A stretch of 43,749 nucleotides of DNA from a virus: IMG/VR virus record IMGVR_UViG_3300006844_000019, positions 1 to 43,749 of that record; one strand, given 5' to 3'. Positions 1 through 43,749 of the stretch are shown piece by piece. Each line of letters begins with the position of its first letter. The stretch's first letter is position 1. The translations under genes and the position numbers were made by a program. The notes under the pieces were generated by a model, which was not told where the DNA came from, ran no database searches, and saw only the letters and a program-made list of their open reading frames with translations.

Positions 1-107
1 TCACAGAGATCAACTCCATTCGGTTCCGGTACTGTGATCACTCCGCCTGCGACTTCATCCAACGTGAAACGTCGTGCTATGGCGATCACTTCTGGCACAC
101 CGTATGA
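1..107 (+). CDS. 3' end of a gene cut by the left edge
   Basis: An open frame beginning at base 3 runs 34 codons to a TGA at 105-107. That TGA overlaps the ATG of the primase (ATGA at 104-107), the same junction used throughout this operon, which is the main reason to accept it as coding. The visible tail is rich in Cys and His (CDHSAC, then SCYGDHFWH), like the end of a small zinc-binding domain. The frame is the one that would continue the ATPase gene cut by the right edge if the ends were joined. Function unknown. Confidence 0.5.
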   Translation, partial: TEINSIRFRYCDHSACDFIQRETSCYGDHFWHTV

Positions 108-1141
108 CACACGACGAAGCCATCGTGTTCTGGAACTTCACGCACTCGGCGTGGCCAGCGGGGAGTGTCTTTCGGTACTTTGCGCGTCGCCCGCGCGACG
201 GCGCGATCTACGCAGAGACCCTCGACTCCGCGGAGGATCTCCGCCGCGTGTGCTCGTGGGCCGACCGCGTTGGGTACAACTCCTACTGGATGCCGAACCC
301 CACGAAGACGAAGGGGAAGACGCGGTGCCGCTCGACGGACATCACGCACTGGCAGTGGCTCATGATTGACATTGACCCCGTCGATCCCGACCACAACGAC
401 CCCGGCGCGTGCGCCCGGCGCATCCACGGCATCTTGGAAGGTTCTCTTTACGCCCAACCGGGTGCAGAATACAAGGAGAAACTCGGCCTGCCCCTCCGCA
501 TCAACTCCGGCCGCGGCATGCAGGCCCTCTACCCCATTCAAGCCCGCGACCTCTCGTACGGCTGGATGGATCGCACCGAATACTGGGAGTCGGGCAAGCC
601 CTCGACGGCCCCGCCCCTCGTCGCCGTCACCGAGGTCGATGGGCGCGTCTTCGCCCCGCAGATCGCCTCGTGGTGGCTGCACGAACTCCGCAAGAAACTC
701 GGGCCATCAGGGAGCTACGCTGGCTGCACAATCGATACCTCGTGCTCCGATCTCCCGCGTGTCATGCGCATCCCGAACACTATCAACGTGAAGACGGGTA
801 AGCGCGCGGAGGTTATCGGCTATCCCTCCGGGCCGGTGCTAGATCCCGAGCGGCTGGCCGTTTTCGTCCCGATGACGCTGCCAGATGTCCACCCAAAAAT
901 TGTGGCGCGGCGTTGGACCGACTTCGTGCCTCACATGACGGTGGCTGGCCGCCGCTTCTTGCTGGAAGGTGAAGAGGAGCCGGGTAGGCACCGGCAGGCC
1001 GCCGCGGCGATGCTCTCGCTGCTCGACCTCGGCGCGAACCGCGAGCAAGTTCTGGCTGCGCTCCTCTATGGAGCGAAGCGTTGTCGTCCCCAACTCGAAC
1101 CCAAAGAGGTGTTCGACATGGTCAATAGGAGATTCAAATGA
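104..1141 (+). CDS. Archaeo-eukaryotic primase (AEP/PrimPol-like)
   Basis: Predicted DNA primase of the AEP superfamily, making primers for phage replication. The 345-residue protein shows the metal-binding acidic motif WLMIDIDP (D89, D91), a nucleotide-binding-type motif SGRGMQALY at 135-143 and the third motif D211 followed by RIPNTINVK at 222-230. It has no helicase domain; the P-loop ATPase cut by the right edge could supply that activity. The ATG at 104 was chosen over the GTG at 74 because it overlaps the previous stop as ATGA. The usual His of motif II appears as Gln or Arg here, so the alignment of that motif is uncertain. Fold assignment is fairly secure; primase versus primase-polymerase activity is not. 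Confidence 0.8.
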   Translation: MTHDEAIVFWNFTHSAWPAGSVFRYFARRPRDGAIYAETLDSAEDLRRVCSWADRVGYNSYWMPNPTKTKGKTRCRSTDITHWQWLMIDIDPVDPDHNDPGACARRIHGILEGSLYAQPGAEYKEKLGLPLRINSGRGMQALYPIQARDLSYGWMDRTEYWESGKPSTAPPLVAVTEVDGRVFAPQIASWWLHELRKKLGPSGSYAGCTIDTSCSDLPRVMRIPNTINVKTGKRAEVIGYPSGPVLDPERLAVFVPMTLPDVHPKIVARRWTDFVPHMTVAGRRFLLEGEEEPGRHRQAAAAMLSLLDLGANREQVLAALLYGAKRCRPQLEPKEVFDMVNRRFK

Positions 1142-1410
1142 GCCTCTTGAAACGGAAGAAGAAAGCTGCCCCCGCACCGAAGGTCGAGCCTCGTCCGAAG
1201 GTGGAGAAGAAGTGTACTCTCACCGTCAAGTTCCCCAAGGATCACGGCTTTCTGTATGAAAGTGAGTATCATGCGCCCGGCATTAAGGCGCGGTACTCGC
1301 TGGCCGGGGATCACCGTGGATTCCTGACACTCGCGGAACTGATCTTGCTCCGCGACCTCATCAGTGAGTTCATCGACGCCGCGAATCGCAAGGAATGGGG
1401 TTTGCTATGA
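1138..1410 (+). CDS. Small basic protein, function unknown
   Basis: This is a 90-residue protein whose ATG overlaps the primase stop (ATGA). The first 27 residues are Lys/Pro/Ala-rich (KRKKKAAPAPK) and probably disordered. The remainder looks like a small folded domain ending in a helix (LTLAELILLRDLISEFIDAA). The family is not recognised. Its place between the primase and the recombination ATPase suggests a replication accessory role, which is inference only. Confidence 0.7.
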   Translation: MSLLKRKKKAAPAPKVEPRPKVEKKCTLTVKFPKDHGFLYESEYHAPGIKARYSLAGDHRGFLTLAELILLRDLISEFIDAANRKEWGLL

Positions 1411-1598
1411 ATGAACTCGATCCCAAGATCCAAGAGCAGATCAACGACATCGTCTCCACCTACCCGAACGAGGTAGCGACGGCGCTGCGTGGCCTGCCTA
1501 TCTGCGAAGTGTGCAGCGTGAACATCCCCGGACGCCCCGGCGATCCCGACGGGCTGTGCAAGCTACACGCGGAGGTGGATGAGGAGTTCAACCGATGA
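1407..1598 (+). CDS. Small zinc-ribbon-like protein
   Basis: This is a 63-residue acidic protein. The ATG at 1407 (MNELDPK) overlaps the upstream TGA as ATGA and is preferred to the in-frame ATG at 1395. It carries CEVC about twenty residues before CKLH, a plausible Cys2-CysHis zinc site. Function unknown; one of several zinc-ribbon-like small proteins in this operon. Confidence 0.65.
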   Translation: MNELDPKIQEQINDIVSTYPNEVATALRGLPICEVCSVNIPGRPGDPDGLCKLHAEVDEEFNR

Positions 1599-1855
1599 GG
1601 TTCACAGCCACACCCTCGGGCTTCGTCGCTGCCATCGGCCTCGATAAGATCGGCCACTGGATTGCAGGCTACCTCGTCACGATGACTCGTGGGGAGGTGG
1701 TGCGCACCTACTGGTACCGCGGTGCTGGGGCCGCACGCCACGCGGCGAAGCGGTTCGAGAAGACGGGGCGGTGGCCGCGCAAGAAGAACGTGCGAAATGT
1801 GTTGCATCGCACTCCCAGCCGTGATATAATGCTGAATACAAAGGAGGTCGTGTGA
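1595..1855 (+). CDS. Hypothetical protein
   Basis: An 86-residue protein, basic towards its C-terminus, with a start overlapping the previous stop (ATGA). It shows an aromatic and Gly-rich stretch (IGHWIAGYLVTMTRG) followed by RHAAKRFEKTGRWPRKK. The last codons contain AAGGAGG at 1841-1847, which is the ribosome binding site of the next gene. No family recognised. Confidence 0.6.
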   Translation: MRFTATPSGFVAAIGLDKIGHWIAGYLVTMTRGEVVRTYWYRGAGAARHAAKRFEKTGRWPRKKNVRNVLHRTPSRDIMLNTKEVV

Positions 1856-2691
1856 AGAACGGCTTACGCAAGATCGAACGCGACTCCCAGCGCGCCAAGC
1901 GGGAACTCATCCTGATCTACGGCATCCCTGGGAGTGGCAAGACTCGCCTCGCAACCTCTCTCCCTCCGCGCTTCGGCCGCATCGCCTACTTCGCTCTCGA
2001 CAAGGGGAGCGAGGCGCTGGCCTCGGTGCTCCCGCACTACAAGGATCGGATCGATGTCTTCAAGCCCGACTGGGAAGACCCGATTGTGGGTGCAGCGATG
2101 ATCGAACTCACCGACTGGAAGAAGGAAGGGTACGACACCATCGTACTCGACACCTTCACCACCCTCGCGAAGACGTGGCTCAACTATGTCGCACAGGAGG
2201 GGCATTTCCAAGAGAAGCGCAACTACATCGGCACGCCAGGGAAGCCCGGCTTCGTTGCTCTCCCCGACAAGGGCCACTATGGCGGGACCGCCACCATCAT
2301 CCAGAACTTCATCGACGGCCTGATCGATCATCAGCCGGAGGTGAATATCGTCTGCCTGTGTCACGAGTACCTTCGTGAGAAGGACGACAAGGGACAGGGC
2401 AGCGTGCTTGGTGGACCCGCCACGGTGGGAAAAGCCTCGCTCGAATGGCTGGCCGCGCAGTTCTCCACGGTGATCCGCATGGATCGCAAGGTCGAGCAGA
2501 CCTTCAAGGACAACGTGCGTGGGGAGAAGCTGTCGCTCATCGCGAGGATGGCGCAGCACGGAAACTATATCGCTCGTCGTAACGAGGGCGGCCTCGGAGG
2601 CAACCCGCTCCCGAAACTCACGCTGGAACCAGACCCCATCAACTTCTGGACCGCGTACGACGAAACCTCGCCTCAGAAGGAGACCAAATGA
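1852..2691 (+). CDS. Sak4-like RecA-fold ATPase (phage recombination/annealing)
   Basis: P-loop NTPase of the RecA-like phage nucleotide-binding family that includes Sak4 single-strand annealing proteins. Walker A is GIPGSGKT at residues 24-31; Walker B is YDTIVLD, ending at D100. The length (279 residues) is slightly above simple Sak4 proteins. Start is a GTG overlapping the previous stop (GTGA), with a near-perfect Shine-Dalgarno AAGGAGG eight bases upstream. Members of this family usually work with a single-strand binding protein; the 190-residue gene two positions downstream is the obvious candidate partner here. Replicative helicase is the main alternative, but the short core and lack of helicase motifs argue against it. 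Confidence 0.75.
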   Translation: MKNGLRKIERDSQRAKRELILIYGIPGSGKTRLATSLPPRFGRIAYFALDKGSEALASVLPHYKDRIDVFKPDWEDPIVGAAMIELTDWKKEGYDTIVLDTFTTLAKTWLNYVAQEGHFQEKRNYIGTPGKPGFVALPDKGHYGGTATIIQNFIDGLIDHQPEVNIVCLCHEYLREKDDKGQGSVLGGPATVGKASLEWLAAQFSTVIRMDRKVEQTFKDNVRGEKLSLIARMAQHGNYIARRNEGGLGGNPLPKLTLEPDPINFWTAYDETSPQKETK

Positions 2692-2876
2692 GCATGACTG
2701 TGGTCCTGCCCCCAATCAAGATCACGGACTCGGTGCTTACAATCACAGTTCGTGATGGAGATGTCGAGTGGGTTGTGGACGACGACCTTTCTGGTGGCGT
2801 CATCAAGGGCGATGTTTTTCTTGCCGGTATTTATGCCGCTGCCGCGTACCTTACAACGAAGAAGGAGACCAAGTAA
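2688..2876 (+). CDS. Hypothetical 62-residue protein
   Basis: A short acidic protein (TVRDGDVEWVVDDDLSGG) lying between the Sak4-like ATPase and the next gene. Its start overlaps one stop (ATGA) and its TAA overlaps the next ATG (TAATG). No family recognised. Confidence 0.6.
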   Translation: MSMTVVLPPIKITDSVLTITVRDGDVEWVVDDDLSGGVIKGDVFLAGIYAAAAYLTTKKETK

Positions 2877-3448
2877 TGAGCGGACTCGGTAACTACGGGA
2901 TCCCCGCGGATCTGGCGAAGGAAGCCGCGAAGCTCTCCGCCTCCCGCTTTCAACTCCTCGTCCCCGAGACTGTCACTCGGAAGAAGGGCATTGCCAGGTG
3001 GAATGAGGCCGTGCAGGTGAAGGGCGCGTTCCGCGAGACCGTCACCTCGGGTGCCGGTGATGAACACGTCGTGTTCACCATCAACACAGTTGTGCTCGCC
3101 GGGACGGACACCCCCAATGAGGGGCGCAACTACACCTTCTCGGCGCGCATTAACTATGACTCCCTCGGCCGCAGTGCAGATGATGGACAGCGAATGATGA
3201 GCATGGGCACCGTCAACAAGCTGATCCAAGTCGCGCAGGCCGCGGCCTCCGATCTCTTCGATGAAGAGGTGGGGCTCACCGAGCAGGTGGTGGACACGCT
3301 CTTCCCGCTCAAGGAAAGCGACGACACCTCGATGCTCGAAGGTGCCAAGCTGGTGCTCGTGATGACCGACAACGAGGACCCGAAGAAACAGTTCAACGAC
3401 CGCAACGCGCAGGAAGTCCGGTCGATCCTGCCCTACACGGAGGAGTAA
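2876..3448 (+). CDS. Putative recombination accessory / ssDNA-binding candidate
   Basis: A 190-residue acidic protein; the ATG at 2876 overlaps the previous TAA and follows GAAGGAGA. The middle (residues about 50-110) alternates in a beta-like pattern (HVVFTINTVVLAG, NYTFSARINYD). The C-terminus is acidic, ending YTEE, a trait shared with many single-stranded DNA-binding proteins. Its position after the Sak4-like ATPase fits an ssDNA-binding partner. No OB-fold motif can be identified by eye, so the role is inference from context. Confidence 0.45.
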   Translation: MSGLGNYGIPADLAKEAAKLSASRFQLLVPETVTRKKGIARWNEAVQVKGAFRETVTSGAGDEHVVFTINTVVLAGTDTPNEGRNYTFSARINYDSLGRSADDGQRMMSMGTVNKLIQVAQAAASDLFDEEVGLTEQVVDTLFPLKESDDTSMLEGAKLVLVMTDNEDPKKQFNDRNAQEVRSILPYTEE

Positions 3449-3449
3449 C

Positions 3450-3905
3450 ATGAGTAGCATGCTACCTCCGCCCATCCGCAACACGCGCGCAACTGTCTCC
3501 CCGCCCCTCACGGACGTGGAAGAGGCAGCCGCGCAGTTCGCAAAGAGAGGGGTCGTCCCCACAACGCAGGCCGCCTCCCCTGCTCCGGCTCCAACGCCGG
3601 GTCCGGCGACTCCTCTCCCTGTCATGGAAATCCCGCGCACCTTCCGGGGCATCAGCTTCGTGGAGGGCGCGGTGATCTCCGACACGGGCCAAGCGTATCC
3701 CATCGACCCCGCGGATATGCCGCAGCTTCTCGACTTCGCCTTTCGCGTCGCCCTGGCGTCGCTGCAAGACGGGGTGCTGGCGCTGCGTGATCGGTTGGGA
3801 CTGCCGAAGCTGGGAGGCGACACGGATGAACCCGCAAGAGCGGACCAAGGTGTGCCGGACGTGCCGGGAGACCAAGCCACTCAGCAAGTTCAAGAAGGAC
3901 AGTAG
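3450..3905 (+). CDS. Hypothetical protein with Pro/Ala-rich linker
   Basis: A 151-residue protein with a GGAGG-type ribosome binding site just upstream. Residues about 45-60 are a Pro/Ala/Thr-rich linker (ASPAPAPTPGPATPLP), followed by a short folded segment (RTFRGISFVEGAVISDTGQ). The C-terminal 80 bases overlap the following endonuclease gene in another frame. Function unknown. Confidence 0.55.
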   Translation: MSSMLPPPIRNTRATVSPPLTDVEEAAAQFAKRGVVPTTQAASPAPAPTPGPATPLPVMEIPRTFRGISFVEGAVISDTGQAYPIDPADMPQLLDFAFRVALASLQDGVLALRDRLGLPKLGGDTDEPARADQGVPDVPGDQATQQVQEGQ

Positions 3906-4392
3906 ATGCCGCGAGGGGCGTGCAGGGAAGTGCTACACATGCATCTCTGCGCGTCCCTCCACGCGAGCGGAGCGTGCGCGCTACGACGGTTCAATCAAGG
4001 GCAAGGCCCGACGGCTCGTAGCAGCGCACGGCTACTCGCACGAAGACGCGGCGATCCTAGCCGCGCAAATCTTTAACCAAGCCACACGGTGCGCAATCTG
4101 CGGATTGCCCGAGCGGTGGCGGGAGGCAAAACAACGTGACGGCTGGAGTGACCATCATTTCACCCATCGACTCTCCGTTGACCACATTGATCCGCACGGG
4201 TCCTCTACCCTATCGAACACCCGGATTCTTTGTATGCTTTGCAACCGCATTCGCGGTGCGGCCCAGCACATGGACACCGAAGTTCTACTACAGGTCCTTC
4301 GGTGGTACGAGAAGCGTGGATTCACTCCTGCCGATCTTTGGTGGTTTAATCACATTCCGGGTACTGGCGGGATGGAGGGTCTAGGCCGGTGA
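3826..4392 (+). CDS. HNH / endonuclease VII-like nuclease
   Basis: Predicted HNH-fold endonuclease of 188 residues, resembling recombination endonuclease VII proteins. An N-terminal zinc finger (C10, C13, then C36, C39 after the KPLSKF signature) precedes a second zinc site, CAIC at 89-92 with CMLC at 136-139. That site surrounds the metal/catalytic motif VDHIDPHG with H120. The ATG at 3826 follows GGGAGG with ideal spacing; the longer open frame upstream overlaps the previous gene and lacks a site. Endonuclease VII proteins resolve branched DNA, and the position among recombination and polymerase genes fits that. A free-standing homing endonuclease is the alternative. Confidence 0.8.
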   Translation: MNPQERTKVCRTCRETKPLSKFKKDSRCREGRAGKCYTCISARPSTRAERARYDGSIKGKARRLVAAHGYSHEDAAILAAQIFNQATRCAICGLPERWREAKQRDGWSDHHFTHRLSVDHIDPHGSSTLSNTRILCMLCNRIRGAAQHMDTEVLLQVLRWYEKRGFTPADLWWFNHIPGTGGMEGLGR

Positions 4393-6665
4393 CAAAGTAC
4401 CTCATCGTCACCGAGTCGGCCCTGTCGAAGCCCATGGAGTACGTTCTCTGGCGGCTCCTCGAACAGCAGGGGATGCAGAAGGAGGAGTGCCTACTCCTCC
4501 CTGTTGTGAACGAGAAGCCGGAAGGGAAGGGGCAGACCCCAACCGCCGCACAACTTGCGGTGAATATCCCGCGATTCTACGCAGAACTTGCGGGGAATAA
4601 CGCGTGGGCCATCATCACCTGCGGGAGCCTCGCCTTCCGCACCGTCACCGGCCTCAAGTGGAAGATCGACAACGTCGCCGGGTACGTCCTCGACCCCACC
4701 GACTGCGCGCCCATCGCCACGAAGCAGCGCATGCAGATCGGGACCTACGCCACCACGAACAAGGCGAAGGGGTACTCGAAGGGCGACCCGAAGTACGCGA
4801 TGCGTCTCGTCGCCTCACCTGCCCCGTTGCCTACGGGCGTTAAGTACATCATCCCCTCCATCACCGTCGAGAACGTGATCCGCTCACGCTACTCCAACGT
4901 CACCCAATTCCGCGCGGCCTTCCGCAACGCCGTGGACCTCGCCAATGGCCTGCCCCTCCACGACGCCAATTTCACCTTCGAGAGCTTCGCTCCCGTCTTC
5001 ACCATGGACCCCGGTGAGGTGGTGGCCTACGACCTCGAAGTGCCCATCGGAAGCACGGCCATCGAACGCGCCTCGTTCTCCACCGAGCGGGGCACCTTCT
5101 CTTTCCCCTGGGACTTCGACGGCGTGCGCTCGATGCGCATGGTCCTCGAAGCCGCGCGGCTGCGCGTCGCGCACAACGAACAATTCGACCGCCCCATCTT
5201 GCGGGCGCACGGCATTGACGTACCCGAGCCCACCTTCGACACCATGCTCGCCGCCTCGCTTCTCGAACCTGGGTTGCCGAAGGGGCTGATCGCCGTCGCG
5301 CCCGTCCACCTCCGCCTCCGCCCGTGGAAGCACATCGCGGAGACCCGCGGCTTCGCCGACCCCTTCTACAACGCGAAGGATTCCTTTGTCGAGCGAGAAC
5401 TCGCGCTCGTGTTGCGGGAGAAGTTGAAGGACGTGGGGATGGACAAGCTGTTCGAGACGATGATGCGCTCTGTCCCCGTCCTCATGGACATGCATACCCG
5501 CGGGCTCCGCATCGACGGACGTGCGGCCAGCGAGTGGTGCAGTACACTCGAACGGGATCTCAATGCCGCGACCCGCGAGTGGGTGCAACGGTATCCCGAC
5601 GTAAACCCCAACTCCCCCAAGCAGTTACAGAACCTCTTCTACGGCCGGTGGGGCTGTCGCCGCGTCGTCCGCAAGGGCGACGGCATCCGCACCGATGCGT
5701 ATGCGATCCGCGTGTTGTCCGAAGACTACCCGAAGCACAAGGATGATCTTGCGCTCCTCCTCCGCATCCGCGAAGCGGGCAAGGATCTCGAAACGTACGG
5801 GCGCACCGCTCTCGGCCAACGCTATGTCCACCCCTCTTATTTGCCGGTGGGAAAAGACGGCACCGAGCGCGGACCAGATCGGCAGAGTGGCAAGGGCCTC
5901 GCTGCCACGGGCCGGTTGGCCACCTCGAACCCGAACATCCAGAACCAACCGATGGATGCCCGGCGCATGTACATCCCCGACGATCCTGACCATTGCTTTG
6001 TCGAATTCGATTGGTCGCAAGCCGAGCTACGAATCGCTGCCACGATGGCGGGTGATACCGACATGCTCGCGGCCCTCGAACACGACATTCATGCGGTTAC
6101 GATGGAACGGATGCGCTGCGACCGCACGCGTGCGAAGAACGTGCTCTATGGCAGCGCGTACGGTGCTGGCCCTCGCAAGATCCAAGAGACCCTGTGGGAG
6201 AAGAGTGGTGTCAAGATGCCGCTTAAGGAAGTGCAGGCGCTACAGGCCGGGCTCGCCGAGACCTTCCCGACATGGTGGGCGTGGCGGCTCTCGCTCGCGG
6301 AGGAAGCCGCGCGGCGTCAGTACGCCGTGAACCCCTTTGGCCGCGTGCGCCGGTTCCCCATGGGGAGCGCCGACACCCCGGCGATCCTCGACTACATCCC
6401 GCAGAGCGTGGTGGGGGACATGGCCTGGGAACTCTACCGGCCCGTGTGGGATGCCATGCAAGAATTCGACGGGCGGCTCACCACCGTGGTGCATGACTCC
6501 TTCCTGGTGCAAGCACACAAGGGCGTGATCCCCCTCGTCCTCGGATCTATTAAGCAGATGTTGGAACGACGGTTCGACAATGTCGCGCCCGGCTTTTTCC
6601 TGCCGGTGGAGGCGAAGGTCGGCAAGCCTGGGGCGTCCTGGGCAGAACTGGAGAAGGTCAAGTGA
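4389..6665 (+). CDS. polA: Family A DNA polymerase with proofreading and N-terminal UDG-like region
   Basis: Replicative DNA polymerase of 758 residues. Residues about 1-185 resemble a degenerate uracil-DNA-glycosylase-fold domain (AIITCGSLAFRTVTG). The 3'-5' exonuclease is intact: DLE at 215-217, N263 and D267 in NEQFD, and Y327 with D331 in YNAKD. Polymerase motif A is FDWSQAELR with D541. Motif B is R579, K583 and Tyr587 (RTRAKNVLYG). Motif C is HDS at 702-704. The residue matching E. coli Pol I Phe762 is Tyr, as in T7 polymerase, a change known to relax discrimination against dideoxynucleotides. Motif C has Ser where E. coli Pol I has Glu. There is no 5' nuclease domain. The start overlaps the endonuclease stop. 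Confidence 0.95.
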   Translation: MTKYLIVTESALSKPMEYVLWRLLEQQGMQKEECLLLPVVNEKPEGKGQTPTAAQLAVNIPRFYAELAGNNAWAIITCGSLAFRTVTGLKWKIDNVAGYVLDPTDCAPIATKQRMQIGTYATTNKAKGYSKGDPKYAMRLVASPAPLPTGVKYIIPSITVENVIRSRYSNVTQFRAAFRNAVDLANGLPLHDANFTFESFAPVFTMDPGEVVAYDLEVPIGSTAIERASFSTERGTFSFPWDFDGVRSMRMVLEAARLRVAHNEQFDRPILRAHGIDVPEPTFDTMLAASLLEPGLPKGLIAVAPVHLRLRPWKHIAETRGFADPFYNAKDSFVERELALVLREKLKDVGMDKLFETMMRSVPVLMDMHTRGLRIDGRAASEWCSTLERDLNAATREWVQRYPDVNPNSPKQLQNLFYGRWGCRRVVRKGDGIRTDAYAIRVLSEDYPKHKDDLALLLRIREAGKDLETYGRTALGQRYVHPSYLPVGKDGTERGPDRQSGKGLAATGRLATSNPNIQNQPMDARRMYIPDDPDHCFVEFDWSQAELRIAATMAGDTDMLAALEHDIHAVTMERMRCDRTRAKNVLYGSAYGAGPRKIQETLWEKSGVKMPLKEVQALQAGLAETFPTWWAWRLSLAEEAARRQYAVNPFGRVRRFPMGSADTPAILDYIPQSVVGDMAWELYRPVWDAMQEFDGRLTTVVHDSFLVQAHKGVIPLVLGSIKQMLERRFDNVAPGFFLPVEAKVGKPGASWAELEKVK

Positions 6666-7186
6666 AGTACATGCTCGATCTCGAAACTCTCGGGACGAAG
6701 CCAGACGCACCCATCATTCAAGTCGGCCTCGTGGCCTTCGATGATGCGGTGATCCACCACGGGTGGGGGTGGAATCCGAAGCCCTCGCCATACGAGGGAC
6801 CGGCTGACCGCCCCACCATCGAGTGGTGGATCAATCAGGTGAAGCGCGGGAACCACTTCCCTGAGCCGCATGCGATCTCATTCCGCGAAACTCTCGAACA
6901 GATTCAGGACATCATGGTAGGTGACGCAAAGGAAGTGTGGGCATGGTCGCCCTCCTTCGACTGCGTCATGCTTAACCGGGAGTTCCGTGCGCACGGTATC
7001 ACGGCACCGTGGACGTACCGCATGGAGCGGGACTGCCGCACGTTGCAGGCACTCGTGATCGAGAAGGATACCGAGACGAGTACCGTGGCAGCGATGGGGA
7101 CGGTGCGGCATGAGGCGCTGTCGGACGCAATGGCGCAAGCCGAGTGGACTATCAAGGCCCTCAACCGGCTGAAAGGAAAGTCATGA
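6662..7186 (+). CDS. DEDDh 3'-5' exonuclease
   Basis: DnaQ/RNase T-superfamily 3'-5' exonuclease of 174 residues. Motif I is MLDLETLGT (D6, E8), motif II has D100 in SPSFDCVMLNREF, and motif III is RHEALSD with H150 and D155, so the DEDDh set is complete. The IEWW segment near residue 53 is also found in exonuclease VIII-like phage proteins of this superfamily. The GTG start overlaps the polymerase stop (GTGA); an ATG nine bases later is an alternative. Likely roles are nucleolytic processing in recombination or host nucleic acid turnover. Confidence 0.85.
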   Translation: MKYMLDLETLGTKPDAPIIQVGLVAFDDAVIHHGWGWNPKPSPYEGPADRPTIEWWINQVKRGNHFPEPHAISFRETLEQIQDIMVGDAKEVWAWSPSFDCVMLNREFRAHGITAPWTYRMERDCRTLQALVIEKDTETSTVAAMGTVRHEALSDAMAQAEWTIKALNRLKGKS

Positions 7187-7518
7187 TCGTTTACCTCTCT
7201 GGCCCGATGTCGGGCATCGCGAACTACAATGGGGAAGCCTTCGAGGCGTACGCGAAGAAGCTGCGCGACGCGGGCTTCGAGGTGATCTCGCCGTGGGAGT
7301 TGGATCATGGGAACCACGACCAGCCCTACGGGACTTACCTCGCGCGGGACTTGCACATGCTGCTGCACCCGGCGCGGAAGGTGGAGCGGATCTACATGAT
7401 GCCCGGCTGGGAAGCCAGCCGTGGCGCGAGACTGGAACTGCACGCTGCGGCGTGCGTCGCCATCGAGGCCTACAATGCCGACACGATGGAGAAGATGGAG
7501 AATGAGTATGTCCTTTGA
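7183..7518 (+). CDS. DUF4406 / nucleoside deoxyribosyltransferase-like protein
   Basis: A 111-residue protein starting at the ATG that overlaps the exonuclease stop. The opening IVYLSGPMSG, the following N..F..A...L...GFEV.SP pattern and the PGWEASRGARLELHAA block are those of DUF4406, a family structurally related to nucleoside 2-deoxyribosyltransferases. A role in nucleotide metabolism is suggested by the next gene, but the reaction is unknown. Confidence 0.75.
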   Translation: MIVYLSGPMSGIANYNGEAFEAYAKKLRDAGFEVISPWELDHGNHDQPYGTYLARDLHMLLHPARKVERIYMMPGWEASRGARLELHAAACVAIEAYNADTMEKMENEYVL

Positions 7519-7915
7519 AATCAAAGACAGCGGGAAACGTGAGGAGTTTCCGAGTGGGATGGTGCGTGACACCACCGAAGGTAAGACAGACTACGGCCTC
7601 GTCCTCGACGGCCCCATGTTCAAGCGGTGGGCGATCCACCTCACGAAAGGTGCGATCAAGTACGCGAAGCGGAACTGGATGAAGGCGCAGGGCGAGTCGG
7701 AACTCGACCGCTTCCGCGAGTCGGCGCTCCGCCACTTCATGCAATGGTACAACGGCGAGCAGGACGAGGACCACGCCGCGGCGGTGTTCTTCAATATCAA
7801 CGGCGCGGAGTATGTTCTCGATCAACCCACCGCGATGAGCGAACAGGACATGCCTATGTGGAGCACCCCTGTGGTAACGGCTCTTGTCAAGAAACCCAGC
7901 TTCGCACGCGACTAA
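7502..7915 (+). CDS. dATP/dGTP diphosphohydrolase-like (MazG-type helical) protein
   Basis: A 137-residue protein matching the N-terminal dATP/dGTP diphosphohydrolase domain pattern: KTDYGLVLDGP near the start, then LTKGAIKYAKRNW, SALRHFMQWYNGEQDEDHAAAVFFNI. The conserved Glu/Asp/His set (H74, E82, D84, E85 and H87, approximately) suits a metal-dependent NTP pyrophosphohydrolase. The ATG at 7502 is used because it follows GGAG and overlaps the previous gene by 17 bases. The enzyme may adjust dNTP pools during infection. Substrate preference cannot be read from sequence. Confidence 0.7.
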   Translation: MSMSFEIKDSGKREEFPSGMVRDTTEGKTDYGLVLDGPMFKRWAIHLTKGAIKYAKRNWMKAQGESELDRFRESALRHFMQWYNGEQDEDHAAAVFFNINGAEYVLDQPTAMSEQDMPMWSTPVVTALVKKPSFARD

Positions 7916-8279
7916 GGTTGCCCTTGGGCAATGCCGGTACTGCCCTCAACCCAACATGGGCGAGGGCGCAGTGTGGGACCGCTGCTTCCGGCACGGTGTG
8001 CAGTGGCTCCTTCGCAACGCCGGACTTGCGAAGGGCCACTTGCATCCCAAGGACGCGAAGCGCCGGGAGAAGTTGACTGTATTCTTGCGGTCGCGCTTTG
8101 ATGCGGTGCTCGAAGGAGAGGAAGCATGGAACCTAGACGACGCATTGAAGGCAGCCTACGACGTGCGAGAGAATTTCAAAATCTCGTGGGGCGGAACCAA
8201 AGGCGTGCTTCAACTGGCGAAGGTGATCCAGGTGGTGGAGCGCATGGCGGTGAAGAGGAGACCCAATGCCCATCTATGA
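7884..8279 (+). CDS. Hypothetical zinc-binding protein
   Basis: A 131-residue basic protein with an N-terminal CRYC and a later CFRH, a possible zinc site, then helices (LDDALKAAYDVRENF, GVLQLAKVIQVVERMA). The start is uncertain: TTG at 7884 keeps the CRYC motif, while the first ATG in frame (7956) would lose it. Overlaps the upstream gene by 32 bases. Function unknown. Confidence 0.5.
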   Translation: MSRNPASHATKVALGQCRYCPQPNMGEGAVWDRCFRHGVQWLLRNAGLAKGHLHPKDAKRREKLTVFLRSRFDAVLEGEEAWNLDDALKAAYDVRENFKISWGGTKGVLQLAKVIQVVERMAVKRRPNAHL

Positions 8280-8457
8280 TTTTCGATGCGCCAAATGCAA
8301 GCACAAGTGGGACCAGTTCTGTGAGGTCGATGGACGAGTCGAGGCCTGTCCTCGATGCGGCGATGCTGGGGTTGAGAAAGTACCGTCGCTGCCATCCCCT
8401 CCCATCTTCCACGGACGAGGCTTCCACGAAACCGACTACGGGAGAAAACCACGATGA
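8266..8457 (+). CDS. FmdB-type zinc-ribbon protein
   Basis: A 63-residue protein starting MPIYDFRCAKC, the hallmark of FmdB-family (CxxC_CxxC_SSSS) zinc ribbons, with C8, C11, C28 and C31 as ligands. The family was first described as putative regulators; the biochemical role is undefined. Its stop overlaps the epimerase start (ATGA). Confidence 0.85.
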   Translation: MPIYDFRCAKCKHKWDQFCEVDGRVEACPRCGDAGVEKVPSLPSPPIFHGRGFHETDYGRKPR

Positions 8458-9257
8458 ATAGCGTAGCAGTGACAGGCGGCAGCGGCTTCATCGGGCTGGC
8501 CGTGCAACACGAACTTTGGAAGAAGGGTTTCGAGCCCGTTTCCTACGACCTGCCCGAAGGGGACATCACTGGCCCTATCACCTTCGAGGGGCACAAGCAT
8601 GTGATCCACCTCGCGGGGATGCTGGGTACTCACGAACTCTTCGACACGATATGGGACGCGATCAACACCAATGTGTGGGGCACCGCGAACGTGCTGGAAG
8701 CTACGCGCAAGGCAGGCGCAGGGTACACCGGCATCAGCATGCCCGCTGTCTTCCCCTCCATCTACACCGCCACGAAGATCGGCGCGCGTGGGATCGAGAC
8801 GGCCTACCACCACACCTTCGGCCTCCCCGTCTCCCGCGTCCGTGCCTTCAATGCGTACGGCCCCGGCCAGAAGTACGGCCCCGGCCACCCGCAGAAGATT
8901 CTCCCGACTTTCGCGCGCGCGGCATGGGATGGGAAGCCGATCCCGATATGGGGTGACGGCGAACAGACTGTAGACCTCGTGCATGTCGATGACCTCGCCT
9001 ACCTTCTGGTCCGCGCGATGGAGTTTGGTGGGAACGAGACCTTTGACGGGGGCACAGGCGTTGCGATGACTGTCAACGAGGTGGCCGAACTGATCCTTTT
9101 CATTACCGGCAGCAAGGCGGGCGTCGAGCATCTGCCCATGCGCCGAGGCGAAGTTCCCACGAAGATCGTCGCTGAGGGCGAGGGATGGGCGAAGCTGAAC
9201 TGGACCCCGCGGTTCTCGTTCGGGAAGTTTGCGGACGCAGTGCGGAGCTACAAATGA
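8454..9257 (+). CDS. NAD-dependent sugar epimerase/dehydratase (extended SDR)
   Basis: Extended short-chain dehydrogenase of 267 residues, smaller than the usual 300-340. The dinucleotide-binding motif VTGGSGFIG (residues 6-14) and the catalytic YTATK (Y104, K108) are present, as is the RVRAFNAYGPGQ stretch typical of nucleotide-sugar epimerases. The spacing from motif to YxxxK is shorter than normal. Probable substrate is a nucleotide sugar. Together with the glycosyltransferase-like gene immediately downstream it suggests synthesis or alteration of a glycan on virion, DNA or host surface. Confidence 0.85.
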   Translation: MNSVAVTGGSGFIGLAVQHELWKKGFEPVSYDLPEGDITGPITFEGHKHVIHLAGMLGTHELFDTIWDAINTNVWGTANVLEATRKAGAGYTGISMPAVFPSIYTATKIGARGIETAYHHTFGLPVSRVRAFNAYGPGQKYGPGHPQKILPTFARAAWDGKPIPIWGDGEQTVDLVHVDDLAYLLVRAMEFGGNETFDGGTGVAMTVNEVAELILFITGSKAGVEHLPMRRGEVPTKIVAEGEGWAKLNWTPRFSFGKFADAVRSYK

Positions 9258-9907
9258 ACGCGGTGGTGAGCAGCATCTACGGGGACTACGACCGGCTCGT
9301 GGCCCCCGTCGAGCAGCGCGAGCCCTGCGAGTTTATTCTTGTCTCCGACCGTGAGTACGACGTGCCCGGCTGGAAGGTGGTCGTCGAGCCCCGCCCACAC
9401 ATGCACCCTCGCTTCGCCGCGAAGGTCGCGAAGTGCCTGCCCGGCCTCTACACGAAGGCCGAGCGCGTCGTGTGGATGGACGGCTCGATGCGCGTGATGA
9501 GCCCCGATTGCGTTTCGTGGCTTATCGAGGCCGCGGGCACGCACGTCCTTGCACAGTTCGGCCACCCCAGTTGGAAGACGCTGCACATGGAAGCGCAGGT
9601 CGCCGGTGGGATGGACAAGTACAAGGGCCAGCCGTTGCGCGCGCAGGCGGACTACTACCGCGGGCAGGGCTACCCTGACGACTTCGGGCATTGGGAGACT
9701 GGCGTGATTGTGTACAATCGCGCGCACACATGGCTCGATGAGTTTGGGTGGCGGTGGCTGGCAGAACAGGCGCGGTGGACCTACGAGGATCAACTCTCGG
9801 AGGGGCCGCTACTGTGGGCATTAGGAAGGAAGCCGTTCACGCTCCCGCACAAGATGCGGAGCAACGGGTACTTCGAGGTGCGCGGCCACCCCAACGATCT
9901 CAAGTAA
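9254..9907 (+). CDS. Putative glycosyltransferase (DUF616-like)
   Basis: A 217-residue protein starting at the ATG that overlaps the epimerase stop. The pattern SSIYGDYDRL, FILVSDREY, then VVWMDGSMRV (D76) followed by HPSWKTLHMEAQ resembles DUF616/TOD1-type glycosyltransferase-like domains, where the DG-containing motif lies at the sugar-nucleotide site. Last gene before the convergent terminator. Assignment by pattern only; the pairing with an epimerase supports a glycan role. Confidence 0.55.
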   Translation: MNAVVSSIYGDYDRLVAPVEQREPCEFILVSDREYDVPGWKVVVEPRPHMHPRFAAKVAKCLPGLYTKAERVVWMDGSMRVMSPDCVSWLIEAAGTHVLAQFGHPSWKTLHMEAQVAGGMDKYKGQPLRAQADYYRGQGYPDDFGHWETGVIVYNRAHTWLDEFGWRWLAEQARWTYEDQLSEGPLLWALGRKPFTLPHKMRSNGYFEVRGHPNDLK

Positions 9908-9912
9908 AAGAA

Positions 9913-9950
9913 AGCCCGGCACCTAATTAAAGATGCCGGGCTATTTTTAT
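9913..9950. terminator. Bidirectional intrinsic terminator
   Basis: Perfect 9-bp stem AGCCCGGCA (9913-9921) / TGCCGGGCT (9934-9942) with a 12-base AT-rich loop, followed on the plus strand by ATTTTTATT. On the minus strand the flank is TTTCTTTTA, so it can act both ways. It lies exactly between the converging plus and minus operons. Confidence 0.9.
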
Positions 9951-9964
9951 TACTACCGAAACAG

Positions 9965-10210
9965 TTACGGCTGAGGCAGCGCAGCGCGGAGAGCATCCAC
10001 ACTGGACTGAACATCCGCAGTGATCGCGTCAATCTCGGGCTGAGGGATTCCGCCAGACTGCAACGCAGCCACGACTTCATCCTTCACAGCCGAGAGATCG
10101 GCCACGACACTCTTCAAGGCAGAGAGATCCGCCATTCTTATTGTCTCCTCCACGGATTGCAACCGTGAATCGATTGAGCCGAGGAGCCGTATCAATCTCC
10201 AGAACTTCAT
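9965..10210 (-). CDS. Small coiled-coil-like protein, last late gene
   Basis: An 81-residue protein with heptad-like repeats (LIRLLGSIDSRLQSVEETI, LKSVVADLSAVKDEVVAAL). The ATG at 10210 was chosen for its AAGGAG site. An alternative start at 10264/10267 overlaps the lysozyme stop and would add 18 or 19 basic, hydrophobic residues. Function unknown; position at the end of the lysis cassette is noted. Confidence 0.6.
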   Translation of the reverse strand: MKFWRLIRLLGSIDSRLQSVEETIRMADLSALKSVVADLSAVKDEVVAALQSGGIPQPEIDAITADVQSSVDALRAALPQP

Positions 10211-10263
10211 TTCTGAGGCTCCTTTTCGTTGGTGACAGAAGATGTACCGGAAGAGTCGGCGCA

Positions 10264-10698
10264 TCATCCCTTCCGAAATTCCTCGGCGAGATCCTGCGCA
10301 CGTCGCGGCGACTGAATCTTCGCCCACTTGCTGTCGAGCATCTCGCGAATAACATCGTCGAGCATCTCAACTGCGGTGGTGTCGGGGTCGTCCGCTTCGA
10401 CGGCAGCGATCATCTTCTTGAAGCCCGCGAGGCGCGTGACACCGATCTGGTAACACATCTCCACGAGCACTTCCTGCCGCACATCACTTAGCCGCTCGAA
10501 ATTGCGGAAGAGATTGCGCGCGCCAGCGAGTGCGTTTGAGAGGCGGTTGTAAAGTAGGAACTCTGCCTCCGCCTTCGAGATGCCCTCGGCGATGTTTGTG
10601 CCGTACCCGATGGTAAGCACGCCGACGCTGTCGAGGTAGGGCTTGTCGCGGAAGCCCTCATGAAGTTTGACGCTCTCGCTGAGGCGGTCGAGGTTCAT
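10264..10698 (-). CDS. Endolysin, GH24 phage lysozyme
   Basis: Peptidoglycan muramidase of 144 residues. The T4-lysozyme-type triad is complete with exact spacing: E14 (KLHEG), D23 (PYLD) and T29 (LTIGYG). The ATG at 10698 overlaps the previous stop (TAATG). No signal peptide is seen, so export would depend on the holin encoded two genes upstream. The C-terminus (SPRRAQDLAEEFRKG) carries the RR.AE..L-type tail typical of the family. Confidence 0.93.
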   Translation of the reverse strand: MNLDRLSESVKLHEGFRDKPYLDSVGVLTIGYGTNIAEGISKAEAEFLLYNRLSNALAGARNLFRNFERLSDVRQEVLVEMCYQIGVTRLAGFKKMIAAVEADDPDTTAVEMLDDVIREMLDSKWAKIQSPRRAQDLAEEFRKG

Positions 10699-12008
10699 TA
10701 CACGGCCGCCCAACTGATGACCGCGCCACCGTTCTTGATCTCGTACGACGCAACATGCGCGGACGTGCCGTCGGGGAGTATGATGAATTGCTGCGGCCCG
10801 CACACCTTTGTAATAGTGTCGGTCGTCAGTCCGTTGCCAGGATTGAGCATGCGAACTTCCACCTTTCCTTTGCGGTAGTCACGCACCCACAACGTGTACG
10901 GTGTGCCGAGCGGAGTCGTCCCCGTCTCGCCAATGTAAGGATCGCTTGTCGGCGTACCGAGTCGTTGCTTTACCACCGCCTCGGCAGGCGACACTTCCAT
11001 CTGATCCCAATTCGCCCGCCACGGGTTGGTACGGTCCTGATTGCAGGTCGTGCTCGTGGCTTGCGAGAGCAAGAGGTGCATCGCGAGCCCGTTGTAGGAG
11101 GCTTCGAGTTCGCTGATCTGCGGCACGCCGCGGTATGCCTCGATGGGCGGGGCCATGCTCAACACAATGTTCGCCGCGAAGCAAAGATCGTGGCGGTGCT
11201 TCATCGCTGACATGCCCCACACTGAGCTACGGATTGGATTGCCTTCGAGTTCCTGGTAGATGCGGTCGGTGAGTTGATAGTTGCAGTAGTCATCGTTCCA
11301 GACACTCGCGACGTTGATCGTTTGCTTTCGCCCAGTTGCGTTTAGCATTGCACGGGACAGAGGAAGAAATGCGCGCTGGTTGGCCCAGTACCATGTGAGG
11401 AAGGCGGGATCGACGTAGCCGTTGGGCAACGTGAGTTTCGCGCCCGTCTCTTGAACAGTTCCACCAGAAACAATCCGCAGGCCGAAGTTGAAGAAACCAG
11501 CGCCGGTGTTGTCGAGGAAGATCCCGCTCCACGTTTTGCCGTTGTACACAGCTTCGGCGCGTTGTCGCACGCGCTCCACAAGTGCTGGATGAACAGCAGG
11601 GAGGAACGAGATGCAGTCACGGCGCTGGTTGCCTGACTGGTGCGCACCGCGGTACTTCTCGATTCGTGAGCCAGCAGGATAGGCAATAATATCCGGGCTT
11701 TGAGGAGTGCCCCAATCAACGGCGGTGTCTTCTGACCAATGCAGGTAGCATTGCTCGATGTTGAGACCAAGCGAGGTACAGATTGCCTTCAATGCAGTCT
11801 CGTCAGGGTGCTCGCTCCCGTCGTTCTTCGTGACGTAGTTATCCGAGGAACTGATGTAGGTCTCGGCCGGGAAGGTAGGTTTGAGAGTCTTGATGCGGTC
11901 GAGGATTGTGGGCACAGAGACCACGCCCGACTCCCAATTGTCCACAATGAACTGGTCGAAGTTGAACGTGGTCGGATCGTTGTAGATTCCGTAATGACGA
12001 ATGCTCAC
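10698..12008 (-). CDS. Putative TIM-barrel glycoside hydrolase-like protein
   Basis: A 436-residue protein with a GTG start directly after the holin gene. It reads like an alpha/beta barrel enzyme: CYLHWSEDT near 87-95, a likely active-site strand SGIFLDNTG (D166), and a beta-rich C-terminal 90 residues (LWVRDYRKGKVEVRMLNPG). The pattern recalls GHL15-type hypothetical glycosyl hydrolases, but the match is by eye. Being inside the lysis cassette it may degrade cell-envelope or capsule polysaccharide at release, or be a virion-borne depolymerase. No signal peptide. Confidence 0.5.
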   Translation of the reverse strand: MSIRHYGIYNDPTTFNFDQFIVDNWESGVVSVPTILDRIKTLKPTFPAETYISSSDNYVTKNDGSEHPDETALKAICTSLGLNIEQCYLHWSEDTAVDWGTPQSPDIIAYPAGSRIEKYRGAHQSGNQRRDCISFLPAVHPALVERVRQRAEAVYNGKTWSGIFLDNTGAGFFNFGLRIVSGGTVQETGAKLTLPNGYVDPAFLTWYWANQRAFLPLSRAMLNATGRKQTINVASVWNDDYCNYQLTDRIYQELEGNPIRSSVWGMSAMKHRHDLCFAANIVLSMAPPIEAYRGVPQISELEASYNGLAMHLLLSQATSTTCNQDRTNPWRANWDQMEVSPAEAVVKQRLGTPTSDPYIGETGTTPLGTPYTLWVRDYRKGKVEVRMLNPGNGLTTDTITKVCGPQQFIILPDGTSAHVASYEIKNGGAVISWAAV

Positions 12009-12542
12009 TTACTTGCTTGCTCCATTCATGAGTTCGGTCTTCCGCGCGCTACCGGCGCTAGACCCAAAGTAATAGTTGATGACGCCGATGACGGCGCTGG
12101 TGAGGATGCCGAACATGATATCGAGCAACCGGCTGTTTGCTTCCGGGGGAGTGTAGAAAAGAAGGTCGCCGGTAATCCCAAGCCACGCAGCGATTATCGT
12201 CCACGCGAGCGCGGGCGGCGTCTTGTCTTTGATGGCGATGTGGCGTGCGCGTGCTGAGGCACGATCCTCCGCGAGCAGGCGCTCGACATCGACATCCAAT
12301 TGTTTCATCTTCGCCTGGAAGTCGAGTTCTGCCTGCTTCACTTTCGCGAGAATCTCGGGATTCGCTACGGCGAGCGCCTTCTCGATCTCCGCCTCGTTCG
12401 CTTCCTTGTCCAGCCCGAGGGCTGCCGTCACCGCGGCCTTTGCCATCTTCCCCAGCGGGCCGGGTAATGCACTCGCGATGGTGGGAGCGACGATGTCGAG
12501 TGCGCCCTTCGCAACCTTCCCGACAGATTTAAGTAGTCCCAT
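12009..12542 (-). CDS. Holin, GTA-type three-TM family
   Basis: A 177-residue protein. The N-terminal helix is Gly/Ala-rich (APTIASALPGPLGKMAKAAVTAAL), the middle (50-105) is charged and helical, and two clear membrane spans follow at about 111-130 and 138-159. The C-terminal INYYFGSSAGSARKTELM is the signature of the 'holin of 3TMs, for gene-transfer release' family. Forms membrane lesions that let the lysozyme reach peptidoglycan. GTA-type holins are mostly seen in proteobacterial elements. Confidence 0.85.
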   Translation of the reverse strand: MGLLKSVGKVAKGALDIVAPTIASALPGPLGKMAKAAVTAALGLDKEANEAEIEKALAVANPEILAKVKQAELDFQAKMKQLDVDVERLLAEDRASARARHIAIKDKTPPALAWTIIAAWLGITGDLLFYTPPEANSRLLDIMFGILTSAVIGVINYYFGSSAGSARKTELMNGASK

Positions 12543-12741
12543 TTCCGTTTCTCCGTTTCTGATCCTCGCGAACTTCTTTCACGAGATCGTATGTGTCCTC
12601 GACCTTCTGCTTGATCGCTGCCACGGAGGCCCGATCCGTCGCCGCGTCGCGCTTGACTTGGTCGATCTGTCGTGTGTTGTAGCTGCTCCACCCCGTGAAG
12701 ATCGGTGCGATGGTAGCGAGGATGAAATCTTGTACGCTCAC
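12529..12741 (-). CDS. Small membrane/coiled-coil protein of the lysis cassette
   Basis: A 70-residue protein with a short hydrophobic N-terminus (FILATIAPIFTGW) and a coiled-coil-like remainder (AIKQKVEDTYDLVKEVREDQKRR). GTG start overlapping the preceding stop (GTGA); overlaps the holin start by 14 bases. It could be a second holin, antiholin or spanin-like part, but nothing in the sequence decides this. Confidence 0.6.
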   Translation of the reverse strand: MSVQDFILATIAPIFTGWSSYNTRQIDQVKRDAATDRASVAAIKQKVEDTYDLVKEVREDQKRRNGNGTT

Positions 12742-15533
12742 TGCTGCTCCGGGGGGAAAAGAACGTTGCCGACAGCCGGTGCGATTGTCGGTCCAACCCA
12801 GGGGATGTACGGCACGCCGATGGCGACGGCCTTCTTGGCGAGGAATCTCGGGTGTCCCATTAGGCCGTACCCGACTTCCCCGATGTCGCTCGCTTGCGGA
12901 CCAAGCGCGAAACCCGCGATTGCTCCCGGTTTACTGGCGGCACGGAACATATCGCCGAGGATGCCGAAGGATGAACCCGCAGCGTAGTTGTTGAGCAGTC
13001 GCACGATGCCAGCATCGGTTCGCGGCTTTAGACGGCCGATGGCGCGCACGTCGTTGATGACCTCGCCGGAGGCTTGCTGCGCAATCAGCGCGCGAATGAG
13101 CGGGCCGGTGTCGCCGCGCAGGGCGGGATCGACGACGTGCTGCTTCATCAGTCGCGATTGCTGGTAGCCAAAAGATTTGAACTGCATGAGGATGCGACCC
13201 CACGGCGTGCGGAAGAAACGAGGCACAGAGAGTGCGTCGCCCCAAAAGTTGACCTTGGTGCTGAGAGTCTGCGCGGCCTTGAGACCTTCCTCTTCGGTGA
13301 GAAAGCCGCCGCGCTTCACGATCTCGTCCGCATCGAGACCAAGCTGCGCGAACTTGTCTTTGATCTTCGCAATGCGTTGCTCCGTGAGTTTGCCGAGCGC
13401 CCCCTTCTCCATGTTCTCTGTGTTGAAGCGAAGCTGATCCGCGAGGTAGTGCGCCTCAGTCCACCCCCGCATCGCGCTGTAGATGCGCGCCCCGAGATCC
13501 ATCTTCGTGAAGCCGCTCTGCCGGAGCCGGGCCTCGGCGGTCTTGCCGAGCCAGCCGCCATCGTTGACGCCGAACATTTCCTGCCGGTGCGCACGGAGCA
13601 GCGTTTCCAAGAAGCCGCCACTGCGCGCCAGCCGCTCGTGCATCTCCGGGTCGGCCATCATCCTGATGAAGTCCTCGGCGGAGCGACGCCAGCCAAACAT
13701 GATGTTCGGGGTGATGAACTGCGTGGTCTGATTGATCTGCCCGAAGCCGAGCTTCTCGATAGCCTGCGATTGCATGGTCTTCGTGAAGAAGCGGGAGACG
13801 GGATCGCCGCGGTCGAACGCGCCAAGCTGATCGGAGATGATGTTCTTGGCGAGCTTGACTTGGTCGGGATCGGCGAGATCTTTCAAGGGTTCGTAGGCGC
13901 GCGGGAATTGTTCCATAAGGCCCGCGCCACCCTGCACGGATGGAAGTCCGAGGACGGAGAAGGCGCGGTGGTTCTCGATGCGCTTCGCCATGTTCATGAG
14001 GTAATCGGGGATGACCTTCGACGGATCGGCCTCATAGCCGGGCAAGTTGTAGCGACGGCCCTTGAGATTAATGTAGGACATGCCGCGGTAGTTGTTCGCC
14101 TCTGCTGCCGTGGTCTGCTGGTGGATCTCGGCGAGCACCTTCTGCGCCTTCGCCTGCGACATGCCATGCTCATCCATCAGGACGCGAATAGCTTCGGTGC
14201 GGATCTTGCCGGGCTTAATAAACTGCTCCGTATTGACGAAGACGTGCGGCATGCCGAAGTCCTGGCGAGCGACGAAGTAGCGAAGGCCGCCAGTCTTCGC
14301 GTCAATCTGTGTCACGCCGTGCTTCTCTGCTTCGGTCGCGACCTCGCGCAGTACACCTTGGATGACGGCGCGCTTGTCCATGAGATCATGCGCACCGCGC
14401 TTGCTGCGGCCGCTGGCCTCAGCGAACTGCGCGGCCTTGAAGGCTTCGTCGTCATCGAGGTGGAGCATCTCGCCCAAGAGACGGCGTTCCTCGCTGTTCT
14501 TCTTTCCGCGTAAGGGCACGAGCGCATCGCTGATGGTGGCGTTCCACTGCGCAGCCCGCATGTAAGCGGCGGAGCGCACGCCCGCGAGATCACGACTTAT
14601 GCCGTGGAGTCCCATGCTTTCGAGGGCTCCTTCGCCGGAGCGTGCGACCCAGTCACGAAGAGAGGACATGCCGTGTCCGAGGAAGTTGCGCGCAGCCTCG
14701 TATGCGGTGACGTGGCGGAGCGCGCGATCAGTAAGCCCCACCGGCACGCGTGCGATATCTGTGGCGAGCATGCCGAGGCCCAGCGCACCCTTCATGCCGA
14801 GGTTCGCTACCGGCCCGAGGGCAGGCGCAAGGGCACCGCCGATAACGCCTTCCTTCGCGGCCTTCGCCAAGTTCTCTTTCTCGACGGCGGCCTGGGCTAC
14901 GTTCCACGAGACGAGGGAGGCGATGCCATGCGCTTCCATGGCCGCGAGCTTCTTGAGCGTCGCGCCGGGTATGGCCTTCATGAGCGGGAGGTAGCCCGCG
15001 GAGCCGCCCGTCGCGGCATCGATGCCGAGCATGGCGAGGTTCACCCCGCCGCGCAGAGTTTGCCGCGACTCTTCGGCGGTCTTGCCGCCACCGAATGTCT
15101 CGCGAAGGTACTGTCGGAGCTTGCCGGTGTTCCCGAGTTCGTGGTTGTACGCCGCCATGTCTTCTGCGAGTGTCCGCGCTTCTGCTTCGCTAATAGGCGC
15201 GCCGACGCCTTCGCGGAACCCTGCGATGTATGCGTGCGCGGCGAGACGCGGGTTCTTGGTCTTGAGTGCGATCTTGTAGAGGTTCAGGGTTTCGAGCGGT
15301 GCGCCAAGCGGGAGCTTCTTGAGAGTGTGCGCGGTGTCCTTGAAATAGCCGCCGATCTCTTTCCCGAGTTCGGAGAGGAGGCCGGGCTTCGGCTCTTCGA
15401 GCGGCTGGCCGGGCTCCGTTACCTGTTCCTCGGGAGTCGGTGCGAAGATGTTCCGGGTTTGCGGCTGTCCCACGGGCTGTGGAACAGGCGTAGCCGCGGA
15501 CTCGCTGTCGGGCAGCGCGAAGATGTTCGACAT
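12738..15533 (-). CDS. Large internal virion / ejection protein candidate
   Basis: A 931-residue protein following two putative internal virion proteins. The N-terminal 60 residues are Pro-rich with a repeated NIFA motif. Helical regions with Ala/Gly-rich segments (170-270) follow. The C-terminal third has the block FFRTPWGRILMQFKSFGYQQSRL near residue 790, reminiscent of large polyvalent-type phage proteins that are packaged and ejected with DNA. No peptidoglycan-degrading motif was found. In short-tailed phages such large proteins downstream of fibres usually form the internal core or trans-envelope channel; that role here is inference. Confidence 0.6.
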   Translation of the reverse strand: MSNIFALPDSESAATPVPQPVGQPQTRNIFAPTPEEQVTEPGQPLEEPKPGLLSELGKEIGGYFKDTAHTLKKLPLGAPLETLNLYKIALKTKNPRLAAHAYIAGFREGVGAPISEAEARTLAEDMAAYNHELGNTGKLRQYLRETFGGGKTAEESRQTLRGGVNLAMLGIDAATGGSAGYLPLMKAIPGATLKKLAAMEAHGIASLVSWNVAQAAVEKENLAKAAKEGVIGGALAPALGPVANLGMKGALGLGMLATDIARVPVGLTDRALRHVTAYEAARNFLGHGMSSLRDWVARSGEGALESMGLHGISRDLAGVRSAAYMRAAQWNATISDALVPLRGKKNSEERRLLGEMLHLDDDEAFKAAQFAEASGRSKRGAHDLMDKRAVIQGVLREVATEAEKHGVTQIDAKTGGLRYFVARQDFGMPHVFVNTEQFIKPGKIRTEAIRVLMDEHGMSQAKAQKVLAEIHQQTTAAEANNYRGMSYINLKGRRYNLPGYEADPSKVIPDYLMNMAKRIENHRAFSVLGLPSVQGGAGLMEQFPRAYEPLKDLADPDQVKLAKNIISDQLGAFDRGDPVSRFFTKTMQSQAIEKLGFGQINQTTQFITPNIMFGWRRSAEDFIRMMADPEMHERLARSGGFLETLLRAHRQEMFGVNDGGWLGKTAEARLRQSGFTKMDLGARIYSAMRGWTEAHYLADQLRFNTENMEKGALGKLTEQRIAKIKDKFAQLGLDADEIVKRGGFLTEEEGLKAAQTLSTKVNFWGDALSVPRFFRTPWGRILMQFKSFGYQQSRLMKQHVVDPALRGDTGPLIRALIAQQASGEVINDVRAIGRLKPRTDAGIVRLLNNYAAGSSFGILGDMFRAASKPGAIAGFALGPQASDIGEVGYGLMGHPRFLAKKAVAIGVPYIPWVGPTIAPAVGNVLFPPEQQ

Positions 15534-15536
15534 GGG

Positions 15537-16529
15537 TTAGAACCCGAGGGCTTGAGAGACGGCTTCCTGGTCGGCGACGTTCGGGAAAATTTGGCGTACC
15601 TGCGTTTTGAACGCGCCGAACTCGGGCGAGTTGATGTCCACGTTCCCTTGCGCATCCTTCGGCATTGTGTCGAGAATGCGGCTGAGCGCGGCGATCTTCA
15701 CTTCCATGTGCGGGTCGCTACGGGCGACGGAGATGGCGTGGTCCTGAATCGAACGAATCGCTTCGGGTGCCAGTATATTCTGTGTCGTCGGCTTCGCGCC
15801 CTTGAACCGCATGTCGAACAAACTCGGCTGCGTAACCTTCGGCATGTACGACGTGGGCTTGTTGAGAATGCTGTCGAGATCCCGATTGAGGTTAGCGATG
15901 GCCGTCGTCACCGCTTTGTCCTGCGTGAATGCATTGGACGAGCGGCTGTTGGCGTAGATGTGCGCCACCTCGACCTGGGCCTTGCGATCCTTCTCTTTCG
16001 AGGCTTCCTCATCTTCGCGCTGCATCGCATGGAGCTTCGAGTCGATGGCATACTTCGCAGCCATCTCCCGACGCTGGTCGGCGATAGTGCCGAAACGTTT
16101 TGCCTCTTCGAGTTGCACGTCGATGATGCGGCCCTGCTGTTCGAGCATGTCTTTCATTCGCGCGCGCCGGTCTTCCTCGGCGGTGGCGACGTTCTGTTGC
16201 TGAATCCCGCGCCGGTATTTCTCGATGCCCTGGAGTTGATCCGCGACATTCTGCGCCGAGCCCTGCGCACCAAGCTGCTCCGCAAGCTGTGAGCCCGCGG
16301 TAGCGAGGAGCGTAACGAACGGGTTCACGCCCTGCGGGACTTGTTGCATCTCCGGGCCGGGCCGATTCTGGATGTCCGTCAAACCCTGTTGCAGTGTGGC
16401 GAGCAGCCCAGCGAACGGCGACGCCTCTTGATTCGCGCCCGCGAAGATCGAGTCGATGAAACTCGTATCGAGGTCGAGGTTCGGCGCGCCGTTGTCTTCT
16501 TGCTGAGGTTGAACGAGGAGGGGCAGCAT
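15537..16529 (-). CDS. Putative internal virion protein
   Basis: A 330-residue protein with Gln-rich, helical and coiled-coil character (residues 95-200: KYRRGIQQQN, RMKDMLEQQGRIIDVQLEEAKRFG). The N-terminus is LDLDTSFIDSIFAG and the C-terminal domain is smaller and more globular. Lies between a Gly/Met/Gln-rich protein and the 931-residue protein, the arrangement of internal core genes in podoviruses. No sequence family recognised. Confidence 0.55.
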   Translation of the reverse strand: MLPLLVQPQQEDNGAPNLDLDTSFIDSIFAGANQEASPFAGLLATLQQGLTDIQNRPGPEMQQVPQGVNPFVTLLATAGSQLAEQLGAQGSAQNVADQLQGIEKYRRGIQQQNVATAEEDRRARMKDMLEQQGRIIDVQLEEAKRFGTIADQRREMAAKYAIDSKLHAMQREDEEASKEKDRKAQVEVAHIYANSRSSNAFTQDKAVTTAIANLNRDLDSILNKPTSYMPKVTQPSLFDMRFKGAKPTTQNILAPEAIRSIQDHAISVARSDPHMEVKIAALSRILDTMPKDAQGNVDINSPEFGAFKTQVRQIFPNVADQEAVSQALGF

Positions 16530-16538
16530 CGTGACTCC

Positions 16539-17093
16539 TTATCTGCCGGGATTGAAGAGAGAGGCGAGCATCGAGGAGCCGCCGCCCAAGAGGGATCCGC
16601 CGAGTTGCTGGCCGAAGGTGGGCTTGCTCTGCCGTCCGAGAAAGCTCTGGACGTATGCATCCTGCTGGCTCTGGTTCATGTTCGCGGCTTGCTGGAGCGC
16701 CTGGAGGAAGAGGTTGCCCTTCGCTCCACGCTGGAGCGAAGCGCCGTACCCGCGGCCCGCGGCCTGCGCGAAGCTGCCCACAGGGCTGCCCGCGAGGCCA
16801 GACTTTGCGAGGTTCGCCATCATGTTGTTGCGAAGCTGGTTGCCCTGCATAGCCGCGCTGTTCATTTGTTGGGAGTAGGCCGGGCTGTTGACGAGAAGGT
16901 TGTAGAGCATGTTGCTCTTGTTCGAGAGCGCGCGCGCCCCGAACAACTGGTCGAGCATTCGGGGATCAAGCATCGGCCGCTCCTTGCTGCCGAGGAGACC
17001 GCCGAGAAGCATGGAGGCGAGGCCGCCCCCAAAGAAGAGGGGGTTCATTGACGTGGATCCTTGCGGTAAGCCGCCGAAGTAGGGGTTTATCAT
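16539..17093 (-). CDS. Gly/Gln/Met-rich internal virion protein candidate
   Basis: A 184-residue low-complexity protein: glycine clusters (FFGGGLASMLLGGLLGS) and repeated Asn/Gln/Met/Ala. Composition resembles small DNA-transfer proteins of podovirus virions, including a hydrophobic N-terminal stretch that could insert in membrane. Function inferred from position and composition only. Confidence 0.5.
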   Translation of the reverse strand: MINPYFGGLPQGSTSMNPLFFGGGLASMLLGGLLGSKERPMLDPRMLDQLFGARALSNKSNMLYNLLVNSPAYSQQMNSAAMQGNQLRNNMMANLAKSGLAGSPVGSFAQAAGRGYGASLQRGAKGNLFLQALQQAANMNQSQQDAYVQSFLGRQSKPTFGQQLGGSLLGGGSSMLASLFNPGR

Positions 17094-17103
17094 TATATTG
17101 AAG

Positions 17104-17427
17104 TTACGAGGTTTTGCTTCCCGAGCTAAGATCGACTGTGGCCGATTTGGCGTCAGTCACGATAATTCGCTCGATATCAGCAACCATCGCATCCCAGGCA
17201 CCGGTGACAGCGGGCATCATCTTCTGGAAGAGGGCGTAGATTTGCTGCCACTGTGGGTTATCGAACAGGTCGTCCGTGCCGTTTTTGGAGATGAAGAAAG
17301 GTCCGAGGTTCCGGCTGAACACCTCTCCCACGCCGGGAACGTTGATGGTCATGGTGGCGGAGAAGTTGGTAGCGTCGGCTACCGGAATGTCGAGGCCGGT
17401 GGTGTCGTCGATTATACGGATACCCAT
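17104..17427 (-). CDS. Hypothetical virion-region protein
   Basis: A 107-residue protein with a beta-rich first half (IRIIDDTTGLDIPVADATNFSATMTINV) and a helical second half (PQWQQIYALFQKMMPAV). Overlaps the preceding methyltransferase-like gene by 16 bases. No family recognised; a small structural or assembly protein is plausible. Confidence 0.6.
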   Translation of the reverse strand: MGIRIIDDTTGLDIPVADATNFSATMTINVPGVGEVFSRNLGPFFISKNGTDDLFDNPQWQQIYALFQKMMPAVTGAWDAMVADIERIIVTDAKSATVDLSSGSKTS

Positions 17428-17750
17428 GTGCTACTCCCTGTGGGGTTCTTGAGCCACTGGCCGCCCGGCAACGGTTGCGGGAGATCCTGGCAGATGAAGT
17501 CGAAGAAGTCCTTGTTGTCGCTGTAGTAGTCGGCGGCGTCTGCCTCAACCACCTGGATTCGCGAATCGCGAATCGCGAATGCAGCGATGACCTCGGGGTC
17601 ATTGTCCACTGCCACGAGGCAGCCGATGGCCGGAGAGCGGAGGAGGCGGCTGATACCGTACCCTTTGCCCAGCCCGAGGACAAGGACGCGGCCGTAGAGC
17701 ATAGCGGGCATGCGCATGAGACCGGGCTGATGTTCGGCGCGGTAGATCAT
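17412..17750 (-). CDS. Short class I methyltransferase-fold protein
   Basis: A 112-residue protein with the SAM-binding glycine motif VLVLGLGKGYG at 22-32, the acidic strand-2 end VAVDNDPEV (D49, D51) and a motif II-like VVEADAADY around D71, a spermidine-synthase-like pattern. A full class I methyltransferase is usually 180 residues or more, so only the SAM-binding half is present, ending shortly after FICQDLPQPLPGG. It lies among tail and virion genes, an unusual place. It may be a degenerate or binding-only domain. Confidence 0.6.
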   Translation of the reverse strand: MIYRAEHQPGLMRMPAMLYGRVLVLGLGKGYGISRLLRSPAIGCLVAVDNDPEVIAAFAIRDSRIQVVEADAADYYSDNKDFFDFICQDLPQPLPGGQWLKNPTGSSTWVSV

Positions 17751-17751
17751 C

Positions 17752-18393
17752 TTACCACCACTCCAATGTACTGCCCGTTTCGATGACGATGCCGCTGGCT
17801 GTCGCGGTCTCGGGGGCGAAGCGCATTTGCACTGTGCCGCTGGCAGACGGGCGAATGACGCCAGAGAAGGTTGCGATGTTGCCGGTCGTTGTATTGATCG
17901 AACCTAATGTCGTAGTTGCTCCTGCGTCATCATTGGCATCTGCGAAACGTTCGGCATTCGTGGCTTTCCCGGTGAAGGAGCCCCAGCGAAACGCAAGGTG
18001 AGTGACTGCGGGCGAGGTTAAGCCGACCTGCAAGCCGATACTCGATGCCGAGGTGGTGTAGAGCAGGATACCCTCGAAGCGGTAATTCACACCACTCGAT
18101 ACAGCGAAGGAAAGGCCGGTGATGTCTTGGTAGGCGGTCGAAGCCGCAGAGGCCACGTCTGAACCTAGCTCGACCAGCGTGCGGTAATTCGCTCCTGCTC
18201 CGGGCGTGATCTCCTTCCACACTGCCGCACCGTTGGTAGTGTCGAGGCAGATGTAGGCTTTGTCGGCGGTGGTGTCGTACCACACGCTACCGATGGAGTA
18301 GCCTGCGGCACCATCGTCGGTGACAGCAGGAGCGGCCGTTGTTTCGTTGAACTTGAAGGTGGAGGCCCGCGAGCCGTGTGTTGAAGTCGCCAT
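17752..18393 (-). CDS. Tail fibre-associated protein
   Basis: A 213-residue beta-rich protein, Ser/Thr/Ala-rich. The N-terminal segment (TDDGAAGYSIGSVWYDTT, AYICLDTTNGAAVWKEI) is a repeat type common in phage fibre proteins. The C-terminal two thirds resemble a trimeric fibre head or carbohydrate-binding domain. The start overlaps the long fibre gene stop (TAATG). Probably part of the receptor-binding apparatus. Confidence 0.6.
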   Translation of the reverse strand: MATSTHGSRASTFKFNETTAAPAVTDDGAAGYSIGSVWYDTTADKAYICLDTTNGAAVWKEITPGAGANYRTLVELGSDVASAASTAYQDITGLSFAVSSGVNYRFEGILLYTTSASSIGLQVGLTSPAVTHLAFRWGSFTGKATNAERFADANDDAGATTTLGSINTTTGNIATFSGVIRPSASGTVQMRFAPETATASGIVIETGSTLEWW

Positions 18394-20960
18394 TACGCGC
18401 CGATGATCCCATAGGCTAGAAGTTTCGTGATGAGGGTGCCGAGGACATCGGCAAGTTCGTCGATGCTGGTGGCATTGGCGTCGAAGCTGCGGTCCGTTGT
18501 CACGTTCGAGACAGACCAACCGGTGTCCTGCGCAACGGGAGTAGCGTTCCAGAATCCGAGAAGTTGTGTCGCGCCGGTGCCGATCTTCGTGCCCGTCGTC
18601 GTACTGAGCACGATATTTCCGCCGCTGGCGAACACGAGGGCATCGCCCACTTTGTCGAGCCAGAGCGTGTCGTCGATCTCCGCGTGAGCGCCCACGAACA
18701 GGTCGGAGGTAGGAATACTGCTTCCGGTGGGCGGCGTGAGATGTGTAGCAGGATTGGAGGTCTTGAGGTTTCCCGTAGCGGTAGTGATATAGACCGCACC
18801 GTGAATAGCGTGCTTGGTGCCGATGATGTCGTAGTGCTGGCGCGAGTCGCCGGGACCGACAGTGTTGCAGAAGAAGGAGACAGAGAGCGCGTTGGCTCCG
18901 TTGCCGGAGTTAGAACCGAAGCCGTACACGCCGACGCCGTTACCCGTGGCGCTGGCATTGCTTAGATCACCGTACCCGGTAAATCCTCGCGCATCGCCGC
19001 CTGCGGTCGTGGTATTGGTGGCCTTGAACTGACAGCCCTGCACGCCCGTAAGAGCGGCAATGGATGTTGAATTGCCGCTGATGATGGCCAGCACATTTGT
19101 TTGCAGCGCGCTTGATGCAGTCGTGAACGTTGTGTTGATTTTCAGCGCAGCCGCATCCACTGCTCCAATCACAGCGGTGTCAGCGTTAAAGGCGAGCGCA
19201 AGGCTGTACGGGGCGACCGAGCCCTTCGGCAATCCGGCCTTCGTCGCATTTGTATTCGTGACCGTGAGGTCCAGCCCTTGCGCCATGCCGAACTGTGTTG
19301 CTGAAAGCCCCGCGTCGGTGGCAAGGATAGTGCCGAGAGCGATGGTGGCCGCGGTCGTGTTGGTGGTGCCACCCTGGAGCACGGCGTGGCCGATATTCAG
19401 AATGTTCTGCCGCGCGGCGTAGTTTCCGCTGGCATGCACGGTGTTAAGAATTTTGAACGCGCCGACGCCGACTACGGCAGTATCGAGTAAAAGATTGGTG
19501 CCGTCGTAGAGAAGTTTCGCGTCATTGCCTGTGCCCCACACCGTGGCGATGTTGTCGCCAAAGTTGAGGTCGCCAGTCATCGGATCGTTCGACCCGTCGA
19601 GCTTGAGGTAGATGGAGCCCAGCGCCGTGATGTCAGAGAGGAACGCGAGTGTGCCGGAGGCATTCTGAAATGTGTAGGTGCGGTCGGCGACGGTGATGCC
19701 ATCGAAGTCGAGGATGCCAACGAACCCGCCCGACCCGAGGGGATCGAACTTGAATTTTCCACTGGCGAGACCCGCAGCGAAACGGATGTCGCGGTTCTCC
19801 AAGAAAATCTTCCCGGCGTCCGAAAGGTTGGCCGCGCCGAGGGTGAGCGAGCCGACCGCGGAACCACTGATTTGCAGCGCAACGAACACACCTGCTTCGT
19901 GGTGGTCGTCGTTGTCGGAGTAGACGGGGGCGCTCGTCGGTCCAGTGCCGGAGATGATGATGAACTCGCCGCGCGCGTTTTGTCCGAAGGCGAAGCCAGT
20001 GCCGGGCGCAAGGCCGCCGTTCATTGAGGCCGTGTGATCGTTGGTGAAAGGGGTGAAGCCAGCCGTCGGCGAGAACTTGTAGGCATCCGCACCGCTACCC
20101 GGTTTGTCGGAGATGCCGCGAATGAAGAGAGTCTCGCCGCTGACGGCGGTGAGCGTCATCGCTGGGCAGGTCACGCCGCCGATGGCCGTGAAGTCGTGGC
20201 CGTCGGTGCCGTACTCGATGATACTCACGGTGAGGCCCGCGGCCATCGTGAACATGTACGATTCGAGTGAGACAGTGGCGTGGTCGGCGGTGGAGAAGAT
20301 AGCTTCCATCGTCGTCGTCGTCGCCGTCATGGCGGTCGTGACAAGCGTGAACCACATCGACACCGTTTCAGTCTGCGTGACGTGCTTGTAACTATACTCC
20401 TTGAGTTTCGTCCAGGTATTGCCGGAGCTATCCGTGAAGGTGGTATGGTAGTTGGTCTCACCGGCAGCGAGGGACGCATCACTGTGAGTGGAGAGAACGA
20501 GGATAATGCCGGTAGCGACGGGCGCGTTCGCATCCGTCGGGATGCCCGACCACTTCGTCGCGTCGGTCGTATGATCGCCGGAACCACCACCGCTCGTGCT
20601 CTGTGCGGCGAGTGTGTGTGTTCCAGCCGGTGTCCAACTTGTCGTTGTGCCCGGCCGCGAACCGTAGAGTTCTTGCCCACCGGGACGGCCGAACAGCAGC
20701 GCGTACATCGAGTGGTCATCGTTCATGTCCCCGATGGTGAGATCAGGATTCAAGATGGGGACGAGGCCCTTGAGGTTTCCGTGGTCGTCGATGCCGGGAT
20801 CTCGTTCATGAATGATCTGCCCCTGGTCAGGGGTCGCGCCTTTACTGAGCAGGTTGATGGCGGCATTGAGTTCCGCGAAATTGAGATCGATCTCGCGGAA
20901 CAGCCGATGATCCAGGCTCAGCATGTTGCTGCGTGGGTGGAGACGAAACGGTTTCTTCAT
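18393..20960 (-). CDS. Tail fibre protein
   Basis: An 855-residue Thr/Ser/Gly/Ala-rich beta protein with almost no cysteine. The N-terminal 60 residues (LDHRLFREIDLNFAELNAAINLL) look like a short coiled coil for virion attachment. Long low-complexity beta repeats follow, including a fibre motif LKLDGSNDPMTGDLNFG near residue 460 that is frequent in phage fibres. The last 30 residues (TSIDELADVLGTLITKLLAYGIIG) look like a terminal coiled coil. Follows the nozzle-like gene with a 1-base overlap. Host receptor recognition is the likely role. Confidence 0.75.
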   Translation of the reverse strand: MKKPFRLHPRSNMLSLDHRLFREIDLNFAELNAAINLLSKGATPDQGQIIHERDPGIDDHGNLKGLVPILNPDLTIGDMNDDHSMYALLFGRPGGQELYGSRPGTTTSWTPAGTHTLAAQSTSGGGSGDHTTDATKWSGIPTDANAPVATGIILVLSTHSDASLAAGETNYHTTFTDSSGNTWTKLKEYSYKHVTQTETVSMWFTLVTTAMTATTTTMEAIFSTADHATVSLESYMFTMAAGLTVSIIEYGTDGHDFTAIGGVTCPAMTLTAVSGETLFIRGISDKPGSGADAYKFSPTAGFTPFTNDHTASMNGGLAPGTGFAFGQNARGEFIIISGTGPTSAPVYSDNDDHHEAGVFVALQISGSAVGSLTLGAANLSDAGKIFLENRDIRFAAGLASGKFKFDPLGSGGFVGILDFDGITVADRTYTFQNASGTLAFLSDITALGSIYLKLDGSNDPMTGDLNFGDNIATVWGTGNDAKLLYDGTNLLLDTAVVGVGAFKILNTVHASGNYAARQNILNIGHAVLQGGTTNTTAATIALGTILATDAGLSATQFGMAQGLDLTVTNTNATKAGLPKGSVAPYSLALAFNADTAVIGAVDAAALKINTTFTTASSALQTNVLAIISGNSTSIAALTGVQGCQFKATNTTTAGGDARGFTGYGDLSNASATGNGVGVYGFGSNSGNGANALSVSFFCNTVGPGDSRQHYDIIGTKHAIHGAVYITTATGNLKTSNPATHLTPPTGSSIPTSDLFVGAHAEIDDTLWLDKVGDALVFASGGNIVLSTTTGTKIGTGATQLLGFWNATPVAQDTGWSVSNVTTDRSFDANATSIDELADVLGTLITKLLAYGIIGA

Positions 20961-23900
20961 CAGTTCAGATCATTATAAGAAGCGGTCCATTCAAGGCCGA
21001 CGAAATGAATATCGAGCGCCGAGGTTTGCGATGCCGATTCGCTCTTATCGAGCGTGAGGTAGAAAGTCTCCCCCGCATTGTCGGCCCACAACTCAATGAT
21101 GCCGCCGATTTCGGTGGTACGGTCGAGAACGCTTTCGACATTAGTCGCCGCTTCGCCCTGGTTTTGACGAGTGAGCATACAAGTAAATCCACCCGTCGTA
21201 GACGTACCTTGCGGGTCCGCGAAGACAAAGAGGCGGCTGACACGCCCCGTGCGGCCGAGATCGGCGGAGAAGAATTGTCGCGTGCGGATGCTGGGCTCGA
21301 TGAGTGTGTAGCCGCTGGCATCCACATCGCCGCTGTCTTCGAGGTAGACCTTGCCGTCGAGGTTGTGGCCGGTGAGAAGGTAGTTCTTGCCGGTGAGTAG
21401 GGTACGCACCGTAGAGCCGACCTCAACCGAGGTGGGGCCGACGGCCGGGAGCTTTGTGCCTTCCTTCACATGAATGGGGTGATACGAGAAGTACATGACG
21501 CTGATGATGCGGGTCTGACTGACGCCCGCGGGCACATAGTACAGCGCCAGAAGATTGAGTCGCGGATAAACTTCGAGGATGCTCTGATCGATGTATGCAG
21601 GCTCGATCAGGTTCTCCCAGTCGATGTCGTCGTTCAAGAAGTGCGTGATGGTGCCGTCCGTGAAGTGCAGCCCATTATGCGCGAGGTAGGCCAGGACGGC
21701 ACCCCTATCGGGGAGATCGATAATCTTCGCAGCCCGCGGACCGACGATGCCATGGTCGAGGGTGAGGTCTTCGTAGCACCGGCCCTTCGAGAACTCGGCA
21801 TCGGTCTCGCGCGGGAAATAATTGAGGCGCTTGACGCTGCTCTTGCAGCCGACGATGAGCATGTTGTTGAGACGCCGCAGTAGCGTGATTGTGTCGCGAT
21901 CCTTTGAGCCGATAGGAATGTGGTAAGCGTCGGGGAAAGCCTCGTACTCACCCGGCAGGGAACCGACGATGATGTTCTCGTTCTCCTTGTCGTTGAGGAT
22001 CAGCATGCCCTCGAAGAGATCGCCGGTAGAAGCAGTGGGCGGAGGCCCGTTGGCTCCGGTGCTGAATGTCACACCAAGCTGGTCGCTTGTGGTGATGGTA
22101 CGGAAATTGTCGCCTTCGAGGTTGATACTGTGGCCGCCCGCGTGGATGATGACCTTCACGCCGTCGATGAGGTGCGTCCACTTCTCACCGTCGCCTCCAT
22201 AAATCTTGCGGAGACGCACGCCGAACTTGGTTGCACCATCGATGAAGTCGTTGGGGTCCCACCCACTGACGCCCCACAGATCAAACTCGCCGCCCACCTT
22301 TTCGAGTGAGGGGCTGAATTCGCCGATGTTATGCTTCTTGAAAGCGACCACTGTGTTCGTGTTGCTGAACGTCGTGGAGTCGCGGCTGACCTCGACAACG
22401 AAGCCGGTGTCGGTGCTGCCCGCCTCATTGAATGCGCCCTTAACATGGACTTCGATGCCGGTGATGGTGGCGCTGGAGAAGGAGCCGATGTTCTTGATGC
22501 CGAAGTTCCGAAAGATGCCGCTTCGATGATTGGTGCCGCCACCATCAGGATTGACTGGGCATAGCGAGTATGCGCCGTTGAATGTGTTGTCGTTCCCGAA
22601 CCACACAGTCTCGCCGGTGATTGTAGTTGTTGCCGTCTCCGACATGATGAGGACGGTGGAAGACGTTTTGCTCTTGACGTACGCTCCGAAGGGAATGTAG
22701 TTGCTTCCGTTCTGGATGTACATGCCGACTTTCACATTGGTGAAGTCGCCGGTCGTTGCGGTAAGCGTGTTGCCTGAAATGGTGCAAGTCACGCTCTGCA
22801 CAACATACGGACTTTGTGCGAGTGCGTTGACACTACTCGAAGGAAAGAGTGCGGCGTAACTACCATCGGTAGCGAGCACGGATGCGAAACCAGCGACGAA
22901 AGGATTTGCGTCCTTAAGTGTTACAGCGTCCGTTGTGTAAGTATCGGGGGCGGTGAAGCTGATCGGGATGTCACTGCCGATACGCACGAAATCGGCGAGA
23001 TCGGGAACCGGCAACTCTTCGGATTGCTTCGTGGACATATACAAACGCCAGTGCGTGGCGCGGTTCTTGCCGTAGTTTCCGTCGTTGACAGGGCGGCCGC
23101 CCGTCCCGAAGTAGGTGATTTGGATGGCGTCCGTTTCGTGGTTGGTGATCTTCGCGATTTGCGGATCGCCGGTGTAGGTGCCTTCGACCTCACTGCCGTC
23201 ATTGAACTTCGCGACCTCGGTGACGAGGAAGTAGTAGAAGCCGTCGCCTAAATCGGTGAGGTTCGACCATGTTCCATCGACGCGAATAGGTCCGATGAAG
23301 GCGGCTTCGGGAACCGGGAACATACCGAGGGTGCGAAGTTGGACGGTTTTCGAGGTGCCGTCATCGGTGTAAAACAAGATGCGCGGGATGTCGTAGCCGG
23401 TGAGGAGAGTGTATCTGTTCTCGTCGAAGTGAATGCTGTCGAGAATGGAGAGTGCGTTATTCGAGAGGCCCGACGCGAGTTCTGTGAAGCTGGCTCCACC
23501 GGCGACGCTGGTAAAGTTGCTGCGGTAGAGCTTGTCCTGGCACTTTGCGATCATGAGATCGGTGTAGCCATGGTTGAAGGTGAGGACGCGCAGGCCGACG
23601 ATCTTCTCGCTGAATGTGCGGTTAGTTTTGACGCTGCCGGTAGTGGCGGCGGCCGATAGCGTGAGCGAGCTTGCGCTTTGAATGGAGGCAATGGCGGTGT
23701 AGAGTGAGATGCCGTTGCCAGTGATCCAGGTGCCTACATAATAGTCGGAAAAGGTGACGGTTTGTCCGCCGCCTCCGCCTGTATTCGCGGCTGTCGTGTT
23801 CGAGGAAATCTCGATCTTGGTCGTCGAGCCATCGACACCGAGGCGCACGATAACCGCGCCCGTTGGGATCCCCGTACCCCAAATGCTTTGTCCAACCTCC

Positions 23901-24205
23901 GCAGCGCCCCAGCCAGCAGCGCGCGTGAGCACGTTGTCGTTGGCATTGAAGGTAACCGCGGAGAGATCGGTGCCAAAAGCCGCTGAGTCGGAAGTCAGGG
24001 TGAGATTGGCGTGAGTAGTGGAGTCAACGGAAACGCTACGAACGGTGCCGTAGGATGTGCGGCCGGGCGCTTTGTGGAGCGCCGTGTCTCCGGGCCGGAG
24101 GATGCAGTTCGTCGCGCGTTGGAGTTCACCCGCCCGCAACAGGAGCGGGTGCTTGACCTGATTGATCCCGCCGTTAAGCGGTTCCTTGATGACGCGAGAG
24201 GCCAT
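20960..24205 (-). CDS. Tail nozzle / tail tubular protein B-like
   Basis: A 1081-residue protein. The opening (EPLNGGINQVKHPLLLRAGELQRATNC, then PGDTALHKAPGRTSYG) matches the start of podovirus tail nozzle and stabilisation proteins (GIN...LPPGEL...N...pG...kRpG). Residues about 85-150 and 150-198 are two small beta repeats (SIWGTGI..., TWITGNGISLYTAIASIQ). A region near 760-900 (YEAFPDAYHIPIGSKDRDTITLL, NNMLIVGCKSSVKRL) looks propeller-like. It follows the adaptor gene with a 1-base overlap, as expected for tail tubular A and B pairs. Confidence 0.7.
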   Translation of the reverse strand: MASRVIKEPLNGGINQVKHPLLLRAGELQRATNCILRPGDTALHKAPGRTSYGTVRSVSVDSTTHANLTLTSDSAAFGTDLSAVTFNANDNVLTRAAGWGAAEVGQSIWGTGIPTGAVIVRLGVDGSTTKIEISSNTTAANTGGGGGQTVTFSDYYVGTWITGNGISLYTAIASIQSASSLTLSAAATTGSVKTNRTFSEKIVGLRVLTFNHGYTDLMIAKCQDKLYRSNFTSVAGGASFTELASGLSNNALSILDSIHFDENRYTLLTGYDIPRILFYTDDGTSKTVQLRTLGMFPVPEAAFIGPIRVDGTWSNLTDLGDGFYYFLVTEVAKFNDGSEVEGTYTGDPQIAKITNHETDAIQITYFGTGGRPVNDGNYGKNRATHWRLYMSTKQSEELPVPDLADFVRIGSDIPISFTAPDTYTTDAVTLKDANPFVAGFASVLATDGSYAALFPSSSVNALAQSPYVVQSVTCTISGNTLTATTGDFTNVKVGMYIQNGSNYIPFGAYVKSKTSSTVLIMSETATTTITGETVWFGNDNTFNGAYSLCPVNPDGGGTNHRSGIFRNFGIKNIGSFSSATITGIEVHVKGAFNEAGSTDTGFVVEVSRDSTTFSNTNTVVAFKKHNIGEFSPSLEKVGGEFDLWGVSGWDPNDFIDGATKFGVRLRKIYGGDGEKWTHLIDGVKVIIHAGGHSINLEGDNFRTITTSDQLGVTFSTGANGPPPTASTGDLFEGMLILNDKENENIIVGSLPGEYEAFPDAYHIPIGSKDRDTITLLRRLNNMLIVGCKSSVKRLNYFPRETDAEFSKGRCYEDLTLDHGIVGPRAAKIIDLPDRGAVLAYLAHNGLHFTDGTITHFLNDDIDWENLIEPAYIDQSILEVYPRLNLLALYYVPAGVSQTRIISVMYFSYHPIHVKEGTKLPAVGPTSVEVGSTVRTLLTGKNYLLTGHNLDGKVYLEDSGDVDASGYTLIEPSIRTRQFFSADLGRTGRVSRLFVFADPQGTSTTGGFTCMLTRQNQGEAATNVESVLDRTTEIGGIIELWADNAGETFYLTLDKSESASQTSALDIHFVGLEWTASYNDLN

Positions 24206-25146
24206 TACCAGACTCCATCGGCACGGCCTGCTCCGTAGTCCCCGCGTGGGAAGAAGGGATCGCCGTACGCATAGCTGAGTTCGCCCGGCGTCTTCATCCG
24301 CTCCATCTCATCCTCTCCACCCTCGTTTCGATCCTTCGCGATGGCCGCCATGAGATCGCTCTCGGCCTCGAACTTGAGTTGCGGGAAGCGTTCATCGTTC
24401 GAGTTATACTTTGCGATGAGGCGCATGGAGGCATAGTTGAGGAGCGTATACAGGTACTCGTCGGGGATATCGACGGGATCTGCGGTGATGTTAAAGGGGC
24501 GGTAGTAGCGCAGCAAAGCGGTGTCGTTGCCGGAGGGCATACGAAAGAAGCGGATCTTCGTCTGCTGCGTGCCCGAGGCGTCGAAGGACGCGCCGTTATA
24601 AATGGTGTAGGCGACGACCTGTCCTTCCGTGGTCTGGTCGTCGATGATGGCGTCGATGTCGCGCTGCGTGATGTAGGGAAGCCGGTTTTTCACGTTGGTC
24701 AGAAGGCGGCAACTCAGCGGCTTCCAGAAGGTATCGGGCAGAGTGTACTGATCGACTGCCTCATAGATCGGGATGGTGCCGCCGAAGGTCAGCGTGACCG
24801 TACCAGGAGTGGCGGCTGCGCTCAACGTGATTGCTCCGGCACTCACTACGGATGCTACCGTGGTGTTCGCCACTACGCCCGTCCCGGTGACGGTCATGCC
24901 CTTGAGGACATTCTTGAGCGCGCTGGCGGAGGCAGTGACATCGGTGCCGTTGGCGGCGATGGTGCAGGAGGCAACGGAGAAGGACTGGGAGGTATCGACG
25001 ATGAGGAACTGCCAGTCGTTCTTGAGTTGGAAGTGCTCCATCGAGGCAGCCAGGGCTTCGCGCGCGCGGGCTTTCATGTTGGTGTCGTTCCGGCCACCCA
25101 TCGCGGTTGCGATGTAGGTGTCGGCAAGGGCGAGAGACATGCTCAT
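24205..25146 (-). CDS. Head-tail adaptor / tail tubular protein A-like
   Basis: A 313-residue protein. The start is the ATG at 25146, which overlaps the upstream stop (ATGA). The N-terminal helix (ALADTYIATAMGGRNDTNMKARAREALAAS) and the C-terminal part (PDEYLYTLLNYASMRLIAKYN) resemble podovirus adaptor proteins. Between them residues about 55-123 hold a beta insertion (GMTVTGTGVVANTTVASVVSAG) like repeats in the neighbouring nozzle protein. Would connect portal to nozzle. Confidence 0.65.
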   Translation of the reverse strand: MSMSLALADTYIATAMGGRNDTNMKARAREALAASMEHFQLKNDWQFLIVDTSQSFSVASCTIAANGTDVTASASALKNVLKGMTVTGTGVVANTTVASVVSAGAITLSAAATPGTVTLTFGGTIPIYEAVDQYTLPDTFWKPLSCRLLTNVKNRLPYITQRDIDAIIDDQTTEGQVVAYTIYNGASFDASGTQQTKIRFFRMPSGNDTALLRYYRPFNITADPVDIPDEYLYTLLNYASMRLIAKYNSNDERFPQLKFEAESDLMAAIAKDRNEGGEDEMERMKTPGELSYAYGDPFFPRGDYGAGRADGVW

Positions 25147-26462
25147 GGCATCAGTGCCTTCTGTCTCTGTTTGGACAGCAGTTGCTTGTAAAAGTCGGCG
25201 AGGCCGGACGCAGTGACGCGCGCCGAACGGTTCGCGATGACCCATTCCTTGGCGGCCGCGCCGAGACGCTTGCGTAGGTCGGCGTCGTTGATGAGGAGGT
25301 GCAGGCTCTCCGCAAAGTCCTGCGGAGTATCGTAGAGCAGGCCGGTGACGCCGTCCTGAATTTCCTTGTAGGGACCGACGTTCGCCGCGATGGTGGCTGC
25401 CGGGCGTGGTCCGAGGCTGCCTTCGTACCATCGGATGGCGGATTTGCAGCGCGTGAACTTCTGATCCACGAGCGGGCAAAGGTTGATGTCGGCGTCGAGC
25501 GTCGCGTGTTTCAGAAGGTACGCGGAGTAGTCGATCCATGAGTGGATCTCGCGCTGCTCGGGCTTGATGTCGGTCTGCATCCAGTCGGCGTAGGAGCCGA
25601 AGATGATGAGTTTCGCCTGCGGATTGTTGGCGAGCACGTCGAGGACTGGCTGCCGAATGGGCATCCATGAGTCGATGTGCGATGCTCCACCTTCCCACAG
25701 AATGCGGACGCCCTCGTGGGGCGCGAGGTTGATCGTCGGGTAATCTTCGGGGATCACGCTGTTCGGGTAGACGTAGACGTTGTCCACGTCCGGGTGCTTG
25801 CAGCCCTTGTCCTCGGGATGGGCCGCGCAGAACTTGCAAAGCTGCTCGCGGTAGTGGTCCGCGAGCGGTTCAGTGGAGACGGTCACGCCCGCCGCCTTGC
25901 GGCAGGTGTCGTAGTGGAAGCCGATGTTGCGCAGATTGCGCTCGATGTCGAAGAACTCCTCGGCTTGGCCGCGGAATTCTTTGTCCCTCCACAGGACCTT
26001 TTTCTTGCCGTCGATGAGGAGCGGTTCCCCATTTACCATCGCCACCACCTCGTCGCCGGGTTTGAGCAGTTCGCCGTCCCAGTTGCGGATGCCGAGGAGG
26101 TTGTAAACGTAGTTGGTGGGGTGGACGTAGTCAATGGCATCGTCCGAGTCCACGACCACAAGCGGCGGGAAGATCATCTTCCCCTCGTGCAGCTTGGGTT
26201 CGAGATCCATGACGTGCGCCAAACCCTCGTAGTCCTCGCGACCCATGGGCCGCCACCGCACGATGATGTTCGAGGAGAACATCGCGTCCATCAGACGTTC
26301 GCGGTTGGTGCCACCGTCATCAAGGAGAGTGTGGGCCAGCTTCTCCGACTCCAGCGCCCGGAGGGGCGCTTCGAGGCGGTAGTAGCGGATCGCGGATTTC
26401 GAGCGCATGCTCGACACGACAATGAGTTCATCTTTCTTTTCGGCAGCGGAGAACTGCGACAC
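25143..26462 (-). CDS. GT-B (family 4-like) glycosyltransferase
   Basis: A 439-residue protein. The C-terminal half has the GT-B donor-site pattern KSAIRWYEGSLGPRPAATIAANVGPYKEIQDG followed by VTGLLYD...FAESLHLLINDADLRKRLGAAAKEWV, characteristic of glycosyltransferase family 4-like enzymes. The N-terminal half contains SNIIVRWRP and a Cys cluster CKFCAAHPEDKGCKH that may bind zinc. GTG start abutting the previous stop. It lies between capsid/neck genes, in the morphogenesis operon rather than the early region, so a virion protein is a possible acceptor. Acceptor and sugar are unknown. Confidence 0.75.
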   Translation of the reverse strand: MSQFSAAEKKDELIVVSSMRSKSAIRYYRLEAPLRALESEKLAHTLLDDGGTNRERLMDAMFSSNIIVRWRPMGREDYEGLAHVMDLEPKLHEGKMIFPPLVVVDSDDAIDYVHPTNYVYNLLGIRNWDGELLKPGDEVVAMVNGEPLLIDGKKKVLWRDKEFRGQAEEFFDIERNLRNIGFHYDTCRKAAGVTVSTEPLADHYREQLCKFCAAHPEDKGCKHPDVDNVYVYPNSVIPEDYPTINLAPHEGVRILWEGGASHIDSWMPIRQPVLDVLANNPQAKLIIFGSYADWMQTDIKPEQREIHSWIDYSAYLLKHATLDADINLCPLVDQKFTRCKSAIRWYEGSLGPRPAATIAANVGPYKEIQDGVTGLLYDTPQDFAESLHLLINDADLRKRLGAAAKEWVIANRSARVTASGLADFYKQLLSKQRQKALMP

Positions 26463-26834
26463 TTAGACCACAACCTTTCCCCGTACGTTGTACGGCTGTC
26501 CTTCGGGGCTTTCAAGCCACTCCATCAGAAATGCTTTGTGTCCGCGCGCGCCGAACACACTCTCGGCTCCACAGTCGCACATGACGGCGTGAAGCTCATC
26601 AAGCGCGACCTGGATATTGGTATCGATATTCGCGATGTGCTGAAAGTGCCCAAGTTGCGAGAAGCCGGTCTTGCGATGGAATTGGCTGAGAGCGTTGGTT
26701 TCCTCGTACATCGCGCGCATGAGGGCCGCGCCGTCCTGCACGTCGGCGATCCCAGGCACAGTTTCGCGCATGCGCTCGGGATCGAAGATGTCGTGCATGA
26801 TGTCCTTCTCGACGGCGCTGAATCGGAAAGCCAT
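26463..26834 (-). CDS. Hypothetical virion-region protein
   Basis: A 123-residue protein with a charged helical N-terminus (EKDIMHDIFDPERMRETVPG), a central helix and C-terminal HKAFLMEWLESPEGQPYNVRGKVVV. Contains CDC at about residue 87. It lies directly upstream of the glycosyltransferase in the transcript. No family recognised. Confidence 0.6.
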   Translation of the reverse strand: MAFRFSAVEKDIMHDIFDPERMRETVPGIADVQDGAALMRAMYEETNALSQFHRKTGFSQLGHFQHIANIDTNIQVALDELHAVMCDCGAESVFGARGHKAFLMEWLESPEGQPYNVRGKVVV

Positions 26835-26843
26835 GCTGGGCTC

Positions 26844-27074
26844 CTAACTCGGGAAGGGATTGGCTCCGTTGGGCGCAGGCGGAGTATTCGAGCCGCGCGG
26901 ATGCAGCCCCGGAATATTGCCGGACGCCGACACACTCGGTTGTCCCGTGCCATTCGCGGCTTCTTGGCTCTGCCCCTGCTTGGGCTGGGCCGCCGAATCC
27001 GGCAGGAACTTGTGGTCGGTGGGAGTGAGGAAGGGCTGGATCGGGATAGCCCGACCCGGATAGGCGTAGCGCAT
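26844..27074 (-). CDS. Short Pro/Ser/Gln-rich protein
   Basis: A 76-residue low-complexity protein, probably disordered (QPKQGQSQEAANGTGQPSVSASGN). It lies between the basic 63-residue gene and the 123-residue gene downstream of the capsid gene. Could be a small decoration or assembly protein; nothing in the sequence shows this. Confidence 0.5.
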   Translation of the reverse strand: MRYAYPGRAIPIQPFLTPTDHKFLPDSAAQPKQGQSQEAANGTGQPSVSASGNIPGLHPRGSNTPPAPNGANPFPS

Positions 27075-27076
27075 TG

Positions 27077-27268
27077 TTATCCTCGCTTGGTCAGTTTGCC
27101 CTGTCGCGCGCGTTTGAACATCGACGCGGGGAGGGTGCCGCCAGCAGCCGCGAGTGCGGCATCATAGGAACCGGGAGACTTCTTCCCTGATTTGAGGGAA
27201 GCATCGTTGCCGGAGCGGACGCGCTTGATCTCGGCGCGCGCCTCGGGTTTGAACACTCGTTTCGGCAT
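27077..27268 (-). CDS. Small basic protein downstream of the capsid gene
   Basis: A 63-residue Lys/Arg-rich protein (MPKRVFKPEARAEIKRVRSG ... MFKRARQGKLTKRG). Strong basic character would allow nucleic acid binding. No family recognised. Separated from the capsid gene by a UUCG-capped hairpin. Confidence 0.55.
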   Translation of the reverse strand: MPKRVFKPEARAEIKRVRSGNDASLKSGKKSPGSYDAALAAAGGTLPASMFKRARQGKLTKRG

Positions 27269-27297
27269 GTGGACGATCCTTTGAAAGAGGGAGGAGA

Positions 27298-27315
27298 GGG
27301 GAGCCGAAGCTCCCC
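27298..27315 (-). terminator. UUCG-capped hairpin after the capsid gene
   Basis: On the minus strand GGGGAGC-TTCG-GCTCCCC forms a perfect 7-bp stem with a very stable UUCG tetraloop, 18 bases after the capsid stop. It is followed by a pyrimidine-rich tract rather than a clean U run, so it may be a partial terminator or an mRNA-stabilising 3' end that raises capsid expression over downstream genes. Confidence 0.6.
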
Positions 27316-27332
27316 ACTCCAGGGTTGTGTCG

Positions 27333-28373
27333 TTACGAGGACACGCTCGGCACGAAGTTATTCACTCCGGTGAGGACACCGCAGGAGGCTTCGGCACCGA
27401 CTTCGAGAGTCAGTTCTGCCACGACTTGTCCCACGACACTGTCGCCACGCCGACCCATCAGGTTGTGCTGGATGTCGCGCAACCACGCCGTTCTGACTTG
27501 CTCCTTTTCGAGCAACCAGATACGACCGGTGATGTCGTTGATGCCAGCCGCAGTCGCGGTACCGGCAGTCGCAGTAGCAGTGTTGGTGGACTTCGGCGAC
27601 CACCGATTCAACTGAATCGGGATGGCTCCGAATTCCGAGTCGTAGACGTTCACGGGCACAACCAGCTTCTTCTCATCCGCGTTGATGTAGCGGGTGTTCT
27701 TGCTGTTCGCCGAGAAGTTGCTGATCTGCCGCTTGTACGGCGCGTTCGCCACGATCAGGTTCGTGCTGCCACCAGCCAGATAAATCTGCTGGAGCATGTC
27801 GTTCATGTCCTTTTCGGCAAGAACGCCAGCATTCCCAGTCGTGCCGACGGTCGTGGTCCCCGAGTAGTTCGTGGACACGAACCGGTTCGTGGTGATGAGT
27901 TCCTCAAGGGACTTCATCACACGTCCACCGGACGTGGCCGACGTACCCGTGGTGGGCGTACCGTCGTTCATCAGCGCGCTCTCGATGTTGCGCTTCATCT
28001 GCTTCGTCTTCTTCTGGACCTGATACGCATACGCATCCGCAAAGCCTGTGGTGGCCACGGCGCGCATGGTTTCGGTCACTGCAACGTTCTGCAAGAAGAT
28101 TTCGCATTGGTTGTTCGGACGCGACGGAGCGGAATCGGTGGGCGCTTCCCAGTCGAGACCTTCCCCCACGCCACGAGTTGCGACGGCCGCGAGAGTGTCG
28201 AGATTCCACTCATGCAGCACGCCAGTGGCTCTGGTTCTGGACAGCGTGTCGAGCAGAGGCGTGTCGTCAGGCGAGATCATTGCGATCCAGCTTGCGAGAT
28301 CCTCTTTGACTACGCTGGTGTGGTCATACCCGCCATACAGGTATGTGCCAACGTTTCCAACGTTCGTAGACAT
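27333..28373 (-). CDS. Major capsid protein, SU10-type HK97 fold
   Basis: A 346-residue capsid protein with the SU10/DUF5309 pattern: KEDLASWIAMISPDDTPLLD near the start, then VLHEWNLDTL, GEGLDWEAP, NNQCEIFLQNVAVTETMRAV and a helix-rich spine-like segment QVQKKTKQMKRNIESALMND. A shell-forming HK97-fold protein is expected. Preceded by AGAGGAAC before the ATG. Encoded directly after the scaffold-like gene, as normal. Confidence 0.9.
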   Translation of the reverse strand: MSTNVGNVGTYLYGGYDHTSVVKEDLASWIAMISPDDTPLLDTLSRTRATGVLHEWNLDTLAAVATRGVGEGLDWEAPTDSAPSRPNNQCEIFLQNVAVTETMRAVATTGFADAYAYQVQKKTKQMKRNIESALMNDGTPTTGTSATSGGRVMKSLEELITTNRFVSTNYSGTTTVGTTGNAGVLAEKDMNDMLQQIYLAGGSTNLIVANAPYKRQISNFSANSKNTRYINADEKKLVVPVNVYDSEFGAIPIQLNRWSPKSTNTATATAGTATAAGINDITGRIWLLEKEQVRTAWLRDIQHNLMGRRGDSVVGQVVAELTLEVGAEASCGVLTGVNNFVPSVSS

Positions 28374-28385
28374 TTGTTCCTCTTG

Positions 28386-29501
28386 TTAGCGCCGAGGACC
28401 GAAAGTCGCTTCGTAAAGCGGATCTTTCTTGAGCAACTCGCCAATCGTGGCATGCGTGAATGCCTGCCCCGCTTGGTAATCGCCGCCAAGTTTGCGGCGA
28501 GCGAGTTCCGCGACCACAGCCGGATCTACTCCGGCTACGCTCGGGTCGGCTGCTTGTACTGGTGTTCCGGGTTGAGACGGCGACATTCCAGCGTGTGCCA
28601 TCGCGGCATTACGCTGCACAGTCGCGTCGGCGGCTTGTGTCTGCAAGTTCTGATGCGCGGCGACCTGAGCCTGCGCGCGGAATTCAGCCCATGCGTACTT
28701 CAACGCCGAGAGGTAATTACCTCCCTGCATGAGATTCGTGAACTCCTGGGCAACGCTAGGCGTGCTCTGGAGAAACACCTGCATCTCACCGGCGTAGTTG
28801 AACGCTTCGGGCGCATCCCGGCGCATAGCCAGTTCGGCCTCTTGCTGTGCTCTGATCGGCGCGTATTCTGCGGCAGCGGCTTGCCGGGCGGCGGCAGCCG
28901 ATTGTTCAGCGATTTCGCGCGCGAACTGAGCGAGAGGTGCGGAGTCTTCGAGACCCATCGAACTTGCGACTTGTTTCACCGTCCCATTCTGCGTCCAGTC
29001 AACGGACGGCAGGGGATACCGCTCTGCGGGGTTGACCCGAGGTGCGGCTCCGGGCGAGTTTCCCGGCACAAGAGGTGGCGTCGGACTCCACGGCTGCGGG
29101 GCGGCCACAGTCTGGAGGCGAGTTAGCTCGGCCTCAAGGGCGCTGACACGATCCATCGCGGCAGAGGCATACTGCAAAAGATTTGAGTAGCCCTGGTCCG
29201 CAGCGGACATGTCTCGATACTTGCCGTGAATCAGGCTCGGAGGTTGATTCACGGGCTCCTGCGATACCGGCGGTGCTTGCGGCACCGGCGGCGTGGCCGG
29301 AGGAGTTACGGCCTGCTGAGTCGGGGGCGGTGGCGCTTGAGGCGGCACCGGTTGGCCGGGCACGGGGAGAGGCTGCACACCGGCACCCATCTGCCCTATG
29401 GCGGCGAGTTCATTGAATTGCTGAGTGATTTCAGCGACCAAGTTTTGCTGCACTTGGCTGCGATTTTTGGTCGCGGCAGCTTCCAGCGGAGACGGTTCCA
29501 T
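28386..29501 (-). CDS. Scaffolding protein candidate
   Basis: A 371-residue protein between portal and capsid genes. A Pro/Gln-rich linker occupies residues about 42-85 and another 130-160. A predicted coiled coil follows (PLAQFAREIAEQSAAAARQAAAAEYAPIRAQQEAELAMRR), and the C-terminus is small and basic (YEATFGPRR). Position, helical content, low cysteine and the basic tail fit a scaffolding protein that assembles the procapsid. No sequence family is recognised. Confidence 0.7.
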   Translation of the reverse strand: MEPSPLEAAATKNRSQVQQNLVAEITQQFNELAAIGQMGAGVQPLPVPGQPVPPQAPPPPTQQAVTPPATPPVPQAPPVSQEPVNQPPSLIHGKYRDMSAADQGYSNLLQYASAAMDRVSALEAELTRLQTVAAPQPWSPTPPLVPGNSPGAAPRVNPAERYPLPSVDWTQNGTVKQVASSMGLEDSAPLAQFAREIAEQSAAAARQAAAAEYAPIRAQQEAELAMRRDAPEAFNYAGEMQVFLQSTPSVAQEFTNLMQGGNYLSALKYAWAEFRAQAQVAAHQNLQTQAADATVQRNAAMAHAGMSPSQPGTPVQAADPSVAGVDPAVVAELARRKLGGDYQAGQAFTHATIGELLKKDPLYEATFGPRR

Positions 29502-29531
29502 TTATCTTACCTTTCGAGAGGTCGGCTCTCG

Positions 29532-29897
29532 TCAGGACAGTGGGCCGTAATGGCCCATGTCGGTGCGATCTCGGAGGTCAACCGCGGCTCGGTTGTCCTC
29601 CTCCTGTTGCTCACGCTGGCGCTCATAGTCATCTATGTAGCGGGCTCCCATCGTTAGCAATTCTTCAAGGATGTTGATGCGAGCGCGCAAATACTCGTCC
29701 GTGTACAGAGTCGATCTGGTCGGAGCCGGATTGACCAACATAGCGGTCGCTGCGTGCTTGGCATCTTCAAATTGGGGTTGGTAAAACTTTTCCCACGCGG
29801 GGTGGCTTGTCCAAATGCGAAGGTACCCAGCGATCTCCGCCTTGACGGCCAATTCGACATCGGGCTCAAATGGAAGGAGCGAGTGATTGGGCGTCAT
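29532..29897 (-). CDS. Hypothetical protein between portal and scaffold
   Basis: A 121-residue acidic, helix-rich protein (DVELAVKAEIAGYLRIWTSHPAWEKFY, DEYLRARINILEELLTMGARYIDDYERQREQQEEDN). A portal-associated or assembly role is possible by position only. Confidence 0.65.
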   Translation of the reverse strand: MTPNHSLLPFEPDVELAVKAEIAGYLRIWTSHPAWEKFYQPQFEDAKHAATAMLVNPAPTRSTLYTDEYLRARINILEELLTMGARYIDDYERQREQQEEDNRAAVDLRDRTDMGHYGPLS

Positions 29898-29941
29898 TGA
29901 GTTACGGCCCTAGTTCCTTGCATATTCCGTGCCAATCCTTT

Positions 29942-31876
29942 CTAGCCGATCATCGTCCCCGAGGCTGGGCCGGAGGGCATCCCGCCGCCCATCAGGGGGA
30001 GTAGACCTTGTGCATCGCCGGGCATCTGTTGTGCGGTCATGCCCTGCTGCCCCAGCATTTGCTGCATTTGGGGCTGTTTCTGGATGATCTCGTTGACGTT
30101 GCGGAAGCCGAACGTCCGCAGCATGTGCCGCAGGAAGTTCGTCATGTTAAACGCACCGGCGAGATAGGGCTGCGCACCCGCGAGTACCTGGAACATCGTC
30201 AGGAGGTTGGCCTTGTCGGCCTCGCGAGAGATCGACATGGTCGAGCCGACGGCGCGCGCGACGTACTGCTTATTCAGCACGGAGGCGTCGATCTCCATGC
30301 GCGAGTCCTTGATCGGCTCCTGCGTGACCGGATCGATGATCGCGGAGTCGCCGAGAATGGTGACAGTGCGCGGGAGCGAGAGCCACTGGTGGTTCATCGA
30401 GGTGTACATATTCGCCAGTTGCTCAAGGTAGTAGGTGTCGTAGAGGACGCTTTCGAGCATGAGACGCGTGCCCGAGGCTTCGCGCCGAATCATGACCTCG
30501 CGGGCGGTCTGGCGGTCAGATCCCCCACCACCCATACCCATGACGGTGTCTTCCATCACGCCGGTGCCCATCTGCATGAAGTTCCACGCCATGCGCGTCA
30601 TCTGGTCGCCGACGGCGAGGGTGCGGAAGTCCTGCTGGAGCGGACGGATTGCGGAGTCGAGGTCGGAACCGGGAGGCGCTTCGACGCGCAGCAAGCGGCC
30701 AGGACCCACCCACATATTGCGCGGGTTCACGCCCATGTTCGGGTTGTAGATCATGACCGGGTGCGTGAGGTAGTCCGCGGCGTCGAGTTGGTGGTTGATG
30801 AAGCGGTTCGCGATGATCTGCAACTGGTACGCGATCTCGGCCTTGCCGGGGGCGTAGAAGTAGTGTGGATCCGGGGTCGGCGAGTACTTGATGAAGGGCT
30901 TCTGCCGGTGCTCGAAGGGGTTGTCCACGGCGCGCATCACATAGTTGTCGTTCGCGATGCTGATGACGACGTTCGTGGCTCCGCCGAAGTGCCCGGCGAA
31001 CTCGCTCGGGATCGTGCCCCACATCTCGATGATTTCCACGGGTCGGGTGTAGGGGTCGCGGTCGTACCGCACATTGCTGACGCCGAGGCGCGTGTCGAAG
31101 CGCCGGATGAGTTGGTCCGCGCCGGTGGAGATGGGACCGCCGTCTGTACGCATGCGCTCGACTTCTTCGCGACTGAAAACATTGCCGCCTTCATCAGAGG
31201 CGAGGAAGCGGCATTCGTCGTAGTCGAGGTAGTAGCGCACGAGACACCACTGCATACCCTGGTTGCCGTTGATGTCGATGTACAAGGGTTGCGGGAAGAA
31301 GTCGAGGAGATCGACGGGCTTGTAATTGGGGCCGTCGAAGGTGACGACGCGCTTCTTCATGAGCGTACGCACTGTCTGCGAATCGAGAGGCAGCTTCTTG
31401 AAGTCGGTGGCTGTCACCACCTCGGACCGCTTGTGCCACATTACTTGGCTGATGGCCGTCCCGTAGAGGTTAGCGCAAAGGAAGGTGCGGATCTCTTTCT
31501 GGAGAATGTCGGAGTCGAGAAGCTGGGCGTTGACGAGACCTTCTTGCCTGCGTGCTTCGGGCTCGTCGTCCGGGCCGAAGCCGTGAAAACTGACGATGGG
31601 CCAGCCCGCGAAGGCGGTGGCGTACTTACGCGCGACATCCGATTGGATGGTCGAGAAGATGAGGGGCAGCCACACGTTGTTTTTCGTGGGCGTGTAGTTG
31701 CCGGTGGTGAGACCGCGCCACAAGTCGTACCAGCCGGGCAGTTGCCGCTTGAATCGCTCCGCATATCGCTCGGATGCACCCTTGCGAGCGCGCACGAGGT
31801 TGAGAAGCTGCTCGCGGAACTGCGGGCCGGATTCGACGCGGAGGAAGTAGGATTGGCCGGTCTGCTGGAGAGCCAT
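29942..31876 (-). CDS. Portal protein
   Basis: A 644-residue portal of podovirus type. The N-terminal domain (PGWYDLWRGLTTGNYTPTKNNVWLPLIFSTIQSDVARKYATAF) and a central region with PFIKYSPTPDPHYFYAPGKAEIAYQLQIIANRFINHQLDA are typical of portals, including the long helix after PGKAE. The C-terminus is Gln/Met/Gly-rich (GLLPLMGGGMPSG). The ATG at 31876 shares its A with the preceding TGA (TGATG); an upstream ATG at 31900 is less likely. Forms the DNA entry/exit vertex with the terminase. Confidence 0.9.
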   Translation of the reverse strand: MALQQTGQSYFLRVESGPQFREQLLNLVRARKGASERYAERFKRQLPGWYDLWRGLTTGNYTPTKNNVWLPLIFSTIQSDVARKYATAFAGWPIVSFHGFGPDDEPEARRQEGLVNAQLLDSDILQKEIRTFLCANLYGTAISQVMWHKRSEVVTATDFKKLPLDSQTVRTLMKKRVVTFDGPNYKPVDLLDFFPQPLYIDINGNQGMQWCLVRYYLDYDECRFLASDEGGNVFSREEVERMRTDGGPISTGADQLIRRFDTRLGVSNVRYDRDPYTRPVEIIEMWGTIPSEFAGHFGGATNVVISIANDNYVMRAVDNPFEHRQKPFIKYSPTPDPHYFYAPGKAEIAYQLQIIANRFINHQLDAADYLTHPVMIYNPNMGVNPRNMWVGPGRLLRVEAPPGSDLDSAIRPLQQDFRTLAVGDQMTRMAWNFMQMGTGVMEDTVMGMGGGGSDRQTAREVMIRREASGTRLMLESVLYDTYYLEQLANMYTSMNHQWLSLPRTVTILGDSAIIDPVTQEPIKDSRMEIDASVLNKQYVARAVGSTMSISREADKANLLTMFQVLAGAQPYLAGAFNMTNFLRHMLRTFGFRNVNEIIQKQPQMQQMLGQQGMTAQQMPGDAQGLLPLMGGGMPSGPASGTMIG

Positions 31877-32448
31877 CAGATTTGCACCTTGGCGAACCAA
31901 TCAGGGAAGCTGAGTGGGAGGATTTCGCCGTTCACGCCGACGATGCCGCCGTGTTGCTGAGTGAATTGGAAGAGTTCGCGTGTCAAGAGTACATCATCGA
32001 GGCAATAGTTGAAGATTCTGCCCCACTGACCATGATCGATCATCGTGGGAACGTCGGAACCTATGCCGCTCTTGCCTTTACCGAGGGTTCTTTGAGCACA
32101 TTCCCCGAGGGAGTAGCCCCGCTTGGGGCCGACGCGCCCTTCGAGGGCCTCGCGGATGAGTTGGTGGAGGTCCAAGTGGGCCTTGACGGTGAGTTTACGC
32201 CCGTGCAGCCCCTCGACCACCGGCACGTCGAAGTTGACGCCGTTGAAGGAGAGAACGAGATCGGCCTCCTCCAGCATCGAGACAGCCCCTTCGAGGGTGT
32301 CGTCATCGAAGATGTAGGGGCGGCCGTCCTGTGAGGACCACCCGATGAGCGCGGAGATCCCGCCTTTCCCTTCGAGGAGGGCGCGCCAGCCTTGTTCGAG
32401 GTCCTGAGCGAGTTCGCGGGTTTCGAGGTCAAAAGTAACGACGTTCAA
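31876..32448 (-). CDS. DEDDy RNase H-like exonuclease in the packaging cluster
   Basis: A 190-residue 3'-5' exonuclease-fold protein. Motif I is TFDLETREL (D7, E9), motif II FNGVNFD (N69, D74), and motif III YCLDD (Y148, D152), a Y-x3-D arrangement of the DEDDy type, similar to YprB-like RNase H domains. The start is taken as TTG at 32448 because it overlaps the HNH stop (TTGA) and puts motif I at the N-terminus, as usual for the family; an ATG at 32499 would extend back into the HNH gene. It lies between terminase and portal, an odd place. Confidence 0.8.
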   Translation of the reverse strand: MNVVTFDLETRELAQDLEQGWRALLEGKGGISALIGWSSQDGRPYIFDDDTLEGAVSMLEEADLVLSFNGVNFDVPVVEGLHGRKLTVKAHLDLHQLIREALEGRVGPKRGYSLGECAQRTLGKGKSGIGSDVPTMIDHGQWGRIFNYCLDDVLLTRELFQFTQQHGGIVGVNGEILPLSFPDWFAKVQI

Positions 32449-32735
32449 GATTTGCCACGCCTTTTTAAGTGGGTACGAATACGATGGCAATTCGAGCAAA
32501 CTAAATCACACTTTTCGATTTCAGCTAGAAGTGTGGCTATGCTCCACATTGCCCCATTAGCAAGATTGAATTTTTTGATGCCGCGGACATGATCGAAGTC
32601 CATAACGTAATATGGGTATTCCTTCCCACAATCTACGCACGGATTTTTCTTAAATTGCCTGATGAGAGCGCGCCGTTGGGCTTGGTAACGTTTACTGCAG
32701 GCATTTATTGCAGCACGACGTTGGGCAGATTTCAT
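32445..32735 (-). CDS. Free-standing HNH endonuclease
   Basis: A 96-residue HNH nuclease: CVDC at 33-36, the active-site segment MDFDHVRG with H49, and CSNCH at 80-84 before a basic tail. The start overlaps the terminase stop (ATGA) and its stop overlaps the next start (TTGA). The gene is visibly more AT-rich than both neighbours, a sign of separate origin. Small HNH enzymes beside terminases are often homing endonucleases; in some phages they assist cos cleavage during packaging. Which applies here is not decided. Confidence 0.88.
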   Translation of the reverse strand: MKSAQRRAAINACSKRYQAQRRALIRQFKKNPCVDCGKEYPYYVMDFDHVRGIKKFNLANGAMWSIATLLAEIEKCDLVCSNCHRIRTHLKRRGKS

Positions 32736-34495
32736 CGTGGGTAATCTTCCGGGTGATCTGCGGGTTGATAGTCGTCGTAGAGTTCCGCCATTTGCGGACG
32801 GCGACCATTTTTCATGAGGTATTCGGTGTCAAGCATCTCTTGGATGATGCGGCTCTTGATGACATCGTCGCCGGGCTGCACGGGCACGGGCGGCTGCGGA
32901 TCGGAGGAGGAGGATCCCGCCGGACGGCCGCGCCAGCCCTCATTGCGCCAGACATCCGCGCACGCATCGGCGCAGTCGTCGAAGCGTGAGTAGCCGATCC
33001 CTGTCATTTCCTCAATGAGCCAGGGGAGGTGGCCCGCGTCTTCGCAGAGACGGACGAGGCCTTCGAGCCAATAGTTCGCGGAGACACGGAGGCGCACCGC
33101 CTTGCGGACGCCGCCGCGGTTGATCTGGACGATGTTCGGGATGCGCAGGCCCGCTGACTGGATGATGTCGATGAGGTGGCGGCGGTACGCACCCTCTTTG
33201 CCGCCGATCTCGACCTCGTCGGTGAGGAGATGCACGCGATAGCCGCGCGAGCGGTAGGTCTGCATCAGGTTGATAAGTTGAGTGTCGAAGTCCTCAGCGC
33301 GCCAGTTGGCGGAGGCGAGGAGCCGGTCGAGGTAGACGATGCCGGTGGGGCGGAAGTCGTGGCCGAAAGCGGCAATCACGCTGCGATCCCCGCGTCCCCG
33401 GCGCTCTTCGTTCTTGAATGCGGTGTCGATGTGGATGGTGATGTACTCGAAGCGCGGGACATCCTTGCGAGGGATGATGAGTTCGCGGCACTGCTCGTAG
33501 GTGAGGTCCATGTGTTCACCTTCGCGGGGGTTGCCCATCATCTGCGCGGCGAATCCGACGGGGTCTTCTCGTTCGAGGTCGTTGAGTTTGCGGTCGTGGA
33601 AGCCTGCTTCCGGTAGGACGGGCTCGCCCTTCGGGTAGTTTCGAGTATTGCTACGGTCTCGTGCAGCGAGAAAGTAGACGTGCCATCGGCCTTTAGGGTA
33701 GGAGCGGTAGGCCGGGTGCCCTGTCCAGGTGGCCACGCCTTCGGTCTCAAGGGCTGTTTGGATAACGTCGTCGTCGCGATAACAGGTACCTTCAAACCCG
33801 ACAAAAGAATCAGGGCGAATAGCAAACTTGATGGATCGGTGGGCAGCATTGGCGCTATCAATCGCCACTCTCCCTTCTTTCAGCTTCTCTTCGGTGAGCG
33901 GGTCGTCCATGTTGTAGAGGAGGGGATGGAAACCGGTGATTCCTGTTTCGACGCCGAACGTTCCAATGGAGGGTTCGGTGCTTCCAGTTGAGGTCCGGTA
34001 GGCCGTCTCGATCTCTTCTTTCGTCCAGGTCCGGTCGGGATGGAACCAGTTCCCGTAGAACCACACGAAACGGGCGTTCTCGTCCGTCCCGGTGATGATC
34101 TCCTTGATGGGCGCGAGGAATTTCTGCGCCTTCTTGTGCGTCTCGCTGCCGATGTTCGCCGTGAGGTTGGGCTCGTCGAGCATGCAGTAGGTGGGAAGGC
34201 CCTTCGAGACGGTGTTCGTCTTGCCGAACCCGCGGAAGAGCCAGGACATCATGTAGCGTTGCTCGATGATGCCTTGCGCGCGATCCTTCTTCCATTCGTC
34301 TATGTTCCATTGGACCCAGTCGCAATACTTGCGGTGCTCGCGGACAGTGAGCCAGGGCAGGTTGCCGGGTTTGCGACACCAGTAGATGTAGCCAAGCGCG
34401 AACCGCACGAAGTTCCAGTAGGAGTGTTTGTGGCGGCCGTGAACACAGGAGTTGGCTAGGATTTCCCGCTCGGCTTCGAGCGGCCAGGGCTTCAC
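32732..34495 (-). CDS. terL: Terminase large subunit
   Basis: DNA-packaging motor of 587 residues. The ATPase domain has a Walker A-like SWLFRGFGKTNT (R88 to T93) and a Walker B-like LLYNMDDPLTEE (D197, D198). The nuclease domain starts at YITIHIDTAF (D357) with a second acidic site VHLLTDEVE and a third SRFDDCADACAD. The C-terminal 60 residues are Pro/Asp-rich. GTG start overlapping the previous stop (GTGA). Confidence 0.93.
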   Translation of the reverse strand: MKPWPLEAEREILANSCVHGRHKHSYWNFVRFALGYIYWCRKPGNLPWLTVREHRKYCDWVQWNIDEWKKDRAQGIIEQRYMMSWLFRGFGKTNTVSKGLPTYCMLDEPNLTANIGSETHKKAQKFLAPIKEIITGTDENARFVWFYGNWFHPDRTWTKEEIETAYRTSTGSTEPSIGTFGVETGITGFHPLLYNMDDPLTEEKLKEGRVAIDSANAAHRSIKFAIRPDSFVGFEGTCYRDDDVIQTALETEGVATWTGHPAYRSYPKGRWHVYFLAARDRSNTRNYPKGEPVLPEAGFHDRKLNDLEREDPVGFAAQMMGNPREGEHMDLTYEQCRELIIPRKDVPRFEYITIHIDTAFKNEERRGRGDRSVIAAFGHDFRPTGIVYLDRLLASANWRAEDFDTQLINLMQTYRSRGYRVHLLTDEVEIGGKEGAYRRHLIDIIQSAGLRIPNIVQINRGGVRKAVRLRVSANYWLEGLVRLCEDAGHLPWLIEEMTGIGYSRFDDCADACADVWRNEGWRGRPAGSSSSDPQPPVPVQPGDDVIKSRIIQEMLDTEYLMKNGRRPQMAELYDDYQPADHPEDYPR

Positions 34496-34608
34496 TTCTT
34501 GAGGAGTCTTTTGACCGCGAAGTAGCCGAGGGAGAGGCCGACGCCTTGCAGGATCGCTCCGAAGATGGAGGAGATGACCTGGGCAACGAACATCATGTAG
34601 AGATCCAT
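34492..34608 (-). CDS. 38-residue single-span membrane protein
   Basis: Starts MDLYMMFVAQVISS and consists of one hydrophobic helix (residues about 5-32) ending in KRLLKK. The ATG lies one base after the preceding TAA and the stop overlaps the terminase GTG. The longer open frame upstream is a shadow of the DUF2158 gene. Function unknown. Confidence 0.6.
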   Translation of the reverse strand: MDLYMMFVAQVISSIFGAILQGVGLSLGYFAVKRLLKK

Positions 34609-34609
34609 G

Positions 34610-34870
34610 TTACACCTGGGTGCGTTTGAGGGTAGCGGAGGGGAAGACTGCGAGTTGCAGCATGCCGTCATCCGTGAACCACGCGCATTGTGTGAGGGAG
34701 ACTTCCTCGCGGAAGTCGGTTTTGACAACAGTCATCGGAGGACCGCCGCTGGCGAGAACGGCAACGTTCCCGACGGCGAAGGTCGGGAACGCTTCGTTCA
34801 TCTTCTTGATTTCCTTCTCGATGCCAGGGTCTTTATCGGAACAACCGGGGTCGCCGCAGTTGCAGGCCAT
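34610..34870 (-). CDS. DUF2158-like protein with an extra Cys-rich N-terminus
   Basis: An 86-residue protein. The segment FAVGNVAVLASGGPPMTVV, then CAWF and VFPSATLK follow the DUF2158 pattern (GdvV.LkSGGP.MTV...C.WF...F...L), a small beta domain of unknown function. The first 12 residues (CNCGDPGCSD) add a Cys cluster not normally part of the domain, possibly metal binding. Confidence 0.75.
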   Translation of the reverse strand: MACNCGDPGCSDKDPGIEKEIKKMNEAFPTFAVGNVAVLASGGPPMTVVKTDFREEVSLTQCAWFTDDGMLQLAVFPSATLKRTQV

Positions 34871-34883
34871 ATTGTCCTTTCGC

Positions 34884-35435
34884 TTAGAGAGGGAGGAAAC
34901 GGACCTCGTAGCGCGGGAGCGCCTGATACGAGAGTGCGTAATCGGGGTTGAACACGATTTCCACGCGGTACTCGAAGCCGGAATCGGAGTGAATGGTCAC
35001 ATTGTTCGAGGCTTGCGGGATGTAGACCGAGGCGAGGGCGCAAACAGAGGTGCTGGCGCTGCCTCCGCCGACGGGATCGCTGTCGGGGCCGTTGGCGAGG
35101 TTGCTTCCGTCGGTATTCGCGACCACGAAGCACGGATCGCCGTAACCTTTGACGCCGAAGGTGTTGATGAGGACCACAGGAGCGTCGGGATTCGCGGAAA
35201 AGAGCGAATCCGAGAGCGAAATCACACCATCGACGGAATTGATCGAGGCGACGGGCACGGAAACGCTCGCGTGCTTGCCGCCGCGCGCCTTCGGGCCGAA
35301 ATACTGGTCAGGATCGCCCTTTTTGGAGGGATGTTCGCAGACCTGGGCGGGCGCGGAGACGGGGGAAGAGTCGTCAGAACAGCCAACCGACCCGGAGAGG
35401 AAGGCAGCAGTGAACAGAATGGACAGGAATTTCAC
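34884..35435 (-). CDS. Putative lipoprotein
   Basis: A 183-residue protein with a signal peptide: MKFLSILFTAAFLSG, then SVGC19. Cys19 is the likely lipidation site although the -3 position is Ser rather than Leu, so the lipobox is imperfect. The mature part is Ser/Asp-rich and beta-like with three more cysteines. GTG start with AGGAG upstream. Possibly a surface protein made during infection, for example for superinfection exclusion; role is inference. Confidence 0.65.
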   Translation of the reverse strand: MKFLSILFTAAFLSGSVGCSDDSSPVSAPAQVCEHPSKKGDPDQYFGPKARGGKHASVSVPVASINSVDGVISLSDSLFSANPDAPVVLINTFGVKGYGDPCFVVANTDGSNLANGPDSDPVGGGSASTSVCALASVYIPQASNNVTIHSDSGFEYRVEIVFNPDYALSYQALPRYEVRFLPL

Positions 35436-35443
35436 GATTTCTC

Positions 35444-35608
35444 CTACACGAGCCTGCGTTTGTACTCTTTTTCGCCGAGGACTTTGATGTAGCCCCGGCG
35501 CGCGCGGTCGTTGACCATCTTTCGCTGCCCTGCTGCGTTGATGGAATCGACCTCCGCGGGTGTGTACTTGCGCGGTCGTGGAGTTTTGGGAGTGGTTTTC
35601 TTCGGCAT
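35444..35608 (-). CDS. 54-residue basic protein
   Basis: Starts MPKKTTPKTPRPRKYT and ends KEYKRRLV. The ATG shares its first base with the preceding TAA (TAATG) and the stop lies within the lipoprotein's ribosome binding site region. Lys/Arg/Pro-rich; central helix EVDSINAAGQRKMVNDRARR. Function unknown. Confidence 0.6.
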   Translation of the reverse strand: MPKKTTPKTPRPRKYTPAEVDSINAAGQRKMVNDRARRGYIKVLGEKEYKRRLV

Positions 35609-35802
35609 TACGCCTTCTTGGTGTAGTCGCCTCGGAGAAACTTCCCGAGACGCTTGATGGGGCCGGGTTCGCCCTTCGGCTTCTTCGGCTTGGGAGAGGG
35701 ACGTGTGTATGTGGGCGCGGGTGCGACGGGCGGAACGCGCGGTTTCGCGCGAGTGGTGTCGGCGGGCGCGGCTTTCTTACTTGCTACGCTTTTTTTGGCC
35801 AC
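35608..35802 (-). CDS. 64-residue Lys/Pro-rich protein
   Basis: A highly basic, Pro-rich, probably disordered protein (RVPPVAPAPTYTRPSPKPKKPKG, then KRLGKFLRGDY). GTG start at 35802 within the end of the DUF6496-like gene in another frame. Could bind DNA or be packaged in the virion; no direct evidence. Confidence 0.5.
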   Translation of the reverse strand: MAKKSVASKKAAPADTTRAKPRVPPVAPAPTYTRPSPKPKKPKGEPGPIKRLGKFLRGDYTKKA

Positions 35803-35923
35803 GGGCCTTGCCTGCTTTCTTCATCGCGATGGCGACCGCCTGCTTTTGGGGGCGGCCGGAGTGCATGAGTTCGCGAATGTTGGAGGAGACGACGGCGTTG
35901 GATTTGCCCTTACGCAACGGCAT
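35777..35923 (-). CDS. DUF6496-like small protein
   Basis: A 48-residue protein, MPLRKGKSNAVVSSNIRELM then HSGRPQKQAVAIAMKKAGKA, the pattern of a small protein common in phages of diverse hosts (DUF6496-like). The GRPQKQAVAIA core is diagnostic. Function unknown. An A7 run near the end overlaps the start of the next gene. Confidence 0.75.
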   Translation of the reverse strand: MPLRKGKSNAVVSSNIRELMHSGRPQKQAVAIAMKKAGKARGQKKRSK

Positions 35924-36098
35924 CGGATTCTGCCTTCTCGATCCCGATGACCACGTCGTAGGGCGCGATCAGGGAGAGGCGCAGGGAGATGAAGAAGGGC
36001 TTGAAGGCCACATCTGCGGCGACACCGAGACTCCAGATTTGGGAAGCGTGGAGGTCAATGCTGAAATTCAGACCGAAGAGCTTGAGATTGAAGGACAT
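35910..36098 (-). CDS. Hypothetical 62-residue protein
   Basis: A short hydrophobic beta-patterned protein (FNLKLFGLNFSIDLHASQIW, FKPFFISLRLSLIAPYDVVIG) between the protease and DUF6496-like genes. The start touches the protease stop. No family recognised. Confidence 0.55.
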   Translation of the reverse strand: MSFNLKLFGLNFSIDLHASQIWSLGVAADVAFKPFFISLRLSLIAPYDVVIGIEKAESDAVA

Positions 36099-36709
36099 TA
36101 GAGAACCTCATCAGCGAGGCCGAGTCGCACGGCCTCTTGTGCGGGGATGTAAGACTCGGCGTAGAGGAGACGTTTGACTTCGCCGAGGGTAATCATCGGG
36201 TTTTTCTTCTGCATCTTCTCCAAGTAGGTGCGCTCCATCAGTCGGCGGAGCCGCTGCGCTTCGTTGTGGGCCGAGGAGACGCGCTCCTCGCTGGCGTCGT
36301 CGATGGGGAGATCCCAGGAGCCGTAGTGGAGAAGGAGAGTTGCATTTGGGGACATGATCCGAGTGTCGGCAGCTTGGAGAATCCATGATCCCATAGAGAA
36401 AGCTGCGCCAAAAACGGTCGCGGTGACTTCGTGCGGAGAGGTCGCGATGGCGTCGTAGACGGCGAGGAAGTGGTACTCGTCGCCTCCCCAGTGGTTGAGG
36501 ATGATGCTGATGCCGGAGGAGGGGGTGACTTCGGCTTGGTTGAGCAGGTGCATCCCCTTGAGGAAGGTGGAAGCGGCCAAAGCGTCATCTGCATCCAAGT
36601 TTTCGGTCTCCGCGTTTCCGCAGAAGATGGTTCGGGAGGGGAGGTGGAGGTCGAATTCGTAGAAGAGGCTGCTGTCATCGTTCGCTTTCCGCTGAACTCG
36701 GGTGCTCAT
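36098..36709 (-). CDS. ClpP-like serine protease
   Basis: A 203-residue ClpP/crotonase-fold peptidase. The nucleophile is S105 in GAAFSMGSW and the general base H128 in LLLHYGSW. The end AQEAVRLGLADEVL matches the ClpP C-terminal block. Aligned from that block, the catalytic Asp position is E185 (LLYAESYIP). ClpP-like proteases serve as prohead proteases in many phages; here the gene is second in the late operon, far from scaffold and capsid. It overlaps the upstream gene by 35 bases. Confidence 0.85.
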   Translation of the reverse strand: MSTRVQRKANDDSSLFYEFDLHLPSRTIFCGNAETENLDADDALAASTFLKGMHLLNQAEVTPSSGISIILNHWGGDEYHFLAVYDAIATSPHEVTATVFGAAFSMGSWILQAADTRIMSPNATLLLHYGSWDLPIDDASEERVSSAHNEAQRLRRLMERTYLEKMQKKNPMITLGEVKRLLYAESYIPAQEAVRLGLADEVL

Positions 36710-37430
36710 CGGGTTCCTTCGGGATGGTTGTGGAGGTGGGAGTTGAACCCACGATCTCCGGCGTATCAGGCCGTTGCTCTACCAACTGAGCTACTCCACG
36801 GGGTGGAGAGGAGGAGTCTGCGGGTTGAATAGAGCCCTCGGTGGCGACTTGCGGATGTGTGGCTTTCAACCGGCTCAACTCCTCCTCAAACGTGGGGAGA
36901 AAGTCTGGGAGTTGCCGCCCGATGGCGGCGACTGTAAGTGCTGGACCTACCACGTCAAGGATGTCGGCAGTCCGCACGATGAGGTCTTCCTCAGTCAACG
37001 GCGGGCCGGGGCCGAGTTTTTCGGTGACGCTGCGGGCCTCGATTTTGTCGTGCGCGAGGATAGCGTCACGGAGGAGGCTCAAATTGTTGTTGGCGGCCGC
37101 CTTTCGGGCCGACCCGGCAAGCATGGAGAGCTTTTCCTCTTGGGTGAGGGGCTCATTGTGGAGCCCGCGCATCTTCTCAAGCTCTTTGACGATGACTTCC
37201 GCGCCTTCGGTGGTCACTTCGGGGGCTTCGGTCTGATGGTCGTAGTAGGAGGGCTGGAGGAGGCCCTTCTTGATGCCGTCGGAGCGGACCCTCGATATGG
37301 TGCGCTCGGAGACCCCAAAATAGGCCGCTACAGTGGCATTTGTGGCCTCAGCGTGGGTCAGGAGGTACTCCTCTATGCGCTGGCGGCGTTTGATGGTGGG
37401 GGCCGGGTTTTTCGAGGCGTTTTCGGACAT
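36675..37430 (-). CDS. HTH DNA-binding protein, terminase small subunit candidate
   Basis: A 251-residue protein, first gene of the late operon. A helix-turn-helix lies at about 28-50 (TNATVAAYFGVSERTISRVRSDG), then an acidic helical region (LTQEEKLSMLAGSARKAAANNN, LTEEDLIVRTADILD). This layout fits a small terminase subunit; a late regulator is the alternative. Residues 211-236 are the translation of a complete tRNA gene on the same strand (GVAQLVEQRP... is the usual reading of a tRNA), with 15 more residues before the stop. So the frame is genuinely open through the tRNA. No clear Shine-Dalgarno is seen. Confidence 0.65.
   Translation of the reverse strand: MSENASKNPAPTIKRRQRIEEYLLTHAEATNATVAAYFGVSERTISRVRSDGIKKGLLQPSYYDHQTEAPEVTTEGAEVIVKELEKMRGLHNEPLTQEEKLSMLAGSARKAAANNNLSLLRDAILAHDKIEARSVTEKLGPGPPLTEEDLIVRTADILDVVGPALTVAAIGRQLPDFLPTFEEELSRLKATHPQVATEGSIQPADSSSPPRGVAQLVEQRPDTPEIVGSTPTSTTIPKEPDEHPSSAESER
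36725..36800 (-). tRNA. tRNA-Ile (anticodon GAU) with encoded CCA
   Basis: A 76-base cloverleaf reads in full. D stem GCTC/GAGC with GTTGG loop, anticodon loop CTGATAC (anticodon GAT), T stem GTGGG/CCCAC with TTCAACT loop, discriminator A and an encoded CCA (36727-36725). Acceptor pairs 2-7 are perfect, but 1-72 is C-A, and 27-43 is A-G. C1-A72 is otherwise a mark of initiator tRNAs; the C11-G24 pair and GAU anticodon show this is an elongator. The gene lies wholly inside the preceding coding sequence. Confidence 0.9.
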
Positions 37431-37474
37431 TGGGGCCGGTTTTGGCTAGGGTGTCGTGCTTCGTTTACAGGTGT

Positions 37475-37503
37475 ATTATACCATTGACAGGTCAAATTGT
37501 CCA
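37475..37503 (-). promoter_or_regulatory. Late-operon promoter
   Basis: On the minus strand, -35 TGGACA (37503-37498), 17-base spacer, -10 TATAAT (37480-37475), a near-consensus sigma70 promoter. It points at the TerS-like gene 45 bases away, so the leader is short. Two palindromes overlap it. Confidence 0.85.
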
Positions 37504-37512
37504 TGCAATTTG
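37484..37512. promoter_or_regulatory. Overlapping operator-like palindromes on the late promoter
   Basis: TTGAC-AG-GTCAA (37484-37495) sits inside the -35/-10 spacer, and CAAATTG-TCCATG-CAATTTG (37493-37512) covers the -35 hexamer. Both are perfect inverted repeats and would allow a dimeric regulator to block RNA polymerase. The HTH protein encoded by the first gene is one candidate for binding. Confidence 0.6.
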
Positions 37513-37689
37513 GCACGATTCTTGAAAAAAGGCTGTAAGTTAGGGCATTTCAACGATTTGTCTACCGATTTTATGGGGATGGCCGAGATTCAGGTAGGGG
37601 GGTGGTCTCATGGGCGGTCGCGCGGGGGGCTCCCCCCGGCCGCGCGTTGGCACGCCTCTTGCTACCCTGCATACCGCGTGCCACCACGC
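37513..37689. other. Non-coding stretch with a G6/C6 hairpin
   Basis: No gene is seen. GGGGGG-CT-CCCCCC (37624-37637) lies in a longer CG-rich fold. There is no T-run, so it is not a standard terminator. The left part near 37513-37570 is AT-richer (CTTGAAAAAAGGCTG). Confidence 0.5.
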
Positions 37690-37755
37690 GCACCCCTGCA
37701 CCCCTTGCACCCTGCACCCCTAGCGGGGCATTCTGCACCCCTGCACCCCTAGGGG
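37690..37755. repeat. GCACCCCT iteron-like repeats
   Basis: Direct repeats of GCACCCCT start at 37690, 37698, 37714, 37735 and 37743, with a one-base-short copy at 37707. Palindromes CCCCTAGCGGGG (37717-37728) and CCCCTAGGGG (37746-37755) are built on the same sequence. Clustered iterons between divergent operons suggest a replication origin or a regulator-binding array. Confidence 0.7.
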
Positions 37756-37842
37756 AAGGGTATACGCGCGCAGGGGATCGGCACGGGGTATGCACAACCT
37801 AGTGCGAGGATGCGCGAAAGAGAGAGAAAGAGAATAAAACTC

Positions 37843-37871
37843 TTGACAACGCGCACCTCGTCCGATACCTT
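37843..37871 (+). promoter_or_regulatory. Early rightward promoter
   Basis: TTGACA (37843-37848), 17-base spacer, TACCTT (37866-37871), 45 bases before the ATG at 37916. The 9-mer ACAACGCGC occurs at 37846-37854 and 37876-37884, on either side of the -10, and could be a regulator site. An AGAGAGG ribosome binding site precedes the gene. Confidence 0.75.
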
Positions 37872-37915
37872 GATTACAACGCGCGCATCGGCGCGCACAC
37901 AAAGAGAGGCACACA

Positions 37916-38134
37916 ATGAAGAGACAATATGACGTTCGCATCGACGATCATGGTACGCTCGTCCTGTTCTTCCTCCAATCGAACGCCGCGCGCGCGTGGT
38001 GGAAAGAGAATGTACAGGACGGCATGCGGTTCGGTCGCGCATACGTTGTGGAACATCGGTACGCGCAGGATCTCATCCACGGTATGCTCAATGACGCGGT
38101 AACGGTGGGCAACGCGAACGGTATCGGCCGATGA
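37916..38134 (+). CDS. First early gene, hypothetical
   Basis: A 72-residue protein, MKRQYDVRIDDHGTLVLFFL, with NAARAWWKENV and a histidine-containing C-terminal half. As the first gene behind the early promoter it may be a host-takeover or regulatory protein; no family recognised. Stop overlaps the next ATG. Confidence 0.65.
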   Translation: MKRQYDVRIDDHGTLVLFFLQSNAARAWWKENVQDGMRFGRAYVVEHRYAQDLIHGMLNDAVTVGNANGIGR

Positions 38135-38673
38135 TCGACTGCACAATCCTTGACGCGTACCGCGAGCACTACGCGCGCGCAACGCAAGAACAGCGCGCGC
38201 AGGGACGCGCGTGGTACCCCGATGCCACCGCTCTTTGCAAGAGCATCGCACAAGAGACGGGGTATCCATGGCAACGCATTGCTCTTGCCATGGCCGCTCT
38301 CTCTCCGCGCGCACGTTGGGAAGCGAACGTACGCGCAACGCGTGACGCGGCAAGCGGCCGCACCCCGCGCGTCCTGCGCACCAACGCATTAAAAGCCAGC
38401 GCATTGTTGGCAGGCGCGCGCGCGCATGATACGCTCTCTGGAATCAAGGTGCGGTCGTTCGCGGCCGCGATTCTAGGTTACAGGCATGCCGCGACAATTG
38501 ACGCATGGATGTTACGCGCTGCAGGCCATCCCGCACCCGCTAAAGCATCGGGGCAAGTCAAATACATACGCGCATGCAAACAAGCCCTAGCGCAATTGGC
38601 GCGCGAAGTCGGCGAGGATACGCGCGACCTACAAGCCATCGTCTGGATTGTCGCGAGAGGTAATCACTCATGA
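38131..38673 (+). CDS. Hypothetical protein with SPRxxWxxN motif
   Basis: A 180-residue basic helical protein. The pattern WYPDATALCKSIAQETG ... ALAMAALSPRARWEANVRAT ... IKVRSFAAAILG ... ATIDAWMLRAAG recurs in uncharacterised phage proteins; the spacing of helices with a late catalytic-looking Asp (TIDAW) recalls helix-hairpin-helix DNA glycosylases, but this is a weak resemblance. Strong CGCG bias in its codons. Confidence 0.6.
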   Translation: MIDCTILDAYREHYARATQEQRAQGRAWYPDATALCKSIAQETGYPWQRIALAMAALSPRARWEANVRATRDAASGRTPRVLRTNALKASALLAGARAHDTLSGIKVRSFAAAILGYRHAATIDAWMLRAAGHPAPAKASGQVKYIRACKQALAQLAREVGEDTRDLQAIVWIVARGNHS

Positions 38674-39167
38674 TAACCCGCAAGGAACGCAACGCAGCGG
38701 AATTCCTCCGCGCGATATCGGCCGCGAAACGCGCGCATCGGTACGGAGCGGCAGTCGAGATCAAAGATCCGGCGACCTACGCGACCGCGCGCCTCTTCCT
38801 AGCGCATGATGCGCTATCCGGTGCAGCCGTCACGCGCGAGGGCGACTTGATTAGCGTATTCCGTCACCCTGATAGCCCTACGCGCATCGACGCGATTCTA
38901 GCGCGCGCAACGCAATACGCGCGCACCCTAGATGCCTTTGACATTGGCGGAATGCTACCTCGCCTGTACGCGCGTTTCGGATTCCGCATTGTCGCGCGTA
39001 TGCATTTCGACCGCGCGTACGCCCCGCCCGACTGGGACTACACTCTTTTAGGCGAGCCCGATGTTGTGTTTATGGTGCGCGATTATGCCGTTGCCACGAG
39101 CACCCCGCCCGTGGTAACGTCATGGGACGCAGGAAAAGCGGCACAAGCGGCCGCATTGGAGGCATGA
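38670..39167 (+). CDS. GNAT-like acyltransferase-fold protein
   Basis: A 165-residue protein. DLISVFRHPD, then ARATQYARTLDAFDIGGMLPRLYARFGFRIVARMHFDRAYAPPDW and GEPDVVFMVRD follow the C-terminal half of GNAT-like folds (LY.k.GF..v.r motif) found in phage and polyvalent proteins. The usual acetyl-CoA R-x-x-G-x-G/A loop is not obvious, so activity is doubtful. Coupled to both neighbours (ATGA). Confidence 0.5.
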   Translation: MITRKERNAAEFLRAISAAKRAHRYGAAVEIKDPATYATARLFLAHDALSGAAVTREGDLISVFRHPDSPTRIDAILARATQYARTLDAFDIGGMLPRLYARFGFRIVARMHFDRAYAPPDWDYTLLGEPDVVFMVRDYAVATSTPPVVTSWDAGKAAQAAALEA

Positions 39168-39616
39168 TGCGAGATCCGAACCCAGTAAGCGACCGGGCAA
39201 TGCGCGCGGCCGCCTACGCACAAGCACGCGACCGATTCACCCGCACCGGCGAGCCTATGCACGTTTACCGGCAATACCGCGGAGAGATGCAGGGCGGCCC
39301 GCTCTGGCACGTTCGCAACACGGCGGAAGGCGAGCCCGTGCCCAGCGCACTAATCGCCACCATCGACGCGCGCGGGCACCTCGTCGAATTCCACCCGGAC
39401 CGCCTGCCCTACACCGCGGAAGAGGTAGCGCAGATCCAGACCCTCGACGAGTACCGCACCGCCCTCGACCGCGCGGACTGGACCTACGACAAGAGCGATG
39501 ATCCCCGCGTGTACCGCGAAGGCCAGCGCACAATGTCCGCCTTCTTCGCGAAGGCCGCTCCCGGTACCGCGTGGGAGAGACTTTACAACGAAGCCCGCGA
39601 GCAATACGCTTGCTAA
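39164..39616 (+). CDS. Hypothetical protein
   Basis: A 150-residue protein. The ATG at 39164 follows GGAGG and overlaps the preceding TGA (ATGATG). It has a charged middle (ATIDARGHLVEFHPDRLPYTAEEVAQIQ) and C-terminal WTYDKSDDPRVYREGQRTMSAFF. No family recognised. Confidence 0.6.
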   Translation: MMRDPNPVSDRAMRAAAYAQARDRFTRTGEPMHVYRQYRGEMQGGPLWHVRNTAEGEPVPSALIATIDARGHLVEFHPDRLPYTAEEVAQIQTLDEYRTALDRADWTYDKSDDPRVYREGQRTMSAFFAKAAPGTAWERLYNEAREQYAC

Positions 39617-39639
39617 CCCGAACCCAGGAGGATACGACA

Positions 39640-39843
39640 ATGGCAACGACGAAGACCGTAGGCGAAGGCATCCAAGCGACCGTGGACGGGAAGACGCTCA
39701 CCCTCGTGATCGACCTTTCCCGCCCAGGCGAGCCCAGCGCATCAGGGAAGACCCTCGTCTTCGCATCGACGCGCGGGAATGTCACGATCACCACCGACGG
39801 TGGTCCTATCGTGCTAGGCCTGAACGCCTACCGCCGTCGCTAG
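39640..39843 (+). CDS. Small hypothetical protein upstream of the ribozyme
   Basis: A 67-residue beta-rich protein (GIQATVDGKTLTLVIDL, KTLVFASTRGNVTITTDGG). ATG at 39640 with AGGAGG upstream. Its TAG stop shares a base with stem II of the hammerhead ribozyme, so cleavage would leave this message with a defined 3' end 29 bases past the stop. Function unknown. Confidence 0.7.
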   Translation: MATTKTVGEGIQATVDGKTLTLVIDLSRPGEPSASGKTLVFASTRGNVTITTDGGPIVLGLNAYRRR

Positions 39844-39903
39844 GGGCGAAACGCGCGCCACGCGCGCGCGTACACCGGTAAAGCGCCGGTGCTGATGAGC
39901 CCC
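39843..39903 (+). ncRNA. Type II hammerhead ribozyme
   Basis: All conserved elements are in place. Stem II is GGGGC (39843-39847) with GCCCC (39899-39903), open-ended as in type II. GAA (39848-39850) leads to stem III, ACGCGCGC (39851-39858) with GCGCGCGT (39864-39871), whose A15.1-U16.1 pair is correct. The cleavage nucleotide H17 is A39872. Stem I is CACCGG (39873-39878) with CCGGTG (39886-39891), followed by CTGATGA (39892-39898). Predicted self-cleavage is after 39872. It would split the polycistronic message between the 67-residue gene and the SprT-like gene. Confidence 0.93.
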
Positions 39904-39925
39904 CTCCCACACAAGCGAGGACTCC

Positions 39926-40405
39926 ATGACCAAGGCTCAGATTGAACGCGAAGCGCGCCGTCTGCTGGACGAGAACGGCCTCACCGAGTGGCGGATCCGA
40001 TGGGCGGATCTCTCCCGCTCCGGTTGGCTAGGGCTCTATAACGCCGCGGGGCAAACGTGGTGGGACAAGCCCTACATCGACCTCTCGATCCCCTTTTTCG
40101 CCATTGCCACCGATGCCGAACAGCTTGACACGCTCCGGCACGAGGTAGCGCACGCCATCATGAATGTCGAAAACCCGATCCACCCCTTCCCCCAGTCCGC
40201 GCCAGAGCACATCATGCCGTGGGTGGGTCAAGGCGGACATGGCGTGATATGGGCGCATCTCGCGGCCGCGGCTGGCGCGAACCCCGAGCCCACGATCACC
40301 GATGTCACCCTCGACGCGCGTGTACGCCGTGAGGGCCTCATGCCCACCGAAGCCACGCACCAATTCATGCACCCTCGCCCAAAGCAGGAGGAAATCTGGT
40401 CATGA
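39926..40405 (+). CDS. SprT-like zinc metalloprotease
   Basis: A 159-residue protein with HEVAH at 72-76 (HExxH zinc site and catalytic Glu) and a downstream GHGVIWAHLAAAAG histidine as third ligand, the SprT pattern. PYIDLSIPFFA matches the strand before the active helix. SprT/Spartan family proteases act on DNA-associated proteins in eukaryotes; phage members are of unknown substrate. First gene after the ribozyme; GCGAGGA site upstream. Confidence 0.85.
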   Translation: MTKAQIEREARRLLDENGLTEWRIRWADLSRSGWLGLYNAAGQTWWDKPYIDLSIPFFAIATDAEQLDTLRHEVAHAIMNVENPIHPFPQSAPEHIMPWVGQGGHGVIWAHLAAAAGANPEPTITDVTLDARVRREGLMPTEATHQFMHPRPKQEEIWS

Positions 40406-41361
40406 CCCAGCACACGCATTGCGACCTCGGCATCATCGGCGCAGGACCCGCAGGCATCTCTACGGCGATCAATGCCGCCTCCGAAGGCCTCAAGGTCACC
40501 CTGATCGAAGGCCAGCCCATGATCGGCGGGCAAGCCCTGGCCTCGAAGGCCGTCGAAAACTACATGGGCTTTCCCGAAGGCCTCACCGGCGAGGATCTCT
40601 TCGCCCGCTCAAGCGCCCAGCTTGACAAGTTCGACGTTACCATCCTGAGCCCCGCCCATGTCGTCGATATCAACAAGGGCGAGCGCACCATCACCGCCGT
40701 CCTCGATGACGACACCGAGATCGAATGCCGTTCCCTCGCCCTCACGATGGGGCTGAGCCTCAACCGGCTCGAAGCAAAGGGCGTGGGCGCATTCCTCAAC
40801 CGCGGCGTGTCCTACGGCACGCCCGCCTTCCCCGCGGAAGGCCAGCGCATCATCGTGGTGGGCGGAGCGAACAGCGCCGGTCAAGCCGCCGTCTACCTCG
40901 CGACCGCGCGCGATGCCCACGTCACGATGCTGGTCCGCGGCAAGGGCATCGAAGACACCATGTCCTCATACCTCATCGAGCGCATCACCACCAACTCCCA
41001 CATCACGGTGCTCACCCACACGAACGTGCTCGAAGTGCAGGGCAACGGCCACATGCACAACGTCATCGTGCAGCATAGCGACGAGGAGCCCTACTCCCTC
41101 GACGCCGAGGCCATGTACATTTACATCGGCGGCCGCCCTCGCACCGCATGGCTCAACAAGAGCGGCGAAGTCACACGCACCGAGAAGGGCTTCATCGTCA
41201 CCGGCAAGAATCCCGTCCTCCCCTTCGAGACCTCGATGCCGGGCGTCTTCGCCGCAGGGGATGTACGCGAAGGCTCGATCAAGCGCGTGGCCTCCGCGGT
41301 AGGCGAGGGATCGGCCCTCGTCGCGCAGATCCACAAGTACCTCACCCCGAAAGGAGCCTAG
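40402..41361 (+). CDS. Thioredoxin-reductase-like flavoprotein lacking the CxxC
   Basis: A 319-residue FAD/NAD(P)H oxidoreductase. FAD motif IIGAGPAGIS (11-20), NADPH motif IIVVGGANSAGQAA (150-163) and C-terminal FAD motif FAAGDVREG are all present, and length is typical of thioredoxin reductase. But the redox site, normally SYCATCDGFF, reads SYGTPAFPAEG (137-147): both cysteines are missing (Gly139, Ala142). It therefore cannot pass electrons to thioredoxin in the normal way; it may be a ferredoxin/flavin reductase-like enzyme. Start overlaps the SprT stop. Confidence 0.85.
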   Translation: MTQHTHCDLGIIGAGPAGISTAINAASEGLKVTLIEGQPMIGGQALASKAVENYMGFPEGLTGEDLFARSSAQLDKFDVTILSPAHVVDINKGERTITAVLDDDTEIECRSLALTMGLSLNRLEAKGVGAFLNRGVSYGTPAFPAEGQRIIVVGGANSAGQAAVYLATARDAHVTMLVRGKGIEDTMSSYLIERITTNSHITVLTHTNVLEVQGNGHMHNVIVQHSDEEPYSLDAEAMYIYIGGRPRTAWLNKSGEVTRTEKGFIVTGKNPVLPFETSMPGVFAAGDVREGSIKRVASAVGEGSALVAQIHKYLTPKGA

Positions 41362-41437
41362 ATGGACCTCGACGCCATGCATGCCATGGCATTCCTAGTC
41401 CGAAAAGCGTTGCGCCGACGGCATTCTTACACGCCCG

Positions 41438-41466
41438 TTGACGACCCGCTCGACCCATGCTACGAT
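41438..41466 (+). promoter_or_regulatory. Internal promoter
   Basis: TTGACG (41438-41443), 17-base spacer, TACGAT (41461-41466), five and four matches to consensus. It would start a message about 6-8 bases past the -10, just before the hairpin at 41483. Confidence 0.6.
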
Positions 41467-41482
41467 GTCAACATACACAACC

Positions 41483-41498
41483 CCCGCCCACGGGCGGG
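41483..41498 (+). promoter_or_regulatory. 5' leader hairpin
   Basis: CCCGCCC-AC-GGGCGGG, a perfect inverted repeat ending four bases before the AGGAGG ribosome binding site (41503-41508) of the next gene. It could protect the 5' end or affect translation. Confidence 0.5.
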
Positions 41499-41514
41499 CA
41501 CTCAGGAGGACCCA

Positions 41515-41955
41515 ATGTCCACGTCAGAAACAGCCAAACGGCTCGCAGAGCAATTCCCAGTCGGCACCCGCGTCCGCACCAACGACAAGTTCGGTGGCGT
41601 GAACGCGGAGGCCGCCGTGGTCAACCACAGCAACTACATCCACCTCGTGTTCGACGAGACCTACGCGACGACGCCGCCCAGCTACGTCTGGTACGTCACC
41701 GAGCGCGAGATCGATAAGATCCCGGCGCAACCGGCACGGCATCGCGCCGACGTGAACCGCGTCCACTTCTACTACAACGGGCGCAAGCGTTCGGGCATCC
41801 TGAACAGCATCCAGATCCACCCCTCCACCCACAACATCCTCATGTGGGTGCGCGAGGACACCACCGGCGATCTCAAGGCCTTCAACCTCGAACGCCTTGG
41901 AGCCCCCACCTTCACCGGCGCGCGGGAGGTCAGGGTCGAGGGGGTGACGGCATGA
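41515..41955 (+). CDS. Hypothetical protein
   Basis: A 146-residue protein. The ATG at 41515 follows AGGAGG and its own promoter. The frame is open back to an ATG at 41362 which also has AAGGAG, so a 197-residue form is possible, but the extra residues read like non-coding DNA. Beta-rich body (TRVRTNDKFGGVNAEAAVV, IHLVFDETYATTPPSYVWYV), perhaps an SH3-like barrel. No family recognised. Confidence 0.65.
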   Translation: MSTSETAKRLAEQFPVGTRVRTNDKFGGVNAEAAVVNHSNYIHLVFDETYATTPPSYVWYVTEREIDKIPAQPARHRADVNRVHFYYNGRKRSGILNSIQIHPSTHNILMWVREDTTGDLKAFNLERLGAPTFTGAREVRVEGVTA

Positions 41956-42041
41956 AGCCCCTCATTCTCTGCACCGGCCCGCATTATGTCGGCACCCGTG
42001 CCTGGATTGCCGCCATTTGGAGGCAGCATGCGCGAGTGTAG
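41952..42041 (+). CDS. 29-residue small ORF
   Basis: MKPLILCTGPHYVGTRAWIA, ending WRQHARV. ATG overlaps the preceding stop. Its start has the same 14 bases as the start of the ATPase gene at 43617. May be a truncated copy of a P-loop gene start or a leader peptide. Weak evidence. Confidence 0.35.
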   Translation: MKPLILCTGPHYVGTRAWIAAIWRQHARV

Positions 42042-42252
42042 CGGCTGGATCTCCATTCTCTCCTGCCACCACTGCGGCTCGAATGCCGTCAAGGGCAAGC
42101 CCCCGAAGTGCGCCGCGTGTGGGGTCTTCCGACGCCACCCCGACCTCCTCCGGTGCGAGATGCCCCTGGAGGTCGAGTCAGTCTCTTGCGACACATGCCA
42201 TTACCCAACACCTCACCCGCGGGAGATGGAGTTCACCGCGGCCGACGCCTAG
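42028..42252 (+). CDS. Zinc-ribbon protein
   Basis: A 74-residue protein with three Cys pairs: CHHC, CAAC and CDTC (then H), enough for one or two zinc sites. ATG at 42028 preceded by GGAGG at only four bases. Overlaps the small ORF by 14 bases. Function unknown; possibly nucleic acid binding. Confidence 0.6.
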   Translation: MRECSGWISILSCHHCGSNAVKGKPPKCAACGVFRRHPDLLRCEMPLEVESVSCDTCHYPTPHPREMEFTAADA

Positions 42253-42256
42253 ACCC

Positions 42257-42471
42257 GTCTCACAGTCTCATCCGTCTCACGGGCGGATGAGACTGTCTCA
42301 TTCCGTGAGACTGCTGTAACCCAAGGAGGGACAATGAGTTTCGGTAAGCCGCGGTGGAATCTCATTCTCGTCGTGAGACAGCCGCAACCTCATGTCCCTC
42401 AAGCACTTAACTCAAAAACCACGCACGAGTCTCATCGACCCTCTCCCCTCTCTTAAGAGGGGAGGTGAGAC
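42257..42471. repeat. Cluster of nine GTCTCA / TGAGAC boxes
   Basis: GTCTCA at 42257, 42265, 42274, 42295, 42429; TGAGAC at 42288, 42306, 42374, 42466. Pairs form two large hairpins. One is AGTCTCATCCG / CGGATGAGACT (42264-42274 and 42284-42294, 11 bp perfect). The other is GTCTCA ... TGAGAC (42429 to 42471) closing an inner CTCCCCTC/GAGGGGAG stem (42443-42464). A cis-acting site for a binding protein is likely. Confidence 0.75.
42334..42456 (+). CDS. 40-residue small ORF within the repeat cluster
   Basis: MSFGKPRWNLILVVRQPQPH, ending HRPSPLS. It has a strong AAGGAGG site (42323-42329), but its codons include several of the repeat boxes. May be a leader peptide or not translated at all. Confidence 0.35.
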   Translation: MSFGKPRWNLILVVRQPQPHVPQALNSKTTHESHRPSPLS

Positions 42472-42525
42472 GACGTGCGAGACAGGATGAGAAAATGGCA
42501 CACGTCAAGCGCGTACCCCCAAGGC

Positions 42526-42554
42526 TTGACAGCCTCGGCCGTCTGTGATATAAT
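42526..42554 (+). promoter_or_regulatory. Perfect-consensus sigma70 promoter with operator palindrome
   Basis: TTGACA (42526-42531), 17-base spacer, TATAAT (42549-42554), both hexamers exact. AGGCT-TGAC-AGCCT (42522-42535) is a perfect inverted repeat on the -35 box, a probable operator. Drives the ParB-like gene, ATG 22 bases on. Confidence 0.9.
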
Positions 42555-42576
42555 TCCAAAGTCAAAGGAGGAACCC

Positions 42577-43020
42577 ATGGCAATCCATGCAAAACGCAAG
42601 TCGCTCCCCCTTGCCGCGTTGCGGTACTCCCATCGCATCAACCGACGGCAGGCGCGGGAGATTCAGGAGAGCACGCGCCCGAAGCCCCCGATCCTCGTGA
42701 TCGAATCCCGCACCGGGCGCACCTACCAAATCCTCGACGGGCACCACCGGGTGTCCGCCCTCCGCCGGGCCGGTGCCACGCATGTCACGGCCTTCGTCAT
42801 TCCCCGCTCCGCCTACCTCACCTACGCCGACCGCCTGGAGTGGTGGGACGATATGCGCTATCGCACCATCGGGTGCCAAGACCTCGACGCCGTCACCTAT
42901 GTCCAACTCCAGGGCAAGCGGCGGCGGTACGACGGGGTGCGCGGCAACCGCGCCGGTCGCACTCTCCTCAGACAATGGGCGCAAGATGGTTCACGAAGAG
43001 GAGAACTCATCTCATGGTAA
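42577..43020 (+). CDS. ParB/sulfiredoxin-like nuclease-domain protein
   Basis: A 147-residue protein with the ParB-like core PPILVIESRTGRTYQILDGH, then HRVSALRRAGATHVTAFVI (DGHHR at 54-58). Only the N-terminal ParB-like domain is present; there is no HTH or dimerisation domain. Phage members may be CTP/ATP-binding switches, nucleases or regulators. ATG with AAAGGAGG upstream; the longer frame is not needed. Confidence 0.8.
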   Translation: MAIHAKRKSLPLAALRYSHRINRRQAREIQESTRPKPPILVIESRTGRTYQILDGHHRVSALRRAGATHVTAFVIPRSAYLTYADRLEWWDDMRYRTIGCQDLDAVTYVQLQGKRRRYDGVRGNRAGRTLLRQWAQDGSRRGELISW

Positions 43021-43265
43021 GGCGTAAACTCAACGACCGCAGCGAACGGGAGACCGTCATCATTCTCAACGACCTCGGGGAGATCAGTGTCACCTCGAAC
43101 TCCCCAACACAAATGCGCCGGTTGAAACGCCGCTTAGGCGCGCCGCTCATCGAGGAAGATAGCGGCATGTTTGCGCAATGGGAAATCGACACCACCACAC
43201 ACCGGGTCGTGCTGCCCTCGAAGAGACGCGCGCGCCCCATCAAGGAGACTCCCGCCAATGGCTAA
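43014..43265 (+). CDS. Hypothetical 83-residue protein
   Basis: MVRRKLNDRSERETVIILND is followed by SPTQMRRLKRRLGAPLIEED and WEIDTTTHRVVLPSKRR. Its ATG overlaps the preceding TAA region by seven bases (ATGGTAA). Basic. No family recognised. Confidence 0.6.
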   Translation: MVRRKLNDRSERETVIILNDLGEISVTSNSPTQMRRLKRRLGAPLIEEDSGMFAQWEIDTTTHRVVLPSKRRARPIKETPANG

Positions 43266-43617
43266 GGCCACCGTCACCACTGAACCCATCAAGAAAGAAC
43301 TCGTCGTGAATGAGGACGTGTACCGTCTCGAACTCACCCGCGATGAGGCCATCGCAATCTTCTCTCTCGTCGGCAAAGTCGGTATTGGCACCGAGAACCC
43401 CGAACTCGACCGCGCCTCCTGGCGCGTGTTCGACGCCCTCCAGAAAACGGGCGTCCTTCGCTACAGCGACTCCCTCAAACTCACCATCGAGAGAAGCATA
43501 AGCCCGCGCGACACTTCTCTCACCTTCACGAAAGAGTCCTCGCGTCTGTACAACCAGTACTACGCGCCGGGCCAGATCCAGAACCCCATGCCCGCACCGA
43601 AGGGATCGCCCTGCTAA
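43258..43617 (+). CDS. Hypothetical 119-residue protein
   Basis: Charged N-terminus, then YRLELTRDEAIAIFSLVGKVGIGTENPELDRASWRVFDALQKTGVL, a helical domain. Starts at ATG 43258, overlapping the previous stop, and its TAA overlaps the next ATG. No family recognised. Confidence 0.6.
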   Translation: MAKATVTTEPIKKELVVNEDVYRLELTRDEAIAIFSLVGKVGIGTENPELDRASWRVFDALQKTGVLRYSDSLKLTIERSISPRDTSLTFTKESSRLYNQYYAPGQIQNPMPAPKGSPC

Positions 43618-43749
43618 TGAAGCCCCTCATCCTAGAGAACGCCGGAACTCTAGCCAACATCAGCAAGCCCCCCATGCTGATCGATGAGGTATTGCCTGTG
43701 GGGTCGATCACTTGCGTGGTCGGCCCCACCTATTCCGGCAAGACTTTCT
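43617..43749 (+). CDS. P-loop ATPase (RepA-like helicase candidate), cut by right edge
   Basis: The first 44 residues are visible: MKPLILENAGTLANISKPPM, then LIDEVLPVGSITCVVGPTYSGKTF. Walker A GPTYSGKT sits near residue 36, after a strand, as in RecA/RepA-like hexameric helicases. In phage and plasmid operons such helicases are commonly followed by an AEP primase, which is the first complete gene at the left end of the window. Start overlaps the preceding TAA (TAATG). Confidence 0.7.
   Translation, partial: MKPLILENAGTLANISKPPMLIDEVLPVGSITCVVGPTYSGKTF

Follow-up and report, generated by a model that had tools for sequence, protein, structure and literature searches.

A predicted type II hammerhead ribozyme overlapping a stop codon in a phage operon, and its place in a pseudoknot-free subtype

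Genes and features of the locus

The window analysed here is the whole 43,749-nt stretch of IMG/VR virus record IMGVR_UViG_3300006844_000019, from an uncultured phage; features are on the (+) strand unless noted. An ORF of 67 aa (P0001; 39640–39843), with homologs in relatives, ends in a UAG stop (39841–39843) that overlaps by one base a candidate type II hammerhead ribozyme (39843–39903). Downstream, the sequence GAGG (39917–39920) is the likely Shine-Dalgarno element of a gene for a SprT-like metalloprotease with a HEVAH motif (39926–40405; PF10263, E=2.8e-5, just under the cut-off of that family), the first gene on the predicted 3' cleavage product. It is followed by a gene for a thioredoxin-reductase-like pyridine nucleotide-disulphide oxidoreductase (40402–41361; PF07992, Pyr_redox_2, E=6.2e-40). 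A first-pass annotation of this DNA had proposed both the SprT-like and the flavoprotein gene, and had the ribozyme begin on the last base of the stop codon and end 22 nt before the SprT ATG; the profile matches and the coordinates agree with it. Its designation of the operon as early is plausible and fits the position.

A tRNA gene (68 bits) is present at 36728–36800 (-), where it overlaps the 36675–37430 ORF at its 3' end. In Microbacterium phage Caron, a homolog of the protein encoded at 38670–39167 makes up the C-terminal part of the minor capsid protein, and in Limnohabitans phage DC33 one lies within a giant protein; the Streptomyces-phage homologs are annotated as 'acetyltransferase'. 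The protein is possibly an injected anti-defence domain.

Architecture of the ribozyme

Stem II (5 bp) is formed by 39843–39847 and 39899–39903. Between its strands lie the core GAA (39848–39850), the stem III hairpin (39851–39871; 8 bp between 39851–39858 and 39864–39871, including the A15.1-U16.1 pair, with a 5-nt loop), the stem I hairpin (39873–39891; six Watson-Crick pairs between 39873–39878 and 39886–39891, then U39879.G39885, with a 5-nt loop) and the core CUGAUGA (39892–39898). By sequence and descriptor, the invariant type II core is present (CUGANGA, GAA, A15.1-U16.1 and an H17 that is not G), and in the covariance alignment and the fold stems I and III are closed by loops and stem II is open-ended. 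Cleavage is predicted between 39872 and 39873, after H17 = A39872, from the core position and from the same GUA triplet in a relative (L219, below). The full core, the stems of 8, 6 and 5 bp, the type II assignment with an open stem II and a cut between the 67-aa and SprT-like genes had all been given in the first-pass annotation and were recovered here. Judged by its sequence, the element is a type II hammerhead and a further member of a known ribozyme class.

The predicted minimum-free-energy structure of the 61-mer coincides exactly with the hammerhead (-35.1 kcal/mol, z -3.1). Competing pairing appears in longer predicted folds: the probability of stem II is 0.3–0.5 in 140–230 nt, and near 0 in a 410-nt fold and in a fold of 39843–39960. 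In long-context folds, the upstream coding sequence is a predicted competitor for stem II.

Covariance search and chance controls

The Rfam model Hammerhead_II (RF02276) matched 39844–39908 (+) over its full length (1–66) with 30.6 bits. The E-value was 5.2e-6 when this record was searched and 0.0032 when the 6.35-kb stretch was run against all 4227 families. A run of this model had been proposed with the first-pass annotation; it did return a match, but one that scores under the gathering score of the family (37 bits). This cut-off is strict for phage members, because 5 of the 10 RF02276 matches in Streptomyces phage Caelum also fall below 37 bits, the lowest at 27.8.

A strict descriptor, which accepts only an exact core with each of the three stems, matched the window at this site only, and neither Rfam nor the descriptor found further hammerheads in the window. 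The descriptor gave one looser and no equally strong match in 200 shuffled windows, and none in reversed sequence totalling 1.14 Mb. That the motif resembles a hammerhead by chance, which is what the sub-gathering Rfam score would favour, is extremely improbable, given that 240 nt of local sequence, shuffled 20,000 times, produced no match and that an orthologous copy with covariation is found in L219.

Conservation in relatives

Relatives were collected with a terminase profile, and three further hammerheads were found among them, in L219, L166 and L204. L219, a contig of 57.4 kb, has a terminase 31% identical to that of the window; L215 represents this region in another assembly. In L219, the 67-aa protein has a homolog (48%) whose gene stops with TGA, and a type II hammerhead (L219:5230–5310) follows 10 nt on. 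This copy shares with the window the GUA triplet, which is rare (H17 = A in 6/224 surveyed hammerheads). Among the 19 stem pairs compared between these few sequences, five were changed on both sides and none on one side, and the core was kept; compensatory stem changes around a fixed core are the pattern that selection on catalysis would be expected to leave. The Rfam model misses the L219 hammerhead, probably because of its 29-nt loop III.

In L166 (terminase 48%), the hammerhead starts 2 nt after a TAG and lies upstream of an AAA ATPase gene (Rfam 35.1 bits, E=1.3e-7). In L204 (terminase 35%), a TAA is immediately followed by the hammerhead (L204:619–701), which lies 14 nt upstream of an ATG and is missed by Rfam. 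An Rfam search of 71 terminase-relative records gave a convincing match in L166 only; weak matches in the portal/terminase relatives L135–L137 and L240 (E 0.006–0.07) were not accepted as hammerheads. No GTDB genome matched the terminase profile. A single-sequence search of IMG/VR with the three flanking proteins returned no usable relatives save one homolog of the 67-aa protein (42%), which had no ribozyme.

Homologs of the 67-aa protein were found in L219/L215 (48%), L002 (42%), L170/L174 (36%) and L184 (41%). A ribozyme follows this gene only in the window and L219/L215, and none was found after it in L002, L170/L174 or L184. From these sequences, some lineages have retained the ribozyme, and others have lost or gained it. 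The first-pass annotation had stressed the SprT-like/flavoprotein pair. The conserved partner is instead the upstream 67-aa gene, because the L219/L215 ribozyme follows its homolog and no SprT or flavoprotein homologs were found in these contigs.

These observations bear on whether the main role of the ribozyme is to control SprT/flavoprotein expression by exposing or hiding the ribosome-binding site, as its position 22 nt upstream of the SprT ATG might suggest. We regard this as very unlikely: neither gene is kept beside the orthologous ribozyme, and the predicted unpairedness of 39914–39920 is 0.31 in the 3' product against 0.19–0.33 in uncleaved RNA (0.31–0.33 in three of four contexts). 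Unmasking of the Shine-Dalgarno element through cleavage was therefore given no support by folding.

Two minor features were seen in the relatives. At the 5' edge of the L219 ribozyme, GACC-ACGCAA-GGUC (L219:5307–5320 (-)) could form a hairpin competing for the 5' strand of stem II. Hammerheads with a long stem III loop occur at L204:619–701, at L219:5230–5310 and as leaders of DUF7178 genes in L009, L011, L023, L062, L083 and L088; they have a CUUCAGUG or CCUCAGUG stretch in common.

Hammerheads of Streptomyces phages

A pattern scan of viral contigs showed that type II hammerheads are common, occurring in at least 120 stretches, and several multi-copy loci belong to Streptomyces phages. Phages Diane, Hank144, Triumph, Puginator, Omar, Celia and Caelum (L158–L164) contain 8–10 type II hammerheads each, with 10 in Caelum by whole-record search. 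All 65 type II hammerheads of these seven phages are on the gene strand, 58 overlap annotated genes by at most 15 nt, and together they occupy most gaps of at least 50 nt in the right-arm operon. They end a median of 17 nt before the start codon (17 in the window), with predicted cleavage a median of 57 nt before it (53 in the window); part of this regularity arises because a ribosome-binding site has to fit into the same short gaps. Type I and type III hammerheads were not found at the seven loci, and the related Streptomyces phage Joe has no hammerheads.

The DUF7178 and 38670–39167 families, which neighbour the window ribozyme, both recur at Streptomyces-phage hammerhead loci, and an association of hammerheads with these genes was considered. 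It was rejected as a rule, and the two look like shared accessory genes, because no hammerheads were found in phage Joe or in mycobacteriophages and Gordonia and Rhodococcus phages that carry DUF7178 or SprT. In phage Omar, L162:12634–12751 (about 48633–48750 of the record) matches a piece of bacterial 16S rRNA in Rfam (68.4 bits, model positions 106–311).

A pseudoknot-free subtype

The majority of published type II motifs are able to pair loop I with the 3' tail as a pseudoknot, which is said to occur in only about 40% of all hammerheads (PMC3088659). The first-pass annotation was silent on the absence of this pseudoknot from the window, as on the sub-threshold Rfam score. A survey of 224 unique hammerheads recovered the pseudoknot (z=11.4), and the window fell in the lowest 8% for tail complementarity. 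Since only about 40% of hammerheads have it, the missing pseudoknot does not exclude type II membership. The IMG/VR part of the survey was seeded by a GC-rich pattern (GGC/GCC stem II and CUGAUGA), so proportions are not population frequencies.

The survey was divided by a rule made here, closure of a 3–5-nt loop I by G-C and then U.G, into groups of 38 and 186. Tail complementarity was strong in the group of 186 (z=12.1) and absent in that of 38 (z=0.7), in which stem I has 6 bp plus the U.G in all members and stem II has 4 bp in 37. The base directly 5' of stem II, which played no part in the grouping rule, is A in 36/36 scorable members of the U.G subtype versus 133/175 other type II hammerheads. 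The hammerheads of the window, L219, L166 and L204 all belong to the U.G pseudoknot-free group. The window has both U39879.G39885 and A39842, the second base of the UAG stop, and departs from the other 37 members, with their 4-bp stem II and 3–4-nt loop, in its 5-bp stem II and 5-nt loop.

A reverse-Hoogsteen pair has been described for types I and III hammerheads (PMC6155905). By analogy, the loop I U of the window probably contacts A39842, which would replace the usual pseudoknot as the contact between stems I and II. An alternative contact, of CGCU (39838–39841) with the loop I sequence AGCG (4 bp), was rejected as no better than chance (19% of shuffles), and pairing of the 5' flank was not enriched in the survey (z=-0.7).

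Overlap with stop codons

The stop-codon overlap noted in the first pass is present, and it is not a one-off. In 15/36 subtype members, the window included, an upstream stop codon overlaps stem II by one base and has the A 5' of stem II as its central base (13/29 groups after clustering; survey ORFs were called by open-frame length alone). The stop codon abuts stem II in four more members, and T is at -2 in 19/36 (binomial p=3e-4). In the open-access literature, no paper was found on such an overlap or on hammerheads in these Streptomyces phages.

This arrangement may, tentatively, reflect a translation-gated ribozyme, an added layer compatible with the processing function proposed below. A ribosome on the stop codon would hide stem II and A39842 and block cleavage, which would then wait for a ribosome-free message and so report on translation of the upstream gene. 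The recurrent overlap and abutment, the T at -2 and the invariance of the A agree with this, and translating ribosomes would also undo the pairing of upstream coding sequence with stem II seen in long folds. Genome compaction could equally account for the overlap, however, a UA(A/G) stop cheaply providing the needed A, and L219, L166 and others retain the A although their stop lies 2–10 nt upstream. Translation could thus either promote or block cleavage, because ribosomes would relieve the competing fold yet would cover stem II at the stop. Stated more generally, these phages might, with the same reservation, use a distinct pseudoknot-free type II subtype fused to the preceding stop codon, whose A would be the tertiary-contact base, so that ribosome and ribozyme would be mutually exclusive and translation would gate cleavage. 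If true, this would be a new way of coupling translation to mRNA cutting.

Proposed function

We consider it likely that a polycistronic phage message is processed here by a genuine type II hammerhead that cleaves in cis, its activity being predicted from the covariance match, the exact fold, the absence of comparable chance matches, the L219/L215 copy, the two further hammerheads of the subtype in L166 and L204 and a position like that in Streptomyces phages. On transcription of the operon the ribozyme would fold and cut between A39872 and C39873. This would leave the stem III hairpin and a 2',3'-cyclic phosphate at the 3' end of the upstream message. The 5' end of the downstream message, 53 nt before the SprT ATG, would carry a 5'-OH and the stem I hairpin. 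In types I and III hammerheads one of the two stems flanking the cut is open-ended; type II closes both, so each new end would carry a hairpin. Such ends may slow exonucleases as well as decay that depends on the 5' end, and may let the two messages have separate fates.

For tandem hammerheads of the phage type, cleavage has been published in vitro and, for one set, in E. coli (PMC3088659). Activity of the window ribozyme is made less certain by its sub-gathering score, missing pseudoknot, rare H17 = A and competing folds, by the 2011 finding that 4/18 hammerheads with a consensus match showed no activity when tested (PMC3088659), and by the lack of a detectable ribozyme in most 67-aa homologs and terminase relatives. 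The element might instead be a once-active or weak hammerhead without useful cleavage in the cell, its two hairpins merely stabilising or insulating the messages. The absent pseudoknot, the GUA triplet, the stem II and loop atypical for the subtype and the competition for stem II would all suit this reading, which is nonetheless rather unlikely, as the core is intact and the stem changes between the window and L219 are all compensatory.

Comparison with known systems

The first-pass annotation had held that hammerheads are known in phages and that the role of intergenic processing next to these genes appears open. The purpose is indeed open: in 2017 a review still gave the role of hammerheads in prokaryotes as open, and noted their link to phages (PMC6155905). 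The idea itself is older, since Perreault et al. described type II hammerheads, including tandem arrangements in prophages, and proposed phage operon processing with cleavage data in 2011 (PMC3088659). To the question of why phages have such numbers of hammerheads, open since that year, the present case adds an orthologous ribozyme that stays beside the same small gene in distant phages, a similar spacing from cut to start codon, and a subtype in which the key A is shared with a stop codon. The cultured Streptomyces phages, with their 8–10 copies each, bring in vivo tests within reach.

The window ribozyme shares with RF02276 type II hammerheads the core, the open-stem-II permutation, the intergenic phage site and the proposed mRNA processing, and differs from them in lacking the loop I/3'-tail pseudoknot, in having GUA rather than GUC, in its single copy and in its longer stem II (PMC3088659). 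The Streptomyces-phage clusters (Caelum, Diane, Hank144, Triumph, Omar, Celia and Puginator) resemble it in strand, gap filling and start-codon spacing, but comprise 8–10 copies where the window phage has one. HHphage of haloviruses HF1/HF2 likewise belongs to an early phage operon and lies just before a start codon; it was described as a variant hammerhead, whereas the window ribozyme has the consensus core (PMC3088659). Theta (HDV-like) ribozymes of gut phages are also self-cleaving and serve phage RNA processing, but they belong to another class and are tied to tRNAs, the window ribozyme to mRNAs (PMC10879173).
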